Assembly: GCA_026418195.1 (NCBI GenBank)
Contig: JAOABU010000144.1
Location: forward strand, 1-64,000
Direction of reading: 5' to 3'
DNA: 64,000 nucleotides
Source of the DNA: Spirochaetota bacterium
GTDB taxonomy: Bacteria > Spirochaetota > Spirochaetia > DTKZ01
The notes below the pieces were generated by a model that saw nothing but the letters and a program-made list of their open reading frames with translations, was not told where the DNA came from and did not search any database. Below are positions 1 to 64,000 of the stretch, piece by piece; position 1 is the first letter of the stretch, and every line of letters begins with the position of its first letter. Both the position numbers and the translations under genes were made by a program.

Positions 1-19
1 AGATGTGTATAAGAGACAG
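1..19 (+). other. Tn5/Nextera mosaic-end adapter sequence (assembly/library artefact)
   Basis: Exact AGATGTGTATAAGAGACAG at the first 19 nt; creates the artefactual N-terminus MCIRDR in ORF 3..863. Confidence 0.97.
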
Positions 20-863
20 GTATAAGGGACATCCTGGAGTCCTGGTGGGTGAAATCGTAGAATCCCTCGTCTTAAGGGAAGGCCTTCTAGAAAACCCTTC
101 CTATCATGTAATTCTTTCATTGGGTGGTGATGGAACCCATCAGGAGATACTCAACACGCTGGTAGACTTGCCTGGTAATGTGCTGGAACGGATCCTCGTG
201 TTTCGGCTTCCCATGGGAACCGGGAACGATGGAGCGGATGTAGCAACTTTAGCTTCCGCAGCGAAGTGCCTGCTAGGGGAGGGGAAAATCGAGGAAGCGT
301 CGGCGCTCAGGATTCAACCCAAAGGGTTGAGAACGATATATGCCTTCAATATTGCCAGTTTAGGTATCGATGCCTTTGTCACCTACACCGCTAACCGTCT
401 GAAGACCCGATTTAATACAGATATCTATAGAAAAATCGCCGATCTATCCGTGATATTCTACCCGTTCCTATTCCCGACCCAACCGTTGGGTCTGGACATT
501 ACTTGTTGGGATGGTCGAAGAGAACAAGTATCTGGTAGATACGTTCTTGCTGCGTTTGGTGTTTCAGGACATAGAAGTTATGGAAACCATAAATGGATTC
601 TCCCTGGGGAAGAAAATCTTTGCGCCATTACAGATCGATCCTTTAGGAAAAAGTTACAACTGAAGAATCTCCTCTATGCAGGGAAGCATGTGAATCAGGA
701 AGGAGTGCTAGTACGAAAAGCTCAACAGGTTCGCTTTCACTATGATTCTTCCCTCTACCTGCAGTACGATGGAGAGGCAATCCGATTGGAACAGGATAAC
801 TTTCCTTGTCAGATGGAACTGATTTCTACCAGAATTAGGACCCTAAAAGAGAGCAGTATTTGA
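20..863 (+). CDS. Diacylglycerol/lipid kinase catalytic-domain protein (5'-truncated at contig edge)
   Basis: GGDGTHQEILNTL and PMGTGND motifs of the DAGK catalytic domain; true N-terminus missing, ORF start lies in the adapter. Confidence 0.8.
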
Positions 864-899
864 ATTCTACGTATACTTTACCATGCCTGTTCTTGCTCT

Positions 900-2249
900 T
901 CATCCATGCAATAACTTCTCCCAAGCCCTTCCAATCCGGTCTTCCTCCCCCTGCACAAAAGACTGGAGAACCTGAGTTCGTTTTCGGGGAACATCCAGCC
1001 GTAGGTTCCCGGCAGTGCCTGTACTAGTACGCGCCGAGATCGCATCCTTTGGGTCTCGTTGCTTTAATGCGTTTAGGTTATTCGCTACTTCTTTGTAGGC
1101 GTCACGGAAGGGAATTCCTTGTCGGACGAGTTCGTACACTGCATCGGTAGCGAAGATGTCGGGAGTAAATCCGTTTCGTAGCGCTTCTTCATGTACTTGG
1201 ATTTTCTGGATCAAGTGATTCATTACTTGAACCATCTCTAGACATAGGATCATCCCCTTCAAGAACGGTTCTTTGGTTTCCTGGAAATCCCGGTTATATC
1301 CTGAGGGAAGAGATCGGATGATACTTTTTATTGCATTCGAGTACGATCCTAACACAGCAGCTTTTGCGCGGGTAAGTTCCAACCCATCGGGATTCTGCTT
1401 TTGAGGCATGATACTGGAACCGGTGCAGAGCTCTTTGGGGAGAGAAAAGTACCCGATTTCCGGTAAAGAAAAGAGGATCAAATCAGTAGAAAGTTTCGAT
1501 AATGTAAGTCCCATCTGGTCCAATTGATCCAGAATCGCAGCTTCTAACTTGCCGCGAGAATTGTTGGCCGCTAGTACATTGTTGTGCACCACTGGAAAAG
1601 CGAGGAGTTCGGCTGTATATTCCCGGTCTAAAGGAAGGGAGGTTCCATAACTGGCTGCTGAACCCAGAGGACATCGATTCCAGAGTTCGTAGCCCCGCTG
1701 TAGGAGTTCGAGATTGTCGAGAATTTCTTCTCCAAAAGCTGCGAGCCAAAGACCCACGGTGCTAGGCATAGCTAGCTGGGTATGGGTACGGCCGGGCATG
1801 GGAACTTGCTGGTACTGTTCCGCTTGATCGAGAAGGGTGTTGGCTAAATGAAGGGAGGCTCGAAAGATTTTCAGAAGGCGTTCCCTTCCATAGATTCGAA
1901 GAGCCGTAAGGACCTGGTCATTTCGGGACCTTCCGGTATGGATCTTTTTCCCAGTTTCTCCCAAACGCTGCACTAGACGATTTTCGATGGCCGTATGACA
2001 ATCTTCATCCTCTTTTCGGATGGAAAACCGCCCTGCTTTTACATCTTCGATGATCTGGATGAGTTCTTTTCGTACCTTTTCTTCCTCTTCGGAAGTGAGG
2101 ATTCCAATCTTGCGTAGCATCTTTGCTTGGGCTATGCTACCTATACAATCGGGGATCACCAGCTCACTGTCGATCAAGTAATCTTTTCCGACCGTGTACT
2201 CTTCGATCAGCGTATCAATCGAGTAATCTTTTTCCCATAGTTTAGACAC
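900..2249 (-). CDS. argH: Argininosuccinate lyase
   Basis: GSSIMPQKQNPDGLELTRAKA signature, HTGRSRNDQV, full length 449 aa. Confidence 0.96.
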   Translation of the reverse strand: MSKLWEKDYSIDTLIEEYTVGKDYLIDSELVIPDCIGSIAQAKMLRKIGILTSEEEEKVRKELIQIIEDVKAGRFSIRKEDEDCHTAIENRLVQRLGETGKKIHTGRSRNDQVLTALRIYGRERLLKIFRASLHLANTLLDQAEQYQQVPMPGRTHTQLAMPSTVGLWLAAFGEEILDNLELLQRGYELWNRCPLGSAASYGTSLPLDREYTAELLAFPVVHNNVLAANNSRGKLEAAILDQLDQMGLTLSKLSTDLILFSLPEIGYFSLPKELCTGSSIMPQKQNPDGLELTRAKAAVLGSYSNAIKSIIRSLPSGYNRDFQETKEPFLKGMILCLEMVQVMNHLIQKIQVHEEALRNGFTPDIFATDAVYELVRQGIPFRDAYKEVANNLNALKQRDPKDAISARTSTGTAGNLRLDVPRKRTQVLQSFVQGEEDRIGRAWEKLLHG

Positions 2250-2312
2250 ATTCCCTCCCTTCTAAGCTGAACGGTTTAGACTATCTGTATAGGAGGGAAT
2301 GTGTCAACGTTC

Positions 2313-4886
2313 TTACACGAGGAAAACGAGTTCCCCTTGTTTCACGTCAAGGGAAACCGTATCTCCTTCTTTCACTTGACCTGAGAGGACTCTTTTAGCT
2401 AGTTCGTTTAAGACTAAGGTTTGAATCGTTCGCTTCAGAGGCCTAGCACCGAAGGCCGGATCGAATCCCCGATTCGCAAGCAATTCTCTTGCGGAATCCG
2501 TTACCCGCAGGTTTATCTTCTTTTCTTCCAAGCGTTTGGCCACCTTTTTAAGCTCCAGATCCACGATTGCTAGAATCTCCTTTTTGCCCAGCCGATGGAA
2601 CATCACGATCTCATCGAGTCGGTTGAGAAACTCGGGCTTGAAGGTAGCTTTTAGTAAGAGATCGATCTGTGGCCGGATGGAATCTAGGTCTTCTGCTTGC
2701 AGGATCAGATCACTTCCCAAGTTGCTGGTGAGGATAATGATACAGTTGCGGAAGTCCACAGTTCGTCCCTGTCCATCGGTCAGTCGGCCTTCATCCAGCA
2801 GTTGGAGAAGGACATTAAAAACATCTGGATGCGCCTTTTCTATCTCATCGAACAGCACAATGGAGTAAGGTCTCCGTCTCACTACTTCGGTAAGTTGACC
2901 TCCTTGATCATACCCTACGTACCCAGGAGGAGCTCCGATGAGTCGGGAAACGGAATGTTTCTCCATGTACTCGCTCATGTCAATTCTAGTAAGGGCTCGC
3001 TCATCGTTGAAAAGGTAATCTGCCAGAGTTTTTGCCAATTCGGTTTTACCTACCCCTGTAGGTCCTAAGAATAGGAAGGTCCCTAGGGGACGATTGATGT
3101 CGGAAAGCCCACTCTTGTTTCTTCGGATGGCATCGGAAACCACCCGAATAGCTTCCTGCTGGCCTACTACCCGTTGGGATAGAGTCTCTTCCAATTTAAG
3201 GAGTTTTGCCATCTCGGAGGATAGCATCTTTGTAACGGGAATCCCCGTCCAAGAGGATACCACCTTCGCAATATCCTCCTCTGATACTTCTTCTCGCAAC
3301 AGGCGACGTTCTCCCTGAATCTGTTGAAGTTTCTTGGTTTTTGCTTCCAGTTCCCGTTGAGTCATCGGGATCAGGCCATGTTTGATTTCCGCTGCTTTGT
3401 TCAGGTTTCCTTCTCGCTCATAGCGGCTTTCTTCGATACTCAAGGTTTCCAATTTTTGCTTCAATGACCGTATTTCTTCAATGATTTCTTTTTCGTTCTT
3501 CCATTGGAGGAACATGGCATCTCGCTTCGCTTGAAGCTCAGAGAGTTCCTTATCGATTTTTCCTAACCGTTCCAGGGACGCAGGGTCCGTTTCTTTTGAA
3601 AGGGCCTGTTTCTCGATGGTCAATTGGAGGATCTTCCGTTCGATCTGGTCGAGTTCGGTAGGTTGGCTCTCTATTTCCATTTTGAGTCTGCTTGCTGCCT
3701 CATCCACCAGATCGATCGCTTTGTCCGGTAGGAATCGACTCGTAATGTATCGATCGGAAAGCACCGCCGCAGCTACTAGAGCCTCGTCTTTGATCCGAAC
3801 TCCGTGATGTACTTCATACCGTTCTTTCAATCCACGTAAAATAGCGATGGTATCCTCAACCGAGGGTTCGCCCGTGTAGACAGGTTGAAACCTTCTTTCT
3901 AAGGCTGGGTCCTTTTCGATGTGCTTTCGATACTCGTCAAGGGTAGTGGCACCGATAGCACGAAGTTCACCCCGCGCTAAGGCAGGTTTCAAAAGGTTGC
4001 TAGCATCCATCGCTCCCTCTGCCGCACCTGCTCCGACAAGGGTGTGAAGTTCGTCTATGAAGAGGATGATCTCTCCATTGGATTCAGAGATCTCCTTGAT
4101 TACCGCCTTCAACCGCTCCTCGAACTCCCCCCGGAACTTGGTTCCGGCGATCAAGGCTCCTAGGTCAAGAGCTAGAAGTCGTTTATTTTTCAAACTATCT
4201 GGAACATCCCCGGACACAATCCTTCGGGCCAATCCTTCTACGATCGCTGTCTTTCCGACTCCCGGTTCCCCAATCAATACCGGGTTGTTTTTAGTCCGGC
4301 GGCAGAGGACCTGCATGATCCTCCGGATCTCATCGTCCCGTCCGATTACAGGATCGAGTTTTTCCTGCCTGGCTAACGCGGTAAGATCCCTACAGTACTT
4401 TTCCAATACCTGGTACTTGTTTTCTGGATTTGGATCGGTAATCCGGTTATTTCCCCGTATCACTTTCATGGCTTTCAGGATACCGTCCCGGGAAATACCT
4501 GACTTTTTTAATAATTCTGAGAGTTTACCTTCCTCTGCAAGGGCTGCGAGAAGTACATGTTCCCCGCTGGTGTACTCGTCCTTTAAATCGGCCGCTTCTT
4601 TTTCAGCTCGGGTGAGAAGACGTCCTAGATCAGCCGACATTCGAAGTTCCATTCCTTCCCCATAGACCTTCGGTTTGGATTCAAGGGACCGTTCGAGATT
4701 TAGTTCCAGGGATTTCCTGTTCACTCCTAACCGGTCCAATAGAGGAGGTACTACTCCTTCTTCCTGTCGAACCAAAGCCAGGAGCAGATGCTCGCTTTCC
4801 AGCAACTGGTGGTTGTACTGGTGAGCAAATGAAGAGGCTTCCTGCAGGGCCTCCTGCAGTTTAATAGTCATTTTGTCATACCGCAT
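2313..4886 (-). CDS. clpB: ATP-dependent chaperone ClpB (Hsp100)
   Basis: Two AAA+ modules ([27 protein letters not shown]), N-domain and coiled M-domain; 857 aa. Confidence 0.97.
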
Positions 4887-5009
4887 ATGCTTCCTTTTTG
4901 TGCTATCTTTAGATTTTTTGTAGATTTCAACTAAAATATACTTAAGAAACTATAAACCGGCAATGATTCTTGAGTAGAATGCAAAACTAGGATAGAGTAG
5001 GGTCTCCGT

Positions 5010-5954
5010 ATGCAGGATCGAAGCAGCGCGATCAGTAAAGCCGCTCTTATTGCACTTATCGGAAACGGGATTCTAGCGACCCTAAAGATTGTTGTTGGGT
5101 TTTTAGCTGGAAGCCTTGCAGTAGTAGGGGATGGGATCGACTCCTCTACAGATGTGATTATAGCAGCGATCACCCTATTCGCTAGTAAAATTACTGCAAA
5201 ACCTTCGGACCGAGAGCATCCCTTTGGACATGGAAGAGCAGAGACGCTGGCAACCACCCTTTTGGCGTTCATCATCTTTTTTGCAGGAGCCCAACTTTGC
5301 ATCTCTACCGTAGAACATTTTTTCGAAGGTCGAACCCGGGAGATTCCCGCTCCAATGGCCTTGTACGTATCGTTTTTGTCCGTCCTAGGTAAGCTATTGC
5401 TGGCTTGGACCCAATTCTCTTTTGGGAAAAAGTACAACAGTGAAATGCTGAAGGCAAATGGGAAAAACATGATGAACGATACCCTTATATCCAGCACGGT
5501 GTTAGCAGGGGTATTTTTTACCATCGTTCTACGGAAACCCTTCCTGGATCCTTTATTTGCTTTCTTAGTAAGTCTATGGATCATGAAGGCTGCCGTTGGT
5601 ATCTTCCTCGGTGTACGAACAGAGCTCATGGACGGGAATACGGACTCAGAGCTGTACCATGCCATCTTTGATGCGGTGCGAGCCGTTCCCGGTGCAGGGA
5701 ATCCACATCGTACTCGGATCCGAAAAGTGGCAAACCTCTTCGATATTGACCTAGATATTGAAGTGGATCCTACCCTTTCGGTTGGGGAGGCTCATGACAT
5801 TGCAATCGAGGTGGAACGGGAAATCCGCCATCGAATCGATTCGGTGTTTGACGTAATGGTTCATGTGGAGCCACAGGGGAATCTGGAAGAAGGAGAAAGC
5901 TTCGGACTTGCGGAAAAACATTTTCCTGAACGGAAGGAGGAACAAGAGCCATGA
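5010..5954 (+). CDS. Cation diffusion facilitator (CDF) family transporter
   Basis: GDGIDSSTD TM2 motif, EHPFGHGRAETLA, C-terminal cytoplasmic domain. Confidence 0.92.
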   Translation: MQDRSSAISKAALIALIGNGILATLKIVVGFLAGSLAVVGDGIDSSTDVIIAAITLFASKITAKPSDREHPFGHGRAETLATTLLAFIIFFAGAQLCISTVEHFFEGRTREIPAPMALYVSFLSVLGKLLLAWTQFSFGKKYNSEMLKANGKNMMNDTLISSTVLAGVFFTIVLRKPFLDPLFAFLVSLWIMKAAVGIFLGVRTELMDGNTDSELYHAIFDAVRAVPGAGNPHRTRIRKVANLFDIDLDIEVDPTLSVGEAHDIAIEVEREIRHRIDSVFDVMVHVEPQGNLEEGESFGLAEKHFPERKEEQEP

Positions 5955-6169
5955 AGGATCCCCAGTTCAAGACAATCCTGATGCATGGATTCACGCACGA
6001 GGAAGCGTTAGCTGTAATGCGGGTGGTGAAACAAACTCTAAAAGAGCCCAACAAATTGATCTTTGCCCTCAGTACCCCTCAGTCCTTACAGAAAAAGTTG
6101 GATGATCTACTTCAAGAATTAGAGGAAGAACATCGCGCTATGACAGAGCAGGAGGGGAAAAATCCTTGA
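5951..6169 (+). CDS. Small conserved protein, DUF3783-like
   Basis: 72 aa ORF overlapping the CDF stop by 4 nt (ATGA); resembles DUF3783 by eye. Confidence 0.55.
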   Translation: MKDPQFKTILMHGFTHEEALAVMRVVKQTLKEPNKLIFALSTPQSLQKKLDDLLQELEEEHRAMTEQEGKNP

Positions 6170-6195
6170 CCCCTATCCATTCGGTAGGATAGTAT
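6166..6195 (+). promoter_or_regulatory. Putative sigma70 promoter upstream of hisC (TTGACC-N18-TAGTAT)
   Basis: -35 at 6166-6171, -10 at 6190-6195, 25 nt before ATG 6220. Confidence 0.5.
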
Positions 6196-6219
6196 CCCAT
6201 AAACAGGAGAACCAACCTA

Positions 6220-7278
6220 ATGAAACTCAGAAAGACCTTAGAACACATTGTTCCTTACTCACCTGGAACACTGAAGGAAGGTGCCATCAAATTGGCCTCC
6301 AATGAGAATCCCTTAGGGCCTTCCCCTAAAGCTATTGCTCGGATCAAGGAAATGGCAACTACAGTTTCCCTCTATCCTGATGCGGGTGTAGGCAAGCTTC
6401 GAGATGCCGTGGCAAAGAAACTGGGTATGGAGCGGGACAATTTGATCTTTGGCAACGGTTCCGATGAAGTCCTCTGTTTGATTACCGGGGCATACATCGA
6501 AGAGGGAGACAACACTGTAACTTCAGAACATACTTTTTCCGAATACACCTTTGCCACCGTTCTGTTTGGTGGGAAGGTGAAATATGCCCCTATGAAGGAC
6601 GGGCGATTCGATCTTACGAAACTATTAGAGGTGGTGGATTCCCGAACCAAGATTGTATTCCTCTGTAACCCCAATAACCCTACAGGAACATCCTTTGGAG
6701 AAAAGGAGTTCCGGGCCTTTATGGAGCGTCTACCTTCGTCGATTCTCGTAGTTTCGGATGAAGCTTATCGGGAGTATGTAGAACGGCCCGATTTCCCCGA
6801 TACCTTGCGGATGATTCCCCAGTATCCCAACCTGGTAGTTCTCCGCACCTTTTCTAAGATCTATGGCCTAGCAGGACTTCGGGTAGGGTACGGGGTTGGA
6901 TCCAAAGAGGTAATTGCGGATTTCTATAAGACAAAAACACCTTTCAATGTAAACCTTCTAGCCCAAGAAGCAGCCTTGGCAGCCCTCGAGGATGAAGAGT
7001 TCGTAAAACTGTCGGTTGAAACGAATCGTAAGGGAAAGTCGTATCTATACCAGGAGTTCGATCGTTTAGGTCTTAAATACTACCCTACCGATGCAAACTT
7101 TGTGTGTGTCCATGTAGGGAGGGATTCGGTGGAAGTATTTCGAACCATCATGGAATTGGGTGTCACGATACGGCCCCTTCGAAGTTTTCAGTTAAACGAA
7201 TGGATCCGGGTAACCATAGGAACCGAGGATCAAAACCGGAAATTCGTGAAATGTCTGGAACAGGCCCTCCGGACTTGA
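6220..7278 (+). CDS. hisC: Histidinol-phosphate aminotransferase
   Basis: Class I/II aminotransferase; SNENPLGPSPKA, NPNNPTG, RTFSKIYGLAGLRVGY. Confidence 0.93.
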   Translation: MKLRKTLEHIVPYSPGTLKEGAIKLASNENPLGPSPKAIARIKEMATTVSLYPDAGVGKLRDAVAKKLGMERDNLIFGNGSDEVLCLITGAYIEEGDNTVTSEHTFSEYTFATVLFGGKVKYAPMKDGRFDLTKLLEVVDSRTKIVFLCNPNNPTGTSFGEKEFRAFMERLPSSILVVSDEAYREYVERPDFPDTLRMIPQYPNLVVLRTFSKIYGLAGLRVGYGVGSKEVIADFYKTKTPFNVNLLAQEAALAALEDEEFVKLSVETNRKGKSYLYQEFDRLGLKYYPTDANFVCVHVGRDSVEVFRTIMELGVTIRPLRSFQLNEWIRVTIGTEDQNRKFVKCLEQALRT

Positions 7279-7281
7279 GTA

Positions 7282-7947
7282 TTGGGGAATAGGAGGGGGG
7301 AATTGCCCTGGTCATTCGCTACCCATCTCATGGTAGTCATCCTTGTTCCTATTCTTTTATTTACGGGGGTCTATATAGGGGAAAAGAGGGCACCTGCTCA
7401 ATCGCCGCGTCTTGGGCGATCGAAAGGGTCTCCTTTAATACTTGCATTCTTGGGTGGGGGAATGATAGCCTTTCCTGTATTGGCCCTCCTTCTCATCCTT
7501 CCTCCTTGGAAAGGGTACGGCGCGTATCTTCGAGTAGCTGCAGTAGAAGAAGTCGGAAAGGCTATCCTACCCATGATACTGGTGAGGATGAGAGGCACGG
7601 TATCAATCCGAAAAACGATCCTCCTGTTCGTAGCTTCGGCTCTTGGATTCTCACTCTTAGAGAACCTTCTGTTCCTTATGAAGGATCCGGAAACTTCCTT
7701 CTTTCGTTCCTTTACTTCTGTTCCCCTCCATGGAGCCCTTTCTGCTATCTTTGGATTTGCTCATGGGTTCAGTCGATTTCAGTACAAAAGCCGTACCTTC
7801 TGGGGAGGAATAGTGGCGATCCTTCTCCATGGGATGTACAATGCTGGTTGGGAGTTCTCTATTGCGATCTCAGTCGGTGTATTGATTGTATCCTTCACAA
7901 TTGCAGGAAGTCTTTGGATAATAGCCCAGCGGATAGGAGATGCTTGA
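7282..7947 (+). CDS. PrsW-family intramembrane metalloprotease-like membrane protein (TTG start)
   Basis: EEVGK, ENLLFL, HGALSAIFGFAHG and HGMYNAG motifs in a multi-TM protein. Confidence 0.75.
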   Translation: MGNRRGELPWSFATHLMVVILVPILLFTGVYIGEKRAPAQSPRLGRSKGSPLILAFLGGGMIAFPVLALLLILPPWKGYGAYLRVAAVEEVGKAILPMILVRMRGTVSIRKTILLFVASALGFSLLENLLFLMKDPETSFFRSFTSVPLHGALSAIFGFAHGFSRFQYKSRTFWGGIVAILLHGMYNAGWEFSIAISVGVLIVSFTIAGSLWIIAQRIGDA

Positions 7948-7955
7948 ATAAGCTA

Positions 7956-7984
7956 TTGACGGAACCCTCGATATTTTGTATTTA
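7956..7984 (+). promoter_or_regulatory. Putative tRNA promoter (TTGACG-N17-TATTTA)
   Basis: -35 7956-7961, -10 7979-7984, upstream of tRNA at 8007. Confidence 0.5.
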
Positions 7985-8006
7985 TATAAGTAACGATTAG
8001 GAACGA

Positions 8007-8079
8007 CGCAGGGTAGAGCAGTTGGCAGCTCGTCGGGCTCATAACCCGGAGGTCGCAGGTTCAAGTCCTGCCCCTGCTA
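8007..8079 (+). tRNA. Initiator tRNA-fMet (CAU)
   Basis: Cloverleaf folds by eye: acceptor GCAGGG/CCCTGC with unpaired C1:U72, D-stem GAGC/GCTC, anticodon loop CTCATAA on three consecutive G-C pairs (GGG/CCC), T-arm GCAGG-TTCAAGT-CCTGC; CCA not encoded. Confidence 0.93.
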
Positions 8080-8084
8080 TTCAC

Positions 8085-8867
8085 TTATTCTTTCCAAGGA
8101 AAAATCATTCCTTTTAATGTTCTTTTCCCTACTCGTTCACGATCTTCTGTTAATAGGGAATCCCAGGGGATCTGTCTGCGGTCTACCTGGGGATGAGTCT
8201 CTAGGTAGTCATACTTCAGTAACCGAAGCTTGAATCCTACTTGAAACCAAAGGAGAATCCCCGTTAAACCGGGAAGAAGAAAGGCTGTCAGAAACGAAAG
8301 TACAAATAGAATCGCAGCCCCTATTGCAAGAAATACCGTGAAACCAGTGTTATCGAAAAATACGAGAAAGCATTTTTTTAGGATTTTCTTCAAATTGGAA
8401 TCTACCTGAGTTCGTAAAGGAAAGAAATAGAGACTGGCAAGGAACCATAGCACGCTAAACCAGAAAATAAGGACCAAAGCTATGGTTCCGAAGATTGATT
8501 TCATGGAGGCGTATACTGGGAATGCCACCATGAGGACGAACAAATGGCACACCACGATTCCTCCGAACACTAAACTGGAGGGCCAGGATTCCTTAAGAAA
8601 CTGGATGAATTCCGTCATTCCTGGATCTCTGTAGTAGGCTACTTCTTTCATCATGAAGGAAACGGCTCCACTGTAAAGAAAAAGGAGCAAAATCCCTACC
8701 ACGAAGGAAATGGCGGATGGGACCACACCAAATCGGTACAACCAAGGTGGTAGAAGAAACGGAACTGCTAATAGCAGAAGGAATCCCACGTTCAGAATGA
8801 CAACCAGAAACAAATGGTCCCAGAAATCGAAAAAAGTCTTTTTAATCGTAAATCCCCACATACCCAA
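8085..8867 (-). CDS. Multi-pass membrane protein, possibly YesL/DUF624-like
   Basis: 260 aa with about 5-6 hydrophobic segments; weak family resemblance only. Confidence 0.5.
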   Translation of the reverse strand: MGMWGFTIKKTFFDFWDHLFLVVILNVGFLLLLAVPFLLPPWLYRFGVVPSAISFVVGILLLFLYSGAVSFMMKEVAYYRDPGMTEFIQFLKESWPSSLVFGGIVVCHLFVLMVAFPVYASMKSIFGTIALVLIFWFSVLWFLASLYFFPLRTQVDSNLKKILKKCFLVFFDNTGFTVFLAIGAAILFVLSFLTAFLLPGLTGILLWFQVGFKLRLLKYDYLETHPQVDRRQIPWDSLLTEDRERVGKRTLKGMIFPWKE

Positions 8868-8918
8868 AGCCTACCCGAAAACCTTCTCTAATGTCCATAG
8901 AAGTGATACATTTACAAC

Positions 8919-9209
8919 ATGATGGATGATGAGGTTGTACGACGTTCCATCGAGGAACTGTCCACTGTACTGGCGGAAACGACCGAGAAAGAATGGATAC
9001 GAAGATTCCTCTATGATCTGTTGACCCCTTCAGAGATACGGGAGATTGCAGGACGTTGGTTGCTAGTTCGGGAAATAGATCGAGGTACAACCCAACGAGA
9101 GATTGCCCGAAAATTCTCTCTAAGCCTTTGCAAGATCACCCGCGGGTCCCGTGAATTGAAAAAACCAGGTTCCGCCTTTCGGTACATGATCGATAAACTG
9201 AAAGAGTAA
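8919..9209 (+). CDS. Trp repressor (TrpR)-family transcriptional regulator
   Basis: LLTPSEIREIAGRW...GTTQREIARKFSLSLCKITRGSRELK, the TrpR helix-turn-helix signature. Confidence 0.85.
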   Translation: MMDDEVVRRSIEELSTVLAETTEKEWIRRFLYDLLTPSEIREIAGRWLLVREIDRGTTQREIARKFSLSLCKITRGSRELKKPGSAFRYMIDKLKE

Positions 9210-9213
9210 GGAA

Positions 9214-10011
9214 TCAATCGTATTGATGGGAAAGCCAGGTAATCACTGCATCCGCTACTTGTTCCCGTTCCACATCATTTAAAACCACATGGCCGCTCTC
9301 TGAAAAGGTAATAGAATCCACTTCACAGCGATGGGCTTTCTGTTTCACAAGGTCTAGTACAGAAGAGGGTACTGTGTCATCCTTTCCTCCAAGGAGTACC
9401 AGGATTTCCCCTGTTAGAAGGGAAAGGTGTCTCTGGGCATACCGCTGCAGTCGGTAAAGCTCTGCTGCTTGGATAGGCCAATTGTACTTCCAATAGGTTT
9501 CAGCTATCGTACCATACTCTTTAGGACCATCAAACCGGTACTCGTTCTTTTCTATTCGGTGCAGGAAGAACCGTAATAAGGGGGTGAGGAAAAGTCTAGG
9601 ATCGAATACCTGCAATGCGGGAGCCGCTAGAACAAGTTTGCCGGATTGAAATTGCGCGTTTCCCAGGATAGCGAGGAGAGCACCCATGGAAAGTCCTACC
9701 CAATGAACGGTTCGGAATCGACCCCTCAGATCTAGGTATGTGTCCAACGCTTTTCTGTACCAATCCTCGGCTCGGGTAGTAATAAAATCTAATCCATCCG
9801 TTCCATGCCCGGGCAAACGAGGAAGAGCGACGGTGAAACCAGCGGTGTATAACCGATGAGCGAAGAAGGATAGTTCATCCGTGATTCCTGTGTAGCCATG
9901 GAGAACCAATACCGCATCTTCACCCCCTTCCAGATATAGAGGTAGAGCTACGGTATGAGTATGGAGTTCTTTAGGAAGAGACAGTAAATGTGATAGACTC
10001 ATGGGTATCAC
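9214..10011 (-). CDS. Alpha/beta hydrolase (carboxylesterase/monoacylglycerol-lipase-like)
   Basis: VLVLHGYTG oxyanion region, GLSMGA nucleophile elbow, C-terminal GH catalytic His. Confidence 0.88.
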   Translation of the reverse strand: MIPMSLSHLLSLPKELHTHTVALPLYLEGGEDAVLVLHGYTGITDELSFFAHRLYTAGFTVALPRLPGHGTDGLDFITTRAEDWYRKALDTYLDLRGRFRTVHWVGLSMGALLAILGNAQFQSGKLVLAAPALQVFDPRLFLTPLLRFFLHRIEKNEYRFDGPKEYGTIAETYWKYNWPIQAAELYRLQRYAQRHLSLLTGEILVLLGGKDDTVPSSVLDLVKQKAHRCEVDSITFSESGHVVLNDVEREQVADAVITWLSHQYD

Positions 10012-11318
10012 TCCTTATGGATATGTGGATTACGGGGTATCTGCCCGCGGAAGGCTCGAAATTTCCCTGGACTAATCCCCACATGCTTTCGAAATACTTT
10101 GGTAAAGTAGCTTTGATCTTCGAATCCTGTGAGTAAGGCAATATCTACAAGAGGAATACTCTCATTCAGTAAGAGAGATTTACTTTGTTCTATCCGCACT
10201 CGATTCAGGTAATGAGTAAAGGTCATAGCCATTTCTGTCTTGAAAAGGCGGCTGAAATAGGAAGCGCTGAGTTTTACATACTCGGCCACATCCTTGAGGG
10301 TGATCTTCCGATGATAATTCCGTTTGATGTAATCCATCGCTTTGTGCAGAACATCTATGTGTTTCACATCTCGCAAGTCAAACACGAGGTCGGTAAACCG
10401 TCCCATAATTCGACTCACCCAGAAGGAAAGATCCTCCACCGTATTGAGTTTATGGATCTGATTCAGATAGTTGTAATTCAAACCGAAAATCTGTTCCACA
10501 TCGGCTCCCCCTTCCATCGCTGCACGGGACAAAAGAACGACTAACTCCAGAATACGGGCCTTTACGATGTCAATTTTGCCCCCACTAGCGACGAATACAT
10601 GGCCTAGAAGCTCATTTAAAAGTTTTCTGGAGCCCTCTTTATCTCCCAACGTGATGAGTTTCATCAGTTCCCGTTCTTTTTTCAGAGGGTAACCCGTTAT
10701 CAGGGACTCGTCTCCTCCCATACTTTTCAGATAATGAATGTAGGCAGAAATGTTAGACTGTTGAGTCAATCTTTCTCGATCGTCCATGAACTCGGCAGGC
10801 TTCAAACCGGAAATATAGACACTCAGCATGAAGAGGAGCTCGGACAGACTGGTTACCACCTCGGGTGGTTTAAAAGGAATTTCCTTCAACTGCGTCCACA
10901 ACATCTGGGAATCTTCTTCCGTGAGTTGGAATTGGGAAGGGTATTCTTCTCGGAAATACTCTTCGTATTCGACCATTAAAACAGGTCCTCCGATGAGCGC
11001 TCCGATCATGATTTCTTCATGGAAGAGTGGGGAAGCCCAGTGAACGAGTCCGATTGGGCAAAAGTAAATATATTTTCCACCAAATCGTTCTGCCTGGTAA
11101 CTGCCATATAGGTGAGAATGCATACAGGTATCCTTCAACCCAAATCGATTCTGAAGGGTTGAGCAGAAGGCACAAGTCGTCTGTTGTGAAGAATCGGAAT
11201 AGTACCTTCCATCTATGTCGATGATACATGCATTCACCCCTGTTGCTTTCCGGTAGTCCTCGACCGCGTGTTGTGCAAGGGGCAGATTTAGAGTTTCTTC
11301 CAGCAGGGATTTTCCCAT
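10008..11318 (-). CDS. AraC-family transcriptional regulator with N-terminal PocR sensory domain
   Basis: CAFCSTLQNRFGLKDTCMHSHLYG...FCPIGLVHWASPL PocR-type region; C-terminal AraC HTH (YFSRLFKTEMAMTFTHYLNRVRIEQSKSLL...DQSYFTKVFRKHVGISPGKFR). Confidence 0.9.
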   Translation of the reverse strand: MGKSLLEETLNLPLAQHAVEDYRKATGVNACIIDIDGRYYSDSSQQTTCAFCSTLQNRFGLKDTCMHSHLYGSYQAERFGGKYIYFCPIGLVHWASPLFHEEIMIGALIGGPVLMVEYEEYFREEYPSQFQLTEEDSQMLWTQLKEIPFKPPEVVTSLSELLFMLSVYISGLKPAEFMDDRERLTQQSNISAYIHYLKSMGGDESLITGYPLKKERELMKLITLGDKEGSRKLLNELLGHVFVASGGKIDIVKARILELVVLLSRAAMEGGADVEQIFGLNYNYLNQIHKLNTVEDLSFWVSRIMGRFTDLVFDLRDVKHIDVLHKAMDYIKRNYHRKITLKDVAEYVKLSASYFSRLFKTEMAMTFTHYLNRVRIEQSKSLLLNESIPLVDIALLTGFEDQSYFTKVFRKHVGISPGKFRAFRGQIPRNPHIHKE

Positions 11319-11342
11319 AACGGACTTTATTCCCCCTTGGCA

Positions 11343-11371
11343 GTTATAGTGAATGAAGAACGTTCATGCAA
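11343..11371 (-). promoter_or_regulatory. Putative promoter of the AraC/PocR gene (TTGCAT-N17-TATAAC) with GAACGTTC palindrome in the spacer
   Basis: Minus strand -35 at 11366-11371, -10 at 11343-11348; palindrome 11358-11365. Confidence 0.5.
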
Positions 11372-11397
11372 GAAGATAGGGAGCCTTTATGAAAACA

Positions 11398-11426
11398 TCG
11401 CTTTTAGCGAAGTAAAATATCGCTAA
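11398..11426. promoter_or_regulatory. Candidate operator: TCGCT/AGCGA half-sites, including perfect TTAGCGA-N9-TCGCTAA inverted repeat
   Basis: TTAGCGA 11404-11410 and TCGCTAA 11420-11426; third half-site TCGCT 11398-11402. Confidence 0.5.
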
Positions 11427-11477
11427 TAGGAAGTTGTTTTCCCCTATCATACGGTTTCATCATACGTATCATAACCC

Positions 11478-11804
11478 ATGGGGAAACTTCAGACCATAGT
11501 AGGGAACAATATCAGACGGGCTCGTTTACACTTACACCTTTCCCAATCCCAATTAGCGGAGCTCTGCGGCCTTTCATCTAGTTTTCTGGGCGAAATAGAA
11601 GCGGGAAAAAAGTTTCCTTCTCCGGAAAATCTTGAAAAAATCGCCACCGTTTTAGGGTTGAAACCGTATCAACTTCTCTATGAGGAGGAAGATTGGGAAG
11701 TGTTTGATAAGTACAAGACCATCACTTCCATCTATCAGGAACTGCGAGAAAAACTAAATACCGACTTGGAAGAAACCATACGACGACATATAACGGGTAG
11801 TTGA
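11478..11804 (+). CDS. XRE/Cro-CI family helix-turn-helix regulator
   Basis: IRRARLHLHLSQSQLAELCGLSSSFLGEIEAGKKFPSPENLEKIATVLGL. Confidence 0.92.
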   Translation: MGKLQTIVGNNIRRARLHLHLSQSQLAELCGLSSSFLGEIEAGKKFPSPENLEKIATVLGLKPYQLLYEEEDWEVFDKYKTITSIYQELREKLNTDLEETIRRHITGS

Positions 11805-11837
11805 AAGGCTTATCGGATCCCTGTATCATAGTTACGG

Positions 11838-12527
11838 ATGGTAAACCTAGAACCTGTAATGAATAGGATTCAAGAGGCTGCTCTCCGAGCCGGGCGCAGG
11901 ATAGAAGAGATCCGGGTGATGGGGGTTACCAAATCTCAACCGTGGGAAATAGTCCTAGAGGCTTACCAGAGTGGAATCCGGGTTTTTGGTGAGAATCGAG
12001 TTCAGGAAGCGAGGGAAAAGTACAAAGAATTACTCCCGGGTATGGAGCTTCACCTGATCGGGCATCTTCAATCCAATAAAGTAAAATATATCCCTTCTCT
12101 TTTTTCCTGGGTCGACTCCATCGATCGCTTTTCGATTGCAGAAGAGTTAGCAAAGCGCTGGGCGAAAGAACCCGGGGTACCTTCCCTACAGATCCTACTA
12201 GAATTGAATACTTCAGGGGAAAGGTCCAAGAGTGGGTATCCTTCCTATGATGTTCTCCTTCGCGATATGGAACGGATCCTGTCCCTTCCCCATGTGCAAG
12301 TCAGGGGCTTGATGACCGTGGGACCCTTAACCACAGATACGAAGGTAATCCGAACATCTTTCCGAATGCTGAACAATAGTTTTCAAGACTTGAAGAGGCG
12401 TTACCCAGAGGTGAATTGGGATACCCTTTCCATGGGGATGAGTGGGGATTTCGAGATAGCGATCGAGGAAGGCTCGACCTTAGTTCGCTTAGGAACAATC
12501 CTCTTTGGTGAACGGAGGAAGGAATGA
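11838..12527 (+). CDS. YggS/PROSC-family pyridoxal-phosphate homeostasis protein
   Basis: GVTKSQPWE, FGENRVQEAREKY, HLIGHLQSNKVK, LSMGMSGDFEIAIEEGSTLVRLGTILFG. Confidence 0.95.
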   Translation: MVNLEPVMNRIQEAALRAGRRIEEIRVMGVTKSQPWEIVLEAYQSGIRVFGENRVQEAREKYKELLPGMELHLIGHLQSNKVKYIPSLFSWVDSIDRFSIAEELAKRWAKEPGVPSLQILLELNTSGERSKSGYPSYDVLLRDMERILSLPHVQVRGLMTVGPLTTDTKVIRTSFRMLNNSFQDLKRRYPEVNWDTLSMGMSGDFEIAIEEGSTLVRLGTILFGERRKE

Positions 12528-12934
12528 AGAGATTCCTCTTGGTATTCTGCTTGATCTTCCTCCTTGGAGATCTAGCAAGGGCAGAGGGATCAAGACCTAC
12601 GGATCCCGTACCTTATGCACCAGAAGAGTTTCCTTCCTGGGCGCGGGCCTTACGAAGGGGTGAAATCGTAGCATTGGGACTGTTCCCCTTTGTGTTTCTT
12701 TTTTCCTCTTTAGCCTACGACACTTTTCGGTTCGCCGCTTCAGGTGGAAATCCCAACTATGCGCCCGGACCTTTCCAAAGCCCAGGGGCCTCTCCCGTAT
12801 CCCAACATGAACGAATGGGTGTGTTGGTGGTGAGCATCAGTGTTTCTGCACTGTTAGCGTTTCTGGATTTTGTTATTGAAAGCAAGAAACCTATTGATCG
12901 AAGATCCCATGGAAACTCTTCAGATACGAATTGA
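12524..12934 (+). CDS. Hypothetical exported/membrane protein
   Basis: 136 aa with signal-like N-terminus and two further TM segments; overlaps YggS and rluD-like genes. Confidence 0.65.
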   Translation: MKRFLLVFCLIFLLGDLARAEGSRPTDPVPYAPEEFPSWARALRRGEIVALGLFPFVFLFSSLAYDTFRFAASGGNPNYAPGPFQSPGASPVSQHERMGVLVVSISVSALLAFLDFVIESKKPIDRRSHGNSSDTN

Positions 12935-13847
12935 GGAATCCGCTCCACCCACTCGATTAGATGTGTACCTGTCAAAACGGCTCAACCTCTTAAGCAGAAG
13001 TCAATTGAAAGAACGGGTGATGGAGATTCGCCTGAACGGAAGAAAGGTGAAAGCTTCCCATCGGGTAACTCCAGGGGGAGATCTGGAGGTTTTTCTGCGT
13101 CCGTTAGAGCCCCCCCAATTTTCTGCAGAGGAACTTCCCCTTCGGATCCTATATGAAGATTCCCATGTCATCGTGGTGGACAAACCGGAAGGGATGGTGG
13201 TGCATCCAGGCGCCGGAGTAAATCAGGGTACTCTCGTGCAAGGACTTCTATACCATGTGCGAACCTTGAAGGAATCCTTTCCCGAGGAATCCATCCGGCC
13301 AGGGATTGTACATCGGCTGGACAAGGAAACTTCTGGCGTCTTGATTGCCGCAAAAGATCCGATGACCTTGGAATATTTATCTGCTCAGTTCAGGAACAAA
13401 GGGGTAGAAAAAATCTATGTAGCTATCGTGAAGGGGTGTCCTTCAACACGAGAAGGTCTCATTCAGGGTATACTAGTCCGTGACCCTAGGAACAGAAAGC
13501 GGTTCCGCATGATAGCAGGGGGCAAAAAGGGAAAATCGATGGAAACTTGGTTTCGAGTATTGAGAAGATTCGGACCCTATTCATGGATCCTGCTGAAACC
13601 GAAGACAGGAAGAACCCACCAGCTCCGGGTTCAGATGCAGGCCTTAGGATGCCCCATTTTAGGGGATCCAGTATATAGTCGTACAGGTAACCTGCACCGG
13701 GAGGGTATTCCCCTTAGATTGTATCTCCATGCCTTTGCTTTGAGGATCCTGCTACCAGAGGAAACTACTCATAGAACCTTTTATTCTCCCATCCCCGAGG
13801 CGTTCAAGAAAACCCTCAGACTATTAGCTGAGAGTCGGGGAACGTGA
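12909..13847 (+). CDS. RluA/RluD-family 23S rRNA pseudouridine synthase
   Basis: S4 domain plus GIVHRLDKETSGVLIAAK; start METLQIRIEES at 12909 preferred over 12870. Confidence 0.94.
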   Translation: METLQIRIEESAPPTRLDVYLSKRLNLLSRSQLKERVMEIRLNGRKVKASHRVTPGGDLEVFLRPLEPPQFSAEELPLRILYEDSHVIVVDKPEGMVVHPGAGVNQGTLVQGLLYHVRTLKESFPEESIRPGIVHRLDKETSGVLIAAKDPMTLEYLSAQFRNKGVEKIYVAIVKGCPSTREGLIQGILVRDPRNRKRFRMIAGGKKGKSMETWFRVLRRFGPYSWILLKPKTGRTHQLRVQMQALGCPILGDPVYSRTGNLHREGIPLRLYLHAFALRILLPEETTHRTFYSPIPEAFKKTLRLLAESRGT

Positions 13848-14418
13848 GATGGGGATCGTGCAGTTCAGCGTTCCGGGTAACCTCGATTCCCGCTTTCGAA
13901 GGGGGGCCATATCCAGGGAAAAGGATCGTTTCAGGATCCCACTGGGACAAATACTGTCTTAAACGATGGATCAACAGGGTCCGACTAAAGGTATTCAGTA
14001 CGGCACCAACTTTGCCTGCTGTAAGGACATCTCCGGTGAATACCAGGTGACCTATTTTATAGAGTACAGATTCCCGGGAATAGGCAGGCATACCAATCAC
14101 CTCGATTCTAAAATTCCCTAGTTCAAGGATATCGCCATCATGGATAGAGACGCAGGGGCATTCTTCCAAGGAACGCTCAGCGGTAAATACTTGAACAGGA
14201 GGATACACTCGTAGGAGGGTGGGAATCCCATCTGTGTGAGCAGGCGTGTTTCCTGTAACCAGTATTCCTTTCAGGGAATACTGGTTTTTTTCGATGGTCT
14301 GGACCAAATGAATGTCTAACGAACCAGGATCAATCAGGATTCCTTCCTTCGTATCCTCAGATACTAGGAGGTATGTGTTTGATAAATGGGGAAACACCAG
14401 ATGATAGTATAACCTCAT
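13816..14418 (-). CDS. MBL-fold metallo-hydrolase (degenerate metal motif)
   Basis: GILIDPGSLD, ILVTGNTPAHTDG in place of the THxHxDH motif, LVFTGDVL, ILFPGYGPPSKAGIE. Confidence 0.75.
   Translation of the reverse strand: MRLYYHLVFPHLSNTYLLVSEDTKEGILIDPGSLDIHLVQTIEKNQYSLKGILVTGNTPAHTDGIPTLLRVYPPVQVFTAERSLEECPCVSIHDGDILELGNFRIEVIGMPAYSRESVLYKIGHLVFTGDVLTAGKVGAVLNTFSRTLLIHRLRQYLSQWDPETILFPGYGPPSKAGIEVTRNAELHDPHLTFPDSQLIV
14257..14291 (+). terminator. Rho-independent terminator hairpin inside the minus-strand MBL gene
   Basis: AACCAGTATTCC-TTTCAG-GGAATACTGGTT (12-bp perfect stem, 6-nt loop) running into a T-tract. Confidence 0.75.
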
Positions 14419-15023
14419 ATAGAGTCCTCAGTTTCTAGAATTGCATCCTGGATATTGCAGTATTTAAACGAAGTTTCCACCCGCTGAGAAAGGGAAAAAT
14501 CAGTATTCAAGAGATTGCAATCAAGGAAGTCTACTTTGTTCAACCTGGACCCGATGAAACGACTGTTGTAAAGATCGCTATCCTTGAATACGGTATGACT
14601 ACATTCGATCCAGTTGCAGTTGACCAGAACCATGTTGGATTCTTGAAACGTACATCGTTCTATCCTGGCAGTGGCAAAAACAGAATTGTAGATATTTAGA
14701 TTTTCTCCTTTGACAAAGCTGAATTGAGCCTTGTCGAAGAAACAGAGACGAAAGGAGGTGTTTTGGAGAGTGCATTCCCGGAACGTAGAATGGGAGAAAT
14801 CGCACAGGTAAAAGGTTTTATTCAAAAAATCGAATTGTTCGAACGGTACATACGCGAACACATACCCCGCAAAGGAATCCTGTTTTGTGAAGAGTTTTTT
14901 TATCTGGTCAAGATAAGTATCCGGATTGGGTTGATGATGAAAACAGTACTCCGAAGAGAATATGCGAGGATTCGAGCAACCTTCCCATGCGCAAGGAACC
15001 AACTGAAACATACCAAAAAGCAT
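14415..15023 (-). CDS. Pentapeptide-repeat protein with N-terminal Cys/His zinc-finger-like motif (start uncertain, ORF open to 15104)
   Basis: CAWEGCSNPRIFSSEYCFHH followed by many A(D/N)(L/F)xx-like repeats (CDFSHSTFRECTLQNTSF...). Confidence 0.75.
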   Translation of the reverse strand: MLFGMFQLVPCAWEGCSNPRIFSSEYCFHHQPNPDTYLDQIKKLFTKQDSFAGYVFAYVPFEQFDFLNKTFYLCDFSHSTFRECTLQNTSFRLCFFDKAQFSFVKGENLNIYNSVFATARIERCTFQESNMVLVNCNWIECSHTVFKDSDLYNSRFIGSRLNKVDFLDCNLLNTDFSLSQRVETSFKYCNIQDAILETEDSI

Positions 15024-15092
15024 AATGAATCTTTCATAATCCCGCAAGAAAGGGAATTGAATGAAAAGGGGAAAGGGGGATACTATGGTTCC

Positions 15093-15383
15093 ATGAAATG
15101 TCATTTTTGCGGAACCATTCTTGAAGAAAATACTCCCATCTACCGATCCTCCCTCTGCCCGAGCTGTAGGAAGGATTTACGGATTTGTTTGAACTGCAGA
15201 TTCTATTCACCCGGAAGCCATTGGGATTGTCGGGAAACCATTCAAGAACCTGTATACGACAAGGAACGGGCTAATTTCTGTGAGTATTTCAAGCCCGCCA
15301 TTGGGGAGAATCAAGCGAAGAACAACATAAAAGGGAAGGATTCCTATGGACGGGACCGATTCAACAGTCTCTTTAAAGAGTAG
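15093..15383 (+). CDS. Small Cys-rich zinc-ribbon protein
   Basis: MKCHFCG...CPSC...CLNC...DCRE...FCEYF; start at 15093, with the upstream part of ORF 14724 lying antisense to the pentapeptide gene. Confidence 0.7.
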   Translation: MKCHFCGTILEENTPIYRSSLCPSCRKDLRICLNCRFYSPGSHWDCRETIQEPVYDKERANFCEYFKPAIGENQAKNNIKGKDSYGRDRFNSLFKE

Positions 15384-16194
15384 TTCCGTCTCGATGAATG
15401 GTACGGATCCTATCGCGTTTTTCGATTCTGGGGTTGGCGGGCTTCCCTATCTTCGATGGGCCAAGGAACATCTCCCCAATGAGAATTATGTGTATCTACT
15501 AGATCGAGCCAATTTTCCCTATGGAACCAAGACGAAGGAAGAGGTGCTTGGGATCGTTTTGGACGGGATCTCTCGGTTAATCGTAAAAGTGCACCCCAAG
15601 ATCATCGTCTTGGCCTGCAACACTGCTACGGTAGTGGCTCTCCAGAAATTGAGGACCCTTTACCCTGCCATTCCCTTCGTGGGAGTAGTACCCGCAGTGA
15701 AACCTGCAGCGGAACGGACTCACGGAAAACGTATTGGGGTTATGGCAACCAATCGAACCCTACAAGATGTGTATTTGGATAATCTAATCAAGCAGTTTGC
15801 ACCTCATTGTGAGGTGGTTCGAGTGGCTGGACCTGGAATTGTAGAGTTCGTTGAGCAAAAGCTTTTCCAGTCTACTCCTGAGGAACGATATTCCATTCTC
15901 AACGAAGCTATCAAGGTCTTAAAAGAACGCAAGGTGGATGAAGTGGTATTGGGATGTACCCATTTTTTATACCTGGAAGAAGAATTGCGCTTAGGTTTGG
16001 GAGAGGAAATCGAACTGATCGATTCGCGCGATGGAGTAGGACGTCAACTAATAAAAGTGCTTACAACGAAATCCAGCCCCAACCCAGAAGGAAAAAAAGG
16101 GGACCTACTCTTTCTTACAGGGACTTCTCCAGTGGAAGAGCGGTACTATACCTTTGCTCGAATGTTTGGATTGGAGGTCGCAGGGGTACTGTGA
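15346..16194 (+). CDS. murI: Glutamate racemase
   Basis: FFDSGVGGLPYLRWAKE, LACNTATVVAL, LGCTHFLYLEEEL. Confidence 0.95.
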   Translation: MDGTDSTVSLKSSSVSMNGTDPIAFFDSGVGGLPYLRWAKEHLPNENYVYLLDRANFPYGTKTKEEVLGIVLDGISRLIVKVHPKIIVLACNTATVVALQKLRTLYPAIPFVGVVPAVKPAAERTHGKRIGVMATNRTLQDVYLDNLIKQFAPHCEVVRVAGPGIVEFVEQKLFQSTPEERYSILNEAIKVLKERKVDEVVLGCTHFLYLEEELRLGLGEEIELIDSRDGVGRQLIKVLTTKSSPNPEGKKGDLLFLTGTSPVEERYYTFARMFGLEVAGVL

Positions 16195-17147
16195 AACAGG
16201 ATAAGAGTCTGGAGAAGGGTCAAGAACGAAAGGGGACAGTGCTTTGGGGTGCCAACAATATTTTCTATGTAACGTACGACCAGAGAGAATGGGTCTGTTA
16301 TATCAAAGGAAAGATTCTGAAAGGGGCAGAGGAAGAGTACAATCCGCTGGCAGTAGGGGACGAAGTTATCTTTGAAGAAGACGGAAACGGAAAAGGACGG
16401 ATCCTTTCCCGATGTCCTCGAAAGAATCGGATAGCCCGTTTCAATAAAAAAGGAAAATGCCCACAAACTATAGCTTCAAATATTGATCAGGTATTAGTGG
16501 TTTCTTCCCCCGAAGAACCCCCTTTTCGTCCTCGGTTTATCGATCGGGTATGTATTGCTTCAGAGATAGAACGGATCCCTGTTGCAATTTGCTTCAATAA
16601 AATTGACTTAGGAGTAGACCGTGTAAACAAGGATCGGTTAGAGGTGTTTTCTCGCTTAGGGTATCCGGTTCTTCAAATTTCGGTTCGAACAGGAGAGGGA
16701 CTTGGCAGATTGAAGGAGTTTCTTTGGAACAAACGTACGGTTCTATTGGGGCAATCGGGAACAGGGAAAACGAGCATCCTAAACACCCTTCTACCTGGAA
16801 AAGAGAGGAAAATAGGGCCCATTTCAGAGAAGTATAATAGGGGAACTCACACGACGGTTCTGGCATATATGGAAACAGCTTCTGAGGGGTGGCAGCTGAT
16901 CGATACCCCCGGAGTGCGGGAGTTCGAACCTATAGGTGTGTTGGCTTCCGAGTTAGGGTGGTATTTCAAAGATTTCCTACCCTTTCGGGAACGTTGTCAG
17001 TATCCTAACTGTACCCATACTTTAGAACCAGCTTGTGGGGTAGCCGAGGCAGTAGAGAAGGGTCAGATTCATCCGGACCGGTACGAAAGTTACCTTCGTC
17101 TCTATTTTGCTCTGAAGGAAAGAGAACGGATGTTGTACAATGAATGA
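16191..17147 (+). CDS. rsgA: Ribosome small-subunit biogenesis GTPase RsgA (GTG start)
   Basis: Circularly permuted GTPase: NKID, GQSGTGKTSILN, DTPGVREF; zinc motif CQYPNCTHTLEPAC. Confidence 0.95.
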   Translation: MKQDKSLEKGQERKGTVLWGANNIFYVTYDQREWVCYIKGKILKGAEEEYNPLAVGDEVIFEEDGNGKGRILSRCPRKNRIARFNKKGKCPQTIASNIDQVLVVSSPEEPPFRPRFIDRVCIASEIERIPVAICFNKIDLGVDRVNKDRLEVFSRLGYPVLQISVRTGEGLGRLKEFLWNKRTVLLGQSGTGKTSILNTLLPGKERKIGPISEKYNRGTHTTVLAYMETASEGWQLIDTPGVREFEPIGVLASELGWYFKDFLPFRERCQYPNCTHTLEPACGVAEAVEKGQIHPDRYESYLRLYFALKERERMLYNE

Positions 17148-19476
17148 GCACACCCTTCGGATCCTCGAATTTCACCGGATTATCGAGGAAATCAAATCCT
17201 ATGCTTGGAGTGAGGATGGCAGAAGGCGTATCCAATCTGAAGGCTTTTTTACTGTAAGGGAGGAACTGGAAGAGTTTAGAAACTTGGTGAATGAGTTTCA
17301 TACCCTTTACGAACGGGAACAGGAGTTTCCTACACTCTCATTCCCCGACATTGAAGTGATTATGCGAGTGGCCGAGAAGCCGGGTGCCCAATTGGAGGGA
17401 ATCGAAATCGCTCAGGTTATTCAGTACCTTCGAGCCTCTCGAATGTTGAAAACCCTTCTTTCAAAACAAGCGGGATTTTTGAAGTCTGAAGGGGAGGATC
17501 TGCCGGATCTAGAGGACTTAATCAAATACATTGCCCGATATCTAGATCCAGATGGGAACCTAAAGGAACCGGAGATCCCTTCTTTACGGAGCATTGGAGA
17601 ACGTATTCGGATCCTTCGCAAGGAGATCGAAAAACTCACGTATCAGTATCTTCAGAATCCGACATATCGAGGGTATTGGCAGACGGATACCCCTGCGCTG
17701 AAAGATGGTCGGATCGTATTGCCTTTGAATGTGAACTTCAGAGGAAAAATTCGAGGAGTTGTCCACGAACTATCTGCCAGAGGGGCTACCCTATTCATAG
17801 AACCACTAGAGATATTTGAAAAGAACAACCAACTGGTGGATGAAGAGAACGAGTACCAACTAGAGGTAGGTAGAATTCTCCGAGAACTTACCCGTAAAAT
17901 TAACGAACGGAGCTTAGAGATTCAGTTTCTCCGGGATCGAATTGCGTTTCTGGACAGTCGCCAGGCTCGTGCCTGGTATGGGAAGGTGCATCACTGTCAA
18001 TTTGCTTCTATTTCTCGGGATCAATTGTTCCTTCACAAGGCCCGGCATCCCCTTCTGCGGGGGGAGGTTGTTCCCATAGATATCGAGTTCCCTTCAGGAA
18101 GGATTCTTATCCTCTCAGGACCCAATACAGGGGGAAAAACAGTTGCATTGAAAACCCTTGGTCTTCTCGTACTGATGAACCAATTCGGGATGGAAATCCC
18201 CGCCTTAGATTCTATCCTTCCACTGTTCGATGATGTGTTTGCCGATATCGGAGACGAGCAGTCCTTAACTGAATCCTTATCTACCTTTTCCGCACATATC
18301 CGGAACCTAACCGAAATCTATCGATCCTGTACGGAACGTTCCCTTCTATTATTGGACGAACTGGGGGCGGGAACTGATCCGGAAGAAGGGGCTATTCTGG
18401 CCATGGCTTTCCTAGAACGGTTTCAGGAAAAAGGGGTTTACCTTTTCGGGAGTACCCATCTAGGAGGAGTTAAACAGTTTGTCTTTTCCCATCCAGGAAT
18501 GATGAATGCTTCGGTAGAGTTCGATGTGAAGGAACTGAAACCTACCTATAGAATCGTTATGGGAGTTCCTGGACCAAGCTATGCTTTAGAGATCGCTGAA
18601 CGCTGTGGTGCTCCCTCTTCTGTGCTGGAGTTAGCTCGATCCATGCTCCAGAAGGGGACCTTTGAATCCCAACGACTATTAGAAGAACTCTTTCGACAAA
18701 CCCAGGAGTATCAAGCCCGATTACAACGTGTCAAGAATCTTCAAGAAGAACTGAAACTCCGAGAACAAGACTTGGAAAAACGGGAACGGGAGTTGAAACT
18801 AAGGGAAATCGAATTGCGACAACAGGGAATCCGAGAACTACAGGTGTTTTTAAGAGAATCCCGAAAAGAGTTGGAGGCCCTGATTCGAGCCCTTCGAGAA
18901 GGTGAATTAGAGAAGGAGAAAATCCGAAAAGTCCAAGAGTTTATCCAGCAGGTTCAATCCACTATTTCTCATCAACAGAAAGTCCAGGAAGAAGATGAGG
19001 AACGCTTTATCCGGGTTTCACCTTCCATAAAACTGTCTCCTGGAATGGAGGTTAGAATCCGCAATCATCGTCAGAAAGGGATCCTTGTGAAACAGTTGAA
19101 AGATAATCTGTGGGAGGTCAGTATTGGACCTCTACGGATGCGGATTCCTGAGTGGGAGATTAGCGAAGTATTGGCTACTCCAAAGACTTCCCAAGTGAGC
19201 ATCGACGAATCCGTTTCCATTGATAGTCCAAGGTTGGAACTGGATGTCCGAGGTATGAGGGTAGAGGAGGCGTTGAAAACAATAGAGAAGCAGATGGATG
19301 GAGCTGTTCTTCGAGGCTTGAAGGAGTTCAGTATTATACATGGAAAAGGGGAAGGGATCCTCCAGAGGTCTATTCATGATTACCTTTCCCGATGTCCATG
19401 GGTAGAAGATTTTTCCTTTGCTTTGCCGGAAGCGGGCGGAACAGGAAAGACAATTGTACGCATGAAGCTGGGGTAG
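17140..19476 (+). CDS. mutS2: Endonuclease MutS2
   Basis: GPNTGGKTVALKTLGL Walker A, LLLDELGAGTDPEEG, C-terminal Smr domain with IIHGKGEG. Confidence 0.96.
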   Translation: MNEHTLRILEFHRIIEEIKSYAWSEDGRRRIQSEGFFTVREELEEFRNLVNEFHTLYEREQEFPTLSFPDIEVIMRVAEKPGAQLEGIEIAQVIQYLRASRMLKTLLSKQAGFLKSEGEDLPDLEDLIKYIARYLDPDGNLKEPEIPSLRSIGERIRILRKEIEKLTYQYLQNPTYRGYWQTDTPALKDGRIVLPLNVNFRGKIRGVVHELSARGATLFIEPLEIFEKNNQLVDEENEYQLEVGRILRELTRKINERSLEIQFLRDRIAFLDSRQARAWYGKVHHCQFASISRDQLFLHKARHPLLRGEVVPIDIEFPSGRILILSGPNTGGKTVALKTLGLLVLMNQFGMEIPALDSILPLFDDVFADIGDEQSLTESLSTFSAHIRNLTEIYRSCTERSLLLLDELGAGTDPEEGAILAMAFLERFQEKGVYLFGSTHLGGVKQFVFSHPGMMNASVEFDVKELKPTYRIVMGVPGPSYALEIAERCGAPSSVLELARSMLQKGTFESQRLLEELFRQTQEYQARLQRVKNLQEELKLREQDLEKRERELKLREIELRQQGIRELQVFLRESRKELEALIRALREGELEKEKIRKVQEFIQQVQSTISHQQKVQEEDEERFIRVSPSIKLSPGMEVRIRNHRQKGILVKQLKDNLWEVSIGPLRMRIPEWEISEVLATPKTSQVSIDESVSIDSPRLELDVRGMRVEEALKTIEKQMDGAVLRGLKEFSIIHGKGEGILQRSIHDYLSRCPWVEDFSFALPEAGGTGKTIVRMKLG

Positions 19477-19508
19477 TAGCCTTGTCATGGTAGGGATTTC
19501 TCATTAAT

Positions 19509-19730
19509 ATGATGCTATCTATGCCTATAAAGGTCCTTTTTGGGATTGTGAGGGAAGTCCTATCGGATTGGCAGGTGTGGATAGGGGGGCTTGTTTTTTT
19601 AAGCTCTGCTATCTTAATTGGAAAGGTAACGAAGTTCGATAAAAAACCAAAGGTACGGGTGCGACTTCCGGAGGAGACAGTCCTCTCTTCTGGAGGAACC
19701 GAACCTGCTCCCCCAAAAGGAGAAGTATGA
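19509..19730 (+). CDS. Hypothetical small membrane protein
   Basis: 73 aa, one TM, overlaps the next start by 4 nt. Confidence 0.5.
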   Translation: MMLSMPIKVLFGIVREVLSDWQVWIGGLVFLSSAILIGKVTKFDKKPKVRVRLPEETVLSSGGTEPAPPKGEV

Positions 19731-20350
19731 ATCTTAAAAAGTTGTTTCTACCCAGCATCGTCGGATTGGTATTAGGTACCTTGAGTTCGTGCGTAGACTT
19801 GGAAACAAAGATAGAACTCAATCAGGATGGGTCTGGAAAGTTAGAGTTGGTATACATCGTATCTTCTGCCCTGGTGCAACTTGGTTCTACGACTTCTCCC
19901 GGGGTGAGTCTGCCACTTCCCATTGCAGAAGGGGATTTTCGTCAAACTGTATCTTCCATTCCAGGTCTCAGCCTACAATCCTATGCCCGAAAGGATGAAC
20001 CCGATAAAAGCATCATCCAAGCGTTGCTTACCTTTTCCTCCCTTTCGGATTTGAACAGCCTATTTGGAGGGAAAGATCCTGTAATCTCTCAGTCACAGGA
20101 GGGCTCAGATCGGGTAGTGGAGGTCGTTATCTCAGCAGGCAATCCCGGAGGTCTAGACCCGAAGACAAAAGAACTGGTCAATGCTTTTTTCCCTACCTAT
20201 TCTTTAAAGTTCCATGTGATTCTACCCGGAGCGGTGAAACGGACATCCTCGAATCAGAGCATTGTGAAGGGCACGTCTGCTCAGTTATCCGTACCTATCC
20301 TTAAAGCGTTGGAACAAGAAACACCGATCAAATGGAAAATTTATTGGTAG
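19727..20350 (+). CDS. Putative lipoprotein
   Basis: Signal peptide with lipobox-like LGTLSSC followed by VDLETKIELNQDGSGKLELVY. Confidence 0.75.
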   Translation: MNLKKLFLPSIVGLVLGTLSSCVDLETKIELNQDGSGKLELVYIVSSALVQLGSTTSPGVSLPLPIAEGDFRQTVSSIPGLSLQSYARKDEPDKSIIQALLTFSSLSDLNSLFGGKDPVISQSQEGSDRVVEVVISAGNPGGLDPKTKELVNAFFPTYSLKFHVILPGAVKRTSSNQSIVKGTSAQLSVPILKALEQETPIKWKIYW

Positions 20351-20367
20351 CAATGGATATTTTTATG

Positions 20368-20397
20368 TTGAAATTTCTTTGGATCATCGTGTAAAAT
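20368..20397 (+). promoter_or_regulatory. Putative promoter of V-ATPase operon 1 (TTGAAA-N18-TAAAAT)
   Basis: -35 20368-20373, -10 20392-20397. Confidence 0.45.
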
Positions 20398-20420
20398 CTC
20401 GCGCAGTAGGAAGGGGTAGC

Positions 20421-21038
20421 ATGGATATTCAATTGAAAGAGTTAATCGAAACAATCAAGAAGGACGGAATTGCTTCAGCGGAGGCAAAGGCTGCCCAGAT
20501 CATCGCAGAAGCAGAACGACAGGCTGAAGGGATTCGGGAGAAGGCTCAGAGAGAGGCGGAAAGAATCCTTCAAGAAGCAAAACGGGAAATCGCGCGTACA
20601 GAACAGGCTTCCCGGGATGCTTTGGTTCAGGCAGGTAGGGATCTTCTCTTAGGCCTGGAACGACGGATTGTTCAGTTATTTGAAGGAGTATTACGAACTG
20701 CAACCCAAGAAGCGATAAAGGAAGAAGGGCTTGTACAGATCCTCACTGCTCTCGTGACTGCATGGGTAGAGAAGAATACTCCAGAGGTAGAGGTCCTTCT
20801 TTCTCCAAAGGATTATCAGAAGCTAGAGAAAGGGTTACAGGCTAGACTGGCTAAGGAATTGAAAAAGGGTGTAGTCATTAAGCCTTCACCCTCGGTAGAA
20901 TCGGGCTTCCGAGTTGGAGAAAAGGATGGTTCCGCATACTATGATTTTACCGCAGAAGGCTTAGCGGAGATTTTGGCGGCTAGTTTGAGCCCCCGTTTAG
21001 CGGAACTTTTGAAACAGGCTGCAAAAACTGAGGGTTGA
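20421..21038 (+). CDS. V-type ATP synthase subunit E (cluster 1)
   Basis: MDIQLKELIETIKKDGIASAEAKAAQIIAEAERQAEGIREKA; precedes subunits A/B/D/I/K. Confidence 0.88.
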   Translation: MDIQLKELIETIKKDGIASAEAKAAQIIAEAERQAEGIREKAQREAERILQEAKREIARTEQASRDALVQAGRDLLLGLERRIVQLFEGVLRTATQEAIKEEGLVQILTALVTAWVEKNTPEVEVLLSPKDYQKLEKGLQARLAKELKKGVVIKPSPSVESGFRVGEKDGSAYYDFTAEGLAEILAASLSPRLAELLKQAAKTEG

Positions 21039-21604
21039 CCTTGGCACAGTACTACTATACCATAGCCGCCCTTCCCTATCTTTCCTTAGAATCTCCTCCA
21101 CCCCTATCCCTTGAAGAGTTTAGGTCCTTATGTAGGGATACCCTCACCGAAACCGATTGGGAGATCTTACAACAGAGTTCCCTCTTTGGAGAGGAACAAT
21201 GCGAGAACGAACTTCTCTCCCAGTGGCATCGATGGGAACAATCCTTCCGATCTGAGCTTGCTCGTTTGCGAGCTGCAAAACTAGGAATAGATTCTGATTC
21301 TATTCCTCGGATCGTCCCCGAATCGGGTAGGGTTCTGGAACTAGCACGGGCAGCATTGATGGAAAGCTCTCCTGCAGAGGCCGAACTCCTCATTCTAAAA
21401 GGGTTCTGGGAGGTTCTGGAAGAACTTGAGGTGAACCATTTCTTCGATCTAGAAAAACTCTTGGTCTACTACCTCAAATTGCAGATCCTTCACCTCCGAG
21501 CCCAACGGAATCGGGAAGAAGGAGCAAAGAATTTCACTTCCATGTATCACCGGATTCGCGAACAAAGGGAAAATCCTATCTTGGAACGCTGGAGTACACA
21601 ATGA
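21035..21604 (+). CDS. DUF2764-like V-ATPase-associated protein (cluster 1)
   Basis: YYYTIAALPYLSLESPPPLSLEEF; positioned between E and A as in Borrelia/Chlamydia-type operons. Confidence 0.75.
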   Translation: MTLAQYYYTIAALPYLSLESPPPLSLEEFRSLCRDTLTETDWEILQQSSLFGEEQCENELLSQWHRWEQSFRSELARLRAAKLGIDSDSIPRIVPESGRVLELARAALMESSPAEAELLILKGFWEVLEELEVNHFFDLEKLLVYYLKLQILHLRAQRNREEGAKNFTSMYHRIREQRENPILERWSTQ

Positions 21605-23376
21605 CGGAAACAAAAGGTAGAGTCGTAGGTGTGAACGGTAACATGGTTACGGTTGCCTTTGATGGACTCGTGACCATGAACGAAGTAGCCTATGTAGGGG
21701 TAGGTGAAAAGAAACTGAAGTCCGAAGTAATCCGCATCCGGGGCAACCTGGCAGACCTCCAAGTATTCGAGATTACTCGAGGAATCGGAGTGAAGGATCC
21801 CGTATATTTCACGGGGGAACTTCTCTCTGTTCGGTTAGGTCCTGGATTGTTACAGCAAATCTACGATGGTCTTCAGAATCCCCTTCCCGAACTGGCAGAG
21901 AAATGTGGCTTCTTTCTTGAGAGGGGAGTGTATCTTTCTCCCCTTTCGGAAACGAAACTATGGTCATTTACTCCTACGGTAAAAGTAGGGGATGTGGTAC
22001 AGAGGGGGGATACGGTAGGAACTGTACCCGAGGGAATTTTTAAACATCGCATCATGGTTCCCTTTAACTTCTTAGATACCTATACCGTAAAATCCATCCT
22101 TCCCCCAGGAGACTACCGGATCACCGACACAGTAGCCGAATTGGAAGACTCCAAGGGAAATAAACATCCCATCACCATGAGTTTCGAATGGCCGGTGAAA
22201 CGACCTATTACTGCATATGCAGAACGACTGCGACCGGACAAACCGATGGTAACCAAGATTCGTATTATCGATACCTTCATCCCGGTTGCACTAGGGGGTA
22301 CGTACTGTATCCCCGGACCCTTTGGAGCGGGTAAGACGGTTCTACAACAGGTAACCAGTCGGAACGCAGAAGTAGACATCGTGATCATTGCAGCCTGCGG
22401 GGAGCGGGCAGGGGAGGTAGTGGATACCTTGAAAGAGTTCCCTCTCTTGATTGACCCCCGAACCGGTCGAACCCTGATGGAACGAACAGTGATCATCTGT
22501 AATACGAGTTCTATGCCAGTGGCGGCTCGGGAATCTTCCGTGTATACGGCGGTAACCATTGCTGAATACTACCGCCAGATGGGGCTCCATGTTCTATTGT
22601 TAGCAGACTCTACATCTCGTTGGGCTCAAGCCATGCGGGAAATGTCGGGTAGGTTGGAAGAAATTCCTGGTGAAGAAGCCTTCCCCGCCTACCTAGAATC
22701 CGTCATTGCCAGTTTCTATGAACGAGCAGGGATTGTTCGCCTGAAGGATGGTTCCATCGGTTCTGTTACCATCGGAGGAACGGTGAGTCCTGCAGGTGGA
22801 AACTTTGAGGAACCCGTTACCCAGGCTACGTTGAAAGTGGTGGGTGCTTTTCATGGATTGTCCCGAGAACGATCCGACGCTCGAAAGTACCCTGCTATCC
22901 ATCCTTTAGAGAGCTGGAGTAAGTACAAAGGTTCAGTGAATAAAGAGATGACCGAGTATGGTCGGGAAATCCTTTTCCGTGGGAATGATGTGGCCCAGAT
23001 GATGAAGGTAGTAGGGGAGGAAGGAACCAGTCTTGAGGACTATATTGTGTACCTGAAGAGTGAATTCCTCGACGATGTATACCTGCAGCAGGACTCTTTT
23101 GATCCTGTAGATTCAGCTGTACCTACCGAACGGCAACGGTATACATACAATTTAATCTTTGAAGTTCTATCCTCTATCTTTAGCCTTGAATCGAAGGAGG
23201 AAGCCCGCAAGTACTTCAATCAACTACGACAGAAGTTCCGGGATTGGAACGGAACCGAATGGGAATCAGAAGAGTTTACTGGCAAAGAGCAGGAAATCCG
23301 AACCTTGATTGGGGAGAAGAAAAAGGGTACTGAAGAGCGAGCTTTAGAGATTCTAAAGAAAGTATCCGGGAGTTAG
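21601..23376 (+). CDS. V-type ATP synthase subunit A (cluster 1)
   Basis: [13 protein letters not shown]-loop, [24 protein letters not shown]. Confidence 0.97.
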
Positions 23377-23386
23377 GAGTAGGTCC

Positions 23387-24682
23387 ATGCGGAAAGTATA
23401 CAGCAAGATAGAATCGATAGCTGGAAACGTCATCACCGTTTCTGCCGAGGGGGTTCGGTATGGAGAACTGGCCGAGGTGAGTTCCCGTCATGGGAGGTCT
23501 CTCGCAGAGGTGATTCGATTGAAGGAAGACAAAGTTTCTCTTCAGGTGTTCGCAGGTTCCCGGGGTATTTCTACGGGAGACGAAGTCCGTTTCTTGGGGC
23601 ACCCCATGCGGGTATCCTTCTCCGACAACCTGCTGGGAAGAATTTTCGATGGATCGGGGCGCCCTCGAGATGGTGGGACCGAGTTGGTGGAAAACCTCAT
23701 CGAAATCGGAGGTCCTTCGGTGAACCCGGCCAAACGAATCATCCCTCGAAAGATGGTTCGTACCGGTATTCCTATGATTGATCTGTTCAACTCCCTTGTA
23801 GAGTCCCAGAAGTTGCCGATTTTTTCTGTGTCAGGAGAACCCTACAACCCTCTCCTTGCCCGAATCGCTATGCAGGCGGAAGTGGATATCATTATTCTAG
23901 GAGGGATGGGGTTAAAGTACGACGATTACCTGTTTTTCAAAGATACCCTGGAACAGGGAGGAGCGTTGAGCCGGTCCATCTTCTTTGTCCATACCGCCTC
24001 GGATCCCATCGTGGAATGTCTCCTTGTTCCTGATATCTCCCTTGCAGTAGCGGAACGATTTGCCTTAAAAGGCAAGCGGGTACTCGTTCTTTTGACAGAT
24101 ATGACGAACTTTGCCGATGCGTTGAAGGAGATCGCCATTACGATGGAGCAGGTACCCTCCAACCGGGGATACCCGGGAGACTTGTATAGTCAGTTGGCGG
24201 CTCGATACGAAAAAGCGGTGGACTTCGAAGGTGCGGGATCCATCACAATCCTCGGAGTTACCACCATGCCAGGGGATGATGTGACCCACCCTATTCCCGA
24301 CAATACCGGATACATCACCGAGGGACAGTACTACCTCCGCAACGGCCGGATCGAACCGTTTGGATCCCTATCCCGTTTGAAGCAGATGGTAAACAAGGAT
24401 ACCCGAGCAGACCATCGGGCATTGATGGATGCCATGATTAAGTTGTACGCAGCCTATAAGGAATCTTTGGAAAAGAAATCCATGGGATTCCGCATGTCTG
24501 AGTGGGACAACAAACTTTTAAAATATGGTGCCATTTTCGAGAAGGAAATGATGGATCTTTCAGTGAATATTCCGTTGGAACAAGCGCTGGACAATGGATG
24601 GAGGATTCTAGCCGAATGCTTCACCAAGGAAGAAACGGGTTTACGGTCCGATTTAATAGCAAAGTTCTGGCCAGTGAAGTAA
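23387..24682 (+). CDS. V-type ATP synthase subunit B (cluster 1)
   Basis: [37 protein letters not shown]. Confidence 0.97.
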
Positions 24683-24686
24683 GGGT

Positions 24687-25286
24687 ATGGCACGAATCAA
24701 GTACACGAAAAATGAATTAAAACGTCAGAAGGATGCTCTCAAACGGTTTCAACGGTACCTCCCTACCCTTCAACTGAAGAAACAGCAATTACAGATGGTA
24801 ATCCGAACCGTGGAAGCCCAGGAGAGACAGAAGCGAGAGGCCCAAGAGGTAGTACGCCGGGCGATCGATAGGTGGATCGAGGTATTCGGAGAACCCATCG
24901 ATCTTACAAAGCTAGTCAAGATCGAGAGAATCGAAACAGAAATTGGCAACATAGCCGGAGTAGATATTCCCGTATTCAAAGGAATCAGTTTCGAGAAAAT
25001 CCCCTACGATCTGTATCGATACCCCCTTTGGGTGGATACAGGGATCGAGTATCTACAAAAGTTGATCGCCTTTGACACAGAAATCGAGATCCTCCAGAAA
25101 CAGATCGAACTCTTAGCCCAGGAACTTCGAATCACCACCCAACGAGTGAATCTGTTCGAGAAAGTAAAAATCCCGGAAACAAAAGAGAATATACGAGTGA
25201 TTCGTATCTACCTAGGAGATCAACAGACTGCTGCCGTAGTCCGAGGGAAGATCGCGAAAAACAAGATCGTTGCCGAGAAGGTGTAG
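24687..25286 (+). CDS. V-type ATP synthase subunit D (cluster 1)
   Basis: ARIKYTKNELKRQKDALKRFQRYLPTLQLKKQQL; C-terminal RVNLFEKVKIPE. Confidence 0.95.
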   Translation: MARIKYTKNELKRQKDALKRFQRYLPTLQLKKQQLQMVIRTVEAQERQKREAQEVVRRAIDRWIEVFGEPIDLTKLVKIERIETEIGNIAGVDIPVFKGISFEKIPYDLYRYPLWVDTGIEYLQKLIAFDTEIEILQKQIELLAQELRITTQRVNLFEKVKIPETKENIRVIRIYLGDQQTAAVVRGKIAKNKIVAEKV

Positions 25287-25291
25287 AAGCT

Positions 25292-27151
25292 ATGATCGTA
25301 CCCATGAAAAAGGTATACCTAGTACTTCTCGAATCGAGAAGAAGAGAGTCCCTTGCTCGACTGAAAAGGGTGGGAGTCGTTCATATCGAAACATTCGGGA
25401 AGTCCAGTGAAACTCTCGAACAAATCCAAGAAAAAAGGCAGTACCTTCAAAGGGCTCTCCAGGCGCTTCCTTTTGAACCAAAAGGGAAAAAAGAAGTTTC
25501 AAATGGACCTGTGGAGAAGGAGACCTCCCTTCTCCAGGAAGAACACGTGTACTCGTTGGCTGAGAAGATCAATCAGACTGCAGATCAATTAAGAACCTTT
25601 AAGGAAGAGGCGGACAAGCTTTTCCGAGAAATTGATTTCTGGGAGAAGTGGGGAGATTTTAATCCGGAGGATGTACGAGAATTAGAACAGAAGGGGGTGC
25701 TCCTACGGCTTTATGAAGTACGGGTCCCTATGCTTTCCCAACTCCCAAACACCGGTTTGAGGATTCTTCTGTGGAAGACGAAAGAATATGCGGGAATCGT
25801 TTGGATCGGCCGGACGGAATCCGAATTCCCTAAGGGATTAGAACCTCTTCCCCTTCCTAGAAAAGGGTTATCTCTTCTTCGAGCAGAGTATAGAGAAAAA
25901 CGACGGGAGATCCATCAGTTGGAGCGGGAACTATTTGAGCTGTCCCGGTTTAGGAAAGATGTGGAAAGGATGTTAGAACACCTTGAGGAATCCCTTGAAT
26001 TTGAGCAGGTGTCTGCAGATCTGGAACAGGAAGGAGTACTACTCTATCTTTCAGGGTACGTTCCAGAACCCAAATTGAAGGATCTAAAGAAAGCCGCTTC
26101 AGAGAATGGATGGGGTCTACTGATTCGCGAACCTGCACCGGATGAGGTAGTTCCTACTCTCCTTGAAAATCCTCGCTGGATCCGGATCGTACAACCTGTA
26201 TTCCAATTGTTGGGAACCATACCGGGATATAGGGAAGTGGATATTAGCTTCTTCTTCCTCCTGTTCTTCAGTCTCTTTTTCGCTATGATCATAGGGGATG
26301 GAGGATATGGAGTAATCCTGTTTGGCCTTTCTCTCTACTTTGCATCGAAAGAGAAAAAACGAATTGGGGTAATCTCAGATGGGTTACTTCTCCTTTTAGT
26401 AATGGGTTTTGGGACCATCATCTGGGGAGCCCTCACGGGCACATGGTTCGGGTTCGAACCTTTTTCCAAGATAGCTCCCTTTAAGTGGTTCGTCGTACCT
26501 TCCTTGTCTTCCTGGAATCCTCGGTCCAGTGAAACCATTAAGCATTTCACCTTCATTATCGGAACCGTCCATCTTAGCATCGCTCATGGGTGGAACTTCC
26601 TCAGAGAATTTTCGAAAACACCGAGAATCCGTGCTTTCGCTCAGCTAGGATGGCTCTCGATGGTTCTGGGGCTGTACTTCCTGGTCTTGAACTTGGCATT
26701 GGATTCCCGTAAGTATCCTGTCCCTACTGTTGCAGTGTATATGATCCTTGGAGGATTGGCAGCGGTGTTTATCTTCGGTCAGCAGGAGGGAAACTTCATT
26801 AAAGGGGTACTGAAAGGATTCAGTGGATTCATTACTACGTTCTTGAGTGGTATTTCCGTGTTTTCCGATATCGTTTCCTATATTCGACTCTTTGCTGTAG
26901 GGTTGGCATCAATAGAAATTGCCAAAAGTTTTAATGGGATTTCCATGGGACTCATGCAGCATCCCATTGGAATGGTGTTGGGAGTGGTGATCATTATCTT
27001 TGGGCATGGTTTAAACCTTGCCATGGGTGGATTGGCCGTAGTGGTGCACGGGGTACGGTTGAATTTGCTTGAGTTTTCTAACCATCTCGGTCTCGAATGG
27101 TCTGGCTTTGCCTACAGACCTTTTCGGGAACGAGGGGAAGAGGTAATGTAA
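25292..27151 (+). CDS. V-type ATP synthase subunit I (cluster 1)
   Basis: MIVPMKKVYLVLLESRRRESLARLKRVGVVHIE; C-terminal multi-TM DIVSYIRLFAVGLASIEIAKSFN. Confidence 0.95.
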   Translation: MIVPMKKVYLVLLESRRRESLARLKRVGVVHIETFGKSSETLEQIQEKRQYLQRALQALPFEPKGKKEVSNGPVEKETSLLQEEHVYSLAEKINQTADQLRTFKEEADKLFREIDFWEKWGDFNPEDVRELEQKGVLLRLYEVRVPMLSQLPNTGLRILLWKTKEYAGIVWIGRTESEFPKGLEPLPLPRKGLSLLRAEYREKRREIHQLERELFELSRFRKDVERMLEHLEESLEFEQVSADLEQEGVLLYLSGYVPEPKLKDLKKAASENGWGLLIREPAPDEVVPTLLENPRWIRIVQPVFQLLGTIPGYREVDISFFFLLFFSLFFAMIIGDGGYGVILFGLSLYFASKEKKRIGVISDGLLLLLVMGFGTIIWGALTGTWFGFEPFSKIAPFKWFVVPSLSSWNPRSSETIKHFTFIIGTVHLSIAHGWNFLREFSKTPRIRAFAQLGWLSMVLGLYFLVLNLALDSRKYPVPTVAVYMILGGLAAVFIFGQQEGNFIKGVLKGFSGFITTFLSGISVFSDIVSYIRLFAVGLASIEIAKSFNGISMGLMQHPIGMVLGVVIIIFGHGLNLAMGGLAVVVHGVRLNLLEFSNHLGLEWSGFAYRPFRERGEEVM

Positions 27152-27180
27152 ATTTTACGAGAGTGCAAGGAGAGAAACGC

Positions 27181-27612
27181 ATGAACATCGGATTAATGGG
27201 TATTGGGGCGGTCATGGCTCTTTCAGCAGCGGGTTCAGCCCTTGGAGCAGGATCGGCAGGTATGTCTGCAATTGGGGCGTGGAAAAAATGTTTCCTTCAA
27301 AATAAACCAGCCCCCTTCCTTCTCACTGCTTTCGTGGGCGCACCGCTCACACAGACCATCTATGGATTCATTCTGATGAACGCTTTACGAGGTGCCATGG
27401 ACAAGATGGATCCCTGGGTTATCTTTGGGGCAGGGGTGTTTGGAGGGTTTGCCATGGGCATGTCTGCCTGGTTCCAAGGAAAAGCGGGTGCTTCCGCTTC
27501 GGATGCATTTGCGGAAACAGGAAAGGGATTCGGTAACTACATCCTGGTGTTGGGAATCATTGAAACAGTCGCCCTCTTCGTGATGGTGTTTCTGTTAGGC
27601 ATTATAGGGTAG
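27181..27612 (+). CDS. V-type ATP synthase subunit K proteolipid, duplicated four-helix form (cluster 1)
   Basis: 143 aa with two hairpins; APLTQTIYGFILM, WFQGKAGASASDAFAETGKGF, LVLGIIETVALFVMVF; ATG at 27181 preferred over 27097. Confidence 0.95.
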   Translation: MNIGLMGIGAVMALSAAGSALGAGSAGMSAIGAWKKCFLQNKPAPFLLTAFVGAPLTQTIYGFILMNALRGAMDKMDPWVIFGAGVFGGFAMGMSAWFQGKAGASASDAFAETGKGFGNYILVLGIIETVALFVMVFLLGIIG

Positions 27613-27636
27613 GGATTCGATTCCACATTACCCTTC

Positions 27637-28674
27637 ATGAAATCTATCGCAGTACAAGTTGGGAGCGTAACCGTTGGAGGGGACGCTCCCATTTCTATTC
27701 AAACCATGTGGAAGCGTCCCCTCCAAAAGGTAGATGAAGGCCTCATTGCAGAGGTAAATCGGCTTAAAGCATTGGGGTGTGATATCCTTAGGTTTGCCGT
27801 TCCTGATATGGAAACTGCCGACCTATTGGGTAGGTTAGCGTCCAGGGTTTCGATTCCCCTTGTAGCAGATATCCATTTCGACTATCGGTTAGCTCTTCGT
27901 TGCCTAGATTACCCTATTGCAAAGATCCGGATCAATCCTGGCAATATTGGTGCTAGGTGGAAGGTGGAACAAGTCGTACGAAAGGCCCAGGATAAGGGAG
28001 TTCCCATACGAATCGGGGTGAATCATGGATCTTTGCCCCAGAAGTTCCAGACCCTACCAGATCCAGCTGCAGCTTTACTCGCTGCAGCCGAGGAAGAGAT
28101 AGAGATCCTAGAAAGCCTTTCCTTCCGTAGCATCATCGTCTCCATGAAATCATCCGATACTGAAAGTACCGTGGAAGCGAATCGGCGATTTGCGCAAAGG
28201 TATTCCTACCCCCTCCATATTGGTATCACCGAAGCGGGTCCCCTCATTCCGGGGATCGTTCGGAGTACCCTTGCATTGTCCCAACTTCTGAAAGAAGGAA
28301 TCGGATCCACCATCCGAGTATCCTTGAGCGATGCACCGGAAACTGAAGTCCTGACAGCCAAGGAACTTCTTTCCGCATTGGGACTTCGGAAAGGGGGAGT
28401 TCGAATCATCAGTTGCCCTCGGTGTGGTCGTTCAGGGTTCGATGTACAGGGTTTCTTGAAGGTAGTAGGAGAGGAATTGCAACAGGATGGGAGGGATCTC
28501 ACCGTTGCGGTGATGGGATGTGTGGTGAATGGTCCGGGGGAGTCCCGTCATGCAGATCTAGGGATAACCGGATCAGGAGATAAAGTAGTAATTTTTAAAA
28601 AAGGCAAGATTGTGCACACTGTTCGCCCAGAGGAAGCCGTGGAAACTTTCTTAAAGGAGTTTAGAAGCCTTTGA
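27637..28674 (+). CDS. ispG: 4-hydroxy-3-methylbut-2-enyl diphosphate synthase (GcpE)
   Basis: ISIQTMWKRPL, RINPGNIG, IISCPRCGRSGFD, VMGCVVNGPGESRHADLGITG. Confidence 0.96.
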   Translation: MKSIAVQVGSVTVGGDAPISIQTMWKRPLQKVDEGLIAEVNRLKALGCDILRFAVPDMETADLLGRLASRVSIPLVADIHFDYRLALRCLDYPIAKIRINPGNIGARWKVEQVVRKAQDKGVPIRIGVNHGSLPQKFQTLPDPAAALLAAAEEEIEILESLSFRSIIVSMKSSDTESTVEANRRFAQRYSYPLHIGITEAGPLIPGIVRSTLALSQLLKEGIGSTIRVSLSDAPETEVLTAKELLSALGLRKGGVRIISCPRCGRSGFDVQGFLKVVGEELQQDGRDLTVAVMGCVVNGPGESRHADLGITGSGDKVVIFKKGKIVHTVRPEEAVETFLKEFRSL

Positions 28675-29576
28675 AAACGTGGAAACGATCTTTTTGGGGG
28701 ATCTTTTTTTTCTGCAGTTCTACCCTATTCCTCTTTCCTCAAACCACCTCATCGGATCAGCCTGATTGGTATCTCCTTGAAAAGGGGAGGGATGCTTTTC
28801 GGAAGGGTAACTTTGCGGAAACTTTAACCCTTTTGAAGCGGTTTCAAGCAATGCATGGAGAGAAACCGGAGGCAGTGTTCCTGACGGGACAAGTATACGA
28901 AGCAGAAGGAGAGAACCGGCTTGCCAAGAAGTACTATGAAAGATCTCTAGAATTGAGCAAGCAGTTCTATGTGCTAGAGGACAAATACCAGGTATTCTAT
29001 CGATTGGCGCAACTCTATCTGGCAGAGAAACGGTATAAGGAATACGAGAGCATTCTGATGGAGATGTTACGCGATCATCCCGAAAGCCGATCCGATCGGT
29101 TCGAAAAATTCAGAACTTCTCTCGTAAAGTCGGTAACTACCGATGGCCTGAATGTAACCCTTCAGTTGTACAGGCTTAAAAACGACTTTGCAACGAGAGC
29201 GAATCGTGAATTAGGTATTTTTTACTGTCGAACCCGTAGGTCCGACAAGGCCATTCTCCACCTGACCCTTGCTCAAGTTGCGATTCTCTCCACCCTGATC
29301 GAGGAAATGAAGTTCATCGACCCCGGGTATCAATATAAAGATTTGAAAGAGTTGCTGACCCTTGCCATGGCTAGACCCTATTTGAAAGGGTTTTTAAATG
29401 AGAGCGGTGCTTGGGAGGGCTTCTATTATCTTGCTTCCTCCCTCTACTTGCATGGAGTGATAGATCAGGCAAAGTTGCTCTGGGAACTTCCTTTCCAATT
29501 CGCAGAGGGAGAGATGAAGGCTCGGAGTCAACGTCAATTGCAAAAGCCTCAACCAGAACCTTTCATTGGTTTTTAA
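28671..29576 (+). CDS. TPR-repeat exported protein
   Basis: Signal peptide; helical repeats ([28 protein letters not shown]). Confidence 0.7.
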
Positions 29577-29582
29577 CGCAGC

Positions 29583-32411
29583 ATGGATAAAATCATCATT
29601 CGGGGTGCTCGGGAGCATAATTTAAAGAACATCAACCTCGATCTCCCCCGAAACAAACTCATTGTTTTGTCTGGACTTAGCGGTTCGGGCAAATCTTCTC
29701 TAGCCTTCGATACGATTTTCGCAGAGGGACAAAGGAGGTACATCGAATCCCTATCTTCCTATGCTCGACAATTCCTCGGCAGGTTAGAGAAACCTGACGT
29801 GGATTACATAGAAGGCCTTTCACCTGCTATTGCCATAGAACAAAAGACAACTCATCGGAATCCACGGTCTACTGTCGGGACAGTCACAGAGATATACGAT
29901 TACCTCCGACTCTTATTTGCACGGGTTGGAATCCCCCATTGCCCTATTTGCGGACGGGAAATCCGAGAACAATCAGTGGATCAGATCATCGATACCGTGG
30001 TGTCCTATCCTCAGGGAAGCAGGATCATGATCCTTGCTCCCCTGCTGCAGGGGAAAAAAGGGGAACATCAACGGATTCTGGAAGATGCAAGGAAGGCAGG
30101 TTTCCTACGTGTACGGATCGATGGGCAACTCTATTCTCTGGATGAACCCATCCGTTTAGAAAAAAATAAACCGCATACCATTGAGCTAGTGGTAGATCGA
30201 ATCGTTCTCGAAGAAGGGATCAGAAAACGGGTGGCAGAGTCACTTGAAACTGCTCTCGAGATCGGTGAAGGGAGGGTAAGGGTGTTACGGGTAGACACGG
30301 AACCACCGATAGAACAGTTCTTTTCCCAGAAAAGCGCTTGTCCTACCTGTGGGGTAAGTCTTCCCGAGATACAACCCCGGTTGTTTTCCTTCAACAGTCC
30401 GTTCGGCGCTTGTCCTGCTTGTTCCGGTCTAGGGGTAAGCTTAGAGTTTGACCCTGACCTCCTTATGCCTGACAAGGATCTTTCCTTCAATGAAGGAGGA
30501 ATCGTTCCTTTTAATCCCGAGGCGAACTGGAATCGCAGCAAGTTCGAATCTCTAGCTGACCATTTCCATTTTTCTTTGGATACTCCCTTGAAAGATCTTC
30601 CTACAGAAGTGATGAACATCCTGTTGTACGGAACGGAAGAAAAGGTCAATGTCTCCTATGTGAATCGAGAAGGCACAGGGAGATTCGAGTACTCGGCTCC
30701 GTTTAAAGGGATCCTAGAGGAACTGAAACGAAGATACTTGGAAACCACATCGGATCATGTGAAAGAATGGTTGGAACAGTTCATGACGAACCGTCCCTGC
30801 AGCGTATGCAACGGTACCCGACTGAAGGGAGAGGCATTGGCAGTAACGGTTGGGGGAAAGAACATATTCCAAGTGAGTTGCCTAACCATCCAAGAGTGTT
30901 GGCAGTTCTTTCAAACCCTTACCCTGCCGCGTACGGAGCAGACAATCGCATCCCAGGTGCTGAAGGAAATCATGAATCGTTTGCAGTTTCTGCTGAATGT
31001 GGGGCTAGATTACCTGACCCTTCAACGAGAAGCTTCCACCCTGAGTGGCGGAGAAGCTCAACGGATTCGGCTGGCAACCCAGATCGGATCTTCCTTGGTA
31101 GGGGTCCTGTACATTCTGGATGAGCCTACCATTGGCCTCCACCAGAGGGACAATCAACGCCTCATCGATACCTTGCTCCACTTGAGGGATCAGGGGAATA
31201 CCCTGATCGTGGTAGAGCACGATGTGCAAACCCTTCTCGCTGCTGATTGGATCGTGGATCTTGGTCCAGGGGCAGGTATCCATGGAGGTTCTATTGTAGC
31301 CCAAGGACCACCTCAAGAGATTCTTTCCCATTCAGAGAGTCTGACAGGAAAGTACTTGAGCGGCAGGCTCCAGATTCCTTCTCGACCCCGTAAACGAGAG
31401 GGAAATGGTCATTTCCTGATTCTCCGAGGAGCCCGGAAGCACAATCTGAAGAACATCGATGTACGTTTTCCACTAGGAAAGTTCATCGTTATCACAGGAG
31501 TGTCGGGTTCTGGAAAATCGAGTTTGCTAACAGACCTTCTCTATCCAGCCATCCTCGAAAGGATGGAAAAAAGACCTTCACGGGAGAAGGACTTCGATTC
31601 CCTTGAAGGCACGGAGCATATCGACAAGGTAATCCTTATCGATCAAGGCCCCATCGGCCGAACACCGCGATCAAATCCCGCTACCTATACAGGATTATAC
31701 TCTTTAATCCGTGAGATCTTCGCCACCCTTCCCGAATCGAAAGCCCGGGGGTATACTCCGGGTAGATTCTCTTTCAATGTGCCGGGAGGCAGATGCGAAC
31801 ATTGTAAGGGGGATGGAACGATTCGGATAGAAATGCATTTTCTTCCCGATGTGTTCGTTACCTGTGAGGTGTGCAAAGGAAAGAGGTTCAATCGAGAAAC
31901 CCTCGACATTCGTTACAAGGGGAAAAACATACACGAAGTATTGGATATGACCGTAGAGGAAGGGAGAGAGTTTTTCAGTTCTCACCCCCGGTTAGTGGAG
32001 AAACTGGACACCCTCCATTCAGTAGGGTTGGGATACATCAAGTTAGGGCAATCGGCATTGACTTTTTCCGGAGGGGAAGCCCAGCGGATCAAGCTTAGCC
32101 TTGAACTCTCCCGAAAGAGTACAGGATCGACTCTTTACATTTTAGATGAACCGACAACAGGGCTCCATTTTGCCGATGTGAAGATGTTGCTGGAAGTGTT
32201 GAATCGGCTGGTAGATCGGGGAAACACGGTGATCTTGATTGAACATCATTTGGACGTGATTAAACAGGCGGACTGGATCATTGACCTCGGCCCAGAGGGA
32301 GGGGATAAAGGTGGGTGGATCGTTGCCGAAGGGTTACCGGAGGAGGTAGCTTTCCATTCCAACTCCCACACGGCCATCTATTTACGCTCCACATTCCAGG
32401 AGAGGGAGTAG
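29583..32411 (+). CDS. uvrA: UvrABC excinuclease subunit A
   Basis: [55 protein letters not shown], CxxC zinc motifs. Confidence 0.98.
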
Positions 32412-32415
32412 GTGT

Positions 32416-35400
32416 GTGATAGGAAAAGGTACGAGGGTACCGCAACGTCTTTTTATCCTTCTTTGCATGCTTTTGTTAGAAGATTTATCCTATTCCCCGG
32501 TGTATGGGGAAGAAGCTACTCCCTCGGACCTGTTTATTCAGACAGTCCCTATTCAAATTTCAACCTCCACCTTCATAGAACTCACCGATTGGTGTAAACG
32601 TTTAGGGCTCTCTACCGAAGGGACTCGGAAAGATCTGGAAGCACGGTTGTATCGCTACTATGGGCTCACTGCTTCACAAACCGAGGAACAAGGGAAAGAG
32701 ACACTGGTGCAGATCAAATCTGCTTCGTCTACCGAATACTATTCGGTAAAAGAGTTCGATGAAGAGTATGTACGTCTCAATGGTGGTGTACATTTGGTGA
32801 TGGAGGATACGAAGAAAGGTACTACCTATACCCTTTTTGCTGATTCGGTCCTCTACAACCGAAGCAAGAAACTTTTAAGCGCCTATGGGAACGTCCGGTA
32901 CGAAATTAAATCCCAGGGAAAGGAAGAGAAGTTTACAGGAACCAATATCCTGATCAATTTGGACACCTGGGAAGGATACTTTATTCAGGGGCAGTCTCTC
33001 CGGGAACGAACTATTTCAGGGGAACCCTTGACTTTTCGATTGAAGGGAGAGTTCATTTCGCGCTCCACCTCTGATTTTGTATTGATGGAAGGAGCATCCA
33101 TTACTTCTTCCACTAGTCTGCCCCCGTATTATCGGCTGGATGCGGAAAGAATATGGATTCTAGGACCCCAGGAGTGGGGAGTAAAGGACGCAACCCTATA
33201 CGTGGGGAATATACCCATTTTCTATTTTCCTTTCTTCTTCTATCCGGGTGATGAGGTGGTGTTTCATCCTGTATTTGGGTACAAGAGTAGGGAAGGAACC
33301 TTCTTCCAGACCACAACCTATCTAGTGGGGAATCGGAAGAATGATTCAAGTGGAGCATCCTTTTTACAACTGTCCGATACAGGTCCTAACGATCGAGTAA
33401 AAAGTCTCCATGGGATCTTTCTCAGAGATACAGAAGAGAAACTGGTCCATCCGGACTGGTTTGTGAAACTCTTACTGGATGCGTATAGCCGGTTGGGGGT
33501 CTATGGAGGGATTGAAGGATCTTTACCTAACCTTTTCCCTAGATTAAAAACTCTCACCTTTTCCGGTGGAGTAGGGGTAAGTCGAAACCTATATTATGGA
33601 ACGGTACCGGGTTTTACCGGTGCGTACACTCCCTACTGGCAAAAGGAGGATGGAACTATTTCTACCTTCTGGAATACCACCTATTTTCTAGGAACGGAAC
33701 TACCCTTTCGGTATGGCAGTGCAGTGTCGATAGAGTATGGGCAAGACTCTTTGCAGCTTCGGGTTAATTTGGAGATGTATTCTGATCCCTATTTTAAAGA
33801 TGACTTTGGGGATAGGATGGAACGGATTGATTGGAGTCGTTTTCTACAGAGTGTGGTCATGGTGGAAACAACTCCGGTGTTAAAAGAACAGTTAGACTGG
33901 TCTATCGAAGGCTCCTTTACCGTACCTACATCGTTTCTTTCTCCCTGGATCAGCTACCTTCGGATTCCAAAGGTGGGAACCTCGTTGAACTGGAAGAGCA
34001 AAGAGATCCCTTCTACCTACTTGAAAGAGTATGAGAGAGTAGATCCTACCCGACGGTACTACTATCCATCCCTTTTATCCGTTCCAGAAATATCCCTTGA
34101 GATGGGGGGAACCCTGTATTCGTATGTCTCCCAAGGGGCCTCTAAACCAACAACTCCTCCCAAGGGACCTCCCGCTGAAGGAAGAAAACCTGCTGAGGAT
34201 CTCAGACCCCCCTGGGAAATAAGCCAAGAAAAGGAAGAACCCACGAAGGAAGCTAAGGAAGAAGAGATTCCTGGTCTGAAAACCCCTAACCTACTACCCA
34301 ATGCAACGGTTACCCCTTTTCCCCTACCTATCAATGTGGACCTTACCTATGCGTTTAAACCTACCTTCAGTTATCAGAACAGTACATATCCAGATCCCTG
34401 GATCTATCCAAAGGACGTTACCTTCCAATTTTCCTATGCAACACTCACTGTGCAGTCCCTATTTCAATTGATGACTAACGTACGCCTCTATGACAAATTG
34501 ATCCAACAGCAAAACACCATATCCCTTTCCGTCAGGCATCGAGACGTCTCCTTTTGGAATGATTCACTACCCGTGAACCAAAAAAAAAGTCTCGAATTGA
34601 CGGCGTACCAGTACAGATCCCTCAGTATCTCGGATACCTATACCCTCACTACATACCCGTTCTTGTATACCGAGCTTTTTCAGAATTCCAATGTGAATTA
34701 CACAGTAAATGCCTTTCTGTTACAACGGAGTTTCTCTGCCCTGGTGAACGATGAACCAATCTATAAAAACCAGTATTTGGATTTTTCAAAGAAAACCATC
34801 ACCCAGCATCGAACCCAATTGAGTTTGATCGGGAATTTCTATCCTCTTCAACCACAACTTCAATTCACCTATACCATGCCACCGTTGGATGAGATCTTTT
34901 CCAGTGTTGCTTCTCTAACCTGGGGGCCTTCCAGCACTTCTGTGAGTCTCACCCAGAAAAAGGTAGACTCCCGTTGGGTGAATCAACCTCTCAGTATCCA
35001 ACAGAAGCTGCAATTCTCTCCTCAAGTTTCTTTCAATGGAACCTATCTGTATGATTTGGAAGAAGATCATCCTACTTCCTTCACCTTATCCGCGAACTTT
35101 TGGTATGTTCAATTTCAATTGAATGCTGCATACACGGAACCGTACCAGTATGCAGGAGCTTCCAAAGGATGGGTGAAGCAAGAAAAGAAAGAGTTTATCC
35201 CTTCCGCTCTTTCTTGGAGCCTCTCATACCGATATGAACCGGATCCTTTTTGGAAGAACCGTATCCGAGTGTCCACTGGATTGAACTCCAACTTTTCCAT
35301 GAATCTCATTCGGTATACGGAATCTTCTCTATCCATCTCCTACGATTTAGTTTTCTCTATTTACCGTTTTTTAGATCTAAAGCTTTCCACCACTTCAAAA

Positions 35401-35739
35401 AACACCATGGTTTACCAATATTTCCCAAGTCTTGCGGAAGGTGTGGATAGGACCTGGAGGAACCCCCTATTGGATCTGGCAAAATCCTTCAACTTCTTCC
35501 GTACAAAAGATCGGTATGATTCTTTCTTCAAACTGAGTACCATCAAACTAGAAGCTGTGCATCATTTAGACGATTGGGATCTGACTATCTCGTATACAGG
35601 CACGCCTGAGTTGCTTACCCTGGCTAATGGAAGGCAGGAGTTCCGCTGGAATGGGATTCTTGGAATCTTTCTCCAGTGGAAGCCGATACCAGAGGTGAAA
35701 ACCGAGTTTCGATACGATAAAACAGGACTCACCTACTAG
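32416..35739 (+). CDS. LptD-like outer-membrane assembly protein (OstA-type N-domain and large beta-barrel)
   Basis: LFADSVLYNRSKKLLSAYGNVRYEI..., VGNIPIFYFPFFFYPGDEVVFHPVFGYKSREGTFFQTT, long beta-rich aromatic-ended C-terminus. Confidence 0.85.
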   Translation: MIGKGTRVPQRLFILLCMLLLEDLSYSPVYGEEATPSDLFIQTVPIQISTSTFIELTDWCKRLGLSTEGTRKDLEARLYRYYGLTASQTEEQGKETLVQIKSASSTEYYSVKEFDEEYVRLNGGVHLVMEDTKKGTTYTLFADSVLYNRSKKLLSAYGNVRYEIKSQGKEEKFTGTNILINLDTWEGYFIQGQSLRERTISGEPLTFRLKGEFISRSTSDFVLMEGASITSSTSLPPYYRLDAERIWILGPQEWGVKDATLYVGNIPIFYFPFFFYPGDEVVFHPVFGYKSREGTFFQTTTYLVGNRKNDSSGASFLQLSDTGPNDRVKSLHGIFLRDTEEKLVHPDWFVKLLLDAYSRLGVYGGIEGSLPNLFPRLKTLTFSGGVGVSRNLYYGTVPGFTGAYTPYWQKEDGTISTFWNTTYFLGTELPFRYGSAVSIEYGQDSLQLRVNLEMYSDPYFKDDFGDRMERIDWSRFLQSVVMVETTPVLKEQLDWSIEGSFTVPTSFLSPWISYLRIPKVGTSLNWKSKEIPSTYLKEYERVDPTRRYYYPSLLSVPEISLEMGGTLYSYVSQGASKPTTPPKGPPAEGRKPAEDLRPPWEISQEKEEPTKEAKEEEIPGLKTPNLLPNATVTPFPLPINVDLTYAFKPTFSYQNSTYPDPWIYPKDVTFQFSYATLTVQSLFQLMTNVRLYDKLIQQQNTISLSVRHRDVSFWNDSLPVNQKKSLELTAYQYRSLSISDTYTLTTYPFLYTELFQNSNVNYTVNAFLLQRSFSALVNDEPIYKNQYLDFSKKTITQHRTQLSLIGNFYPLQPQLQFTYTMPPLDEIFSSVASLTWGPSSTSVSLTQKKVDSRWVNQPLSIQQKLQFSPQVSFNGTYLYDLEEDHPTSFTLSANFWYVQFQLNAAYTEPYQYAGASKGWVKQEKKEFIPSALSWSLSYRYEPDPFWKNRIRVSTGLNSNFSMNLIRYTESSLSISYDLVFSIYRFLDLKLSTTSKNTMVYQYFPSLAEGVDRTWRNPLLDLAKSFNFFRTKDRYDSFFKLSTIKLEAVHHLDDWDLTISYTGTPELLTLANGRQEFRWNGILGIFLQWKPIPEVKTEFRYDKTGLTY

Positions 35740-35746
35740 GTACCCA

Positions 35747-35776
35747 TTGACACTATGGAGAAAGTCTTCGTACACT
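35747..35776 (+). promoter_or_regulatory. Putative sigma70 promoter upstream of phoH-like gene (TTGACA-N18-TACACT)
   Basis: -35 35747-35752, -10 35771-35776. Confidence 0.55.
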
Positions 35777-35803
35777 TTATACGAAAGAGGTGAATAGGTA
35801 GGA

Positions 35804-36778
35804 GTGAGATCAAAAAAAACAGGTTCAATTGTATTAGAAGACGTGGGAGTTCTTTCGGAACTCTGTGGGGTGAATGACACGAATCTTGAAATTATCGCCG
35901 AAGTATTGGAAACTCCCATCTTTTCTCGAGGAAACGAAATTGTTTTAGAAACGGATAATGTACAGATCCACCATCGGTTTAAACAGCTGATACAGGAGCT
36001 AGAAACCTACGCATTACAGGGGCAATCCCCCACACCAGATTTAATCCGGGCGGTCTATGCATCCATCCTTTCCCAGAATACGGCTGAAATCGAACTCCTT
36101 CGGAGTTGTAGTATCAACATTCCGGGTGGGTATTCCCGGGTATTCCCCCGTGGGTTGCATCAAGCGCGTTATATCGAAGGAATTCAGTCTCATGTGCTGA
36201 GTTTTGGGATCGGACCCGCTGGAACAGGGAAAACCTTTTTAGCAGTAGCTTGTGCATTGGAAGAGGTGGTAGGAAGGAAGAAGCGAAAATTGGTCTTGAC
36301 GCGTCCAGTAGTAGAAGCAGGGGAATCGTTGGGTTTTTTACCGGGAGACTTAACTCAGAAGTTGAATCCGTATCTTCGACCTCTGTACGATGCCATGGAA
36401 GCTCTCATCCCCCATGAACTGATTAATCGATTACAGGAAAATGGGATGATCGAGATTGCTCCTCTCGCGTACATGAGGGGAAGAAGTTTGAAAAACTGTG
36501 TGGTAATTCTCGATGAAGCCCAGAATACCACCCGTGAACAGATGAAAATGTTTTTAACACGGATAGGGGAGGATTCGAGGGTAATCGTAACGGGAGATAT
36601 TACCCAAATCGATCTGCCCAGAAAAGAATTATCTGGATTGATTCATGCTACGAAAATCTTAAAGAATATCAAAGACATTTATTTTGGGTATTTTACTGCT
36701 GCGGATGTGGTGCGAAATCCATTGGTAAAGAAGATCGTACAAGCTTACGAGGCGGAGACCCTCAAAGAAAAAGAATAG
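35804..36778 (+). CDS. PhoH-family ATPase (GTG start)
   Basis: GPAGTGKTFLAVACALE, RPVVEAGESLGFLPGDL, ILDEAQNTTREQMKMFLTRIG. Confidence 0.95.
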   Translation: MRSKKTGSIVLEDVGVLSELCGVNDTNLEIIAEVLETPIFSRGNEIVLETDNVQIHHRFKQLIQELETYALQGQSPTPDLIRAVYASILSQNTAEIELLRSCSINIPGGYSRVFPRGLHQARYIEGIQSHVLSFGIGPAGTGKTFLAVACALEEVVGRKKRKLVLTRPVVEAGESLGFLPGDLTQKLNPYLRPLYDAMEALIPHELINRLQENGMIEIAPLAYMRGRSLKNCVVILDEAQNTTREQMKMFLTRIGEDSRVIVTGDITQIDLPRKELSGLIHATKILKNIKDIYFGYFTAADVVRNPLVKKIVQAYEAETLKEKE

Positions 36779-36787
36779 GAAAGATCA

Positions 36788-37249
36788 TTGAATATCGTCG
36801 ATATTACTGTAGTGGGCCTTGAAGAGCCTTCCTGGATCCCTCGAGTGGAACAATTCTGTTTAAAGATTCTAGAACAATTACAACTGGACAATTGGGAACT
36901 TTCTATAGTATTTTGTACTAACCAGTTTATTCGAGAGTTGAACAACCGGTTTCGGGAGAAAAATGAAGTGACAGATGTGTTGTCCTTCTCTCAATCCGAA
37001 GGGGAACCGTTCCCTATCTCACCCCATCAATCAAAAACCATTGGGGATGTAGTGATATCGTTGGATATGGTGGAAGCAAACCGACAGGACACAGGTGAAC
37101 CCTGGGAAACAGAATTGAAACGGTTGTTGATCCATGGAATCCTACATCTCGCTGGATACGATCATGAAGAGTCTGATGAGGAAAGGGAAATGATGGATCT
37201 TCAAGACCGATTGCTCCAAGATTTTATGGAGGAACGGATACGTACATGA
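36788..37249 (+). CDS. ybeY: rRNA maturation endoribonuclease YbeY (TTG start)
   Basis: ELNNRFREKNEVTDVLSF and HGILHLAGYDHEESDEEREMM. Confidence 0.95.
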   Translation: MNIVDITVVGLEEPSWIPRVEQFCLKILEQLQLDNWELSIVFCTNQFIRELNNRFREKNEVTDVLSFSQSEGEPFPISPHQSKTIGDVVISLDMVEANRQDTGEPWETELKRLLIHGILHLAGYDHEESDEEREMMDLQDRLLQDFMEERIRT

Positions 37250-38040
37250 GTTTGGGGAATTGGTTACATAAGCTTAGTAGACTCGATTCACTATTGAAGA
37301 AGAAACATCACAGCACCGAGACACCGGATGAAAGGGAAATGATCCATGGAATACGGGAACTTTCCAGTACATCGGTGAAAGAAATAATGGTTCCGCGAAT
37401 CGATGTAGTATTTTTCTCTCTCGATGCGCCGGTCCAGGAAGTATTACAGAAAATTGTCGAATCTGGTTACTCCCGGTTTCCCGTTTACAAGGATACTATC
37501 GATAACGTGGTAGGGATGCTCTACGTGAAGGACATTCTGATGAAACTTGTTCAGGGGCAGCCGATCCGATTTGCTGAGATTCTAAGAAAACCTTATTTCG
37601 TGCCTGAGAGTAAAAAGCTTGACTCCCTTCTCCGAGAAATGAAGCGGAGAAAGGTTCATATCGCAATCGTGGTTGACGAATACGGAGGTGTCTCTGGCAT
37701 CGTCTGTCTGGAAGATATCATTGAAGAGGTAATCGGGGACATTCAGGACGAGTTCGATGATGAGAAAGAAGAGATTCTTCGAATCGGGGACAATGCATTT
37801 CTCTGTGATGCCCGTATCAACCTCCACGATTTAAACGAGGAGATAGGCTTGAATCTCCCTGAGGAAGACTTTGATACGCTAGGCGGATTCGTGTTCGAAC
37901 TCTTTGGGAAAATACCCGCTCGATACGAAAAAGTTTCCTATAAAAACCTGGAATTTGTGATCCAAGAGATGGAAGGACACAAGATCAAGTCCGTAAAGAT
38001 TCTCCTGGCTGAAAAAGATGAAAACCCTGGGAACTCCTAA
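37246..38040 (+). CDS. CBS-domain hemolysin/CorC-family protein
   Basis: VKEIMVPRIDVVFFSLD, CBS pair, VDEYGGVSGIVCLEDIIEEVIGDIQDEFDDE, CorC_HlyC C-terminus. Confidence 0.92.
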   Translation: MSLGNWLHKLSRLDSLLKKKHHSTETPDEREMIHGIRELSSTSVKEIMVPRIDVVFFSLDAPVQEVLQKIVESGYSRFPVYKDTIDNVVGMLYVKDILMKLVQGQPIRFAEILRKPYFVPESKKLDSLLREMKRRKVHIAIVVDEYGGVSGIVCLEDIIEEVIGDIQDEFDDEKEEILRIGDNAFLCDARINLHDLNEEIGLNLPEEDFDTLGGFVFELFGKIPARYEKVSYKNLEFVIQEMEGHKIKSVKILLAEKDENPGNS

Positions 38041-40033
38041 ATCCGTTTTTCTTCTTTTATTATTCTTCTTTGCTTTTTTTCCCATCCAGCTTATGGCTCA
38101 AGAACTTCCTTCGGATCATCCCATCTCTCTCTATCGGCAGGGAATGGAATACCGAAGAATAGGGGATTTCTACCGGGCTCTGGAGTTCTTCCGAGCGGCA
38201 ACTCAAAAGAATCCCGCCTATTTTGATCCTATCTTCGCGTCGGCCGATCTGTTCTTTCAGATAGAAGAGTACGATGAAGCGTTAAAAATGGTGGAAGCCG
38301 CCCTGCGATTGTCCAAACAGGATTCTAATGCTCGGGTTCTGAAGGCCAGAATCCTAGTAGGAATGGGCAGATTCAAAGAAGCCTCAGATCTTTACACGAT
38401 CCTCTTGCAGGAAGAACCGAACAATGTAGAAGCAAAATTGGGGAAAGCCGAGTTGGATCTAGCGTTAGGGAAGAACCGCAACGCTACACTTGAATATCTA
38501 GATACATTGAAAAGGTTTCCCGATAATCGGCGAGCCCTTCTTTCCATGGGAGTACTTCTTTCCCAACAGGGGAATGGCCAGGAAGCGGAAGCTTACTTTG
38601 ATGCTGCCCTGCGGTACCATAGCGATGCTCCTATTGTGCATTACTTGGTGGGAGAGTATTATTTTAAACAAAAGAAGTATGATCTAGCTATCGAACGTGC
38701 TCGCACCGCTCTCAGTATCAAACCCGATTATCCAGAAGCGCACCAGCTATTGGGATGGATCAGTTTTCAAAAAGGAGACTACCTAGAGGCCTATTCCCGA
38801 ATGGATCGCTTGCTTGCGATTAACCGGGCTAATCCGCTAGGGTTCTTTCTAAAAGCCCTCTCTGCACTAAGGATGGGAAGAAACGATGAGGGAATTACCC
38901 TATTACGAAGTCTTGTTACCCTTGCTCCAGAGGATGAGGTTGCGAGAATTGTCCTAGAGGACTCGTTGAAAGAACTTCTTCCTGTAGAAGAGAACCTTCG
39001 AAAAACCTACGCGCAGTACCACTTCGACCGAGGAGACAAATTCCAGGAACGAAACCTTTTCCATCGAGCCCTGGAAGAATACCGAAGAGGATTACAGATC
39101 GATCCTTATTCGAAACGGGGACGTTTAGCGTATGCGGAGATGCAGCAGAAAATCGGCTATCCTGGGTATGCGTACAATTCTCTTCAGTTCCTGAAAAAAC
39201 AGAATCTGGCAGATCGAAGCGCTTTGGAACAGTTGGAGATCTTAGAAAGTATCCTATCTGATCGACCGGCTCAACGATGGAAGTACGATCAATTCATAAA
39301 TCGAAAACCTTCGTTTAACCTTTCCCTCTTTGTAGATCTGAAGTCAGCGTCTCTTCAGCATGGATTTTCGGAACTCTACCTAGCTCGATACCTTGCGGAC
39401 CTCCTGATGGGTATTCCCTCCTTACAAATCCCTGCTCCTCCTATGGCAGTGTCCACCTTCGGGGAAGCCTTTCAAGAAGCTCGTCAAAGAGGAACCGATT
39501 ACTTCCTTTTCCTTTCCTTTGGAGAGACTTCCCGAGAGTTCTCCATTCAAGGTGATTGGTATCTCTCTCGCACAGGGGGTAAGATTGACACCCTATCTGT
39601 GTATCGGACTGGAAACGATCGGGTACAGAATGCCCTGGTTCAAATTGCAAGCTTAGTGAAGGAAAAACTCCCTATTCGGGGAGTCCTGTTAAAACGAGAG
39701 TTCGAACAAGCCTTGGTCGGTTTAGGCAAGGCAGATGGGTTGAAAAAAGGGGATAAGTTTTGGATCCTACCTTCCCGTGCATTAACCTTAAAGAACGATT
39801 CTTTTGGATTCGTATATTCTCCCAAAGAAATTCTAGGCACTTTTACTGTTACTGATGTGGATGATCTTCTTTGCGAGGGAACGATTCAAAAAGAAGGGTT
39901 CTTCGATCGTATCAACCCCGGCGATGTGCTAATTCCGTACGAGGAACAGCTGAAGCAAAAACAGGAACCGATTCCTTCTCAACCTACTCCCTCGGCTTCC
40001 CCCCTGTATAGAAAAATCCTTCGCATCCAATAG
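38018..40033 (+). CDS. TPR-repeat exported protein
   Basis: Signal peptide and multiple TPR units (DAALRYHSDAPIVHYLVGEYYFKQKKYDLAIERARTALSIKPDYPEAHQLLGW). Confidence 0.85.
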   Translation: MKTLGTPKSVFLLLLFFFAFFPIQLMAQELPSDHPISLYRQGMEYRRIGDFYRALEFFRAATQKNPAYFDPIFASADLFFQIEEYDEALKMVEAALRLSKQDSNARVLKARILVGMGRFKEASDLYTILLQEEPNNVEAKLGKAELDLALGKNRNATLEYLDTLKRFPDNRRALLSMGVLLSQQGNGQEAEAYFDAALRYHSDAPIVHYLVGEYYFKQKKYDLAIERARTALSIKPDYPEAHQLLGWISFQKGDYLEAYSRMDRLLAINRANPLGFFLKALSALRMGRNDEGITLLRSLVTLAPEDEVARIVLEDSLKELLPVEENLRKTYAQYHFDRGDKFQERNLFHRALEEYRRGLQIDPYSKRGRLAYAEMQQKIGYPGYAYNSLQFLKKQNLADRSALEQLEILESILSDRPAQRWKYDQFINRKPSFNLSLFVDLKSASLQHGFSELYLARYLADLLMGIPSLQIPAPPMAVSTFGEAFQEARQRGTDYFLFLSFGETSREFSIQGDWYLSRTGGKIDTLSVYRTGNDRVQNALVQIASLVKEKLPIRGVLLKREFEQALVGLGKADGLKKGDKFWILPSRALTLKNDSFGFVYSPKEILGTFTVTDVDDLLCEGTIQKEGFFDRINPGDVLIPYEEQLKQKQEPIPSQPTPSASPLYRKILRIQ

Positions 40034-40063
40034 AATATATTTTTATAGATTAATCTGTTTCAA

Positions 40064-40092
40064 TTGACAGAGGTTTGGATTTTCCGTATAGT
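40064..40092 (+). promoter_or_regulatory. Consensus sigma70 promoter upstream of gap (TTGACA-N17-TATAGT)
   Basis: -35 40064-40069, -10 40087-40092, 17-nt spacer. Confidence 0.75.
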
Positions 40093-40125
40093 CTATCTGC
40101 ATACAAAATCCTTAGAGATGGTTAG

Positions 40126-41193
<1,068 letters not shown>

Positions 41194-41238
41194 GTTCCTG
41201 GGTGAGGAAATATCCCAGGCAAACCCGGAGGTATCGGT

Positions 41239-42492
41239 ATGATAAAGACGGTGCGTGATGTAGAGTTAAAGGGAAAACGAGTGCTGATGCGGGTGGATTT
41301 TAACGTGCCCATGAAAGATGGGGTAGTTCAGGACGATACTCGAATTACTGCAGCTTTACCCACCCTGCGGTACGTACTTGAGCAAGGGGCTCGTTATCTG
41401 ATCCTGATGTCCCACCTGGGAGATCCCAAGAAGGACATGGAAAAAGCCAAAGAAAAGGCTACGAAGGAGGGTAAACCTTTTGACGAAGAGAAGTACCTTG
41501 CGGGGAAACATCGGCTCGCACCAGTAGCAAAACACCTGTCCCAACTTTTAGGGAAACCAGTGAAATTTGCTCCTTCTTGCATTGGACCTGAAACAGAAGC
41601 GATGGTGAAGGGTCTAAAGGATGGGGAAGTATTAATGCTGGAAAACACCCGATTTCATCCGGAAGAAACCTCTAAGGATGAGAAGGTCCGTTCCGAGTTT
41701 GCGAAAAAACTGGCTTCCTATGCGGATCTGTATGTCAACGATGCCTTCGGGACTGCTCATCGAGCTCATGCTTCCACGGTGGATGTGGCAAAATTCCTAC
41801 CTGCTGTGGGCGGCTTTCTCATGGAGAAGGAAGTGCGGTACTTGGAGCCCCTTTTGAAGAATCCGGAAAAACCTTTTGTAGCCATCATAGGAGGAGCAAA
41901 GGTCTCTTCCAAGATTGGAGTGTTGGAATCCCTCATCACCCGTTGTACGACCCTAGTGATTGGGGGTGGAATGGCCTATACGTTTCTTAAATCCATGGGG
42001 AAGAAGATAGGGGCAAGCCTTGTGGAAGAGGATCATCTTGGAACTGCGGATAAACTTCTTGCCCTTGCCAAAGAGAAAAAGGTGGAGGTAATCCTTCCTG
42101 TGGATCATGTGGTGGCGACAGAATTTTCAGACAAAGCCATCCCTGAATACATCGATGGAGTGGATATTCCAGAGGGAAAAATCGGGATGGATATTGGAAA
42201 GAAAACTTTAGACCTCATTCGGAGCAGGGTAAAGGCTGCAAGGAATCTAGTCTGGAATGGTCCTTTAGGAGTGTTTGAGTTTGAAGCATTTGCCGAAGGG
42301 ACACGACAGGTAGCCATCATGGTTGCTGAATGCCCGGGCACTACTGTAGTGGGAGGAGGGGACTCTGTAGCAGCGGTAAACAAATTCCATCTAGCTGATA
42401 AAATTGATCATGTATCTACCGGCGGGGGAGCCTCTTTGGAGTTTCTGGAAGGGAAAATACTACCCGGTATCGCCGTTTTGCAGCAGAAGTAG
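41239..42492 (+). CDS. pgk: Phosphoglycerate kinase
   Basis: [56 protein letters not shown]. Confidence 0.98.
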
Positions 42493-42509
42493 TTCGGAAG
42501 GAGCAAAAA

Positions 42510-43265
42510 GTGACTCGAAGAAAGTACATAGCAGGAAACTGGAAAATGCATAAAACCGTTGCAGAGGCAACATCGTTAGCAAAAGAACTTGTGGACTCCC
42601 TCAAGGGATGTCCGCATAAGCTCATGATTGCACCTCCCTTCACTGCGTTAGCGGCAGTAGCTCCCCTAGTGAAGGGTACTAATATCCTTTTGGGGGCGCA
42701 GAATATGGCGTCAGTAGAGCAGGGGGCGCATACTGGAGAAGTCTCGGTTCTAATGCTGAAAGACTTAGGGGTAGAATCTGTTATTTTAGGGCATTCAGAA
42801 CGGAGAATCCTCTACGGTGAAAAGGATGGACTCATCAATGAAAAAGTTAAACTAGCGTTAAAACATGGGTTAGAGGTTATCCTTTGCGTGGGGGAAACGT
42901 TGGAGGAGCGAGAAAAGGGAAAGGCAGAGGAAGTAGTTACCTCTCAGGTCACCCAATGTTTAAAAGGAGTAGACGAAGACGCTCTGATGAGAGTTACCAT
43001 CGCCTATGAACCGGTTTGGGCTATTGGAACTGGAAAGAATGCTACCCCTGAGGATGCCGATGCCATCCATTCGGTGATCCGAAAGGTGCTGGATACCCTC
43101 TATCGACGGGGGATAGGTGAAAAAGTTACGATCCAGTATGGAGGGTCGGTCAAGCCAGAAAACGCAAAAGACCTCCTCACTATGCCAAACATCGATGGTG
43201 CCCTCGTAGGAGGGGCTTCACTGAAAAAAGAAACCTTTGTGCCGATCGCCTGGTTCGATCGATAA
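42510..43265 (+). CDS. tpiA: Triosephosphate isomerase (GTG start)
   Basis: YIAGNWKMHKT, GHSERR, IAYEPVWAIGTGK, QYGGSVKPENAKDL. Confidence 0.98.
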   Translation: MTRRKYIAGNWKMHKTVAEATSLAKELVDSLKGCPHKLMIAPPFTALAAVAPLVKGTNILLGAQNMASVEQGAHTGEVSVLMLKDLGVESVILGHSERRILYGEKDGLINEKVKLALKHGLEVILCVGETLEEREKGKAEEVVTSQVTQCLKGVDEDALMRVTIAYEPVWAIGTGKNATPEDADAIHSVIRKVLDTLYRRGIGEKVTIQYGGSVKPENAKDLLTMPNIDGALVGGASLKKETFVPIAWFDR

Positions 43266-43287
43266 GATAGTAAGAAGGGGATGAACT

Positions 43288-43644
43288 ATGCTGATTGTAA
43301 GTGGAATCCTGCTAGTCCTATTCGTCTTGAGCTCCTTATTGCTGATTGCGGTGGTGCTTATTCAGGATGAACAGGGAGAAGGACTAGGAGGTTTGTTTGG
43401 AGGGGGAAGCAGTACACCCTTCGGTAGTCGTTCTGGGAACGTTCTGACACGACTCACCTCTATTCTGGGTGCCATTTTTATCCTTACAGCGTTTGGCTTG
43501 GCTTGGGTAAACCGAACACCAGAGAGTGGAGATGTAATAGGAGCTGCTCGAAGACAACAAGGAACCCAAACAAGTGTAGAATGGTGGAAAACCGAACCGA
43601 AGGAAGAATCCATCCAGTCGCCTCCCGTAGAACCTAAGAAATAG
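43288..43644 (+). CDS. secG: Preprotein translocase subunit SecG
   Basis: VLIQDEQGEGLGGLFGGGSSTPFGSRSGNVLTRLTSILGAIF. Confidence 0.9.
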   Translation: MLIVSGILLVLFVLSSLLLIAVVLIQDEQGEGLGGLFGGGSSTPFGSRSGNVLTRLTSILGAIFILTAFGLAWVNRTPESGDVIGAARRQQGTQTSVEWWKTEPKEESIQSPPVEPKK

Positions 43645-43656
43645 GTTAACTATTCT

Positions 43657-44136
43657 ATGCTTTTACAGGAGCTGTTCACCCCCTCTCGAATCAAAGTGAA
43701 TCTCGAGTCAGAGGATAAAGAAGAGGTTTTCGAAGAGCTTGTGGATCTTCTAGTTCGTAGCTACCATTTAGAAGGGAAACGGGATCAAATCCTCGAGGCC
43801 ATCCGAGAGCGAGAACAGAAAATGTCTACCGGGATAAAGACCGGAATTGCAGTTCCTCACGGTAAGACCAATGCCATCGAAGGGAATGTGGGGGTACTGG
43901 GAGTATCCCATAAGGGAATCGACTACGGAGCCCTGGATGGAGAGCCGGTTTATTTGGTTTTTCTGCTGGTTTCATCGATGAATGAGTCCGAGCAGCATTT
44001 GAAAGTTTTGAAGAAGGTTGCTTCCCTCATTGAGTATACAGATTTCTATACAAAGGTGATGGAAGCGGATACCGCTGAGAAAGCTCATGCGGTATTGAAA
44101 CAATTTGAGGACATCTTGGATTATCAGGAAACATAA
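43657..44136 (+). CDS. PTS EIIA domain protein (fructose/PtsN-type)
   Basis: AIREREQKMSTGIKTGIAVPHGKTNAI with catalytic His in PHGK. Confidence 0.9.
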   Translation: MLLQELFTPSRIKVNLESEDKEEVFEELVDLLVRSYHLEGKRDQILEAIREREQKMSTGIKTGIAVPHGKTNAIEGNVGVLGVSHKGIDYGALDGEPVYLVFLLVSSMNESEQHLKVLKKVASLIEYTDFYTKVMEADTAEKAHAVLKQFEDILDYQET

Positions 44137-44445
44137 ATGCCCACCGAATCCGAAATTCTCCAACACCTACTGGAAGCTGAACGTAAAGCAAACGAGTTGG
44201 TGAAACAAGCAGAACGCTCGGTGGCAGAAAAGATCGAAGCCGTTAAGAGAGAGAAGGAGGAGCAGTTTCGTCTCTTACGGGAAGAATGGCAGCGTTCGTC
44301 CGAGCTAAAGTTACGGGCGTTTCAGGAGGAACTGCAAGAACAGAAGATCCGCCTTCTATCGCAAAGAAAGAAACACCTCGAAACCATAGAAGGCCAGTGG
44401 GAAAATGCTCGTACTTTACTGAAGACACTTCTAGGAATCCTATGA
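44137..44445 (+). CDS. V/A-type ATPase peripheral-stalk G/H-like coiled-coil subunit (cluster 2)
   Basis: 102 aa Lys/Glu-rich coiled coil, first gene of the second V-ATPase cluster. Confidence 0.7.
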   Translation: MPTESEILQHLLEAERKANELVKQAERSVAEKIEAVKREKEEQFRLLREEWQRSSELKLRAFQEELQEQKIRLLSQRKKHLETIEGQWENARTLLKTLLGIL

Positions 44446-45422
44446 ACCGAGCCGGCCAGTATGCCTACCTTCACGGAAAACTACACGGTATCATGGCCAA
44501 ATCTTTTCTGGATGCACGATTTCAGACCCTTCTCAGGTTGACCAACCTTTCCGATGTATACCGCACTCTATTTCCTAAAGAAGGACTGGATGTTTCAGAG
44601 AAAGACTTGGTACATATAATCGAGAAAAAGTATGAGAAGAAAAATCTTGACAGTTACATTCGTACTCTAACCATCTTTCCCACCCCCCCTCCGTTATTGG
44701 TGCAAGTCTTAAGACGCTTCGAAATCAGAAACGTAAAATCCATACTTCGGAGTATCCATACAGGCCTACCCTTACAAGAACTGTGGGATATTGGAAGGTT
44801 TGGTAAGATATCCCTTCCGATATCAGACTTAAGAAAGGCTTTGGAAAGAACTCCCTATGCGTATCTCCTGGAAGAGTTACAGAAGAAACCTCTCTGGGAG
44901 GTAGAGTTCCGCCTAGATGAAGACTATTATCGTAGTCTGTGGGAAGAAATTTTAGCGTTAGATAGAAAAGAACTATCCATCCTTAGACCCGCTTTCCTCA
45001 CAGAACTACGACTGCTCAATATCCTTTGGGCTTTACGCCTACGGTATTACTATCGGATCGAAGAAGAAAGGGTACTGGAACGATTGTTCCTCCGTGACGA
45101 GGTCGGGTTGGAAAAAGAGGTGAAAATCCTGTATCAGTTGCCTCTGGATGAAGGATCTCAATGGCAGAACTGGAAGTATGGATGGCTTGTAGCTAGTACA
45201 CCGGAAGGACAGATTGATCCTGCTCCAGCCAATTGGCGGGTTTCCAAACGATTGTACCTCCTCTATCGAAGACTTTTCTATCACTGTCCCTTCACGTTAG
45301 CCGCCGTCTATGGATTCTATCGAATGAAAGAGTATGAAGTACGGCTAATCCATACTTTGACAGAGGGTATCCAAATTGGGGTGCCTGAAACAGCGATCAG
45401 AGAGTTGGTAGAAGGGCTATGA
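44442..45422 (+). CDS. V-type ATP synthase subunit C (cluster 2)
   Basis: YAYLHGKLHGIMAKSFLDARFQTLLRLTNLSDVYRTLF; start MNRAGQYAYL at 44442 preferred over 44286. Confidence 0.82.
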   Translation: MNRAGQYAYLHGKLHGIMAKSFLDARFQTLLRLTNLSDVYRTLFPKEGLDVSEKDLVHIIEKKYEKKNLDSYIRTLTIFPTPPPLLVQVLRRFEIRNVKSILRSIHTGLPLQELWDIGRFGKISLPISDLRKALERTPYAYLLEELQKKPLWEVEFRLDEDYYRSLWEEILALDRKELSILRPAFLTELRLLNILWALRLRYYYRIEEERVLERLFLRDEVGLEKEVKILYQLPLDEGSQWQNWKYGWLVASTPEGQIDPAPANWRVSKRLYLLYRRLFYHCPFTLAAVYGFYRMKEYEVRLIHTLTEGIQIGVPETAIRELVEGL

Positions 45423-47404
45423 TCTTCACCGAAAAGATGAGGAAAGTCGAGCTTCTCCTTCTAAAACGGGACATAGATAGAGTTTTGGAATACCTAGGAG
45501 TAGAGCGATGCTTTCAAGTGAGCGATACGGTGGAAAAGGATAAAGGAGAACAATTCTTTAGATATCAGGATCTTCTCCAACGATTGAAATCATCTATGGA
45601 TTTTTTAGGGATACCTTACACCGGAGAAAGGGTGCATCCAAAGGACATTCATAGCCCTACAGAGGGGGATTTGGAATTGTCTGAAAGGATCTTGGAAAAA
45701 ACCTCTTACGTGCTGGAAAGGGAAAAGAACCTTCTGGAACAAAAGTTGTCCTTGGAGTCTACCCTTCAGGAAGTACGGATCTTCCAGCGTATGAATTTTC
45801 CCTTGAAGGAACTGGAGAATGTAACCTATCTGGTATATCGGTATGGGGATTTGCCTCCTACCTACATCCCAGAGCTAGAGAAGAATCTTTTGGGAAGGGC
45901 CGTGCTTTTTGTGTTGGATCCAAGCGGAAAGGTACTGATCGTTGCCTCGAAAAAGGGTAGGTTTGCCCTAGAGACCGAGCTGAAAAAAGCCGAATTTCGG
46001 GAACTCCCTTTACCGGAAAGCGCACGGGAACTTACACCGAGGCTAATAGAAAACTTAAAAATCCATCTTCAGCAGGTGAAGGATCAACTGAACAGTATTG
46101 AAGAGGAAAAGCAAGAGCTGAGACGGACCTATAGAGAGACTATCCTACCCCTGTATGAAATTCTGGAAGTTGGTTTCCGGATCGAAGAGTTGAAGAGCCA
46201 TCTAGAGCAAACGGAACATGCGTTCCGATTGTCTGGATGGATTCCAGAATCCTTTTTGAAAAAAACAGTTTCGGATCTGGATACGATCACAGAAGGGCGG
46301 ATTGCCATTCGGGTATATGAACCGGAAGAAGTCCCTTCCGTACGAGAGGGAAAGGAAAAAATACCTGTTCGGTTGAACCACAGTAGGTTTTTTCAGTCCT
46401 TCGATGGCATTGTATTTGCCTATGGTGCCCCTTTGTATGGATCCATAGATCCTACACCCATTGTAGCAATCTTTTTCACTTTGCTCTTCGCCATCATGTT
46501 TGGTGACCTTGGGCAGGGATTCCTAATTTTTCTCTTCGGGATACTGGTAAGCAGAGAGGCGATTCCTCAGCTGAAAAAATGGAAGAAGTACGCGCTGGTG
46601 TTCAAGACTGTGGGGGTAGCTTCGATGATTACCGGTGTCCTCTACGGGTCCTGTTTCGCCAGTGAAAAGCTCCTTAGACCAATTGAACGGGTTCTAACGA
46701 ACCTCGTATTCGGAACACCTAAAGATCGGTTCATTTTCCTAATGCCTACAGAGGGAATTGACCGGATGTTGGCTTTCTTTGGATTTACTCTAGCGATTGG
46801 GGCTGTGATCAATTCGTTAGGATTGATCATCAATATCTACAATAAAATCCGTCAAAAAGATCTTCATCGAGGGATTTTTTCCAAAACTGGATTGGTGGGG
46901 GCTCTCTTCTTCTGGTATAGCCTTGCTCTCGGGATCCGAATTCTCCTTCTCAAGGGAAGGGTGGGAGTCTTCGATGTACCTATTCTAGTTGCCTTACTCG
47001 TTCTGATCTTCTGGGGAGAACCACTAGCACGATGGATCGAGGGTAAACGACCGCTATTTCCCGAAGGATTCTTTCCCTTCTTTATGGAAGGGATCGTGGA
47101 GGTTTTAGAATCGGTCTCCTATTACATTTCCAATTCGGTAAGCTTCCTACGTGTGGGAGCCTTTGCTTTATCCCATACGGTGTTAAGCTTAATTGTATTT
47201 CAGATTGCCGAATTAATGCAGTCCCTACCGGGGAGTCTATTGTTCCAAGCCCTTACTGTATTGATTGGAAATGCATTGATCCTTGTACTGGAGGGACTTA
47301 TTGTAACCATCCAAGTGATTCGATTGCACTACTACGAGTTTTTCTCCAAATTCTTTACCGAATCAGGAACTCCGTTCAAGCCATTTGACTTGACACATGC
47401 ATAG
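45419..47404 (+). CDS. V-type ATP synthase subunit I (cluster 2)
   Basis: FTEKMRKVELLLLKRDIDRVLEYLG; C-terminal multi-TM SVSYYISNSVSFLRVGAFALSH. Confidence 0.93.
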   Translation: MIFTEKMRKVELLLLKRDIDRVLEYLGVERCFQVSDTVEKDKGEQFFRYQDLLQRLKSSMDFLGIPYTGERVHPKDIHSPTEGDLELSERILEKTSYVLEREKNLLEQKLSLESTLQEVRIFQRMNFPLKELENVTYLVYRYGDLPPTYIPELEKNLLGRAVLFVLDPSGKVLIVASKKGRFALETELKKAEFRELPLPESARELTPRLIENLKIHLQQVKDQLNSIEEEKQELRRTYRETILPLYEILEVGFRIEELKSHLEQTEHAFRLSGWIPESFLKKTVSDLDTITEGRIAIRVYEPEEVPSVREGKEKIPVRLNHSRFFQSFDGIVFAYGAPLYGSIDPTPIVAIFFTLLFAIMFGDLGQGFLIFLFGILVSREAIPQLKKWKKYALVFKTVGVASMITGVLYGSCFASEKLLRPIERVLTNLVFGTPKDRFIFLMPTEGIDRMLAFFGFTLAIGAVINSLGLIINIYNKIRQKDLHRGIFSKTGLVGALFFWYSLALGIRILLLKGRVGVFDVPILVALLVLIFWGEPLARWIEGKRPLFPEGFFPFFMEGIVEVLESVSYYISNSVSFLRVGAFALSHTVLSLIVFQIAELMQSLPGSLLFQALTVLIGNALILVLEGLIVTIQVIRLHYYEFFSKFFTESGTPFKPFDLTHA

Positions 47405-47421
47405 AATAGTTAGAGGAGGAA

Positions 47422-47724
47422 ATGGGTATGAAAAAACTGTTATCCCTGCTACTTTTTCTAGTAGGTTTTTCCGGGGTGGTATGGGCTGAACAGGCAGCAG
47501 GAACACAGACTTCGTATGTATATTGGAGATGGATTTCTGCCGCTGTGGCGGTAGGTATTGCCTGCATTGGCGGGGGAATTGCCGTAGGTCAGATCGGTGC
47601 TGCTGCTATGGGGGCGATGAGTGAAAACCCCGAATTGTCTGGAAAGGCTCTTCCCTACGTAGGATTGGCTGAAGGAATCTGTCTGTGGGGATTCCTCGTT
47701 GCTCTGTTGATCCTGTTCATTTAG
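47422..47724 (+). CDS. V-type ATP synthase subunit K proteolipid, single-hairpin form with signal-like N-terminus (cluster 2)
   Basis: GGGIAVGQIGAAAMGAMSENPELSGKALPYVGLAEGICLWGFLVALLIL. Confidence 0.92.
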   Translation: MGMKKLLSLLLFLVGFSGVVWAEQAAGTQTSYVYWRWISAAVAVGIACIGGGIAVGQIGAAAMGAMSENPELSGKALPYVGLAEGICLWGFLVALLILFI

Positions 47725-47729
47725 TGTCT

Positions 47730-48035
47730 ATGGAGTTCTATATCATAGGGGAGGAGGAACTGGTTATTGGGTTTCGCCTAGTGGGAATCGAAGGTAAGGT
47801 GGCTTCGAATCGGGAGGAAGCTCTTGAAGGGTTTCTGTACGTCACAAAAGAATTGAAGCCCCGGGTGTTGATTCTTACTGAGGAAGTGGCAAGTTTTCTA
47901 GAAACAGAAACTGCAGAATGGAACCTCTCGGGCCAGTTCCCTCTGTTGGTGGAGATACCCGGCTTGCAGGGAAAATTACCTAGTAGAAAAACTCTAGTGG
48001 AATCTATCCGCGAAGCCATCGGGATTAGTGTATAA
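47730..48035 (+). CDS. V-type ATP synthase subunit F (cluster 2)
   Basis: MEFYIIGEEELVIGFRLVGIEGKV...VLILTEEVASFL...PLLVEIPG; start at 47730. Confidence 0.9.
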   Translation: MEFYIIGEEELVIGFRLVGIEGKVASNREEALEGFLYVTKELKPRVLILTEEVASFLETETAEWNLSGQFPLLVEIPGLQGKLPSRKTLVESIREAIGISV

Positions 48036-48041
48036 AAAACT

Positions 48042-48635
48042 ATGGAAGAAATTAGAACCAGCGAAAAATTGGAGCAGGAGATCCTCGAGGATGCTCGACG
48101 AAAGGCCGAACGAATCCTTAAGGGTGCAGAAAAATCCATAGGAGAGATAGAAGCTGAGTGGAAAAAGAAAGAGGATGCTTTCCTAGCTGATATGGAGAAG
48201 GAATTGGAAGAGAGAAAAAAAAGAATACAGCAGGAGATTTCCTCTTCTATTCCCTTGGAAATGAAACGGATGGAACTACGGATTCTGAATGAAAAGTTTG
48301 AGACCTTTCTCCAAAAGTTCTTTGAAGAGCTTACGGATGAGGAGTTCACCTCTCTAATTCGTTCGCGGTTAGCCCAGGTAGGTTCCTTTTTTCAGGGTAA
48401 ACCTTTATTCCTTATGTACAACGGATTGTCTCAGGTAGAGTCCTTAGTGCGCTCTATTTTACCCGGGATCTCTATTGTCTCCATCAAGAAGGGGGGACCC
48501 CCGCGGGGGGTTCGAATCCAGTCCGAAGATGGTACAGTACAGTACCGTATAACGGTGACTGAGTTAATGGAAGAGGTGATACAGCGCTATCGTCGGGAAG
48601 TATTTGAGGCTCTATTTCCTGCAATGAAAGGGTAG
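48042..48635 (+). CDS. V-type ATP synthase subunit E (cluster 2)
   Basis: EQEILEDARRKAERILKGAEKSIGEIEAEWKKKE; coiled coil plus C-terminal globular domain. Confidence 0.82.
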   Translation: MEEIRTSEKLEQEILEDARRKAERILKGAEKSIGEIEAEWKKKEDAFLADMEKELEERKKRIQQEISSSIPLEMKRMELRILNEKFETFLQKFFEELTDEEFTSLIRSRLAQVGSFFQGKPLFLMYNGLSQVESLVRSILPGISIVSIKKGGPPRGVRIQSEDGTVQYRITVTELMEEVIQRYRREVFEALFPAMKG

Positions 48636-48647
48636 ACGGGTAGACGA

Positions 48648-50402
48648 ATGGTAGAAGGCAGAATCATCAGAATCAACGGGCCCATTATTCAAGCTGATGG
48701 ATTAGCCCGCGCGGGATTGTACGATGTAGTCGAAGCAGGGAATCTGGGTCTAGTTGGGGAAATTATCCGAATGAACGGCGATGTTGCTACCATACAGATC
48801 TACGAGGATAATACAGGAATGAAGGTGGGGGAACGAGTGTTGTCCCATGGAGAACCCCTTTCCGTACTGTTAGGCCCAGGATTGATCGGTCGAATTTACG
48901 ATGGTATTCAGCGTCCTCTAGATGAACTGTTCCAACGAACCGGGTTTGGCATTGCTCCTGGTGTGAAGACTCAGCCTTTGGATATGGAAAGAAAATGGTT
49001 CTTCAAACCCTTCTGCAAGAAAGGCGACAAGTTAGAAAGAGGAAAACCTTTGGGGATTGTACAGGAAACGGATTACCTGCAGCATCCCATCTATCTTCCG
49101 CCCAATAGGAATGAAGGAACTCTAGCCGAAGTCTGCCCGGAAGGAACCTATTCTCTAACCGAGCCCGTTGCGAGAATGGGGGACGGAACCGAACTGTTTC
49201 TCTGCCATTCTTGGCCTGTACGGAATCCTCGACCCTACCGGGAACGATTGGGAATGGAGGAGCCTCTCCTTACAGGACAACGGGTGATTGACGTGTTTTT
49301 CCCCATCTCCAAAGGAGGAACAGCGGCCATTCCCGGAGGCTTTGGAACAGGTAAAACCATGACCCAGCACGCCATTGCCAAATGGTGTGATGCCGATATC
49401 ATCGTGTATATTGGATGTGGAGAGCGGGGAAATGAGATGACGGATGTACTTCGGGAGTTCCCTGAGATCCATGATCCTCGTACAGGACGATCCATCATGG
49501 AACGGACGATCTTAATTGCCAACACCTCAAACATGCCCGTGGCGGCTCGGGAAGTGTCGATCTATACGGGAGTCACCCTGGCAGAATACTATCGAGACAT
49601 GGGCTATAACGTAGCTATCATGGCCGATTCTACCTCCCGTTGGGCAGAAGCGTTACGGGAGTTGTCTGGAAGGTTGGAAGAGATGCCTGCCGAAGAAGGA
49701 TTCCCTGCATATCTCCCTACCCGATTGGCAGAGTTCTACGAACGTGGAGGAAGGGTTACTACCCTGGAAGGGAAAAAAGGATCCATTACCATTATTGGTG
49801 CAGTTTCACCTCCCGGTGGGGATTTCTCCGAACCTGTTACCCAGCATACAAAACGGTTCATACGCTGTTTCTGGGCGCTAGATAGGGACCTGGCCAATGC
49901 CCGACACTATCCTGCTATATCCTGGATCGATTCGTACAGTGAGTATGGAGAAGAACTGAGAGGATTCTGGGAGAAGGTCAATGCAGATTGGGCTGCAACT
50001 CGTACAGAAGCGATGGAACTGTTGAAACGGGAACAACGATTAGCCCAAATCGTAAAGTTAATTGGTCCTGATGCTCTGCCAGATACTAGCCGACTTGTGC
50101 TCCTCTGTGCCGATATGATCAAGAATGGCTTTCTTCAACAGAGTGCCTTTGATCCAGTGGATATGTACTCTGTTCCGGAAAAACAAGTTATTATCCTGCG
50201 ACTCATCATGGATTTCTATAACCGAGCCCTTCGGATCATTCGAGCTGGGGCTCCCCTATTGAAGCTTCGATCGTTGAGTGTCATCGAGCGCATCGTGCGG
50301 ATGAAATCACAGATCCCCAATGAGAAGTTGGAACTCGTACAAGAGGTGAAGAGCCTATTGGATCGGGAGCTGGGAGATCTTGAAAAGGAGTACAAAGTAT
50401 GA
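48648..50402 (+). CDS. V-type ATP synthase subunit A (cluster 2)
   Basis: [64 protein letters not shown]. Confidence 0.97.
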
Positions 50403-51784
50403 GAGGGCTCGAGTTCAAGGGGCTTCAATCCGTAGAAGGACCCATCATCATTCTAGAGCGTCGAGAAAATGTTGGATACGGAGAACTTGCCCGAATTCGG
50501 GACCGTTCAGGTGTAGTAAAGGTAGGTCGAATACTGGAAGTCTCTGACTCGGCAGTAGCGGTACAAGTATTCGGACCAACGACAGGTCTTTCGACAGAGG
50601 AAACTTCCGTCGAGTTCTTGGGAAAGTCGCTGGAACTGCGGGTTTCCGTGGACATGTTGGGAAGGATATACGATGGACTGGGAAGACCCATCGATGGATA
50701 TCCGGAACCCTTTTCTTCCGAGTTCCGAGATATCAATGGAATACCTATCAACCCTTCCGCTCGTGCCTATCCACAAGATTTCATTCAAACGGGAGTATCT
50801 TCCATCGATGGAATGAACACTCTCATTCGGGGTCAAAAGCTGCCTATCTTTTCAGGTAGTGGACTACCCCACAACAGGCTCGCTGCTCAGATCATCCGTC
50901 AGGCTCGCTTGAAGACAGAAGAGTCCTTCGTAATGGTATTCGCTGCCATGGGAGTAAAGTATGACGTGGCAAGGTTTTTTATCCAAACGTTTGAGGAAAG
51001 CGGTGTTCTTTCCAACGTGGTGATGTTCCTGTCCCTTGCAGATGCCCCTTCTATTGAACGGCTCATCACTCCCCGGTGTGCTCTTACTGCAGCGGAATAC
51101 CTAGCGTATGAGAAGAACATGCACGTTCTGGTGGTACTCACAGACATGACTAACTATTGCGAGGCCCTGAGAGAGATCTCTTCCATCCGGGGGGAAATCC
51201 CTTCTCGAAAGGGGTATCCAGGATACCTATATTCGGACTTGGCTTCCCTCTATGAGCGAGCAGGGAAAGTTAAAACCTCCACCGGTTCTATCACCCAGAT
51301 TCCCATCCTTACGATGCCCAACGATGATATCAGTCACCCCATCCCGGATCTAACAGGGTATATAACAGAAGGGCAGATTGTACTGGAACGGGAATTGTTC
51401 CAGAAAGGGATCTATCCTCCTGTAGCAGGACTCCCATCCCTTTCACGGTTAATGAAGGATGGGATTGGGCCGGGGATGACCCGGGAGGATCACAAAGATC
51501 TTGCCTCTCAATTGTTCGCTGCATATTCCCGGACGAAACAGGTACGGAATCTTGCAGCCATTATTGGAGAGGAAGAATTGTCAACCCTGGATAAGAATTA
51601 CCTTACCTTTGGGGATCGGTTCGAACGGGAGTTTCTCTCCCAATCAGAAACAGAAAACCGTAGCATTGAACAAACCCTCGACTTGGGGTGGAAGGTGTTG
51701 ACTCATCTTCCAAGAGAGGAACTGTACCGAATCAAAGAAGATCTGATTGAAAAATATCTGCCTAAAACTCCTATTGGAAGGTAA
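50399..51784 (+). CDS. V-type ATP synthase subunit B (cluster 2)
   Basis: [51 protein letters not shown]. Confidence 0.97.
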
Positions 51785-51787
51785 AGC

Positions 51788-52414
51788 ATGGCACGACTGA
51801 ATGTTCCTCCCACGAAATCGAATCTTTTTCAGTTCAAGGAACAACTCGCCGTTGCCAAAGAAGGGTTCGATCTTCTGGAACAGAAACGGGATATCCTGGT
51901 AATGGAGTTGATGCGGATGCTGGAACGGGTGAAACTCCTTGAATCTGAGTTGTACTCCTTCAGTGCCAAAGCATATGCCTCCTTACGGAAAACTTTACTC
52001 TCTGTTGGAAGGGAAACCATTCAGGAGATCAGTCAAGGGATTCGGTATGAGTTTACAGTAAAGGAACGCAGCGTGAAAGTAGCGGGTCTCAGCCTTCCTT
52101 CTGTCGAGGTAAAGCCTCCTTCTTTGAATCTTCAATATTCCTTGGTGGACACTTACACGTACACGGATGAAACAATGGTGGTTTTCTTGGAATATCTTAA
52201 AATTATCGCTGAACTAGCCAGCGTACGTACCATGGTCTGGCGTTTGGCAAAAGAAGTGAAAAAGACCCAACGGCGGGTGAATGCACTGGAAAAAATGGTT
52301 ATCCCCGACACATCGGAAACGGTCAGTTATATCACGGCTGTCTTGGAAGAACGGGAGCGGGAAATTTTTACTATACAAAAGATGCTAAAAGGAAAGAGGG
52401 AGGGAATGGCATGA
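51788..52414 (+). CDS. V-type ATP synthase subunit D (cluster 2)
   Basis: NVPPTKSNLFQFKEQLAVAKEGFDLLEQKRDILVMELM; TQRRVNALEKMVIP. Confidence 0.95.
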   Translation: MARLNVPPTKSNLFQFKEQLAVAKEGFDLLEQKRDILVMELMRMLERVKLLESELYSFSAKAYASLRKTLLSVGRETIQEISQGIRYEFTVKERSVKVAGLSLPSVEVKPPSLNLQYSLVDTYTYTDETMVVFLEYLKIIAELASVRTMVWRLAKEVKKTQRRVNALEKMVIPDTSETVSYITAVLEEREREIFTIQKMLKGKREGMA

Positions 52415-52893
52415 AACCCCTGATCCAGAATATCGTTGTGGCAGTGAGTGGTTCTGATGCGTCCATCAATGCAGCGAAATACGGGATCATTCTGTCGAAA
52501 CAGTACCAATGTTCCATGACCGCCGTGTATGTAGTGGATACTGCCACCCTTAGACAACTCGTTTTGACAAAGATCTTTATAGAGGATGAGAGCAAGGAGT
52601 ACGAAGAGAACCTGTATGCCAATGGGAAGAGGTACCTCAATTACATTCAGGAATTAGCGTTTCAGAAACGGGTGAAAATAGAAACTTCGTTAAGGAGCGG
52701 AGCCATTTATACAGAGATCCTCCGGGAAGCGGAAACGCGAAATGCGGATTTAATCCTCCTCGGTGGTTGGGAACGGGAACGAAAAGAACGAGATATCATT
52801 TCGGAAGCTCATAGGGAAGTGTTATACCATGCAAAATGTTCGGTTCTGGTGGTAAAAGAGATGAATATCGATCGATTGTTCAAATCCCTTTGA
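52411..52893 (+). CDS. Universal stress protein (UspA family)
   Basis: NIVVAVSGSDASINAAKYGI...ADLILLGGWERERKERDIISEAHREVLYHAKCSVLVVK. Confidence 0.88.
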   Translation: MKPLIQNIVVAVSGSDASINAAKYGIILSKQYQCSMTAVYVVDTATLRQLVLTKIFIEDESKEYEENLYANGKRYLNYIQELAFQKRVKIETSLRSGAIYTEILREAETRNADLILLGGWERERKERDIISEAHREVLYHAKCSVLVVKEMNIDRLFKSL

Positions 52894-52906
52894 TAAGGAC
52901 TAAGGA

Positions 52907-53317
52907 ATGAGGGTAGCGATTGTATATTTTGCACCGAAGCATCGGGATACTTACCGAACTTTAGCGGAAGGGATCGCTCGGGGGCTAATATCTCGGGGCG
53001 CTCAGGTGGATGTGATCGATGGGGAAACTGAAAAGGAAAAGCGCCTATCCCTATACGAATACATTATCATGGGATGCGAACCTGCTTCCCTGTTTGGAAA
53101 GAAGATTCCTACAACGGTGGATCGATTCCTTTCCCAAGCAGGTTCTATAGGCGGAAAACGTTCTTGCGCCTTTATCGGAAAACATCTGTTTGCCTCATCC
53201 CGAGCCCTCTCCCAACTAATGAAATCTATGGAGAGGGAAGGAATGTTTTTAACGTATTCTGAAATCCTTTCTAATCGAGCTCAAGCAGAACAACTGGGTA
53301 TTCACCTCCTGACATAA
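52907..53317 (+). CDS. Flavodoxin-like fold protein
   Basis: MRVAIVYFAPKHRDTYRTLAEGIARGLISRGAQVDVIDG; 136 aa. Confidence 0.6.
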   Translation: MRVAIVYFAPKHRDTYRTLAEGIARGLISRGAQVDVIDGETEKEKRLSLYEYIIMGCEPASLFGKKIPTTVDRFLSQAGSIGGKRSCAFIGKHLFASSRALSQLMKSMEREGMFLTYSEILSNRAQAEQLGIHLLT

Positions 53318-53327
53318 AAGGTTGAAA

Positions 53328-53356
53328 TTGACAGGATCTCATATTCCCTCTATAGT
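53328..53356 (+). promoter_or_regulatory. Consensus sigma70 promoter (TTGACA-N17-TATAGT) upstream of DnaJ-domain gene
   Basis: -35 53328-53333, -10 53351-53356, 17-nt spacer. Confidence 0.75.
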
Positions 53357-53389
53357 AAACTCAAATTTTTAGGTAGGGTGTGTTCTATT

Positions 53390-54100
53390 TTGGATAATTA
53401 TTATCAAGTATTAGGCTTGGAACCTTCCTGTTCCCTGGAAGATATTAAACGCTCTTTTCGAAAGAAAGCAAAGGAATTGCATCCAGATCTAGCGAGGGGA
53501 AACGGTGGGGAACAGAATACAGAACAGCTAAACCTTCTCATCACAGCGTATCGCGTCTTGAGCGATCCTCACCAGCGAAGAGAGTATGATCAGCATATTC
53601 GAACTCACACGAAAGCCGATACTTTCGATTACAGAACTTTCCTAAAGAGTCGGGCGTGGGATCGGTCCAGTCAGTCCAAACTCATTTTTTTCGATCTCCT
53701 CCACGATCACGAAGAGGATGCATTGGAACTCTATGAGCAGTTGCTTCGTTTTTCCGATTTCAGTTTGGAATTGTACCTAGATCGAGAAGACTTCATGGAT
53801 TGTGCGTTTCTTTTAGCGGAAGAGTACGACCGCAGAGGAAAATACCAAAAGGCTTTTGATCTTTTAATGAAAATCGTAGAATGGGAGAGGAAGAAGCCCT
53901 ACTTTAAACATTTTTTCGAGGAAGTGGTGCATCGTCTTCGAGACCTAGCCGGAACAAAACTTCCCCTCGTTTCTACTAAAGAGGAGATGCTTCTATATTA
54001 CCATCGCTTGATGGAGTGCAATTTCTCTCCCAAAGAACAAGCATACTATTCGAAAAAAATTTCCAAGATCTATGAATCGTTGAAGAGGTTACGAGTATGA
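53390..54100 (+). CDS. J-domain (DnaJ-like) protein (TTG start likely; ORF open from 53378)
   Basis: NYYQVLGLEPSCSLEDIKRSFRKKAKELHPDLARG (HPD motif). Confidence 0.88.
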   Translation: MDNYYQVLGLEPSCSLEDIKRSFRKKAKELHPDLARGNGGEQNTEQLNLLITAYRVLSDPHQRREYDQHIRTHTKADTFDYRTFLKSRAWDRSSQSKLIFFDLLHDHEEDALELYEQLLRFSDFSLELYLDREDFMDCAFLLAEEYDRRGKYQKAFDLLMKIVEWERKKPYFKHFFEEVVHRLRDLAGTKLPLVSTKEEMLLYYHRLMECNFSPKEQAYYSKKISKIYESLKRLRV

Positions 54101-55134
54101 GAAAAACAGTCGTTTGTGGGCTATTTATCCTGTGGGTAGGGACACTTGGTCTGTGGGCGCAGGTGATCGATCAACCTGTTGCTCGGGTGAGACTCACCAA
54201 ACCGGAAATTATCACCCAGAAGCAATTGATGAAACATGTAGAACTTCTGGAACAACAAACCCGTCAACAGGTTTCATTAGAAGGGCGAAAGAAGGTACTG
54301 GATCTGAAGATTGGAGAATTATTGATCAACCAAGCAGCTGCAAGGGATAATTTCCGGGTTACCGATGAGGAAGTAGCCCAGAGCATAGAATCCTACAAAC
54401 GCTCCATGGGAGCTCCTATTTCGGATGCCCAATTCCGGTTGTTGGTACAGAACCAGTTGAACATGAGCTGGGACGAATTTGTTTCCAACATGCGACAACG
54501 GATGATCCAGGAAAAGTACATTTTAGAGAAAAAAAGGGCCCTCTTTGCAGCCATTCCCGAAGCGACCGAAGAGCAGATACGGGATATTTACAATGCTCAC
54601 GCTACCGATTTCACCAATCCCCTCCTCGTTCGGTTCAATCATATCTTCATAGACACTCGGAGTCTCTCGGAAACCGAGAAAACTGCTGCGTTAAAACGGG
54701 CAGAAGAGGCATTAAAAGAGTTGCGATCCAGTGCATTCAAGGACGTGGCATTGAAATATTCGGATGACACGGGATCCAAGTATCGGGGCGGAGATTTCGG
54801 ATATCTCGCTCGGAATGATGCTCAAAGAGAAACGATCCTGGGGAAAGGATTCTTCGATGCCGTATTCTCTCTCCAATTAAATCAAACCTCTGGGATTATT
54901 CATTCCAACATTGGGTACCATATCGTACAGATCACCGAACGGAGGGACCCCAAACTGTTAGGATTGGATGACCCTATCTTTCCTGGCAGTACCGTCACGG
55001 TCCGACAACGAATAAAAGATCTTGTTCGGGTTCAGAATCAACAGATTACCTTTCAGAAAGCCCTGACAGAACTTGTGGATGAACTCCGCAAGCAGGCAGA
55101 AATAACCATCTTTGAGCAAAATCTCAATTGGTAA
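54097..55134 (+). CDS. Periplasmic parvulin-type peptidylprolyl isomerase (SurA/PpiC-like)
   Basis: Signal peptide; VRFNHIFIDTR...FKDVALKYSDDTGSKYRGGDFGYLAR...GYHIVQITER. Confidence 0.9.
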   Translation: MRKTVVCGLFILWVGTLGLWAQVIDQPVARVRLTKPEIITQKQLMKHVELLEQQTRQQVSLEGRKKVLDLKIGELLINQAAARDNFRVTDEEVAQSIESYKRSMGAPISDAQFRLLVQNQLNMSWDEFVSNMRQRMIQEKYILEKKRALFAAIPEATEEQIRDIYNAHATDFTNPLLVRFNHIFIDTRSLSETEKTAALKRAEEALKELRSSAFKDVALKYSDDTGSKYRGGDFGYLARNDAQRETILGKGFFDAVFSLQLNQTSGIIHSNIGYHIVQITERRDPKLLGLDDPIFPGSTVTVRQRIKDLVRVQNQQITFQKALTELVDELRKQAEITIFEQNLNW

Positions 55135-55136
55135 CC

Positions 55137-55610
55137 ATGGGGCCTAGAAGGAAGGGACGTGTACTAGCCATCCAGGCTCTGTATGCATACGAAATACAGA
55201 GTGGTGCAACACCTATCGAAGATTTGGTAAAGTTCCCTTGGGAGGAAGAGGAGGGAACCAAGGAGGGGGACACTGAAATTGGACAGAAAGGTGAAAGTGA
55301 TGCATTGGCTAGGCAGTTCGCTACCCTGCTAGTGACAGGAACTATCCAGAATCTTCCCCAAATCGATCATCTGATTCAGGACCATCTGGAAAACTGGGAA
55401 CTGAAACGGGTAGCTAAGGTTGACCTTTCCATCCTTCGCATGAGTGTGTATTGCCTTCTCTATCAGAAAGATATACCCGCTACTGTGGTGATCGATGAAG
55501 CGGTAGATCTTTCCAAGGAGTTTGGGACTGAGGAATCGTACCGATTCGTGAATGGGGTTCTGGATGGAATCCGGAAAAGTTTGGAGACGAAGGAATTGTC
55601 ATCCCAATGA
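55137..55610 (+). CDS. nusB: Transcription antitermination factor NusB
   Basis: RRKGRVLAIQALYAYEIQ...RVAKVDLSILRMSVYCLLY...IDEAVDLSKEFGTEESYRFVNGVLDGI. Confidence 0.93.
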   Translation: MGPRRKGRVLAIQALYAYEIQSGATPIEDLVKFPWEEEEGTKEGDTEIGQKGESDALARQFATLLVTGTIQNLPQIDHLIQDHLENWELKRVAKVDLSILRMSVYCLLYQKDIPATVVIDEAVDLSKEFGTEESYRFVNGVLDGIRKSLETKELSSQ

Positions 55611-56353
55611 TTCGATTGAAAACCCCAGAAGAGATTAAAAGAATAAAGGATTCCTGCACCCTTCTTTCCGAAATTCTGCAAGCCCTACGGGCTATCGTGC
55701 AGGAAGGAGTCACCACAAAGGAAATTGATCTATTCGTTCGCAAGGAGTGCAAACGATTGGGCGCAACACCGGCATTTCTTGGCTACCAGGGTTATCCCGC
55801 AGCCATCTGTACGTCGGTGAACGATGTGGTCATTCATGGTATTCCCAATAAACGGAAATTGAAAAAGGGAGATATCATCAGCCTAGATTGCGGCGTAGAA
55901 TACCATGGATTTTACAGTGATGCCGCATTTACGATCCCCATCGGGCCTATCGATCTTGAAGCAGAACGGTTACTACGGGTAACCAAAGAGTGCCTGGAGT
56001 TAGCTATTGGAAAGGCGATGGCAGGGAATCGGATACATGACATAAGTAGAGCTGTATTTCAACATGCAAAGAACCATGGGTATGGAGTAGTTCGGGAGTT
56101 CTGCGGTCATGGAGTAGGATTTCAACCGCATGAGGAACCTCAGGTTCCCAACTATGTGGGAAAGGGCCCTAATCCTCGTTTAGTGCCGGGAATGGTGCTG
56201 GCCATCGAACCCATGATCAATGCAGGAACGGATGACGTGTTTGTCGAGGAGGATAACTGGACAGTAAGGACTTCCGATGGGTCCCTTTCAGCCCATTTTG
56301 AGCACACCATCGCAATTTTTGAAGACAGGACCGAAGTTCTCACGTACTGGTAG
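55607..56353 (+). CDS. map: Methionine aminopeptidase, type I
   Basis: GYQGYPAAICTSVNDVVIHGIP, GDIISLDCG, FCGHGVG, AIEPMIN. Confidence 0.97.
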   Translation: MIRLKTPEEIKRIKDSCTLLSEILQALRAIVQEGVTTKEIDLFVRKECKRLGATPAFLGYQGYPAAICTSVNDVVIHGIPNKRKLKKGDIISLDCGVEYHGFYSDAAFTIPIGPIDLEAERLLRVTKECLELAIGKAMAGNRIHDISRAVFQHAKNHGYGVVREFCGHGVGFQPHEEPQVPNYVGKGPNPRLVPGMVLAIEPMINAGTDDVFVEEDNWTVRTSDGSLSAHFEHTIAIFEDRTEVLTYW

Positions 56354-56357
56354 ATGC

Positions 56358-56385
56358 TTTACAAGCTGCGGATCCTGTGTATAGT
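56358..56385 (+). promoter_or_regulatory. Putative promoter upstream of htrA-like gene (TTTACA-N16-TATAGT)
   Basis: -35 56358-56363, -10 56380-56385, overlapping the end of the map intergenic space. Confidence 0.5.
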
Positions 56386-56408
56386 TACTAGAAGAATCTG
56401 GAGGAGGA

Positions 56409-57905
56409 ATGTATTCCATGAAGTTCTTCAATCTATTCGCATCAAAGAAAATGTTCGTATTTAACCTTGTATCCCTTGGAATTCTTATAGGTTTTTCCTT
56501 GGCTCTTCTCTCCTTTTCCTGTTCATCCAAGCCTGCTCCGGTTACAAAAGTCTATGCCCAGGATGCCAATACCGAGGCGATGCGGACCCTCCAGAGCTTG
56601 CAGGGATCCTTTCGAACCGTAGCGGAAAAGGTACTGCCTGTAGTGGTAATGATCAACGTGGTGGAAGTCCAGAAACAGGCTACCCCAGACACCCGGAACC
56701 TTCCTTGGTTCTACTATTTTTTCGGGGACCCAGAAGGGAACGAGAAATCTCCTCGGGAGTTCAGGAATCGAGGATTGGGTTCTGGCATTATTGTTCGGAA
56801 GGACAAACAGAAATACTATGTACTCACCAACAATCATGTGATCGGAAATGCCGAGGAAATCAACGTTCGTCTCCACGACCAACGAGAGTTCAAGGCTACT
56901 CTTGTCGGGAGGGATGAACGGAAGGATGTAGCAGTTATCATGTTCGATGGTGATCCTGATATTCCTCTGGCAGTTTTAGGGGATTCCTCTACATTGCAGG
57001 TTGGAGACTGGGTGCTAGCAGTAGGAAACCCTTTTGGGTTGGAGTCAACCGTAACGGCAGGCATAGTAAGCGCTCTCGGCAGGAAAGGAGGTCCGGAAGG
57101 GAATATTAGTGATTTCATCCAGACTGATGCAGCCATAAACCAGGGTAATTCAGGGGGGGCGTTGGTAAACCTGGCAGGGGAAGTGGTAGGTGTGAATACC
57201 TGGATCACTTCTCCAACAGGGGGAAGCATCGGACTTGGCTTTGCGATTCCGATCAATAATTTAAAAAAGACTATGGAGGATCTAATCCAAAAAGGAACCG
57301 TTCAGTACGGTTGGCTAGGTGTGAGCATCGCAGGGATCAGTAAGGAAGGAGCTTCTGATATGGGTCTCCCAGGAACGCAGGGTGCTTTCGTGTACCATGT
57401 GTTCAAAGGATCTCCCGCAGATACAGGGGGAATTCTCCCTGGCGACTTCATCATCAGCATGAATGGAACCCCTATAAAATCTTCCGATGAATTAGTACTG
57501 AAGGTGGGAGACCTCCCAGTGGGAAAACGAGCGGAGTTCACCTTGATTCGGCAGGGAAAGACAATTTCTCTTGCCGTGGTGATCACTGCACGGGGTACCC
57601 AACAAACCATTTCCGAACAAAGTAGGAATTTATGGCCAGGCTTTACCGTCGTACCCCTGACGGAACAAATAAGAAAAGAGTTGGACATAAAAACAAAGGA
57701 AGGGGTATTGGTACAGTCCGTGGAAGTTCGTACCCCTGGTGCGTTGGCGGGGCTGAAGAGTGGGGATATCATTCTGGAAATGAATGGTACGAAGATCAAC
57801 AACTTGCGCCAATTCTACGCCCAGCTAAATGACAAATCAAAAGATAAAATTGACTTCGTGTATGAACGGGACGGAGTACGGATGAGCATTGGGATCTACC
57901 GATAA
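56409..57905 (+). CDS. HtrA/DegP-family serine protease with two PDZ domains
   Basis: Catalytic triad LTNNHVIG, RKDVAVI, QGNSGGALVN; two PDZ modules. Confidence 0.95.
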   Translation: MYSMKFFNLFASKKMFVFNLVSLGILIGFSLALLSFSCSSKPAPVTKVYAQDANTEAMRTLQSLQGSFRTVAEKVLPVVVMINVVEVQKQATPDTRNLPWFYYFFGDPEGNEKSPREFRNRGLGSGIIVRKDKQKYYVLTNNHVIGNAEEINVRLHDQREFKATLVGRDERKDVAVIMFDGDPDIPLAVLGDSSTLQVGDWVLAVGNPFGLESTVTAGIVSALGRKGGPEGNISDFIQTDAAINQGNSGGALVNLAGEVVGVNTWITSPTGGSIGLGFAIPINNLKKTMEDLIQKGTVQYGWLGVSIAGISKEGASDMGLPGTQGAFVYHVFKGSPADTGGILPGDFIISMNGTPIKSSDELVLKVGDLPVGKRAEFTLIRQGKTISLAVVITARGTQQTISEQSRNLWPGFTVVPLTEQIRKELDIKTKEGVLVQSVEVRTPGALAGLKSGDIILEMNGTKINNLRQFYAQLNDKSKDKIDFVYERDGVRMSIGIYR

Positions 57906-57918
57906 AAAAGGAACATTC

Positions 57919-58527
57919 ATGCGAAAAGAATTTCTTCCATTCAACCTAGTAAGGAATAATGCATTGAAATTAGCTGCAAAGATTCACCATTCTGGGTTCG
58001 TTCCCGATGTAATCTATGTAAGTCTTCGTGGGGGCGCCTACGTGGGGAATGTGATCAGTGAATACTTTAAAGTAGTGCGGAGGAACCAGAGGCCTGTGTT
58101 CTATGCAGCGGTAGTAGCTCGATCGTATGTTGGGATCAACGCGCAGGAAAAAGTAATGGTAGATGGTTGGACATACAACCCCGATTATCTCCGTCATGGA
58201 GACAAGGTTCTGCTGGTGGATGATATTTTCGATTCTGGAAACACAATCAATTACTTGGTACAGATCATCATGGACAAAGGGATCCCTCGGAAGGATATCA
58301 AGGTTGCGGTTCATGATTATAAAATCCGTACCTTTTTACAGAAGGCACATCCTGTACAACCAGATTTCTATTGTCGAAAACTCCTCGTGAACTCTCCGGA
58401 GGAGGATCTCTGGATACATTATCTGAGTCATGAACTCCTTGGGTTAACGGATGAGGAGATTCAAACCTACTATACAAACGAAGATCCGGAACTCGAGGAA
58501 GTGTTCAGGGAGATGGATCTTTCTTGA
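57919..58527 (+). CDS. Phosphoribosyltransferase (purine PRTase-like)
   Basis: VLLVDDIFDSGNTINYL PRPP-binding motif; start MRKEFLPF at 57919. Confidence 0.85.
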   Translation: MRKEFLPFNLVRNNALKLAAKIHHSGFVPDVIYVSLRGGAYVGNVISEYFKVVRRNQRPVFYAAVVARSYVGINAQEKVMVDGWTYNPDYLRHGDKVLLVDDIFDSGNTINYLVQIIMDKGIPRKDIKVAVHDYKIRTFLQKAHPVQPDFYCRKLLVNSPEEDLWIHYLSHELLGLTDEEIQTYYTNEDPELEEVFREMDLS

Positions 58528-58546
58528 CCTAAGAGGGGGGAAGGGT

Positions 58547-61500
58547 ATGCGGGTATCGGCCCTAGTGGGATGGGTCCTTATCGGATTGTATCTCTCTGTG
58601 TTTGGGTATTCCCAAGACCTTTTGGATATTTCTGTTTCTGTCCCTCCAGGGGACTATGCGAGCGATGTTACTCTGAAGGTAGAGTACCCCTCTCCTTCCT
58701 ACCAGGTTGTTTACCGATTCACTGATTCTTCTGATCCTGCCTATACTCCGTATCGGATCCCGGTGGTTCTTTCTGCGCTAGAAGGGGAGGATCGTCGGTA
58801 TGAACTGGAATATCAGCTTTACGATGGGAAGAGACTTCTAAGGACAGGGAAGGTCTTGTACAGGATTGATAAACGTCCCCCTCTCGTGCCTATTCCCTCT
58901 GTGGAATCCGGGGAATACTTTGGGAAAGTTTCTCTTACCTTCCAGAAAGAGTCGGATGCTGATGTGTACGTTGCAGTGTACAGGGGAGAAAAACCCACCT
59001 TCAGTCGGTGGGATGGAGTACCCATTTCATTGGAAAGCGGACCTGTTACCACCCAGATTACCCTTCTGTACTATGCACGGGACAAGGTTGGGAACTCAAG
59101 TCGTGTGGAAGCCCGTGCCCTTACTTTACATCCTCAGACGCCTCCGCTCGATGCGTTTTGGAAAATTCATAGCCCTACCGAAGGTTCCTTCCTGAATCCA
59201 CAGGTTCTATGGATCGAACATCGAGGTTACGAATGGATCCGATACAGAATCAATGATGCTCCTTCATACCAGACCTACAGGGAACCCCTTCTAATAGATA
59301 CAACGGGATCTGTGAAGCTAGAGGTCTCAGCAAAGCGCCTTTTCAGTTCAACCATCGAAACAAAGGTTATTATCTTCCGACAGGAAAACCGCATCCAAGA
59401 CTTACCACTTTCCGGAGTTTATTCCCTGGAAGATGAAGTAACCATTCCTCTGGGAAAAGGAAAGTACAGGTACAATCTGGAGGATAGAGTGGTGGAACTG
59501 TATGATCCAGAGTCTCCTGATCGACTCTCCCTCTATCCTATTCAGGGGCATAATCGGTTCGTTGTCATCCGGTTAAAACCTACGGGAGGCACGATAGAAG
59601 GGGAGTACAGGTACCTGGTAGAGCTGAAAGGGGAAGTACCAGGAGATGTAGGGATCCTTTTCGATGAAACTCGAGTACATCGGGAAAAACCAATCGTGAC
59701 CTTGAATGGGAGACCCGGTTCCCAATTGTACTATACCTTGGATGGAAGCCTTCCCACTACTAGTTCTTTCCTATACGAAGGACCGTTTGAAGTTCCCCTA
59801 CCACCGAATGGGGAAGGTTTTCTTACCCTTCGCGCTCGTGCGAGGATAGGACAACGATGGGGCCCGGTTACAGAAAAGTTCCTCGAATATGATACAATTC
59901 CTCCCCCACAACCCACACCACAACACAACTTAGAAAACCCGTCCGGTTATGCTTCAATTGAGCTTCCTTTCCGACCCGATGTGGAAGGTATCTATGAAAC
60001 AGCATGGGGAGGAAAAGAACCGACCCCATTGTCCATTACCTCTCCTATCCTTGGATCTAAGAAATGGATTCGGGTCCCCTATGGATATAGTGGTGTGGCG
60101 AAACTTCGTATAGGATATCGGGATAGAGCTGGAAACATTACAGAAGCTTCCAAGGTGATTGTTCTTTCCTTTGACAGAGTCCCTCCACCTGTTCCTGAGA
60201 TTCGCGTGAAGGATAGGGTAGTAACCCTATCAGGTGAGGGTTCCCTTTTTTACAGGATCCTAGAGACTTCAGGATCCCTTGAAGGATCTGAAGTCGAATC
60301 TGAGGCTTTCCTTCCGTACGCAAAACCTATCGAGCTGCCTGCACCGGAGGGGCGGGTCGTTCAGTATCAGATTTTTGCCTACTCGCAGGATGAGGCAGGC
60401 AATAGAAGTGAGATTTCGATGCCTCTCCTTGTCTCCTTTGATAGAAGAGTTCCGGCTACCCTTGTTCCACCATCGCAAACTCTTCCTAGTATTCCCATCA
60501 CCAATAAAGATTTCGTCCTTTCTTTTCAGGACCCGAGGGGAGACCTGGAACTCTACTATACCTTTACCGAAGACGGTTCAGAACCTCCGGATCCCACTAC
60601 CAAAGCGATGAAAGGAGCATCAATCCTTCGTTTCTACGGACAAGAGGGAAAACGGATCCTCTATACGGTGAAAGTTTGGGCTCGATACCGAGGATCCATC
60701 GAGACGGGGCAGGTGCAAACTTTCAAGTTTGTTATCGATCGGGATCCACCCAAGTTACCGAAGGTAGAGGGAATGAATCCCCCTATCAGAAATCGTGGTG
60801 CTTTGATCCGCTTTATTTTAAACGATCCAACCGATACTGTGTTCTATCGAGTCATATCCGGGAATGAGGGAAAAGATTTACCCTGGATACCTTATACCGA
60901 ACCTTTCCTATTGGATGTAGAGGAAGGAAAGGAAAACACTTTTTTCCTCAGCTATCGTGTGGTGGATGACGCAGGAAACAGTATTGAATTGCCTCAACCT
61001 ATCAAACTGGTAATAGACAAGAAACCGCCCCTTGCGCCTGTGGTAGAAGTTCAGAAAGAGATTTCATTAAAAACAACGGAAGGGAAAATCTACTACGAGC
61101 TCACCACCGATGGATCACTTCCTCCCATCCCCACGGTTCGTTCCTCTCAGTACGTAAAGAGCTTACCGCGCACCTTAAAGGAAGGTTCTTTTATTTCTCT
61201 TTCTGCTCGCACCCGAGACGAGGCAGGAAATTGGAGTGAGATGGTGTATCTAACGGATGTACCTGCTTTACCTCCCTTTGCACTCAAGACTCCAACGATT
61301 CACTCTGTTCCATTGGGCAGTTTTACCCTTGTCACCTGGGAGGAAAGAGCTGAGGTGACGATGGAAGGGTTGGATCCTCAGGAAGGATTTACCCTACGGG
61401 GAGTCAAGAATCCCTGGATTTTAGATTCTAGGAAGGAAAGGGAAGTGTTAGTTCAGATCAAAGATTTGGACGGAAAGAATCCCGTAAAAGTGAAGTTAGT

Positions 61501-63445
61501 TCCTCCGCCCGCAGCCATTCCAGTCCGTGTTTCCGGAGGAGAGAAAGGGGAGTACTCTCGCGGAATCCAGCTTCAAAACATGGAGAGCAACGCAATCCTT
61601 CGGTACGAGATTTCTACTGGAAACCTTCCACCCAGAAAGGTAGATGCCCTTTCTCCAAGATTGGAGCGACCCTTGGTTCTGGATAGCCTCCCAGAAGAAA
61701 CTGTATACTATCGAATACAAGTTCAGAATTATTCTAAGAATCATCTTCCTGTTTCTCCCGCTCAGGAGTTCACGGTAAAAATAGACCGTACCCCACCACC
61801 TCCTCCGGAATTAACCGGTTTGGAGGCAGGCGCCTCCTATGGACAGGATATCACCATCGCTATGCAAGCAAAGGAAGGGAATACATTCTTTACCCTAGAT
61901 GCTATAGAAGAAGGACAGCCTATTCCTCCCTTACCGAAAGAAAACCAGTTCAAAGCGTTTGAAAAACCAATTTCTACTTCCGTACCTGAGGGGAGTAGTA
62001 GAACCTTTTGGGTTTCTGCTTTTACACGGGATTCCGTAGGTAACATTTCAAGGCAGATTCCTCGGTGGTCCTTTACCGTAGACAAGCAGTACATCTATGT
62101 AATCGAAGGAAAAGGGGGACAGGGAAATGGTACACGAGTTTCCCCTTATACGAATCTGGAGACTGCTCTGGAAGCTGCCTTGAAGGGAAGTCGTACCCGG
62201 ATTCGGCTAGCTACAGGTACCTATAGGATTACCAAACCCATCCTGATAAAACGGGATCTCTATCTCTTCGGAGGGTTCGACCGTAATGGATGGAAACCAG
62301 AAGGTGGTATCAGTAAGATTCTTTTCGATACAGGGGCTTTCCGGAGCACGGGTGGGAATTCGTATTTCACCGTTGAAGGGGTAACTTTCAAGATCGATCG
62401 TTGTCAGATCGAAGGGGGAGATGGGAAGGGCAGATCGGTCTTCTTGGTTCGGAACGGCACTCTAGAGTTTTCTTCGGGTTCTGTCGCGGTTCTAGGCAAA
62501 GACCGGGTGTTGGATCAGGGAAACGGGAGTGTAACTTTCGATCGTTCGGACTTTCAAAGTACACGGTTGGAAGCGGATGCTCTCGTGATGGTTATGGGGG
62601 GATCCTTCCGATCCAAAGAAAGTCGGTATTCCTTCCAACGTTCTGAACAAGGGGCTTCCTTGCTCCTATTCCAGAAGGCATCCGTAGTCCTGGAATCTGC
62701 TACACTAATTCCCGGCGAGGCAGAAACCAGCATGGGGATCGATGCGAAAGAATCCAACTTGCAAATTCGGTTCAGTTCCATCCAGACCGGAGGGGGAACT
62801 CTTGCCGCATACGGACTTCGCCACCAGGGAGGAACCCTCCAAATGGAACGGTCTGAAATCCTTCACACACCTACTGCATACATTTCGATTGGAATCGGTC
62901 TGTTTCAGTCCAAAGGGGAAATTATCTCTTCTACGTTCCGCATGGGAGGACGATACGGTGCCCAGGCATTGCAAGTGCGATCTTCTGAACTGATCCTCCG
63001 GGAGAGCTTGGTTGAGGGAAATACTACCGAAGACTATCTGTACTATGGAACCTTCGAGGATTCTTCCCTCCGCTTCGTGGGTAATGTATTTCGGAAGGGG
63101 GTTAGCTCAGAAATCACTGCGTACCAACTCATGAACAGTAGAATGGAAGCTGAAAAGAATACCTTCGAGTTCGGGACTTCCAAGCGCGGGTTCAGTGGAT
63201 TTATTCTAAAAGGCAAGTCTGATTTAGTCCTTAGGAGCAATGATCTTATAGCTCCAGATCCAAAAGGTATTCTCTTTGTCCTTCCACGGGATGAGATCAG
63301 GGTACTCGTCACGGAGAACAGGTTTAATGTGAAAGGGGCATACCGTGAAACAAGACAGGGAGGACGGAGAATCCTTCTCTCTACGCTTAAAGACTTAGAA
63401 GCATCTTCGAGCGATCAGGTCCGTTTCGAGAAGAACCAGAATTGA
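58547..63445 (+). CDS. Large exported repeat protein: chitobiase C-terminal-like/Ig-like repeats plus C-terminal beta-helix-like (DUF1565-type) domain
   Basis: Signal peptide MRVSALVGWVLIGLYLSVFGYS; repeated (I/F)D(R/K)xPPxxP linkers, DxxGN motifs and YYTxDGSxP motifs; GGQGNGTRVSPYTNLETALEAA...RIRLATGTY. Confidence 0.8.
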   Translation: MRVSALVGWVLIGLYLSVFGYSQDLLDISVSVPPGDYASDVTLKVEYPSPSYQVVYRFTDSSDPAYTPYRIPVVLSALEGEDRRYELEYQLYDGKRLLRTGKVLYRIDKRPPLVPIPSVESGEYFGKVSLTFQKESDADVYVAVYRGEKPTFSRWDGVPISLESGPVTTQITLLYYARDKVGNSSRVEARALTLHPQTPPLDAFWKIHSPTEGSFLNPQVLWIEHRGYEWIRYRINDAPSYQTYREPLLIDTTGSVKLEVSAKRLFSSTIETKVIIFRQENRIQDLPLSGVYSLEDEVTIPLGKGKYRYNLEDRVVELYDPESPDRLSLYPIQGHNRFVVIRLKPTGGTIEGEYRYLVELKGEVPGDVGILFDETRVHREKPIVTLNGRPGSQLYYTLDGSLPTTSSFLYEGPFEVPLPPNGEGFLTLRARARIGQRWGPVTEKFLEYDTIPPPQPTPQHNLENPSGYASIELPFRPDVEGIYETAWGGKEPTPLSITSPILGSKKWIRVPYGYSGVAKLRIGYRDRAGNITEASKVIVLSFDRVPPPVPEIRVKDRVVTLSGEGSLFYRILETSGSLEGSEVESEAFLPYAKPIELPAPEGRVVQYQIFAYSQDEAGNRSEISMPLLVSFDRRVPATLVPPSQTLPSIPITNKDFVLSFQDPRGDLELYYTFTEDGSEPPDPTTKAMKGASILRFYGQEGKRILYTVKVWARYRGSIETGQVQTFKFVIDRDPPKLPKVEGMNPPIRNRGALIRFILNDPTDTVFYRVISGNEGKDLPWIPYTEPFLLDVEEGKENTFFLSYRVVDDAGNSIELPQPIKLVIDKKPPLAPVVEVQKEISLKTTEGKIYYELTTDGSLPPIPTVRSSQYVKSLPRTLKEGSFISLSARTRDEAGNWSEMVYLTDVPALPPFALKTPTIHSVPLGSFTLVTWEERAEVTMEGLDPQEGFTLRGVKNPWILDSRKEREVLVQIKDLDGKNPVKVKLVPPPAAIPVRVSGGEKGEYSRGIQLQNMESNAILRYEISTGNLPPRKVDALSPRLERPLVLDSLPEETVYYRIQVQNYSKNHLPVSPAQEFTVKIDRTPPPPPELTGLEAGASYGQDITIAMQAKEGNTFFTLDAIEEGQPIPPLPKENQFKAFEKPISTSVPEGSSRTFWVSAFTRDSVGNISRQIPRWSFTVDKQYIYVIEGKGGQGNGTRVSPYTNLETALEAALKGSRTRIRLATGTYRITKPILIKRDLYLFGGFDRNGWKPEGGISKILFDTGAFRSTGGNSYFTVEGVTFKIDRCQIEGGDGKGRSVFLVRNGTLEFSSGSVAVLGKDRVLDQGNGSVTFDRSDFQSTRLEADALVMVMGGSFRSKESRYSFQRSEQGASLLLFQKASVVLESATLIPGEAETSMGIDAKESNLQIRFSSIQTGGGTLAAYGLRHQGGTLQMERSEILHTPTAYISIGIGLFQSKGEIISSTFRMGGRYGAQALQVRSSELILRESLVEGNTTEDYLYYGTFEDSSLRFVGNVFRKGVSSEITAYQLMNSRMEAEKNTFEFGTSKRGFSGFILKGKSDLVLRSNDLIAPDPKGILFVLPRDEIRVLVTENRFNVKGAYRETRQGGRRILLSTLKDLEASSSDQVRFEKNQN
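58865..61810 (+). repeat. Degenerate protein-coding tandem repeat, commonly about 270-300 nt per unit, within the large exported protein
   Basis: IDKRPPLVP, DTIPPPQP, FDRVPPPVP, FDRRVPATL, IDRDPPKLP, IDKKPPLAP, IDRTPPPPP linkers at about 58865, 59889, 60170, 60438, 60735, 61013, 61781. Confidence 0.6.
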
Positions 63446-63459
63446 TCCAGCTTTACCTC

Positions 63460-64000
63460 TTATTCCTGTGACCACGCAGGGCTTTTAGGATCGGTGGAAT
63501 AATCCCCTCTCCACAGACCGTTCGCTGTAGTCCCTACATATAGAATGTCTCCGAAGCCAAAGACTCGAATAACGTTGGATCCATATAGATCAGGTAGGCG
63601 GGAAAAGTTCCCTCCCGGTATCTCGGATGTATCCAAGTCGTCTGCAGATACAGCGTTGGGAAGTTCTCGTACTACGCTTCCTCCCGCTCCTAAGACGATG
63701 ATGTCTTTCACCTTACTGATGGATTGGAAAGATCGGTTGTGATCTCCTGAACTCTTCCAGCTTCCTCCCCCATCTTTCGTCTTCAAAATATACCCATCGG
63801 AACTAGAAAGGTAAAGTGGATACGGAGGGGAGGAGACTGTCGAGTCAGAAAAATCAGCGAATAGGTCGGTGAAATAGGATTTTCCGTTGAACGCAGGATC
63901 TGGCGAAGTGTTGCTCTGTGTGTACGTTTCATAGCTATAGTAGGGTGTGGGAATCCAACCATTCAATGAAGGAGCAGTGGAAAATCGAAAGACATCGGCA
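63460..64000 (-). CDS. Asp-box/BNR-type beta-propeller-like protein, N-terminus beyond the window
   Basis: Frame stays open to the window edge; contains SSSDGYILKTKDGGGSWKSSGD (Asp-box-like) and GDILYVGTTANGLWRGDYS. Confidence 0.6.
   Translation of the reverse strand, partial: ADVFRFSTAPSLNGWIPTPYYSYETYTQSNTSPDPAFNGKSYFTDLFADFSDSTVSSPPYPLYLSSSDGYILKTKDGGGSWKSSGDHNRSFQSISKVKDIIVLGAGGSVVRELPNAVSADDLDTSEIPGGNFSRLPDLYGSNVIRVFGFGDILYVGTTANGLWRGDYSTDPKSPAWSQE

Follow-up and report, generated by a model that had tools for sequence, protein, structure and literature searches.

The DUF2764 protein of a seven-gene V-ATPase operon is probably a strongly diverged subunit C (AC39)

Subunit C of the V/A-type ATPases (AC39; called C in Thermus and d in yeast) is a three-domain protein of about 320-360 aa. 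In the Thermus subunit, domain 1 is built from two terminal segments, 18-77 at the N terminus and 282-323 at the C terminus, and the tip of the D shaft enters the cavity of the subunit, with D-E74 near d-H94 (PMC5758568). Borrelia, Treponema and most chlamydiae have V-type enzymes as their only rotary ATPases (PMC2359735). In Bacteroides fragilis, a V-ATPase that includes a DUF2764 protein was found in 2023 to be critical for survival in deoxycholate; the same paper lists DUF2764 as a protein of unknown function and the enzyme as having too few connecting subunits (PMC10790697). Treponema pallidum TP0425 is listed as a hypothetical protein of 181 aa (PMC3373638), which is the length of the short-form DUF2764 proteins described below. 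A search of the literature outside subscription journals found no paper linking DUF2764 to subunit C. Is DUF2764 something other than subunit C, or is it subunit C itself?

We analyzed a stretch of 64,000 nucleotides from a Spirochaetota bacterium (contig JAOABU010000144.1), here called the window, which holds two V-type ATPase clusters. Cluster 1 (20421-27612) is a seven-gene V-ATPase operon with the order E-DUF2764-A-B-D-I-K (Table 1). A sequence-only reading of the window had singled out the 189-aa ORF between E and A as the one extra gene of this cluster. The gene is real, as shown by its match to the DUF2764 model PF10962 (61.2 bits against a curated cut-off of 24.1) and by 4-bp overlaps on both sides: its TTG start overlaps the stop of E as TTGA (21035-21038), and its last codons run into the beginning of A (21601-21604). 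If read from a second in-frame TTG (21041), the protein begins with xAQYYY, as do most of its relatives. Profile searches also agree with the earlier statement that cluster 1 has no recognisable C, F or G gene, the G models being weak ones.

Table 1. Features of the two V-type ATPase clusters in the window
Feature	Position	Strand	Model match	Remarks
Cluster 1 subunit E (stalk), 205 aa	20421..21038	+	NCBIfam PRK01558, E 4.5e-59 (below its cut-off); Pfam vATP-synt_E, E 1.4e-4	ATG at 20421
DUF2764 protein, short form, 189 aa	21035..21604	+	PF10962, E 1.6e-16	Putative diverged subunit C (AC39/d-type)
Cluster 1 subunit A (catalytic)	21601..23376	+	Pfam ATP-synt_ab, E 1.9e-64	
Cluster 1 subunit B	23387..24682	+	Pfam ATP-synt_ab, E 1.5e-51	
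Cluster 1 subunit D (central shaft)	24687..25286	+	NCBIfam PRK02195, E 1.2e-76 (over cut-off)	
Cluster 1 subunit I (a-type membrane stator)	25292..27151	+	Pfam V_ATPase_I, E 1.4e-8	
Cluster 1 subunit K, 143 aa	27181..27612	+	NCBIfam PRK06649, E 2.8e-65 (over cut-off)	Double-hairpin proteolipid
Cluster 2 G/H-like stalk subunit (weak)	44137..44445	+	PF03179, E 0.017 (below cut-off)	Adjoins C
Cluster 2 canonical subunit C (AC39), 328 aa	44436..45422	+	PF01992, E 1.7e-30	
Cluster 2 subunit F	47685..48035	+	PF01990, E 3.3e-14	True start probably within first 20 codons

The closest named relative of the window is the uncultured Spirochaetales bacterium R1_Bin_Bin_54_1 (L111), with 81% identity in DUF2764 and 94% in subunit A. 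Directly upstream of cluster 1 is a lipoprotein-like ORF without a Pfam match (19727-20350); about nine loci have a relative of it ahead of this operon, the one in L111 with 76% identity. Directly after K is a gcpE/ispG homolog (27637-28674); a related ORF follows K in 14 loci, the GcpE match having been established in L071.

Cluster 2 (44137-52414) has the order G-like, C, I, K, F, E, A, B, D, and hence its own A, B, D, E, I and K. Its AC39 and ATP-synt_F genes are the sole matches to those models in the source genome, which is 98.6% complete; the sole G-like match there (44152-44430) is below cut-off. The sequence-only reading had held that C or F homologs elsewhere in the genome would speak against its view of the 189-aa ORF; AC39 and F homologs are indeed present, but only within this complete second cluster. 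The proteolipids of the two clusters differ, that of cluster 1 being a double hairpin with T-Q-x-x-Y, a central Q and a C-terminal E, and that of cluster 2 (47422-47724) a 100-aa single hairpin with one E. The residue pattern of the former is, we presume, that of Na+-type K subunits, and the ions used by the two pumps may differ.

One scan of named genomes yielded 80 DUF2764 loci, in Spirochaetota, Omnitrophota, Acidobacteriota/Aminicenantes, Auribacterota, Elusimicrobiota and one record labelled Chrysiogenales. As far as the contigs reach, the order E-DUF2764-A-B-D-I-K is kept in all 80; a member of the E family precedes DUF2764 in 78 of them, and the remaining two are cut by contig ends. The gene order of cluster 1 is thus not chance. 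No ORF of at least 60 aa in the 80 loci matches the AC39 or F profiles even at E<=10, and searches with PF01990 found no F in cluster 1, in the 80 loci or free in DUF2764-only genomes. Across 148 genomes from the class, sound DUF2764 matches occur in 110 (not counting two weak ones), AC39 in 74 and F in 69. DUF2764 occurs with neither AC39 nor F in 58 of the 148, several of which are one-contig genomes that are 99% complete, so such an enzyme has no need to obtain F or G from a second cluster. The suggestion that cluster 1 might share the G subunit of cluster 2 is therefore contradicted as a general need, and sharing is also disfavored by the absence of AC39 from 20 of 22 genomes of other phyla. 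To judge from these gene contents, the DUF2764-type enzyme appears to work without a separate C, without F and without a second cluster to borrow from.

Two conserved families that are absent from the window were seen in other loci: a helical protein of about 118 aa with no Pfam match, encoded upstream of E in 24 of the 80 (e.g., L071:5964-6320), and a family of about 133 aa in 28. The former was considered as a G candidate and rejected, because it matches no G model, does not adjoin E and is missing from the window. The only control genome with DUF2764, that of Bacteroides ihuae, also matches PF01992 below cut-off, and this match is probably its DUF2764 gene.

DUF2764 proteins come in two sizes. 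A long form (about 270-290 aa) is found in other spirochaetes in the same operon, E-DUF2764-A-B-D-I-K, and in all 80 loci and three further operons DUF2764 is accompanied by A, B, D, I and K and by no other C. One long form (L157) matches both DUF2764 (PF10962, E 2.3e-42) and AC39 (PF01992, 44.9 bits against a gathering score of 29, E 1.3e-11), its residues 19-240 aligning with positions 58-311 of the 339 in the AC39 model. Seven of 22 long forms match AC39, and at most two match any other unrelated family. In six-frame genome searches AC39 scored over its curated cut-off at the DUF2764 genes of six genomes (G298, G184, G266, G311, G249 and G190) and below it at that of a seventh (G189); in these genomes the places of the AC39 matches coincide with those of DUF2764. 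Profile-profile comparison (hhalign) of 35 long forms from the phylum with AC39 gave a probability of 92%, E 5e-7 to 8e-7 and a score of 56.2 over 207 columns; a first comparison, of class-level profiles of short forms plus five long forms with AC39, was not significant. When the PDB was searched by sequence with a long-form alignment (A5), Thermus subunit C appeared only at E 2.2, and a match to interferon-gamma (E 7.6e-4) was set aside as spurious; a mixed alignment (A2) found no match there. The part of AC39 matched by DUF2764 leaves out the N-terminal 50-60 positions, which in Thermus include the c-ring-binding helix.

The window protein belongs to the short form (about 165-215 aa). All 70 short-form members of our alignment (A4) match DUF2764, and neither they nor the window protein have a Pfam match to AC39. 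The short-form profile scored 20.7 against AC39, which is not significant (shuffled profiles: mean 14.9, sd 2.7, maximum 23.9). Against the long-form profile it gave E 8.2e-28, and the 181 aligned columns take in the C-terminal region by which the long form aligns with AC39. Since the AC39-aligned part of the long form includes the C-terminal part common to the short form, the homology should extend to the window protein, and the link between the short form and AC39 would run through the long form.

About 85 residues of the central part of the long form are absent from the short form, perhaps corresponding roughly to one of the three domains of AC39, and at 189 aa the window protein does not have the three-domain, 320-360 aa layout. 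A D/E-x-x-N motif is repeated in the AC39 domains; in the long form it occurs twice (as N-D-N-K-N and as E-x-D-L-R-N), and there is a C-terminal helix with Y-x-x-K-L-x-x-x-E-R-W. In the short form the N-terminal helices are joined directly to the second motif, here W-x-x-W-E-x-x-L-R-N-E-L. R72 of the window protein is nearly invariant. Because Thermus H94 falls within a motif of this kind, D-L-H-N, R72 would occupy a position that is repeat-equivalent to H94.

DUF2764 is homologous to AC39, and we read it as a strongly diverged V/A-ATPase subunit C (probability about 0.83), most likely with the same job, that of a socket between D and the K ring; the homology, the operon linkage and the absence of another C candidate all favor this role. 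The sequence-only reading had put the 189-aa ORF forward as a divergent C/d-type socket that replaces C. Its homology to C is upheld by the L157 match, the long-form profiles (E 8e-7) and the short-long comparison (E 8e-28), whereas "replaces" does not hold for a protein that is probably a diverged C itself, and the reading is refined in that the version in the window is the shortened one. We picture DUF2764 as a socket of helices seated on the K ring at its cytoplasmic face; it would accept the tip of the D shaft and so link the A3B3D motor with the ring that carries the ions. The long form presumably keeps counterparts of most of AC39. The enzyme would consist of the products of seven genes, namely A, B, D, E, I, K and DUF2764. 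We infer in the same way the contact with D and K, the transmission of torque, the tolerance of a missing domain and of missing F, and a stalk made of E with E. In a tree of subunit A, the AC39-type, long-DUF2764 and short-DUF2764 operons fall into three distinct groups, all with 100% ultrafast bootstrap; taking AC39 as the full-length relative, this would be most simply explained by a single divergence that gave rise to the DUF2764 type and a single shortening.

Could DUF2764 descend from subunit C but now be an assembly factor or regulator, with D touching the K ring directly? The protein is small, the short form has shed a large part of the C fold, and DUF2764 sequences change more quickly than those of A, B, D and K (median pairwise identity 0.38 versus 0.70, 0.81, 0.58 and 0.66, respectively). 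Its rate, however, is close to the rates of E (0.42) and I (0.40), which are stalk subunits, its gene is translationally coupled between those of E and A and is present in every one of the 80 operons, and we know of no rotary V/A-ATPase that lacks a C/d socket. We consider such a change of function unlikely.

That DUF2764 is a part of the stator or peripheral stalk, taking the place of G as the partner of E, is suggested by its position directly after E in operons that have no recognisable G. The AlphaFold2 model of the window protein (from the 70-sequence alignment; pLDDT 90, all helical) argues against this, being a compact multi-helix structure whose sole long free coiled coil is the C-terminal helix 139-179, as does the homology, which is to AC39 and not to G or E profiles; a stalk role is very unlikely. 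Foldseek found no significant PDB match for the model; Thermus subunit C (1r5z) ranks second with E 0.59, and yeast d (8eas_d) is at rank 37. A single-sequence AlphaFold2 model (pLDDT 59) was discarded as meaningless together with its Foldseek search.

Both families are all-helical and the short forms alone score weakly, as might be expected if DUF2764 were an unrelated helical protein and its similarity to AC39 a compositional accident. Such an accident is highly improbable, given that several DUF2764 genes, in different families of genomes, independently exceed the curated cut-off of AC39. Controls for the long-form comparison moreover score far lower (mean 15.7, sd 2.5 and maximum 25.9 for 150 block-shuffled AC39 profiles; 11.6 for the reversed profile), as do other helical subunits (E, F and A profiles all at a probability under 1%), and the gene sits exactly in an operon without C.

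Lastly, Chlamydia trachomatis CT309, whose gene lies at the matching place of the operon, is presumably a DUF2764 protein, judging by operon and by its size of 32 kDa. It was once among the type III secretion candidates screened (PMC3931295) but was reported not to be secreted in either of the scorable reporter assays (PMC12671076), and that DUF2764 is a secreted effector of this chlamydial type is scarcely credible; the non-secretion fits a cytoplasmic enzyme part, and CT309, if it is DUF2764, is better explained as a V-ATPase subunit than as a type III effector.

If DUF2764 is the socket, what of F and G? Subunit E of cluster 1 matches the SctL model TIGR02499 at E 2e-8, below cut-off. In 18 DUF2764-only genomes the G models, which are weak, gave a few sub-cut-off matches, some of them beside DUF2764 at places fitting the E gene; such matches at E would fit an E-E pair as in the FliH/SctL family. 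We tentatively suggest that cluster 1 may encode a minimal rotary ATPase of seven subunit types, with a two-domain, shortened C, without F and with two E-E homodimers as stators, in which case F, G and the full three-domain socket would be dispensable for coupling.

Reading DUF2764 as subunit C would explain how shaft and ring are coupled in these pumps, which would not have lost C after all, and would make it possible to re-annotate the DUF2764 family across many phyla. The short form would then show that a large part of the socket can be dispensed with, and E68, R72 and R79 of the window protein offer concrete residues for testing.

DUF2764 resembles AC39 (subunit C of Thermus thermophilus, 1r5z) in sequence, being homologous to it via the long form, in its helices with the repeated D/E-x-x-N motif, in being all-helical and in the position of its gene, within a V-ATPase operon where no other C is encoded. 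Unlike AC39, which has about 330-360 aa, the long form has 270-290 aa and the short form of the window 189, with some 85 further residues missing; DUF2764 operons also differ from AC39 systems in having neither F nor a recognisable G, and the short forms are not recognised by the AC39 model. In the V-ATPase operon of B. fragilis (PMC10790697) DUF2764 is likewise the second gene and K is a double hairpin, as in the window, but the Bacteroides protein is probably of the long form (the Pfam model has a length of 271) whereas that of the window is short. The V-ATPases of the Chlamydia, Borrelia, Treponema and Bacteroides type, described as a divergent clade (PMC2359735), have the same type of operon, and in our tree too the subunit A proteins of DUF2764 operons form a clade of their own. 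Enzymes of this type were previously regarded as divergent, or as equipped with fewer connecting subunits, and their DUF2764 as a protein of unknown function; in the present analysis DUF2764 is instead probably their diverged subunit C.
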